IMG/VR virus record: IMGVR_UViG_3300032265_000605
Coordinates: 1 to 21,735 of that record
Source: a virus
Reading direction: 5' to 3' (one strand)
Length of the DNA stretch: 21,735 bases
The stretch's first letter is position 1. Every line of letters begins with the position of its first letter. Made by a program: the position numbers and the translations under genes. The notes under the pieces were generated by a model that searched no databases, was not told the origin of the DNA, and saw nothing but the letters and a program-made list of their open reading frames with translations. Shown here one piece after another: positions 1 through 21,735 of the stretch.

Positions 1-426
1 ACAAAGGAACTAAACAATTGCATACCTTCGGTAAAGGCTGAGAATACAGCAATATGTAATGCTGTGTTTTCTTTGGTGCCATTCTTATCGGAAATGGCCA
101 GGACATAATCGTGTTTATCTTTCATCTCCTGATATGCTAGGAACTCATTATAAGTGGTGTCAGGCAGGCCAAGTGTCTCAATGAGGTGTGAGTAAGCAGC
201 AACGTGTAACGCCTCTCTGGCGGCGAATCCTAGAAGCATCATACGAACTTCTGGTTGTGAAAAATAAGGAAGATAATTTTTTACATATCCACCAGCCACA
301 TCAATATCACCTTGAGTAAAGAAACGGAAGATGTGTGTCAGGAATTGTTTTTCTTCCTTGGTAAGTTTCTTTTTCCAGTCTTTTACGTCCTCATTCATTG
401 GTACTTCTGTGTGAAGCCAGTGAGAA
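1..426 (-). pseudogene. nrdB: ribonucleotide reductase small subunit, partial at both ends
   Basis: The reverse strand encodes the diiron/tyrosyl-radical subunit of class Ia ribonucleotide reductase, which makes dNTPs for phage replication. In the frame reading EVPMNEDVKDW one sees FFTQGDIDVAGGYV (first metal Asp), AAREALHVAAYSHL (Glu and His metal ligands plus the likely radical Tyr) and FSAFTEGMQLFSSF (another metal Glu). The C-terminal part, with the remaining ligands, lies beyond base 1. NrdB homology begins abruptly at ISHWLHTEVPM (about 428-399). About 45 N-terminal residues expected by comparison with E. coli NrdB are missing; the frame continues into antisense of the polymerase and soon meets a stop. 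The ATG at 398-396 is internal to the homology and unlikely to be the native start. The identification is strong. Whether the gene is really broken, or was joined artificially to the polymerase, cannot be decided from this sequence. Confidence 0.85.
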
Positions 427-427
427 A

Positions 428-2191
428 TACAATCGCCAAGACACTGCCTTGCTACACAAACTAGATACTAAACTACGCTTCTTAGATTTGGCCAACGAGT
501 TGGCACATGACAACACTGTGCTATTACAAACAACCATGGGTGCAGTAGCAGTTACCGAGCAGGCTATCATTAACGAAGCACATCAACTGAGTATGGTCGT
601 GCCAAATCGTAACCGTGATGAACAGTTTGACACACAGGCGGCGGGTGCGTATGTGGCAACTCCTAAAGCAGGTATGCATGATTACATTGGTGCTATCGAC
701 ATCAACTCACTGTATCCAAGTGCTATTCGTGCGCTCAACATGGGTCCAGAAACCATCGTTGGTCAACTACGTCCTACAATGACAGAACACTATATCAATG
801 AAAAACAAACATCAGGCAGCAGTTTTGCAGATGCATGGGAAAACTTGTTTGGTAGTTTAGAGTATACCGCAGTCATGAATGGTGAAGTGGGTACTGAGAT
901 CACTATCGATTGGGCCAATGGCTCTAGTGATATCCTAAGTGCCGCAGATGTTTGGCGATTGATATTCGACAGTAACAAACCTTGGATACTCAGTGCCAAT
1001 GGTACTATATTCAACAATGAGCGCAAAGGTGTTATCCCAGGCTTGCTAGAGCGTTGGTATGCTGAACGTCAAGACATGCAGGCAAAGAAAAAAGACGCAG
1101 TCACAGATGAAGATACTGCGTTCTGGGACAAGCGACAATTGGTCAAAAAGATTAATCTTAACAGCCTGTATGGTGCTATCCTTAATCCTGGTTGTAGGTT
1201 CTTTGATAAGCGTATTGGACAGTCCACAACTCTTACAGGTAGGACTATCGCTCGTCACATGGATGCGTATATTAACGAGTGTATCACTGGTGTGTATGAT
1301 CATACCGGTGAAGCGATTATCTATGGTGATACTGACTCATGTTACTTCTCAGCTTATCCGATGGTTAAAGATGATGTTATAGCAGGTAAAATGATTTGGA
1401 ACAAAGACATAGCGGTAGGCTTATATGACAGCATCGCAGATCAGTTAAATGAAAGTTTTCCCGCATTCTGTGAAAAAGCATTCCATACTCCCAGACGTCA
1501 AGGTGAATTGATCAAAGGTGGGCGTGAAAGTGTATCACTTAAAGGTTTGTTTATTAAAAAGAAACGCTATGCTATCTTGATCTACGACATGGAAGGGCAT
1601 CGATTAGACACACACGGAAATCCAGGCAAAGTGAAAGCCATGGGCCTAGATTTAAAACGATCAGATACTCCAAAAGTGATCCAAGACTTTTTAAGTGACG
1701 TGTTATTATCTGTATTAACTGGCGCAGACAGAGAAACTATTATCACCAAGGTGCGTGACTTTAAATTGATCTTTACAGAGCGTCCAGCTTGGGAGAAAGG
1801 CACACCCAAACGTGTAAACAACTTGACCAAATATACTAAAGAAGAAGAACGCTTGGGCAAAGCCAACATGCCAGGACATGTACGTGCTGCAATGAATTGG
1901 AACAATTTAAAACGCATGATGAATGACAACTATAGCATGACCATCGTTGATGGTATGAAGACTATCGTGTGCAAACTCAAAGACAATCCACTAGGATATA
2001 GCAGTGTTGGTTATCCCACAGATGAATCACATATTCCTGCGTGGTTCAAAGAACTTCCATTCGATGATGCCAGCATGGAAACAGGCATCGTAGATCAAAA
2101 GGTAGAAAACTTGCTGGGTGTACTCAATTGGAAGATCGCAGAAAACACACAGATCGCCACAACATTTGATAATTTGTTTACATTTGAATGA
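428..2191 (+). pseudogene. gp43: T4 gp43-like family B DNA polymerase, 5'-truncated
   Basis: This is the replicative DNA polymerase of T4-like phages, lacking its N-terminus. Numbered from base 398, the visible motifs are the exonuclease III motif YNRQD (residues 11-15), polymerase motif A DINSLYPS (Asp101), motif B KKINLNSLYG (about 250-259) and motif C YGDTDS (Asp311, Asp313). Palm, fingers and thumb are complete to the natural C-terminus. Against T4 gp43 (898 aa) about 310 N-terminal residues are missing, which include the N-terminal domain and the exonuclease catalytic acids of motifs I and II. The open frame can be extended to a TTG at 398, but bases 398 to about 421 are antisense nrdB, so that start is an artefact. 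Homology starts close to 422-428, exactly where nrdB homology ends. The 3' end overlaps the next gene as ATGA. Confidence 0.9.
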
Positions 2192-3231
2192 TGTCTACCT
2201 TAAGTGAACTAGTGAGATTTAGGAACAACGTCAGAGATATCATCGATAGGTTATCCTTAGATGATGTGGTATCTGAAAAATTACTCACGATAAAAAATCT
2301 ACAGCATAAATTTGATCTAACAGAGCATGATTATGGTCGATATATAGATCAATACGCAGAGATATACAAAAAATTACTCTCAGACAATGATGATATAATT
2401 AATTTCATGCATCAATCTCTGAAGGAAATCGAAGACGACATCAAGGTTCTAGGTACAACACTTTCACAGGAATCAAATGAATATTTTTTATGGGCTAACT
2501 CTGAGGTGACTAGTATCGTTCAATCCAGGATCAGTAGTTATAGTTCTTGGCAGTATCCTGGATTGCAACTAAACTGTAGGTATCCGCAGGTTATCTTTGA
2601 GAATAGAATGACATTGCTATCAGAATCTAAAGTGAAATACGTAAGTGCTAGAGACCATATTAATTCTATGGTAGCCAGTGATCCTTTGTATCTAGCTTCA
2701 CCAGACTTGCCTGAATTGACCAGAATAATTTCTACGTATTCTGATATTTATCAGCGTAGAGTTCGCCTATATGCCATAGAAAATTTTGATTTATCACCAT
2801 TACCACAATCTCAATTTGGTTTCATACTCTGTTGGGATTTCTTAAATTATGTTTTATTTGACCGCATGGAATCCTATTTCAGATCAATTTTCAATCTGTT
2901 AAGACCCGGTGGAGTATTGATGTTTAGCTATAATAACTGCGACATGGAAAGTTCTGCAGCATTAGTAGACAGCAAAGAAGCATGTTGGGCCAACTCTGAT
3001 CAGATGAAAAAGTTAGCTCAGAGTGTGGGTTTTGAAATTATTGTCACGTATGATCTAGAATCTAAATATACTAGTACTCCAACTTGGACTATTCTAGATG
3101 AAACTATTTCGGATCCTCATCGTTACGATTGGGAAACAAATAATTGGACCAGCTGGATAGAAGTTCGTCGACCGGGCACATTAACCACAATCAAACTAGG
3201 GCAGGCCATGGGCGCCATACAATCAAAATAA
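2188..3231 (+). CDS. methyltransferase-like protein with N-terminal helical domain
   Basis: A 347-residue protein. Residues 1 to about 100 look helical and charged, possibly coiled coil. The C-terminal half resembles class I SAM-dependent methyltransferases: a hydrophobic strand FGFILCWDFLNYV, then IFNLLRPGGVLMFSYNNCD, the usual post-motif III signature (LRPGG plus strand). The glycine-rich SAM-binding motif I (E/D-x-G-x-G-x-G) is not visible where expected; the candidate region reads YPGLQLNCRYPQ. It may therefore be a degenerate or non-catalytic member, or motif I may be unusual. It starts at an ATG overlapping the polymerase stop; a second in-frame ATG follows directly at 2191. It lies between the polymerase and clamp genes, so it is probably co-transcribed with replication genes. 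The target is unknown: DNA, protein or a small molecule are all possible. Confidence 0.6.
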   Translation: MMSTLSELVRFRNNVRDIIDRLSLDDVVSEKLLTIKNLQHKFDLTEHDYGRYIDQYAEIYKKLLSDNDDIINFMHQSLKEIEDDIKVLGTTLSQESNEYFLWANSEVTSIVQSRISSYSSWQYPGLQLNCRYPQVIFENRMTLLSESKVKYVSARDHINSMVASDPLYLASPDLPELTRIISTYSDIYQRRVRLYAIENFDLSPLPQSQFGFILCWDFLNYVLFDRMESYFRSIFNLLRPGGVLMFSYNNCDMESSAALVDSKEACWANSDQMKKLAQSVGFEIIVTYDLESKYTSTPTWTILDETISDPHRYDWETNNWTSWIEVRRPGTLTTIKLGQAMGAIQSK

Positions 3232-3245
3232 TTTCATCAAACCCA

Positions 3246-3274
3246 TTGCAAAACCTAAATAAACCATATATAAT
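3246..3274 (+). promoter_or_regulatory. sigma-70-type promoter upstream of clamp gene
   Basis: TTGCAA (3246-3251), a 17-base spacer, then TATAAT (3269-3274) lie in the only gap between the methyltransferase-like gene and the clamp gene, 22 bases before the ATG. The spacer contains ACCTAAATAAACC, the same 13 bases found in the spacer of the folE promoter at 10952-10980. The CTAAATA part also resembles the T4-type late promoter TATAAATA, so overlapping middle or late control is possible. Confidence 0.7.
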
Positions 3275-3295
3275 CAATTATCAAAGGAGAACTAC

Positions 3296-4027
3296 ATGAG
3301 AGACCATCTATTAGACATCGTTAAAAACACTTACGGATTGGGCATTATCGACCTAGTCAAAATCACAGGCACAGACACAGAAACCAATATTGAAGCACTA
3401 GCAGAAGACCGTAGTGTTATCGTACAGGCTAAACTAAACGGTCCAGAAGCAGAATTTATTGGTACATTTGGCATGCCAAATCTAGGCAAACTAAACACTA
3501 TCTTAGGTATTCCAGAATACAAAGATAACGCTAAGATTTCAATCACCACACAAGATCGCAATGGCAGTCAAGTACCAGTAGGACTACATTTTGAAAATGC
3601 TGCTGGTGACTTTAAGAATGATTATCGTTTTATGAGTCAAGAGATTGTCAACGACAAACTTAAAACAGTTAAAATGCGAGCAGTTACTTGGCACGTAGAG
3701 TTTGAGCCAACTGTGGCTAATATCCAAAGACTTAAATTCCAAGCCAGTGCTAATGCAGAAGAAGCAAACTTTACTGCTAAGACTAACAATAGCAACTTAG
3801 AATTGTCATTTGGTGACCATTCAAGCCACGCAGGTAACTTTGTATTCCAAGCAGGTGTAACAGGTACACTAAGTAAAAATTGGTCATGGCCAGTCAATGC
3901 TGTTATCAGCATCTTAAACCTAGCAGGTGATAAGAAATTCAGTATCAGCGATGAAGGTGCGGCACAGATTACGGTTAATAGTGGCCTGGCAACTTACAAT
4001 TTCATCTTACCAGCACAAAGCAAGTAA
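3296..4027 (+). CDS. gp45: gp45-like sliding clamp (DNA polymerase processivity factor)
   Basis: A 243-residue protein resembling the T4 gp45 sliding clamp (228 aa), the trimeric ring that tethers gp43 to DNA and, in T4, also activates late transcription. Supporting features are the EFIGTFGMPNLGKLNTIL segment, which matches the first-domain strand-helix of gp45, the repeated beta-rich pattern of two clamp domains, and a C-terminal strand reading VNSGLATYNFILPA. No catalytic motif is expected in this family. The ribosome-binding site AAAGGAGA lies just before the ATG at 3296, and the gene has its own promoter (3246-3274). The TAA at 4025-4027 shares a base with the ATG of the next gene. The gp44/gp62 clamp-loader genes are not adjacent in this window. 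The assignment is from overall pattern and conserved segments, not from an alignment. Confidence 0.75.
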   Translation: MRDHLLDIVKNTYGLGIIDLVKITGTDTETNIEALAEDRSVIVQAKLNGPEAEFIGTFGMPNLGKLNTILGIPEYKDNAKISITTQDRNGSQVPVGLHFENAAGDFKNDYRFMSQEIVNDKLKTVKMRAVTWHVEFEPTVANIQRLKFQASANAEEANFTAKTNNSNLELSFGDHSSHAGNFVFQAGVTGTLSKNWSWPVNAVISILNLAGDKKFSISDEGAAQITVNSGLATYNFILPAQSK

Positions 4028-4611
4028 TGAAATCAGGGTATGATCGCTGGGTACATCTAGGTCATACCTTAGGTGAATGTTGGGTTGATGCGGAACAAGA
4101 CATAACCTTCGTTCATATACCTAAAAATGCCAGCAGTTTTATCAAAGGTTGTTTGTTAGGTTCTTTTAAATTTACGCACAGCGATACGCTAGTTAAAAGT
4201 AATAGATATTTAGTAGCACTACGTGATCCCATTGAACGTTGGGTCAGTGGAATGGCTGAATATGAATTTAATAGTAAACAGTCAGGCATAGATTACCAAC
4301 AGATAACCTTTGATGATCATACAGAAACACAGGATTATTTTTTACAAGATATCGTAATTAAGAATACTGATTTTATTATGGTTAACGCTAATCTAAGAAC
4401 AAACTTAAAACGTTGGTTTGATGAATTTGGATACTGTGTTGATGTTGATAATATGATACAGTATAATGCTAGCCTAGATACAGACAAACAACAGTTGAAA
4501 CTTAAATATCAAGCAATCATTGACAGTGATCCTAATTTCGTGTTAAAATTAAAGAAACACTACGCCAACGACTACAAATTAATTAATTCGGTAAAATATT
4601 ATGGAACGTGA
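4027..4611 (+). CDS. sulfotransferase-like protein
   Basis: A 194-residue protein with the two PAPS-binding signatures of the sulfotransferase superfamily. The 5'-phosphosulfate loop is FVHIPKNASSFIKG (residues 28-41, Lys33 and Ser36/Ser37). The 3'-phosphate motif is LRDPIERWVSG (residues 65-75, Arg66 and Ser74). HIPKNASS is typical of the sulfotransferase type that acts on carbohydrates or unknown acceptors. The protein is shorter than most such enzymes (250-300 aa), so the acceptor-binding part is reduced. It starts in the TAATG overlap with the clamp gene and its 3' end overlaps dpdA by 11 bases, implying translational coupling to both. The acceptor is unknown; a surface glycan, small metabolite or modified base could each fit. 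Fold confidence is good, substrate confidence none. Confidence 0.7.
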   Translation: MKSGYDRWVHLGHTLGECWVDAEQDITFVHIPKNASSFIKGCLLGSFKFTHSDTLVKSNRYLVALRDPIERWVSGMAEYEFNSKQSGIDYQQITFDDHTETQDYFLQDIVIKNTDFIMVNANLRTNLKRWFDEFGYCVDVDNMIQYNASLDTDKQQLKLKYQAIIDSDPNFVLKLKKHYANDYKLINSVKYYGT

Positions 4612-6163
4612 TAACTTAACCAGCAAACAACTTGACTACGCTGTATTCTTACCAGCATTGAGTGGCTTTTATGCTACCTATGTAGGTAAACAACGGCATG
4701 ATCCCACGTATGTAGATCCTGCACGTATTCCAGCAGACTTTGAAACGGGCATCGAAGGACTTAATTGGCTTAATCCAGATGCCGCATACTTTCCATATCA
4801 TTGGGCACTGTATTCGGCAGGTCACGCAGAACTTGATACAAATAAAGTCAGTCCTAAAGAAGACATGATACGTAATCGTGATCGCAGCCGTTCATTCGTC
4901 CTAGGTGACAGTGGTGGTTTCCAGATTGGTAAGGGCGTGTGGGAAGGAGATTGGAAGAATCCTGCGTGTCCTAAAGCACAAAAGAAACGTGAGCTAGTGC
5001 TCAAGTGGATGGACGCTTATATGGACTATGGAATGATCTTAGATATTCCAGCGTGGGTATGTCGTAGCCCAGAAGGTCGCAAAGCAAGTGGTATTACTAG
5101 TTATATGGAAGCTGTAGAAGGCACATATATCAACAATGATTATTTTATGGCGAATCGCACAGGTGCTTGTAAGTTCTTAAATGTTTTACAAGGCGAGAAT
5201 CACGCAGAGGCAGAAGATTGGTATCAACGCATGAAGAAATACTGTGATCCTCGTCAGTATGATCGACCATTCAATGGTTGGGCCATGGGTGGACAGAACA
5301 TGTGTGATGTACATCTGGTGCTGAAAAGATTGGTAGCACTACGTTTTGATGGGCTGTTAGAAGAAGGCCTACATGATTGGATGCACTTCTTAGGCACAAG
5401 TAAACTTGAATGGGCTTGTTTATTAACAGATATACAGCGTGCCGTGCGTAAATATCATAATCCTAAGTTTACTATATCCTTTGACTGTGCAAGTCCATTC
5501 TTAGCTAGTGCCAACGGTCAGATCTATATACAGACAGAGATAGTAGACAAAGAGAAATGGGTATATCGTATGGTGCCCAGTGTAGATGATAAGAAGTATG
5601 CCAAGGATACACGCAGATTTAAGGACGCTGTCATACAAGATAATATCTTTGAAAACTTTACAGAAAGTCCGATCAGCCAACGTTGCACTATAAAAGATAT
5701 TTGTATCTATGCGCCAGGTGACCTAAATAAGATTGGTAAAGAAGGCAAGACTTCGTGGGACAGTTTTAGCTATGCTATACAGATGGGGCATAATGTTTGG
5801 AGCCATTTAACAGCGGTACAACAAGCCAATCGTGAATATGATCTTAATATACGTCCAGCCATGTTAAATTCAGAAACAGCAGATAGGAAAACACCAAGGA
5901 ACTATGGGATTAATAATTTCCGTGACATAGCAGATATGATATTCGCACTCGACAACAGAGAAGATGCCCTGGCATTGATTGAATACTATAACAAGTATTG
6001 GATGGGTATCATTGGCACACGAGGTGCTATAGGTAAAAAAACTATGAACTCTAGCACTACGTTTAATGATTTATTTGCAACTGAAGATCCCGTGGAAGAA
6101 CACCATCCAGATGATAGCGGCTTAGATGAAACTAGACTAGATGAATTAGAACAAGATGTCTAA
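4601..6163 (+). CDS. dpdA: DpdA-family guanine transglycosylase (7-deazaguanine insertion into DNA)
   Basis: A 520-residue member of the tRNA-guanine transglycosylase superfamily, best matching phage DpdA proteins, which exchange guanine in DNA for a 7-deazaguanine. Key signatures are LGDSGGFQIGKG with the base-binding Asp103 (TGT consensus DSGGFQ), WAMGG near 225-230, and FDCASPFLASANGQIYI, which aligns with FDC-x-P-T/S-R-x-A-R-x-G of TGT and supplies the nucleophile Asp295. GHNVWSHL (His397) matches the TGT HN(L) zinc-ligand helix. The usual CxCx2C zinc knuckle before it is reduced to Cys362 and Cys368 (CX5C). The acidic C-terminal tail (about 490-520) is probably disordered. It overlaps the sulfotransferase-like gene at its start and the radical SAM gene by 8 bases at its end. 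folE, queE and queD in the same window support action on DNA with a phage-made precursor. Confidence 0.82.
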   Translation: MERDNLTSKQLDYAVFLPALSGFYATYVGKQRHDPTYVDPARIPADFETGIEGLNWLNPDAAYFPYHWALYSAGHAELDTNKVSPKEDMIRNRDRSRSFVLGDSGGFQIGKGVWEGDWKNPACPKAQKKRELVLKWMDAYMDYGMILDIPAWVCRSPEGRKASGITSYMEAVEGTYINNDYFMANRTGACKFLNVLQGENHAEAEDWYQRMKKYCDPRQYDRPFNGWAMGGQNMCDVHLVLKRLVALRFDGLLEEGLHDWMHFLGTSKLEWACLLTDIQRAVRKYHNPKFTISFDCASPFLASANGQIYIQTEIVDKEKWVYRMVPSVDDKKYAKDTRRFKDAVIQDNIFENFTESPISQRCTIKDICIYAPGDLNKIGKEGKTSWDSFSYAIQMGHNVWSHLTAVQQANREYDLNIRPAMLNSETADRKTPRNYGINNFRDIADMIFALDNREDALALIEYYNKYWMGIIGTRGAIGKKTMNSSTTFNDLFATEDPVEEHHPDDSGLDETRLDELEQDV

Positions 6164-7301
6164 ATTCTTTTGCCCTTTGCCTTGGATACATCAATTTATC
6201 CAAGCAGACGGAATTAAAATGTGTTGTAGTAGTGGTACTAAACTCAACCTAACTCCTACAGAATTTGCCAATTCTGATTACATAAAGGTAGTAAGAGAAA
6301 CCATCACCAATGGTGATATTCCTTCAGATTGCCAATCTTGTGTCCGTTTAGAAAATCAAGGATATAATAGCACCAGAACACTAGCACTGAATGATTGGGA
6401 TTATGATATAGATACCGTTCCTACTCAGACAGAATATCTTGACCTAAGACATAGTAATCTATGCAATTTTAGTTGTAGGACCTGTGAGCCAGGATTTAGT
6501 AGCGAAATATCCAGAGAATTATCAGAACATGATGAACTAAAAACATATCATGGTATTATATCTGACATACACATAGAAAATACCTTAATAAGATCTGATT
6601 TAATTAATTTCCTTCCAACTGTAAAAAGGATTAATTTTACCGGCGGTGAACCATTGTTAATTAAAGAAAATATTAGCGTATTTGAAGAATTAATTGCATT
6701 AGGTAATATTGATTGTGAAATATTAATCACTACCAATGGTTCAGTTATTAATAATAAAATATTAGAATTGATTAAAAAATTTAACAATGTGCATTGGACT
6801 ATAAGCATTGATGGTGTTGGAACTACTGCTGAGTATATAAGAAACGGTACTAAGTGGGAAAAGCTACAAGATAATATTAATCAAATATTATTATTAGGAC
6901 ATAGTGTAGCGTTTAATACTGTATTGAGTGCATATAGTGTTTTAGATTTAAGCAATTTGGCGAAGTTTTTTAAGGCACAGAAAGAAAAATTCCCCAATCA
7001 ACCATTGGAGATATGGTGTGCGATTTGCGATACTCCCGATTTCTTACATCCACAGGTGCTTACTAAAAAATTAAAAGATAAGTCACTGGTGGAAATTACC
7101 CAAACGTTAATGATATTAACAGATATAGAAAAAACAGTTCATATTAGTAGCTTAGATCCATTAAATTCATTGCAAAAAAATCTAAATGATAGTATAATAA
7201 ATGAAACGCTGTCAACTAAATTTATAGAATATACATTAACCATAGATAAAATAAGAAATCAAAATTTCAATCAAACTTTTAATATAGATTTATTATCATA
7301 A
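6156..7301 (+). CDS. radical SAM protein, twitch/SPASM-like
   Basis: A 381-residue radical SAM enzyme. The N-terminal region has FFCPLPWIHQFIQADG followed by KMCCSSG, a Cys-rich segment typical of twitch or SPASM-related radical SAM proteins. The cluster motif is C103-NFS-C107-RT-C110 (CX3CX2C), followed by the SAM-contacting FTGGEPLL. Later strands read ILITTNGS and WTISIDGVG, as in SPASM-type enzymes. The C-terminus has no clear second Cys cluster. The gene overlaps dpdA by 8 bases, so the two are co-translated, and metK lies downstream in the window. The gene is visibly more AT-rich than dpdA (many TTA, ATA and AAT codons), suggesting separate acquisition. The substrate is unknown: acting on the deazaguanine base is an attractive guess, but glycan or peptide modification is equally possible. 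Confidence 0.8.
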   Translation: MSKFFCPLPWIHQFIQADGIKMCCSSGTKLNLTPTEFANSDYIKVVRETITNGDIPSDCQSCVRLENQGYNSTRTLALNDWDYDIDTVPTQTEYLDLRHSNLCNFSCRTCEPGFSSEISRELSEHDELKTYHGIISDIHIENTLIRSDLINFLPTVKRINFTGGEPLLIKENISVFEELIALGNIDCEILITTNGSVINNKILELIKKFNNVHWTISIDGVGTTAEYIRNGTKWEKLQDNINQILLLGHSVAFNTVLSAYSVLDLSNLAKFFKAQKEKFPNQPLEIWCAICDTPDFLHPQVLTKKLKDKSLVEITQTLMILTDIEKTVHISSLDPLNSLQKNLNDSIINETLSTKFIEYTLTIDKIRNQNFNQTFNIDLLS

Positions 7302-7317
7302 AAGAAAGGAATGGGGT

Positions 7318-7512
7318 ATGAATAAAGAAAAGTTACAACATCACCTAAAACATCTACAAGAACGTCACATACTACTAGAAAAGAAAATCAATGATGGATA
7401 TAGTCATTATTTGGATGACGCACACCTTGGTAAAATCAAACATGAAAAACTAGTCCTTAAACGTGACATCGAAAATACTAAAAAGAAGTTGGCAGAATAC
7501 GATGAAGCGTGA
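7318..7512 (+). CDS. small coiled-coil protein, DUF465/YdcH-like
   Basis: A 64-residue, highly charged helical protein. The pattern HHLKHLQERHILLEKKI, an acidic break, then IKHEKLVLKRDIENTKKKL resembles the DUF465 (YdcH) family of small two-helix proteins, whose function is not known. There is a strong ribosome-binding site (AAAGAAAGGAATGGGGT) directly before the ATG at 7318, after a 16-base gap from the radical SAM gene. The next gene starts within its last codons (7502), so the two are coupled. The family match is by pattern only. Confidence 0.6.
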   Translation: MNKEKLQHHLKHLQERHILLEKKINDGYSHYLDDAHLGKIKHEKLVLKRDIENTKKKLAEYDEA

Positions 7513-8029
7513 TTATACAGATGGCGTAAAAGAAGACATAACATTCTTTACAGGTGTAGAGATTGAACAGACTCCTGCATTTGGTATGATGACATTATTT
7601 GTAGTAGGCGTACAACCTGCAGAAGAAATCATAGCACTAGCCAAAGAAAAAGACTGTAAACACATTTATTTCGGTGCTAATCAAAGTTTTCTAAAGATTG
7701 ACAGTGATGATGCCAGAGTCTGGAAACAATGGGAAGTCATGATACGAGCATGTCTCGATACAGATTTTTGGTGCACATTGGACTTAGACGTGGCCTGTGT
7801 AGAGGGACTATTAGAAGGTCCATTGGTTGAGTATCGTCGATTTATTCCGCAGATTTCGGTAAAAATTCCATACTTGACACAGCTGGGATATAATGCTACA
7901 ATTAAGATAGATGATAAAGATTTTGATGCAACGAACCCTGGTGTTTGGTGCCATCGACTACGTGATTTAACAACAACTGAAACTTTTACTGATTGGGATC
8001 AGTATGGAAAGGATATTGTTATAAAATGA
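7502..8029 (+). CDS. conserved phage protein of unknown function
   Basis: A 175-residue protein starting MKRDYTDGVKED at the ATG at 7502; upstream in-frame codons belong to the overlap with the coiled-coil gene. It alternates strands and helices (TLFVVGVQ, KHIYFGAN, FWCTLDLDVACVEGL, QISVKIPYL), an alpha/beta layout. Three Cys (RACLDTDFWC and VACVEG) and conserved-looking acids (LDLD) could bind metal or substrate, but no motif is recognised. The alternation FWCTLDLD/ISVKIPYL is loosely reminiscent of the strands of a TIM barrel half, without catalytic evidence. It sits between the dpdA/radical SAM pair and the nuclease-like and QueF-like genes and ends in an ATGA overlap, so it probably belongs to the same modification operon. 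No function is assigned. Confidence 0.7.
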   Translation: MKRDYTDGVKEDITFFTGVEIEQTPAFGMMTLFVVGVQPAEEIIALAKEKDCKHIYFGANQSFLKIDSDDARVWKQWEVMIRACLDTDFWCTLDLDVACVEGLLEGPLVEYRRFIPQISVKIPYLTQLGYNATIKIDDKDFDATNPGVWCHRLRDLTTTETFTDWDQYGKDIVIK

Positions 8030-8643
8030 TTACAAGCGCAGAAGAATTATTACTAGATGTAGTAAAGTCAGCACTATTAGGGGTTAAGGTTCCATCAAAC
8101 CTACATGGTAAGGCTGGAAATCACATAGAAACCTTATTAAGGAAGTTAGGATTTCCTATTAATAGTAGAGGACTGATTGACATCAAGAAAAGAGGAATAA
8201 AATTAGAAGTAAAATCTAGAAGAAATGATGCCAGCAGTGCATTTACTATTGGATCAATGCTTAAATCCAAAATTATTAAAACTTCAGATTGGTATCAATC
8301 TCCTATGTGTAAAAAGATGAATAAAATATTATTATTTACAACTGGTGGCACAGAATTAAATCCAGATGATAATATTATTCTTGATATCAGCATATATGAT
8401 TTTAAAGATAGACCTGAAATACAAGATCTTTTAAAGGATTCCTGGGATAACAGTAGACAACAATTAATAACAAATGCCAAAAATAAAAATTTCAAATATT
8501 GCAGCTCCGATGGGTATATTGCTTATTTTGAACGTGTTCCTGACAAGAATAGTTGGCAATTCAGATTTAATAAAACAAGATACCAATCTTTACTTAGGAT
8601 GGAAAAATCCAATTTTAAAAACATATTTGAGTATGGTGTATGA
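8026..8643 (+). CDS. PD-(D/E)XK nuclease-like protein (MutH/Sau3AI-like pattern)
   Basis: A 205-residue protein whose N-terminal half carries a nuclease signature. AGNHIETLLRKLGF (Glu35) is followed by LIDIKKRGIKLEVKSR, giving Asp52 then Glu61-X-Lys63, the PD-(D/E)XK arrangement. The order helix-Glu, short linker, 'Asp-Ile...Gly-Ile-Lys-Leu-Glu-x-Lys' is like MutH/Sau3AI-type endonucleases, in which a leading Glu and a D/ExK motif form the metal site. The C-terminal half shows strands (NKILLFTTGG, NIILDISIYDF) compatible with the rest of that fold. It starts in an ATGA overlap with the previous gene and ends in an ATGA overlap with the QueF-like gene. It is AT-richer than its neighbours. A restriction-type or host-DNA-degrading role, sparing modified phage DNA, is inference; a Holliday-junction or repair nuclease is an alternative. 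Confidence 0.55.
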   Translation: MITSAEELLLDVVKSALLGVKVPSNLHGKAGNHIETLLRKLGFPINSRGLIDIKKRGIKLEVKSRRNDASSAFTIGSMLKSKIIKTSDWYQSPMCKKMNKILLFTTGGTELNPDDNIILDISIYDFKDRPEIQDLLKDSWDNSRQQLITNAKNKNFKYCSSDGYIAYFERVPDKNSWQFRFNKTRYQSLLRMEKSNFKNIFEYGV

Positions 8644-9065
8644 TATTAGAAGAACGCGAAAAGATAGATAGAATTATTCGAGCTAGTCAAAAGAAAGTGT
8701 GGGTCACTTTCCAACGAGAAGGTATCCATTGTTTTCCTGCGGCGGCTGCTGATCCTAAACTAGCTGATGTTAGTTTTCTAGCACATCCACATCGACACAT
8801 GTTCCATTTTAGGATAAGTATTGATGTATTCCATGATGATAGAGAGCTCGAATTCATACAGTTTAAACGCTGGTGTGAAAGTCTCTACAGTGGTGTGCTA
8901 GAATTAAATTATAAGAGCTGTGAAATGATAGCAGATGATTTGTACGCACAGATCGCTGCCAAGTATCCCAATCGTGATGTTTGGATAGAAGTATCCGAAG
9001 ATGGCGAAAATGGGTGTTATGTTGAGTACAACTGTACTCGTCCTTATCAATCTGTCACTGTATAG
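8640..9065 (+). CDS. QueF-like T-fold protein (7-cyano-7-deazaguanine reductase family)
   Basis: A 141-residue protein resembling unimodular QueF, which reduces preQ0 to preQ1 with NADPH. Cys31-FPAAAA-Asp38 reproduces the catalytic Cys-X6-Asp spacing of QueF (Cys55/Asp62 in B. subtilis). HMFHFRISIDVF is the strand that follows. ELEFIQFKRWCESLY (Glu71 to Trp78) sits exactly where QueF has its E(S/L)K(S/A)hK(L/Y)(Y/F/W) motif: Glu71, Lys76 and Trp78 are kept, while the first Lys of the motif is Ile73. ELNYKSCEMIADDLYAQI and DVWIEVSEDG follow the helix and strand of the T-fold. The partial loss of the NADPH motif recalls QueF-like amidinotransferases, so the reaction could be reduction or conversion of preQ0 to another group. 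It lies in the operon downstream of dpdA. Confidence 0.68.
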   Translation: MILEEREKIDRIIRASQKKVWVTFQREGIHCFPAAAADPKLADVSFLAHPHRHMFHFRISIDVFHDDRELEFIQFKRWCESLYSGVLELNYKSCEMIADDLYAQIAAKYPNRDVWIEVSEDGENGCYVEYNCTRPYQSVTV

Positions 9066-9075
9066 GAGATTTATC

Positions 9076-9315
9076 GTGGCAAATCCAAATTGGGTTAATA
9101 AGTATCTACGTATGACCCCAGAAGTAAGACAAATTTTCAACGATTTAGATGCATGGTGTAACTACTGTCGTTTCCGTATGATTAAATATGATCCTGCTGA
9201 TCTATATAAATCACCAGAATACAAAGAATGGATGGAACGCCGTAAGAAACGTCAACAATGGCAGGCTCGTAATGGTGTTGTTCGTAACTACAACAATAAC
9301 AATAGAGGTCAATGA
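9076..9315 (+). CDS. small conserved phage protein of unknown function
   Basis: A 79-residue basic protein. The GTG at 9076 is chosen as start because TAGGAGA lies 7-13 bases upstream; the open frame extends further back only through the overlap with the QueF-like gene. Residues after the start read NPNWVNKYLRMTPEV and LDAWCNYCRFRMIKYDP, followed by a Lys/Arg/Gln-rich tail ending in NYNNNNRG. The CNYC pair could bind metal, but there is no second pair. The basic low-complexity tail suggests nucleic acid contact. No family is recognised. Confidence 0.6.
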   Translation: MANPNWVNKYLRMTPEVRQIFNDLDAWCNYCRFRMIKYDPADLYKSPEYKEWMERRKKRQQWQARNGVVRNYNNNNRGQ

Positions 9316-10391
9316 TGACTGTATTTCTAGTTGATCTAGAAGCTGTTGAAACACGCTACACGGCACAGTGGAAGACCCATGTGCCTAGTCTATTAGAAGA
9401 GGCAGGACATGCTGTTACAATTATCCAAGGCCCTACCGACATACCTAACGCTACTACTCCTGGCGCTTTTCTTAACTTTGGTGGCACAAACATTTATAAA
9501 GCCCGACAAGTGGAAGAAATTGCCAGATTGTTTACGAGCGGCAAAGTTGTTGATGGCGATCACTTTCTTTTTACTGATGCTTGGCATCCTGGTATTATTA
9601 ACCTTAAGTACATGGCAGAACTCCTTGGTATAAAGGTTAAGATACACGCATTATGGCACGCTGGCAGTTATGATCCACAAGACTTCTTAGGACGTCTTAT
9701 CGGTGATGCTCCTTGGGTTCGTCACGCAGAAAAAGCATTCTTTGAAGCTATCGACTATAATTATTTTGCCACAGACTTCCATATCGATATGTTTACTTTT
9801 AACTTGTATAAATCAAGAAAAAGTACATTTGGTGATAAGATCGTGCGCAGTGGATGGCCTATGGAATATATGGCAGAAACACTTAAACCCTATGCTGGAC
9901 TAGCTAAACGTGATTTGATATTATTTCCGCATCGTTTAGCACCAGAGAAACAAGTAAACATATTCCGCAATCTAGCTGTAGAATTACCTGAGTATGAGTT
10001 CGTAGTATGCCAAGATCAAGAATTGACTAAAGATCAATATCATACATTACTTGGTCAGGCCAAGATCGTATTCTCGGCTAACTTACAAGAAACACTAGGC
10101 ATATCATGTTATGAGGGCATGCTAGTAGGTGCGATCCCCATGGTGCCAGATCGTTTATCATACAAAGAAATGTATGGTAGCTTGTTCAAATATCCAAGTG
10201 AATGGACTGAATCATGGGACAGCTATTACACGCACAAAGAAGATCTTAAAGCTCGCATCCGTGAGCACATGGAAAACTTTGATGCACGTCATGATTTTGT
10301 GCGTAGCAACGCAGAACATCTTTCACAAGAATTCTTTTCAGCAACTAAAATATTAGAAACCATCAGTGGCCACTCCCTTCGAGAAGATTAA
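9312..10391 (+). CDS. glycosyltransferase, GT-B fold (GT4-like)
   Basis: A 359-residue protein with the layout of a GT-B glycosyltransferase. An N-terminal Rossmann-like half (MTVFLVDLE..., HFLFTDAWHPG, KVKIHALWHAG) is followed by a C-terminal half with DLILFPHRLAPEKQVNIF and ETLGISCYEGMLVGAIPMVPDR, the nucleotide-sugar-binding E-x7-E-type region of GT4 enzymes. It starts at ATGATG (9312 or 9315), overlapping the previous stop. The last 26 bases overlap the aminotransferase-like gene, so the two are translationally coupled. Acceptor and sugar are unknown. In T4-like phages glycosyltransferases may decorate hypermodified DNA bases; alternatives are glycan or virion protein glycosylation. Confidence 0.65.
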   Translation: MMTVFLVDLEAVETRYTAQWKTHVPSLLEEAGHAVTIIQGPTDIPNATTPGAFLNFGGTNIYKARQVEEIARLFTSGKVVDGDHFLFTDAWHPGIINLKYMAELLGIKVKIHALWHAGSYDPQDFLGRLIGDAPWVRHAEKAFFEAIDYNYFATDFHIDMFTFNLYKSRKSTFGDKIVRSGWPMEYMAETLKPYAGLAKRDLILFPHRLAPEKQVNIFRNLAVELPEYEFVVCQDQELTKDQYHTLLGQAKIVFSANLQETLGISCYEGMLVGAIPMVPDRLSYKEMYGSLFKYPSEWTESWDSYYTHKEDLKARIREHMENFDARHDFVRSNAEHLSQEFFSATKILETISGHSLRED

Positions 10392-10950
10392 CGAGTTTGA
10401 ATCTGCGCTGGCCAAGTTCACAGGTGCACCATACGCAGTCATGACTGACTGCTGTACACATGCTATCGAACTATGCCTACGCTACGATCATGTTACCCGT
10501 GTGATATTTCCAGCACATACCTATCTCAGCATTCCGATGACCATGCACAAGCTAGGCATCAGTTATGACTATACTGATAAACCGTGGATCGGTGAATATC
10601 AGTTCATAGGCACACGCATCTGGGATAGTGCTAGACTGCTTAGGGAAGGTATGTATCGCGAGGGACAACTACAGTGTTTGAGTTTTGGTTACAATAAACC
10701 AATGGAGATTGGGCGTGGTGGCGCGGTACTTACAGATGATGTAGAAGTCTATGATACTATCAAGCAACAATGTTATGATGGGCGTGACTTATCGATCAGT
10801 CCTTGGGAACGACAAAAGATATTCCGTATCGGGTATCACTATAAACCCACTATAGAAGAAGCTGTGATTGGGTTAGAAAAATTACCCAGTATTAATCAAG
10901 AACCTAAATATCATCAGTATCCAGATCTACGTGAAATTATTATCAAATAG
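10366..10950 (+). CDS. short DegT/DnrJ/EryC1/StrS-type aminotransferase-like protein
   Basis: A 194-residue protein matching the PLP-binding large domain of DegT-family sugar aminotransferases. EFESALAKFTGAPYAVMTDC at the start is the cofactor-phosphate helix region, followed by RVIFPAHTYLSIP and then SFGYNKPMEIGRGG, in which Lys111 is the expected Schiff-base lysine. Typical family members are about 370 residues, so the C-terminal small domain is absent or replaced by about 60 residues. The start is GTG at 10366, inside the end of the glycosyltransferase gene. No frameshift is evident and it ends with a normal TAG. It may be a functional minimal enzyme, a binding protein or a decayed copy. 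Pairing with a glycosyltransferase suggests an amino-sugar step. Confidence 0.65.
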   Translation: MATPFEKINEFESALAKFTGAPYAVMTDCCTHAIELCLRYDHVTRVIFPAHTYLSIPMTMHKLGISYDYTDKPWIGEYQFIGTRIWDSARLLREGMYREGQLQCLSFGYNKPMEIGRGGAVLTDDVEVYDTIKQQCYDGRDLSISPWERQKIFRIGYHYKPTIEEAVIGLEKLPSINQEPKYHQYPDLREIIIK

Positions 10951-10951
10951 T

Positions 10952-10980
10952 TTGACATGACCTAAATAAACCTATATACT
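10952..10980 (+). promoter_or_regulatory. sigma-70-type promoter upstream of folE
   Basis: Consensus TTGACA (10952-10957), a 17-base spacer and TATACT (10975-10980) lie in the 73-base gap before folE. The spacer carries ACCTAAATAAACC, identical to that in the clamp promoter. An untranslated leader of about 35 bases follows, with GGAGA at 11013-11017. Confidence 0.75.
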
Positions 10981-11023
10981 ATAACAATATGGCAATCCTC
11001 TGCCTTAACATCGGAGACATAAA

Positions 11024-11719
11024 TTGAGTGACAAAACAATCAGCGAACGAATTCTCGAACGCATCCAAAGTAAAAATGCTCGTTATTGGGCAGGTGACAA
11101 CATATCAGAATTCATATTAGATTCAGAACGTAGCGAACTAGTAGATGAACTAACAGGCAAATTTGAAGGTGTGTTAGATAGCTTGCTTATAGACAGACAC
11201 AATGATCCAAACAGCCAAGGTACAGCACGCCGGTTGGCTAAGATGTACTTGTATGAAATCATGGCAGGTAGATATGACCCAGCACCAGATGCCACAGCTT
11301 TTCCAAATGACAGCGAGGACCGATATGAAGGAATGTTGGTTGTTAGAAGTGAACTTCGTAGTATGTGTAGTCATCATCACCAGCCTGTCGCTGGGGTTGC
11401 CTATATTGGGATTATCGCCGCACAAAAACTTATTGGCTTGTCTAAGTATACTCGTATTGCTCAATGGTGTAGTCGTCGTGGCACACTACAAGAAGAACTT
11501 GCTAATGACATCGCCCGAGAAATAATGAAAGCCACAGGCAGTGATAATGTTGCTGTGTATATACAGGCCACACATGGTTGTTGTGAAAATCGTGGCATCA
11601 TGGCACATAGCAGTCTAACACAGACTACAGTATTAAAAGGTGCGTTCAAAGAAGATGGTAACACTAAGAAAGAATTCTTTGACAATATCAAACTACAACA
11701 GGAGTTTGCACCCAGATGA
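11024..11719 (+). CDS. folE: GTP cyclohydrolase I
   Basis: A 231-residue type I GTP cyclohydrolase, which converts GTP to 7,8-dihydroneopterin triphosphate, the first step of both folate and 7-deazaguanine synthesis. The zinc site is visible: MCSHHHQP (Cys115, His117, His118) and ATHGCCENRG (His184-x-Cys186). KLIGLSKYTRIAQWCSRR and LQEELANDIA are the usual substrate-pocket and helix segments. The start is TTG at 11024, with GGAGA seven bases upstream and no ATG near the family's N-terminus. It has its own promoter and its stop overlaps the next gene as ATGA. With queE, queD and dpdA nearby, its main role is probably supplying the deazaguanine precursor rather than folate. Confidence 0.93.
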   Translation: MSDKTISERILERIQSKNARYWAGDNISEFILDSERSELVDELTGKFEGVLDSLLIDRHNDPNSQGTARRLAKMYLYEIMAGRYDPAPDATAFPNDSEDRYEGMLVVRSELRSMCSHHHQPVAGVAYIGIIAAQKLIGLSKYTRIAQWCSRRGTLQEELANDIAREIMKATGSDNVAVYIQATHGCCENRGIMAHSSLTQTTVLKGAFKEDGNTKKEFFDNIKLQQEFAPR

Positions 11720-11934
11720 TTGATTTTGCTTGGTTCTTCATTGGCTTGTTCTTTGGTATATTGATTGGGCTCAACTTGGGTGAAAGCAGGAATAGAAAAA
11801 CTGTTGAACAAGTTGATGCTGACTTACGCAAGGAATTTGAAATAACAAAAAATAAACTAGTATCATCATATGAAGACGTTAAATGGTTACGCAATCGCCT
11901 AGCCTTTTTAGAGGGAAAGAAAAATGGATCTTAA
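11716..11934 (+). CDS. small membrane-anchored coiled-coil protein
   Basis: A 72-residue protein with one N-terminal membrane segment (about residues 4-21, FAWFFIGLFFGILIGLNL) and a charged helical remainder (VEQVDADLRKEFEITKNKL and onward) likely to form a coiled coil. It starts in an ATGA overlap with folE and its end overlaps the NTF2-like gene by 11 bases. The layout resembles phage spanin-like or other inner-membrane accessory proteins, but no lipobox or signature is present. Function unknown. Confidence 0.6.
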   Translation: MIDFAWFFIGLFFGILIGLNLGESRNRKTVEQVDADLRKEFEITKNKLVSSYEDVKWLRNRLAFLEGKKNGS

Positions 11935-12262
11935 AGATCGAGCAGTAGAATATTTTACAGCATTCTCAAATAAAAATCTAAAAGCACTTGCTGATATGTT
12001 CGACGATCATGTGACCTTACGTGATTGGGAAATGTCTGCTGCAGGCAAGACTTTAGTATTGGGTGCAAATAAACATATATTTGACAGTGTTGAATCAATT
12101 ACTGTTACCCCATTGAAATTGTATCAAGATGAAAATGCTGTAATCGCAGAGATATCAATTGATGTTTATGACAATGATGGGCAAACTACTGTATTAAAAG
12201 TAGTCGACATTATTGAGTTTGTAGGTGATAGAATTAGAAGCATCAGAGCATATAAAGGATAA
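11924..12262 (+). CDS. SnoaL/NTF2-like fold protein
   Basis: A 112-residue protein with the cone-shaped NTF2/SnoaL pattern. A first helix DRAVEYFTAFSNKNLKALADM is followed by FDDHVTLRDWEM, then a helix around GANKHIFDSV, then four strands (ITVTPLKLY, NAVIAEISIDVYD, TTVLKVVDIIEF, RIRSIRAYKG). NTF2-like proteins range from isomerases and small-molecule enzymes to binding proteins. A buried His/Asp (FDDHV) could be catalytic. It starts 11 bases inside the previous gene, with AGAGGGAAAG upstream, and ends three bases before the next ATG. The substrate is not inferable. Confidence 0.65.
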   Translation: MDLKDRAVEYFTAFSNKNLKALADMFDDHVTLRDWEMSAAGKTLVLGANKHIFDSVESITVTPLKLYQDENAVIAEISIDVYDNDGQTTVLKVVDIIEFVGDRIRSIRAYKG

Positions 12263-12265
12263 ACC

Positions 12266-12565
12266 ATGCGTTGGATTAAAAAGAAAATTTGTCGTTGGTT
12301 AGGTGTAGAACGTATTGATGATTGGGGTCACATTGAAGATGATGTTACGCCAATCCGTTGTCGCAATGATGCTCCTGGCTTCTTTGAACGTAACCCTGAA
12401 ACCAACTTCCGTATCTATAATGCCACAGGTGGTGTCATCCTTGAAGTAGGACGTTGGGATAAGATGCGCAACGAGTGGACTACCAACATGCATATCATCC
12501 ACGACGATGAAGATAATAAAACAGATGCTATCGCTAAGATCATGACCATGGAGTTAATGAGATGA
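12266..12565 (+). CDS. conserved phage protein of unknown function
   Basis: A 99-residue protein with a basic, Trp-rich N-terminus (MRWIKKKICRWLGVERIDDW) and a C-terminal part NFRIYNATGGVILEVGRWD that looks like a small beta structure, ending in a helix (KTDAIAKIMTMELMR). AAAGGATAAACC before the ATG is a plausible ribosome-binding site. It overlaps the phosphoribosyltransferase gene by four bases (ATGA). No domain is recognised. It may bind nucleic acid given the basic start, but that is a guess. Confidence 0.6.
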   Translation: MRWIKKKICRWLGVERIDDWGHIEDDVTPIRCRNDAPGFFERNPETNFRIYNATGGVILEVGRWDKMRNEWTTNMHIIHDDEDNKTDAIAKIMTMELMR

Positions 12566-13089
12566 AAAAAGTATATTACACACACAAAGACATAGAAAAA
12601 TTAACACAGAAAATCGCCTATCAATTGGCCAAGGACCAGTGGATGCCAGACTATATTGTAGGGCTAACACGTGGCGGATTGATACCTGCGGTATATCTCA
12701 GTCATTGGTTAGATATTCCCATGTGGACATTAAAAGTAAGCCTACGTGATCACGCAGACACAGAAATGAATGCATGGATGTCAGAGGATGCGTTTGGTTA
12801 TGTGCAGGGAAATGGTACTAAAACAGATCCAGCACTGCGTAAAAATATCTTAATCGTAGATGACATCAACGATACAGGTGCTACATTAGATTGGATCATT
12901 AAAGATTGGCAAGCTAGTTGCTTACCTGACAATACTGCTTGGTCTGCTATCTGGGGTAATAATGTTAAGTTTGCAGTCCTAATTGATAATCTCAGCAGTA
13001 AATTTAGCCGTAAGGTCAATTATAGTGGCGTTGAGATTAACAAAGCAGAAGAAGACGTTTGGATAGTTTATCCTTGGGAATTAGATTGA
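12562..13089 (+). CDS. purine-type phosphoribosyltransferase
   Basis: A 175-residue type I phosphoribosyltransferase. The PRPP-binding signature is NILIVDDINDTGATL (Asp100, Asp101, then TGAT), and the early loop IVGLTRGGLIPAVYLS is the pyrophosphate-binding region. Overall length and motif order resemble xanthine/guanine phosphoribosyltransferases. Such enzymes join a purine base to PRPP, making GMP, XMP or IMP. In this phage, guanine salvaged from degraded host DNA, or guanine released by DpdA during base exchange, could be returned to GMP and then to GTP for FolE; that link is inference. It overlaps its neighbours at both ends (ATGA and TTGA), within the folE-queE-metK operon. Confidence 0.8.
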   Translation: MKKVYYTHKDIEKLTQKIAYQLAKDQWMPDYIVGLTRGGLIPAVYLSHWLDIPMWTLKVSLRDHADTEMNAWMSEDAFGYVQGNGTKTDPALRKNILIVDDINDTGATLDWIIKDWQASCLPDNTAWSAIWGNNVKFAVLIDNLSSKFSRKVNYSGVEINKAEEDVWIVYPWELD

Positions 13090-13310
13090 AATTATTAGAA
13101 AAACATGTTAAACTAATAGGATGGATCGCTAACATAGTGACCATCATTGGTGTTACACTTACTAGTTTTGATGTGTATCCACTTAATATCGCTGTGCTGG
13201 CATTGGCCTGTTTGGTTTGGGTAGTCACTGGTATGTTATGGCGTCGTCCAGAGCTATGGACACTGAATGCCATAATTTTTTGTATCTACGTATATGGATT
13301 ATTGAAATGA
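13086..13310 (+). CDS. small multi-pass membrane protein
   Basis: A 74-residue hydrophobic protein with two to three membrane segments: LIGWIANIVTIIGVTLTS, then NIAVLALACLVWVVTGML, and a shorter AIIFCIYVYGLL at the end. RRPELW lies between the second and third. The start is taken as the TTG at 13086, which overlaps the previous TGA; an in-frame TTG upstream (13059) would only add residues inside the phosphoribosyltransferase gene. The stop overlaps queE as ATGA. Similar tiny membrane proteins occur in many aquatic bacteria and phages without known function. Confidence 0.6.
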   Translation: MKLLEKHVKLIGWIANIVTIIGVTLTSFDVYPLNIAVLALACLVWVVTGMLWRRPELWTLNAIIFCIYVYGLLK

Positions 13311-14164
13311 GTAAAATCAAAGTTAGTGAAATATTTTATTCAGCACAGGGTGAAGGCCGCTTCGTAGGTGTACCTAGTGTTTTCTTGCGCACATTTGGTT
13401 GTAACTTTACCTGTCCAGGCTTTGGTATGCCCAGAGGTGTTAAGAGTACAGAAGCAGACATAGTAGCAGATTCTGTAGAACTCTACAAGTCATATGAAGA
13501 CTTACCTTTAGTCAACACAGGCTGTGATAGTTATGCGAGTTGGCATCCTAAGTTCAAACATCTGAGTCCAACATTCGAAACAGCAGATGTAGTTGCTAAG
13601 ATGCTGGCACTGGTTCCCAGCAATAGTTGGTCTATGCCCAATGGTAATGACACTCATTTGGTCATCACAGGTGGAGAACCATTGCTGGGCTGGCAACGTG
13701 CCTACAGTGAATTATTATCACATAAAGATATGTATAACCTAAAAAACATCACATTTGAAACCAACGGTACCCAAGAACTACATGAAGACTTTGCCAAATA
13801 TTTGAAATTGTGGAATCGAGGCAGCCGTGAGATCACATTCTCAGTTAGTGCTAAATTAAGTGCATCAGGTGAAGCGTGGGCTGATGCAGTCAAACCTGAA
13901 ATCGTCAAGAGTTATGAAAAGGTTGGTACTACATATCTCAAGTTTGTAGTCGAGAAACCCAGTGACTTCGATGAAGTAGATCGTGCAGTAGCAGAATATA
14001 GACGTGCGAAATTCAAAGGTGTAGTATATATCATGCCAGTAGGCGGTGTAGTCAGTGTCTATGATGGCAATAAATTTAATGTAGCCGATGAAGCCATGCG
14101 TCGCGGTTATTATTATAGTCCAAGGTTACATGTTGACCTTTGGGGCAACAGTTGGGGAAAATAA
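13307..14164 (+). CDS. queE: 7-carboxy-7-deazaguanine synthase-like radical SAM enzyme
   Basis: A 285-residue QueE-type enzyme, which rearranges 6-carboxytetrahydropterin to 7-carboxy-7-deazaguanine using SAM and a 4Fe-4S cluster. EIFYSAQGEGRFVGVPSVF is the QueE N-terminal signature, followed by RTFGCNFTC (Cys32, Cys36). The third cluster cysteine is not two residues later (Phe39 is there) but Cys73, in TGCDSYASW, which matches the CD(T/S)xx(S/A)W that normally follows directly. Thus about 34 extra residues split the motif into CX3CX36C. VITGGEPLL is the SAM-contacting motif, and ITFETNGTQ and YLKFVVEKPSDF follow as in QueE. The start is the ATG at 13307 (ATGA overlap); longer readings run into the membrane-protein gene. 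Confidence 0.85.
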   Translation: MSKIKVSEIFYSAQGEGRFVGVPSVFLRTFGCNFTCPGFGMPRGVKSTEADIVADSVELYKSYEDLPLVNTGCDSYASWHPKFKHLSPTFETADVVAKMLALVPSNSWSMPNGNDTHLVITGGEPLLGWQRAYSELLSHKDMYNLKNITFETNGTQELHEDFAKYLKLWNRGSREITFSVSAKLSASGEAWADAVKPEIVKSYEKVGTTYLKFVVEKPSDFDEVDRAVAEYRRAKFKGVVYIMPVGGVVSVYDGNKFNVADEAMRRGYYYSPRLHVDLWGNSWGK

Positions 14165-14174
14165 AAGGAAAATT

Positions 14175-15281
14175 ATGAGTTATTTGTTTACATCAGAATC
14201 AGTAAGTGAAGGACATCCAGATAAAGTAGCAGACGCTATCAGTGATGCGGTATTAGATCTAGTCATGCGTGATGAGAATCCTGCACTTCGCTGTGCTTGC
14301 GAAACACTAGTAACAACTAATCAAGTTGTACTAGCAGGCGAATATAAAGGGATCTTAAATGTTCCAGAAGTTGAAGCCAGTGTTCGTAGGACTATTGCTC
14401 AAATTGGCTACGAGCAAGAAGGTTTTGATTGGCGTACTGTTAATATTATTAATCTATTACATGGTCAAAGTGCAGATATCGCCTTAGGTACAGATACATT
14501 TGGTGCCGGTGACCAAGGACTGATGTTTGGTTATGCTATCAATGAAACACCAGACCTAATGCCAAGTGCTATCTACTACAGTCATAAAATTGTAAAAGAG
14601 CTAACTCTACGTCGTAAAAATGGAGTTACGTGGTTAGGACCTGATGCTAAGTCACAGGTAACTATGGAATATCACGATGATGGTAGCGTAAAACGTATCG
14701 CCAAGATCGTATGTTCAACACAACATTCAGCTGATATAGATATCAGTGAAGTACGAGTAGCTGTTGAAAGTTATATTAGAGACGTATTACCTAAGGAGTT
14801 AATTGATGCTGACACTGAGTTTCTTATCAATCCTACTGGTAGGTTTGTTATTGGTGGCCCCGATGGTGATACTGGTCTTACTGGTCGTAAAATTATTGTT
14901 GATACTTATGGCGGCTATAGCCCTCACGGTGGTGGTGCTTTTAGTGGTAAAGATCCTACTAAAGTTGATCGTAGTGCTGCTTATATGGCTAGGTATCTAG
15001 CTAAGAATATTGTATTCGACAAAGGTGCACACAAAGCCACTGTTCAGATCAGCTATGCTATTGGTGTTAAAGAACCAACTAGTTTGTTTGTTAAAACAGA
15101 TCAGGGCATCGAATTTGATAATACGATTACCCGATGGATCCGTGAAAATGTTGATCTCACACCGCAAGGTATCATAAATAGATTTGAGCTGTTCCGTCCT
15201 ATATACAGCGGTACAACTAACTACGGACACTTCGGTAAAGCCGACTTACCATGGGAAAAGTTAGATTTATTCAAGGACTAA
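14175..15281 (+). CDS. metK: S-adenosylmethionine synthetase
   Basis: A 368-residue methionine adenosyltransferase, making SAM from ATP and methionine. Signatures seen are SESVSEGHPDKVADAISD (ATP site, residues about 6-23), GAGDQGLMFGYA (methionine/ATP loop), DTYGGYSPHGGGAFSGKDPT (P-loop-like and metal site) and KVDRSAAYMARY. The length is slightly below the about 384 residues of bacterial MetK. The ATG at 14175 has AAAGGAAAATT upstream; a longer frame reaches back only into queE. It is 10 bases from queE and one base from the next gene. The likely purpose is to supply SAM to the two radical SAM enzymes and any methyltransferase during infection. A phage-encoded MetK is uncommon among T4-like phages. 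Confidence 0.95.
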   Translation: MSYLFTSESVSEGHPDKVADAISDAVLDLVMRDENPALRCACETLVTTNQVVLAGEYKGILNVPEVEASVRRTIAQIGYEQEGFDWRTVNIINLLHGQSADIALGTDTFGAGDQGLMFGYAINETPDLMPSAIYYSHKIVKELTLRRKNGVTWLGPDAKSQVTMEYHDDGSVKRIAKIVCSTQHSADIDISEVRVAVESYIRDVLPKELIDADTEFLINPTGRFVIGGPDGDTGLTGRKIIVDTYGGYSPHGGGAFSGKDPTKVDRSAAYMARYLAKNIVFDKGAHKATVQISYAIGVKEPTSLFVKTDQGIEFDNTITRWIRENVDLTPQGIINRFELFRPIYSGTTNYGHFGKADLPWEKLDLFKD

Positions 15282-15282
15282 T

Positions 15283-15657
15283 ATGATAAAGAAATTGATC
15301 AAAGACTTATTTGGTACTAAGCCCGAAGCGCCAGTTATTAAAGAACAAAAGATTAAAAAGACTCCCAAAGAACTAGCCACTGAATCAGGTGAACCATGGG
15401 TGGAAGTTATCAGCATGGAAATCGACAAGGATAATCCAGGGCAAGGTAGTTTTGAATTAGATTGGAATGATAAGTTCGTAGCCAATTTGATACGTGCTGG
15501 TTATCAAGGCAAAACAGATCAGGATCTAGTAGACAATTGGTTCCGTAGTGTTTGCCAAAATGTTGTCATGGAAAATTATGAACAAGAAATGGCAGATCCT
15601 ACTAATCGACCAAGTAACCGCCGTGACCTAGGCAACGGTAGAACGGAAGTAAGTTGA
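15283..15657 (+). CDS. conserved phage protein of unknown function
   Basis: A 124-residue protein. A basic N-terminus (MIKKLIKDLFGTKPEAPVIK, then KIKKTPKELATESGEPWVEV) leads into an acidic middle (ISMEIDKDNPGQGSFELDWN) and a helical C-terminal region (ANLIRAGYQGKTDQDLVDN and WFRSVCQNVVMENYEQEMAD). The Arg-rich tail is probably disordered. It starts one base after the metK stop and ends in a TTGA overlap with the SGNH-like gene. No catalytic motif is recognised. Confidence 0.65.
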   Translation: MIKKLIKDLFGTKPEAPVIKEQKIKKTPKELATESGEPWVEVISMEIDKDNPGQGSFELDWNDKFVANLIRAGYQGKTDQDLVDNWFRSVCQNVVMENYEQEMADPTNRPSNRRDLGNGRTEVS

Positions 15658-16340
15658 TCCTATATGTCAATGGCGACAGCCACAGTGCCGGTGCCGAAGC
15701 CGTTAACTCTTACTGTTTCGCTGAAGATGATCCTAATCTTCGTTTAAGTGGTCGAAAATCACATCCAAATAATCTAGCAGTTAGCTATGGTCAGAGACTA
15801 GCAGATAGGCTGGGCTATGATCTAGTATGCCAAGCAGAGTCAGCTAGTTCAAACGATCGTATCTTACGTACTACCCGTGAATACCTAAAGACTAATCGCC
15901 CAGACTTGATCATAATTGGATGGAGTACTTGGGAACGTGAAGAATGGGTTGACAACGATAGATATTGGCAAATTAGTGCTAGCATGGGCGATGATTGGCC
16001 TGATAGCATTAAACATCGATATCGAGATTGGATACATAATATTGATTATCGTAAAAAAGAGCAAGAAGAACATGATAAAATTTGGCAACTACATCTAGAA
16101 CTTGCCAATATACCACACTTGTTCTTTAACAGCTATTTGGCTTTTAAGTTTACTAACAAGCGAGATTGGGGTACTAGTTACATTGGTCCTTACGAAGAAA
16201 ATCAAACCTATTATCATTGGTTAAGTAATCAAGGATATAAAACGGTTAACCCCAGCAGTTACCATTATGGAGCATCAGCTCACCAACTGTGGGCAAATCA
16301 CTTGACATTTATACTCAAAGAAAGTATAATGTTTACATGA
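15654..16340 (+). CDS. SGNH/GDSL hydrolase-like protein
   Basis: A 228-residue protein with an SGNH-hydrolase layout. Block I is YVNGDSHSAGAEA, placing the nucleophile at Ser9. An ASSNDRILR segment gives the block III-like Asn, and LIIIGWSTWEREEW follows the third strand. Block V near the C-terminus reads SSYHYGASAHQLWANHL, where the usual Asp of the D-x-x-H pair appears as Ser while a His is kept. Activity as an esterase or deacetylase is plausible but not certain. The start is TTG at 15654, overlapping the previous TGA; there is no ATG before the GDS motif. Its last codons contain the promoter for the RNase H gene. Substrate candidates are acetylated polysaccharide or an intracellular ester. 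Confidence 0.7.
   Translation: MILYVNGDSHSAGAEAVNSYCFAEDDPNLRLSGRKSHPNNLAVSYGQRLADRLGYDLVCQAESASSNDRILRTTREYLKTNRPDLIIIGWSTWEREEWVDNDRYWQISASMGDDWPDSIKHRYRDWIHNIDYRKKEQEEHDKIWQLHLELANIPHLFFNSYLAFKFTNKRDWGTSYIGPYEENQTYYHWLSNQGYKTVNPSSYHYGASAHQLWANHLTFILKESIMFT
16302..16330 (+). promoter_or_regulatory. consensus sigma-70 promoter inside the end of the SGNH gene
   Basis: TTGACA (16302-16307), a 17-base spacer and TATAAT (16325-16330) form a perfect consensus pair within coding sequence. The next ATG is at 16337, where transcription would be expected to begin (6-8 bases after the -10 box), so this promoter would give a leaderless or near-leaderless mRNA for the flap nuclease. The block GTATAATGTTTACAT is repeated exactly in the promoter at 21361-21389. 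Confidence 0.75.
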
Positions 16341-17338
16341 GATACTTACTTGTAGACACAGCAAACACATTTTTTAGAGCCCGACATTCAGCACATCGCC
16401 AAGCAGATACTTGGGACAAGCTGGGTTTTGCTATCCACGTAACCCTGGCTTCAGTAAACAAATCATGGCGTGATCAACGGGCTGATCATGTGATATTTTG
16501 CCTAGAAGGTCGTAGTTGGCGCAAAGACTTCTATGAGCCTTATAAGAAAAACCGAAGCGTAGCACGTGCGGCCTTAACAGAAAGCGAAGCAGAAGAAGAC
16601 AGACTATTTTGGGAGACATTTGATGCGCTCAAAACTTTCATCAGTGAAAAGACTAATTGTACAGTGCTTCAGCACGCAGAACTTGAAGCGGATGATCTTA
16701 TCGCTGGATTCATACAAGCTCATCCTGACGATCATCATACTATTGTTTCTAGCGACACTGATTTCTATCAGCTACTTGCTGATAATGTTAACCAGTATAA
16801 CGGCATAAGCGACGAACTCCATACACTCAAAGGTATCTTTGATAAGAAGGGCAAACCTGTCATTGATAAGAAAACTAAAGAGCCTAAGAAGATTCCAGAC
16901 CCTAAGTTTATTCTATTTGAAAAGTGTATGCGTGGTGATCCTACAGACAACATATTTTCCGCATTTCCAGGCGTGCGCACCAAAGGTAGTAAGAACAAGG
17001 TAGGACTTGAAGAAGCCTATGCTGATCGTACAACCAAAGGTTATAATTGGAACAACCTGATGCTACAGCGTTGGGTTGACCATAATGGCGCTGAACATCG
17101 TGTGTTAGATGACTATGAACGCAATCGCGTCCTAGTTGATTTAACAGCACAACCAGATGCGATCAAAGCAAAGATAGCAGAAACTATCGCCAATGGACAA
17201 ATACCTAAAAATGTTCCTATGGTTGGTGCTCAGTTCTTAAAGTTCTGTGGCAAATATGATTTGGTTAAATTAAGTGAGAATGCCAGCAACATGGCCGAGT
17301 GGTTGACTGCTGGTTATCCACAGAAAGATCATGCATGA
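16337..17338 (+). CDS. rnh: T4 RNase H-like 5'-3' exonuclease / flap endonuclease
   Basis: A 333-residue FEN-family nuclease like T4 RNase H, which removes RNA primers and flaps from lagging-strand fragments. The acidic metal sites are visible: LLVDTANTFFRAR (Asp7), ELEADDLIAGF (Glu117, Asp119, Asp120), VSSDTDFYQLL (Asp140, Asp142) and MRGDPTDNIF (Asp201, Asp204), the last belonging to the helix-two-turn-helix region. Arg/Lys residues in FYEPYKKNR form the helical-arch side. It starts at the ATG overlapping the SGNH stop, directly downstream of a consensus promoter and with no Shine-Dalgarno in range. It is followed by an ATGA overlap with a DnaQ-type exonuclease, making a two-nuclease replication/repair unit. 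Confidence 0.88.
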   Translation: MRYLLVDTANTFFRARHSAHRQADTWDKLGFAIHVTLASVNKSWRDQRADHVIFCLEGRSWRKDFYEPYKKNRSVARAALTESEAEEDRLFWETFDALKTFISEKTNCTVLQHAELEADDLIAGFIQAHPDDHHTIVSSDTDFYQLLADNVNQYNGISDELHTLKGIFDKKGKPVIDKKTKEPKKIPDPKFILFEKCMRGDPTDNIFSAFPGVRTKGSKNKVGLEEAYADRTTKGYNWNNLMLQRWVDHNGAEHRVLDDYERNRVLVDLTAQPDAIKAKIAETIANGQIPKNVPMVGAQFLKFCGKYDLVKLSENASNMAEWLTAGYPQKDHA

Positions 17339-17916
17339 TAGCAGATGGCAAGTTCCTAGCATTAGATCTAGAGCTTAACCAACCTAGTGGTAAAATCATA
17401 CAGGTTGGTATTGCTATAGGTGACAAGAACACACGTTTTGAAGACTATGTAGTACGTAAATGGTTTATAGATCCACAAGAACCTATCAGTGAGTTTATCA
17501 ATGATCTAACTGGTATAACTGATGCTGATATACGTGCTGAAAGTTACAGCCATGAATATGTTGCCCGTGAGCTCAGTGAGCTGATTAAAGAGCATAAGTG
17601 CTTTATCAATCCAGTGACTTGGGGTGGTGGTGATAGTGTAGAATTACTAGCAGAATTCAGCACGAATCACGTGGATTTCCCCTATTTTGGCCGTCGTTGG
17701 ATAGATGTTAAGACCTGGTACACATACTTGATGCTGACCAGAGGTAAAGCACCTAGTGGTGGATTAGCGTCAGCTATGGGCTATTTCAAACTGCATTTCA
17801 AAGGTAAGGCACATAGGGCAGATGTAGATGCGGCCAATACTTTAGCACTGTTTTTCAAATTGTTGGAACGACAGGCCAAATTAGAAAGCATTTTGGATTC
17901 GGCTAAAAATATATAA
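17335..17916 (+). CDS. DnaQ-like DEDDh 3'-5' exonuclease
   Basis: A 193-residue DEDDh-family 3'-5' exonuclease. Exo I is FLALDLELNQ (Asp11, Glu13), Exo II is VTWGGGDSVEL (Asp100), and Exo III is AHRADVDAANTLALF, with general base His160 and Asp165. FINDLTGITDADI is the helix found in proofreading and oligoribonuclease-type members. Close relatives include phage DexA-type exonucleases, but T4 DexA itself is not confirmed. The start is the ATG at 17335, overlapping the RNase H stop. It may degrade host DNA, trim DNA ends, or partly compensate for the missing exonuclease of the truncated polymerase; the last is speculation. Confidence 0.83.
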   Translation: MIADGKFLALDLELNQPSGKIIQVGIAIGDKNTRFEDYVVRKWFIDPQEPISEFINDLTGITDADIRAESYSHEYVARELSELIKEHKCFINPVTWGGGDSVELLAEFSTNHVDFPYFGRRWIDVKTWYTYLMLTRGKAPSGGLASAMGYFKLHFKGKAHRADVDAANTLALFFKLLERQAKLESILDSAKNI

Positions 17917-17929
17917 AGAAAGGAATAGC

Positions 17930-18190
17930 ATGGGTAGACCTGTAAAAGATTATTGGAATTGGAGTGAAATAGTAGTGCCTTATGAAAATTGGTACAAAGA
18001 TCGTCTAACAATTGAAGATGCAGAATTATTCCTCAAACAAAATGCCGCCAATGATAAGGAATATGAAGTTCGTGTATCTACAGATTATCCAACACCTAGA
18101 AAAAAGTGGGCGTCAAAACGTATAACAGCTTATCACTTTTATATCAAAGATCCTGCGGTAGCCAGTTGGTTTGGTTTAAAATATGCTTGA
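17930..18190 (+). CDS. small protein of unknown function
   Basis: An 86-residue Trp/Tyr-rich protein (VKDYWNWSEIVVPYENWYKD at the start) with a helix LTIEDAELFLKQN and C-terminal strands ITAYHFYIKDPAVASWF. GAAAGGAATAGC before the ATG at 17930 is a good ribosome-binding site, 13 bases after the exonuclease gene. The -35 box of the queD promoter overlaps its stop codon. No family is recognised. Confidence 0.6.
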   Translation: MGRPVKDYWNWSEIVVPYENWYKDRLTIEDAELFLKQNAANDKEYEVRVSTDYPTPRKKWASKRITAYHFYIKDPAVASWFGLKYA

Positions 18191-18215
18191 CTTCTACCAA
18201 AAACCTAAATACAAT
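18187..18215 (+). promoter_or_regulatory. sigma-70-type promoter upstream of queD
   Basis: TTGACT (18187-18192), a 17-base spacer and TACAAT (18210-18215) lie at the gene boundary 25 bases before the queD ATG. AACCTAAATA (18202-18211) overlaps the -10 box and is shared with the clamp and folE promoters, where it lies a few bases further upstream relative to the -10. CTAAATA also resembles a T4-type late promoter core. Confidence 0.6.
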
Positions 18216-18240
18216 AGTAATATAGATTAAGGATTAATAT

Positions 18241-18789
18241 ATGGCATGGATTATAGATAAGACGTTCGAATTTTGCTATGGACACAGAGTTTGGACACAG
18301 AAACTAAATGGCGAATATGCGGCAGACTTAAAGTGTGCTTGCCGTCACCTACATGGACATGAAGGTAAGATGCAGGTTTATCTAAAAAGTCCAACTGGCG
18401 AATTAGATCCAACTGGTATGGTAACAGACTTCCGTCATCTTGAATGGTTGAAGAAATGGATAAATGAATATATTGATCATCAGTTTGTTATTGACAAGAA
18501 TGATCCGTTATACAGTCAGTTGATTGGTGATAAAATATTATTACCAGTGTATGTTCCCGAAACAACTCATATAGCAGGATGGAATGTTCGTTTAGATGGC
18601 ATCAAACGAGATACACCAGAATATGAATACTTTGAAGGTTTTTTAATCGTGGACTTTGTTCCAACAAGTGAAAACTTATCAAGTTGGATGGCTGATCTTG
18701 TAGAAGCAAAAATGAGCAAATTAAACGTAACTGTTGACCACATTGATTGGTGGGAAACTCCTAAGTCAAGATCAGTATTTTATAGGTAA
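18241..18789 (+). CDS. queD: 6-carboxy-5,6,7,8-tetrahydropterin synthase
   Basis: A 182-residue QueD/PTPS-family enzyme, converting dihydroneopterin triphosphate to 6-carboxytetrahydropterin, the substrate of QueE. Zinc ligands are His15 (FEFCYGHRVW) and His38/His40 in CRHLHGHEG, with the catalytic Cys34 in Cys-x3-His-Gly-His. VTDFRHLEWLKKWINEYIDHQF is the central helix, and FVPTSENLSSWM is the PT(S/A)EN pterin-binding motif. It is longer than typical QueD (about 120 aa) owing to an extra middle segment (about 88-125). The ATG at 18241 follows an AAGGATTAATAT leader. It has its own promoter, apart from folE and queE, and its stop overlaps the next tiny gene as TAATG. Confidence 0.9.
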   Translation: MAWIIDKTFEFCYGHRVWTQKLNGEYAADLKCACRHLHGHEGKMQVYLKSPTGELDPTGMVTDFRHLEWLKKWINEYIDHQFVIDKNDPLYSQLIGDKILLPVYVPETTHIAGWNVRLDGIKRDTPEYEYFEGFLIVDFVPTSENLSSWMADLVEAKMSKLNVTVDHIDWWETPKSRSVFYR

Positions 18790-18887
18790 TGAAGAAAGAA
18801 GATAGGATAACATTAATAGCATTCATCATAATGATGGTCTGTGCATTCATGCTGTATTATATCGTGAGAGAGATTTTATTTAAATGA
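18789..18887 (+). CDS. 32-residue single-pass membrane protein
   Basis: A tiny open frame from ATG 18789 to TGA 18885-18887. It encodes a charged start (MKKEDR), one hydrophobic segment (ITLIAFIIMMVCAFMLYYIV) and a basic end (REILFK). It begins in a TAATG overlap with queD and ends in an ATGA overlap with the DUF3307-like gene, the same junction style as every confirmed gene here and the best evidence that it is real. A queD-internal GGTAATG context could allow re-initiation. Function unknown. Confidence 0.55.
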   Translation: MKKEDRITLIAFIIMMVCAFMLYYIVREILFK

Positions 18888-19252
18888 CATCAACAGTTTT
18901 TAGCCTATTAGCATTATTTGGCATCAAGCATTTCATCGCTGACTTCTTGATGCAGTTTGATTATATGCAACGTGACAAAGGCACCTATGGTGCTGAAGGT
19001 GGATTACATCATGCGGCCACACATGCTTCATGGACATTCTTGATCTTGATACCTTTTATCACCAGTGCTGATCAACTATTACTATTACCTTTGGTAGATT
19101 TTATCGCACATTATCATATAGATTGGGTCAAACAACAATTAAACAAGGGACTTACCACAGCAGATCGTAAGTTTTGGATTTGGCTTGGATTAGATCAAGC
19201 TCTGCACTATTTAACCTACGTAGGAATCATCAGTTATGTCACTCTTAGCTAA
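18884..19252 (+). CDS. DUF3307-like membrane protein
   Basis: A 122-residue membrane protein matching the DUF3307 pattern: an N-terminal membrane helix with KHFIADFLMQ, then YMQRDKGTYG and LHHAATHASWTFLILIPFI, and later PLVDFIAHYHIDWVKQQLN and FWIWLGLDQALHYLTYVGII. The conserved His and Asp in three of these segments suggest a metal or active site at the membrane. The family's function is not established. It starts in an ATGA overlap and ends 17 bases into the next gene. It is an unusual cargo type for a T4-like phage and may act on the host envelope. Confidence 0.7.
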   Translation: MTSTVFSLLALFGIKHFIADFLMQFDYMQRDKGTYGAEGGLHHAATHASWTFLILIPFITSADQLLLLPLVDFIAHYHIDWVKQQLNKGLTTADRKFWIWLGLDQALHYLTYVGIISYVTLS

Positions 19253-19742
19253 AGCGATAGTTAAAAATAAATGTTGGGTGGTTGAGGATAATGGACACCA
19301 AATTGGAACTATTATAACTAACCCAAAAGGAGTAGTATATTCACATAATCAACGGAAAGAACAGTTTGCCAGTCTTAAATTACTCAGTGACAAATATAAC
19401 ATCATCGTAGACAAAACTCCACCTAAACGTATCATCACAGAAAGCAATACTGTATATGGATTCCCCTGTGAACACAAACCCAACAACGTCTTATGGGATG
19501 TCAAGCATAAATTACCTATCTATACCAAAGGTACTAAAAGCAAGAGTTTCTTCTGCGCTGGCTATTATATCGTTAAATTCAACAATGGATGGGTCAAATC
19601 ATACTGCCCTAAATTAATTACCTTAAATCGCTATCCCTATGCTGGTCCATATGACACAGCAGAAGAAATGCAAGAACGACTACGTATCGCAAATGGAGCA
19701 CTATTTGGAACAACAATTAAGCCTGCACCTGAAGAAATTTAA
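19236..19742 (+). CDS. conserved phage protein of unknown function
   Basis: A 168-residue protein. An N-terminal part resembling a small beta domain (CWVVEDNGHQIGTIITNPKG) precedes a central helix (QFASLKLLSDKYNIIVD). The middle is VYGFPCEHKPNNVLWDVKHK, then LPIYTK, SKSFFCAGYYIVKF and SYCPKLITLNRYPYAGPY. Three spaced Cys (FPC, FFC, SYC) may form a metal site. The C-terminal 20 residues overlap the next gene in another frame. It starts within the end of the DUF3307-like gene. Its conserved, compact look suggests a core T4-like accessory gene, but no function is known. Confidence 0.65.
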   Translation: MSLLAKAIVKNKCWVVEDNGHQIGTIITNPKGVVYSHNQRKEQFASLKLLSDKYNIIVDKTPPKRIITESNTVYGFPCEHKPNNVLWDVKHKLPIYTKGTKSKSFFCAGYYIVKFNNGWVKSYCPKLITLNRYPYAGPYDTAEEMQERLRIANGALFGTTIKPAPEEI

Positions 19743-19926
19743 CGATCGTGTTAAAGTGATGAATCAGACCAACAGCAAGGATCTGGTCTTGACTTCCGCA
19801 GAAGCGCGACAGCTACAGGCTGATATATTCGACCTACTGGCTAAGATCAACGATCTGGTCGAAGTCAAACAGCAAGACTCTGCAGAATCTGTATTACAGG
19901 TCAGCATGCAGGGTGGGAAATTCTAA
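19693..19926 (+). CDS. small helical protein of unknown function
   Basis: A 77-residue, mainly helical protein: QQLSLHLKKFNDRVKVMNQT, then TSAEARQLQADIFDLLAKIN and a Gln-rich end. The ATG at 19693 is preferred because FNDRVKVMNQT looks like part of the conserved domain; this gives a 50-base overlap with the preceding gene. A shorter start at 19759 would avoid the overlap, but neither has a clear ribosome-binding site. Function unknown. Confidence 0.55.
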   Translation: MEHYLEQQLSLHLKKFNDRVKVMNQTNSKDLVLTSAEARQLQADIFDLLAKINDLVEVKQQDSAESVLQVSMQGGKF

Positions 19927-19945
19927 TTATATATGTAGTTTATGG

Positions 19946-19953
19946 CATAAATA
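19946..19953 (+). promoter_or_regulatory. possible T4-type late promoter core
   Basis: CATAAATA, one base from the T4 late promoter consensus TATAAATA, lies in the 47-base gap before the gene at 19974 and is followed by GTGGAGAAAC. Late promoters in T4-like phages have only a -10 element, so this short match is weak evidence by itself. Confidence 0.35.
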
Positions 19954-19973
19954 TATGTGGAGAAACATAAATT

Positions 19974-20261
19974 ATGTCAAGACCAAAACCTACAGTGCTG
20001 TTAGAGCACGTAAACAAAACAAACTATAAAAGCGATCAGATCCTAAACAGTGAAGGTATCTGGGCTGTGTTTTATGATGGACAACCTATCAATTTAAAAA
20101 CACAGAACATGCTGGTAGCCTATCCAGGACCTAAATACAAAAAAGTGTCATTTAGTAACCCTGGACACGCTATCAATCTAGCTAAAAAACTAAACACCTT
20201 ATTCAAGTGCGACAAGTTCACTGTGGTCTTACTCAAAGCTGGCGATCAGATCTATCCTTAA
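19974..20261 (+). CDS. conserved phage protein of unknown function
   Basis: A 95-residue basic protein: MSRPKPTVLLEHVNKTNYKS, then ILNSEGIWAVFYDGQPINLK, YPGPKYKKVSFSNPGHAINL and KLNTLFKCDKFTVVLLKAGD. The repeated strand-helix pattern and many Lys residues are compatible with nucleic acid or protein binding. GTGGAGAAAC lies upstream of the ATG. It is followed by a two-base gap to the next gene. No motif is recognised. Confidence 0.65.
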   Translation: MSRPKPTVLLEHVNKTNYKSDQILNSEGIWAVFYDGQPINLKTQNMLVAYPGPKYKKVSFSNPGHAINLAKKLNTLFKCDKFTVVLLKAGDQIYP

Positions 20262-20263
20262 TC

Positions 20264-20668
20264 ATGGCCAAACGCACTGCTGAATCGTTGCAAAACATCT
20301 GGCAGGCTCGGTTCCAAGAACATACCTTAAATCCTTTTACATCAGATCCCAAAATTGGTTTACGCTATCAGCGTTTCGATAATCCCGCCTCATGGTGGCA
20401 TAATCCCCTTAATCCTGACAGTCTAAGACTAACACGGCCAGCATTCAATATGCTGAATAAAAATCCAGAGATCAAACATTGGCATTTTAAATTACCTAGC
20501 CCACTGGTTACCCGTGCCTATATACAATTAGAAAAACATTTCACCAGCCCATACTATATACCTACCCATACCAGCATCTACGTATTCAGCGAACAGGATA
20601 TGATCATGTTAAGCCTGCATGGTAGTAATCTACAGCAATATTTGGATAACTTAGATTCTAATTCGTAA
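20264..20668 (+). CDS. conserved phage protein of unknown function
   Basis: A 134-residue protein starting at the ATG at 20264 (earlier in-frame codons lie inside the preceding gene). The sequence is rich in Trp, Pro and Tyr (NPASWWHNPLNPDSL, HWHFKLPSPLVTRAYIQLEK, PYYIPTHTSIYVFSEQDMIM). It contains several His, but no recognisable catalytic pattern. It is the last gene before a likely operon break, since a new promoter begins 17 bases after its stop. Confidence 0.6.
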   Translation: MAKRTAESLQNIWQARFQEHTLNPFTSDPKIGLRYQRFDNPASWWHNPLNPDSLRLTRPAFNMLNKNPEIKHWHFKLPSPLVTRAYIQLEKHFTSPYYIPTHTSIYVFSEQDMIMLSLHGSNLQQYLDNLDSNS

Positions 20669-20684
20669 CGATTTGTAACAGCCA

Positions 20685-20713
20685 TTGCTTTTTACCAATT
20701 TTTCTGCTATAAT
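20685..20713 (+). promoter_or_regulatory. sigma-70-type promoter upstream of secreted-protein gene
   Basis: TTGCTT (20685-20690), a 17-base spacer and TATAAT (20708-20713) precede the gene at 20747 by 33 bases, with AAAGGAG at the ribosome-binding position. Together with the terminator at 21309-21337 it frames an independent transcription unit. Confidence 0.75.
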
Positions 20714-20746
20714 GATGTTAAATAATAATAGTAAAGGAGTAATAAA

Positions 20747-21079
20747 ATGAAAAAACTCGCACTAGCACTAGCACTATTAACAACAGCCTCATTGGCATCT
20801 GCACACGGTTGGGAACGTGGATACGGTGGCACTTATCGAGGTGGCTATGGTCACTATGAAAATCACTATCATGGCGGATATAATGGAGTGGTTCCTGCTA
20901 TTATTCTTGGTGGTGTACTTGGTTATGAGCTTGCTCAACCAAGAACAGTATATGTCCAACCACAACCACAGGTTATCTATCAACAACCACAAGTGATTTA
21001 TACGCAACCTACATATCATCATGAATCCATGTATGATTCATATTGTGGTTGCTACAAAGACGTATTAGTTAGGGATTAA
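20747..21079 (+). CDS. secreted Gly/His/Tyr-rich protein with QPQVIY repeats
   Basis: A 110-residue protein with a clear Sec signal peptide: MKK, hydrophobic core LALALALLTTASLA, and likely cleavage after SLASA (residue 19). The mature part begins with a Gly/Tyr/His-rich stretch (WERGYGGTYRGGYGHYENHY). A hydrophobic glycine-zipper-like segment follows (VVPAIILGGVLGYELA), then near-repeats of QPQVIY/QQPQVIY/TQPTYHH. Two Cys are near the end (YCGCYKD). This composition resembles bacterial secreted or outer-membrane-associated proteins more than any phage replication protein. It has a strong ribosome-binding site and its own promoter. It is probably host-derived cargo acting in the envelope; metal binding through the His residues is possible. 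Confidence 0.7.
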   Translation: MKKLALALALLTTASLASAHGWERGYGGTYRGGYGHYENHYHGGYNGVVPAIILGGVLGYELAQPRTVYVQPQPQVIYQQPQVIYTQPTYHHESMYDSYCGCYKDVLVRD

Positions 21080-21310
21080 TTGCTAGAATATCTAGCAACA
21101 CTGCTGGGCATAGAACAAGCTGATGGTATAATATCATCTGCTGAGGCCACAGAAAAGCAACCTAAACAGGTGCAAACCGTACCTCCAAAAGAACAGCTCT
21201 GTTCCTATAAAGATCCCAACAAAATACGTGAGTGTTTAGACGCCAAGTTCAAAGATGATAAAGACCCCCACGCAGATATGTGGGACAAAGACTGGGTTAA
21301 AAAGCCTTAA
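21080..21310 (+). CDS. small protein of unknown function in promoter-terminator cassette
   Basis: A 76-residue acidic, Lys/Asp-rich protein. The TTG at 21080 directly follows the previous stop, with AGGGATTAA upstream, implying coupled translation. It has a short hydrophobic N-terminus (LEYLATLLGI), a linker rich in Glu, Lys, Gln and Pro, and a C-terminal region with two Cys (LCSYKD, RECLDAKF) and DPHADMWDKDW. No signal peptide is obvious. It is the last gene before the terminator and probably works with the secreted protein. No family is recognised. Confidence 0.55.
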   Translation: MLEYLATLLGIEQADGIISSAEATEKQPKQVQTVPPKEQLCSYKDPNKIRECLDAKFKDDKDPHADMWDKDWVKKP

Positions 21311-21337
21311 AATGCACTCTTAAAGTGCATTTTTTTT
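21309..21337 (+). terminator. rho-independent terminator
   Basis: A perfect inverted repeat AATGCACT / AGTGCATT (21311-21318 and 21324-21331) with a five-base loop CTTAA is followed by a T-run to 21337. It lies directly at the stop of the 76-residue gene and closes the cassette that begins with the promoter at 20685. Confidence 0.9.
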
Positions 21338-21360
21338 GGGCTATTTTTCACTGATTTTGG

Positions 21361-21389
21361 TTGACTTTTTGGTAAAATGACTGTATAAT
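21361..21389 (+). promoter_or_regulatory. sigma-70-type promoter after the terminator
   Basis: TTGACT (21361-21366), a 17-base spacer and TATAAT (21384-21389) start a new transcription unit 24 bases after the terminator. GTATAATGTTTACAT (21383-21397) is identical to the block at 16324-16338. Confidence 0.85.
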
Positions 21390-21420
21390 GTTTACATACA
21401 ATAAGAAAACGGAGCAATAA

Positions 21421-21708
21421 ATGACAACAAAAACAACAGATTTACAGTGGGAAATTCAAGCCTACGGTATGACAAAAGCAGAGTTAAACCGTATGGTAAA
21501 AACGCAGGCTTTTCCGGGGCAAGAACTTATGTTTGCCGCAGGTATGTTAAGTGATGCCCAACAGGTTTTAGACCCGGAGTTTAATGCTGATGGTTGGGTT
21601 AGTCCTGAAACTGCTAACCAAGCACGTCAATATATCAACTGTGCCAAGGCTATCATGTTTGATGTCATGGACCCATCACGCCGTAAGGCAATGAAGGAGA
21701 CTGTATAA
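21421..21708 (+). CDS. small protein of unknown function
   Basis: A 95-residue, mainly helical protein: LQWEIQAYGMTKAELNRMVK, FPGQELMFAAGMLSDAQQVL, and a C-terminal helix with ARQYINCAKAIMFDVMD. ACGGAGCAATAA precedes the ATG. It is first in the unit driven by the promoter at 21361 and overlaps the next start codon (TAATG). The gene starts right after a strong promoter, as early phage genes often do. No domain is recognised. Confidence 0.65.
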   Translation: MTTKTTDLQWEIQAYGMTKAELNRMVKTQAFPGQELMFAAGMLSDAQQVLDPEFNADGWVSPETANQARQYINCAKAIMFDVMDPSRRKAMKETV

Positions 21709-21735
21709 TGTTAGAACAACTAGATCAACTGTTAG
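21708..21735 (+). CDS. start of a further gene, cut by the window end
   Basis: ATG at 21708 overlaps the previous TAA and is preceded by AAGGAGA (21694-21700). The nine codons present read MLEQLDQLL. Too short to identify. Confidence 0.5.

Follow-up and report, generated by a model that had tools for sequence, protein, structure and literature searches.

A predicted MutH-fold nuclease carried as an optional module in a phage 7-deazaguanine-type modification cassette

Introduction

The presence of 7-deazaguanine in phage DNA is already known as an armor against host restriction. The locus that we describe here raises the question of what a nuclease gene would be doing inside the very operon that is predicted to build this armor. 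The locus lies in a 21,735-base IMG/VR virus record (IMGVR_UViG_3300032265_000605), hereafter the window, and the window covers all of that record (positions 1 to 21,735). As it carries a family B DNA polymerase and, at 3296-4027, a gene that we take to be a sliding clamp, its source is probably a T4-like phage. An earlier note on this DNA had proposed that one gene of the operon encodes a nuclease that cuts unmodified DNA. We call this gene M, its upstream neighbor Q, its downstream neighbor X and the TGT-like gene of the same operon D, while L-numbers (L001, L003 and so on) designate the related loci to which the window was compared, and M+ and M- those with or without M. We will argue that the product of M may be a modification-coupled phage nuclease of MutH fold, for which 7-deazaguanine would be the mark and which would cut unmodified host or rival DNA, a reading to which we give slightly better than an even chance.

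The modification cassette

The features of the cassette are collected in Table 1. No Pfam family matches the D protein, yet hhalign aligns its profile to E. coli TGT (E 0.0033) across the QG, GG and catalytic FDC..P motifs, and it contains a DSGGFQ motif; no significant alignment was obtained with the DpdA2 of phage nt-1. Because D aligns with TGT and because FolE, QueE and QueD are encoded in the same window, the whole is a DpdA-type 7-deazaguanine cassette, in which QueC is not among the genes identified in the window. Several other genes surround this core. A metK gene (methionine adenosyltransferase, 14154-15281, NCBIfam E 2e-137) lies near the radical SAM genes, and its product may supply them with SAM. 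The Twitch-domain radical SAM gene that follows D matches NF033640 (E 2e-83), shows a weaker similarity to prokaryotic viperins and is an optional part of the cassette. Directly before D, a sulfotransferase-like gene (4027-4611) is matched in Pfam under the cut-off (E 8e-4), and in the related locus L080 three successive ORFs (6997-8920) resemble it by eye.

Table 1. Coordinates of the cassette features in the window
Feature	Position	Strand	Remark
D: TGT-like (DpdA-type) base-exchange enzyme	4601..6163	+	DSGGFQ and FDC..P catalytic motifs
Twitch-domain radical SAM gene	6156..7301	+	cassette member in only part of the relatives
Q: conserved cassette protein, fold without clear PDB match	7502..8029	+	
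M: predicted MutH/Sau3AI-fold PD-(D/E)XK endonuclease gene, 205 aa	8026..8643	+	E35, D52, E61-x-K63
ATGA overlap, M start / Q stop	8026..8029	+	sequence
ATGA overlap, M stop / X start	8640..8643	+	sequence
X: conserved cassette protein, phrog_17812	8640..9065	+	
FolE, GTP cyclohydrolase I (preQ0 pathway)	11024..11719	+	
QueE-like radical SAM gene (preQ0 pathway)	13307..14164	+	
QueD-like gene (preQ0 pathway)	18241..18789	+	

The gene next to M had been described as QueF-like, and this identity was confirmed for neither neighbor. Neither Q nor X has a QueF match in Pfam or NCBIfam; the fold of Q finds no clear match in the PDB, QueE being reached at a Z of 6.0, which is under the reliable range; and X gives no match to E. 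coli QueF in hhalign. QueF thus found no support from profiles for either gene, nor from the fold for Q or from hhalign for X. Both proteins are highly conserved, with homologues in Pseudomonas phage Paride and Acidovorax phage ACP17. Paride, which is an isolate, has counterparts of all three genes, those of D and X close to each other and that of Q about 30 kb off. Its relative PA5oct, for which a system of deazaguanine synthesis and incorporation has been described (PMC7824862), also matches D, Q and X. The D gene itself has apparently been swapped in some loci, as its identity is 33-36% between L160 or L165 and L118, for a DNA polymerase that is 78-79% identical.

Predicted fold and active site of the nuclease

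The reading frame of M runs from an ATG at 8026 to a stop at 8641-8643, over 205 codons, and it shares 4 bases (ATGA) with each neighbor, the stop of Q lying at 8027-8029 and the ATG of X at 8640. The frame, the two overlaps and the four residues of the proposed motif (Glu35, Asp52, Glu61 and Lys63) are all as first described. The motif by itself was nevertheless rejected as nuclease evidence: an E...D...[ED]xK pattern of similar spacing occurs in 393 of the 1598 frames of 150-260 amino acids from the same loci, and since 25% of comparable ORFs have one, it is weak evidence that does not rise above chance. What brings the nuclease call above chance is the conservation of the residues, the dN/dS values, the matches to MutH profiles and the predicted fold.

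Homologues of M were gathered by IMG/VR scans, both with the neighboring genes and with M proteins. Among 20 aligned family members, D52 and K63 are kept in all, E61 in 19 (the remaining one having a D) and E35 in 18. Between close members the pairwise dN/dS of M is 0.06-0.12, so the gene is under purifying selection. In the divergent clade formed by L187, L275 and L278, a D replaces E61 and the position of M in the cassette is unchanged; in the L187 and L275 proteins a D also replaces E35.

The M protein of the window matches the Pfam MutH family (PF02976) with an E of 0.0066 and 16.8 bits, for a curated cut-off of 23, and the NCBIfam MutH family with an E of 0.023 and 13.8 bits, for a cut-off of 243; the best family member reaches an E of 4e-4 against the MutH profile. 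A search of PDB sequences with M returned chance matches only. An AlphaFold2 model built from 20 homologues has a pLDDT of 89 and a pTM of 0.85, and among its Foldseek matches MutH comes first (E 1e-6) and Sau3AI third. In VIA-align, the model superposes on MutH with a Z of 16.3 (2.9 A over 180 of the 205 residues), followed by Sau3AI (Z 12.8), MvaI (9.5) and BcnI (9.1), the HincII and EcoRV rows being lower, at about 6-8.7. The best structural matches are all nucleases of the PD-(D/E)XK superfamily, and the nuclease core that structure prediction was meant to look for is indeed present in the model. The kinship with MutH and Sau3AI, which had been suggested from the residue pattern, is borne out in that MutH is the best match among solved structures and Sau3AI the next family.

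The alignment of M to MutH by hhalign pairs D52, E61 and K63 with D70, E77 and K79, which we take to be, with E56, the catalytic residues of MutH, and a W..S....K motif also pairs after them. It sets E35 about one helical turn off E56, so its role as the E56 counterpart is uncertain. In addition, the segment that corresponds to the recognition loop of MutH appears, by eye from the sequences, roughly 17-20 residues shorter in M. Judging from the model, it is near certain that M is a nuclease by identity; its nuclease fold is as firm as a prediction can make it, and its active site is very likely intact. These predicted features are best explained if M encodes a DNA endonuclease that has one domain, depends on metal and belongs to the MutH/Sau3AI branch of the PD-(D/E)XK superfamily.

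An exchangeable module at a fixed place

The homologues of M were found in IMG/VR phage contigs only, and always within a TGT/DpdA-type modification cassette. The scans seeded with M gave 35 loci, several of which are contigs that were already known, so that they do not amount to 35 independent finds. A co-occurrence with dpdA had been put forward as a check, and a D gene does lie upstream of M, within about 3.2 kb, in all 33 testable loci, while X lies downstream in all 32 testable ones. This co-occurrence carries less weight because D occurs almost throughout the one phage lineage to which all the M carriers found belong. No M homologue was found in the collections of phage isolates and plasmids, and one scan of bacterial genome contigs with a related member revealed no bacterial relative. 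The M and MutH profiles gave no match in three cassette-related phages or in Synechococcus phage S-CAM7 (KU686212), for which BFVD nevertheless lists a protein as a structural match.

M is an optional module. It occupies 21 of the 151 distinct D-X intervals, and since 130 of these relatives have the cassette without it, it is not needed for the modification. In L003, the nearest row to the window by path on the D tree, D is 95-96% identical and M is absent. This locus, together with L004, L005, L006 and L020, offers a precise empty site, in which one ATGA both ends Q and begins X; in the window, M lies precisely between these two genes, with an ATGA at both junctions. The pairwise identities suggest that M is exchanged independently of its neighbors: between the window and L008 it is 51% identical for a D at 93%, between the window and L001 it is 94% identical for a D at 82%, and between L157 and L160 it is 84% identical, in the same position, for D, Q and X proteins at about 40%. 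M is thus a self-contained unit, patchy in its distribution and open to exchange, which recurs in this one operon.

Such a distribution would also fit a selfish endonuclease, free-standing and of the homing type, which would spread between related phages by cutting cassettes that lack it, and whose sole tie to the modification genes would be a target at or near the Q-X junction. The presence of M changes 14 times on the D tree, at least 10 of these changes being imposed by well-supported branches, and both the empty sites and the independent exchange fit this account. It is a serious rival because the D-X interval of other loci houses known homing types, namely an HNH nuclease in L145 and a GIY-YIG nuclease with NUMOD3 in L186. 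(A gene for an HhH-GPD DNA glycosylase, L192:4594-5001, also lies inside this interval.) We nonetheless hold it to be unlikely. The structural matches of M belong to the MutH/Sau3AI/MvaI/BcnI group, which are short-site enzymes. Homing genes commonly decay, and no decayed copy of M was found, while the purifying selection on M is strong. Furthermore, the gene upstream of M varies among loci (Q, another ORF, an oxygenase-like gene or D directly), and the flanks of M in L157 and L160 are far less alike than M itself, so that no co-converted flanks are seen there.

Recognition sites

MutH and Sau3AI act at GATC, and the earlier note had drawn an argument from the frequency of this site in the window. 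GATC is indeed frequent relative to base composition (121 seen for 75 expected), but not relative to trinucleotide content, from which 126 are expected. Its observed over expected ratio is 0.96 in the window, 1.12 in M+ relatives and 1.10 in M- relatives, so that it is neither avoided nor enriched compared to relatives that lack M, and its abundance or avoidance was discarded as a clue to specificity, M+ and M- loci being alike. Given this unskewed distribution and the apparently shorter recognition-loop segment, GATC specificity should not be assumed for M, and the argument drawn from it falls. Nor did any other palindrome differ convincingly between the two groups: AGCGCT is absent from M+ loci, where 13 are expected, but it is also rare in M- loci (O/E 0.13).

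A possible link between nuclease and modification

The gene of M, its fold, its active site, the selection that it undergoes and its strict placement in the cassette were established computationally. From these we infer that it would cut DNA, what it would recognize, how the modification would block it and what its biological target would be. M is probably translated from the same mRNA as the TGT/DpdA-type enzyme, with probable coupled translation. DpdA, together with FolE, QueD and QueE, would place a 7-deazaguanine base in the phage DNA, QueC being supplied from elsewhere in the phage genome or by the host. M would then cut or nick the DNA that lacks deazaguanine, that is the host chromosome or the DNA of a rival phage, and the modified phage DNA would be spared. 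In this way M would play for the phage the part of a restriction enzyme, as an optional gene and with base replacement rather than methylation as the mark.

Several observations suggest that deazaguanine could serve as self-protection, namely the probable coupled translation, the intact site, the lack of any separate immunity gene adjoining M and the lack of adenine or N4-cytosine methylases. Indeed, neither Dam-type (PF02086) nor N4/N6 (PF01555) methylases, the two types searched for, were found in the 26 M+ records, which are all fragments, and deazaguanine is therefore the sole candidate protection that was seen. The 7-deazaguanines block many restriction enzymes, and the deletion of dpdA in phage CAjan restores cutting (PMC6884629). 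The same logic is established for the T4 nucleases that are specific for unmodified cytosine DNA (PMC6071114), and it has been proposed for the jumbo phages in which Mom is fused to nuclease domains (PMC7824862); likewise, the restriction enzymes of chloroviruses degrade host DNA (PMC7019647). Other points weigh on the other side. In the DpdA2 phage nt-1, the modification reaches only about 0.1% of G (PMC6884629), and if it were as scarce here it would be too little against a frequent cutter. The reading is also weakened by the unrelated cargo, homing-type nucleases included, that the D-X interval holds elsewhere.

One may also consider that M acts like MutH itself, as a nickase on the unmodified new strand of hemi-modified phage DNA, and either gives mismatch repair its strand direction, together with MutS and MutL of the host, or ensures that the modification is complete. 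MutH is the structure closest to M, and M, like MutH, consists of one domain, where Sau3AI has two; moreover, DpdA exchanges bases in finished DNA, so that new strands would be transiently unmodified. We regard this as improbable, however, as no MutS was found in the 26 M+ records (all fragments), the similarity to MutH proper is under the Pfam cut-off, the recognition-loop segment looks shorter, and most of the cassette-bearing relatives do without M. The more specific idea that 7-deazaguanine is a mark of strand discrimination and that M nicks the as yet unmodified strand of hemi-modified DNA, in a manner similar to that of Dam and MutH but by base replacement rather than methylation, seems to us a little less probable still. 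It is just as improbable as the nickase in general that M degrades host or rival DNA under a protection unrelated to deazaguanine (timing, site avoidance, compartment or a distant gene), its position being a cargo slot: the varied cargo of the D-X interval in other phages and the possible scarcity of the modification in a DpdA2 phage (PMC6884629) would fit, but the M-seeded scans never gave an M beyond the cassette, no site is convincingly avoided, and no separate immunity gene stands beside it.

A mobile MutH-fold nuclease within the operon would make the armor a weapon, or else a mark of strands, and would reveal what, besides hiding, a phage gains from DNA modification. Should the activity be confirmed, M may also serve as a laboratory enzyme for distinguishing DNA with deazaguanine from normal DNA.

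Comparison with known systems

In mismatch repair, MutH acts at hemimethylated GATC together with MutS and MutL. The E. coli protein (PF02976) is the best structural match of M, with which it shares the single domain, the D..ExK residues and the W..S....K motif. It differs in that the identity over the structural alignment is about 14%, M falling under the Pfam cut-off, and in that M sits in a phage DNA-modification operon, with an apparently shorter loop segment and no MutS seen in the M+ records. The type II restriction enzyme Sau3AI has the same nuclease fold as the one predicted for M, but it is built of two such domains and is paired with a methylase, whereas M has one domain and no methylase of the Dam or N4/N6 types was found with it. 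The monomeric restriction enzymes MvaI and BcnI share a single-domain, MutH-related fold, and enzymes of this type cut one strand at a time (PMC4081073). Their structural match to M is weaker, and their partner is a methylase.

Other systems resemble M by the logic that we propose for it. To our knowledge, endonucleases II and IV of T4 (denA and denB) are not MutH-like. They are phage nucleases that spare the phage's own modified DNA (PMC6071114), and their mark is hydroxymethylcytosine. The restriction enzymes of chloroviruses and the Mom-nuclease fusions of jumbo phages also link a viral modification gene to a restriction-type nuclease (PMC7019647, PMC7824862), but with methylation or the Mom modification instead of 7-deazaguanine; in addition, the Mom fusions are one protein and the hosts of chloroviruses are algae, both unlike M. 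Finally, the phage DpdA and DpdA2 cassettes have, like the window, FolE, QueD, QueE and a TGT-like enzyme, and their 7-deazaguanine shields the DNA from restriction (PMC6884629). They differ in that no nuclease is mentioned in that report and in that D does not align with the DpdA2 of nt-1. The literature that we covered, open-access for the most part, holds no report tying a MutH-fold nuclease to a DpdA cassette. The pairing of a phage nuclease with a phage DNA modification is a known one, and what would be new here, in our best reading, is that a MutH fold is associated with a 7-deazaguanine cassette.
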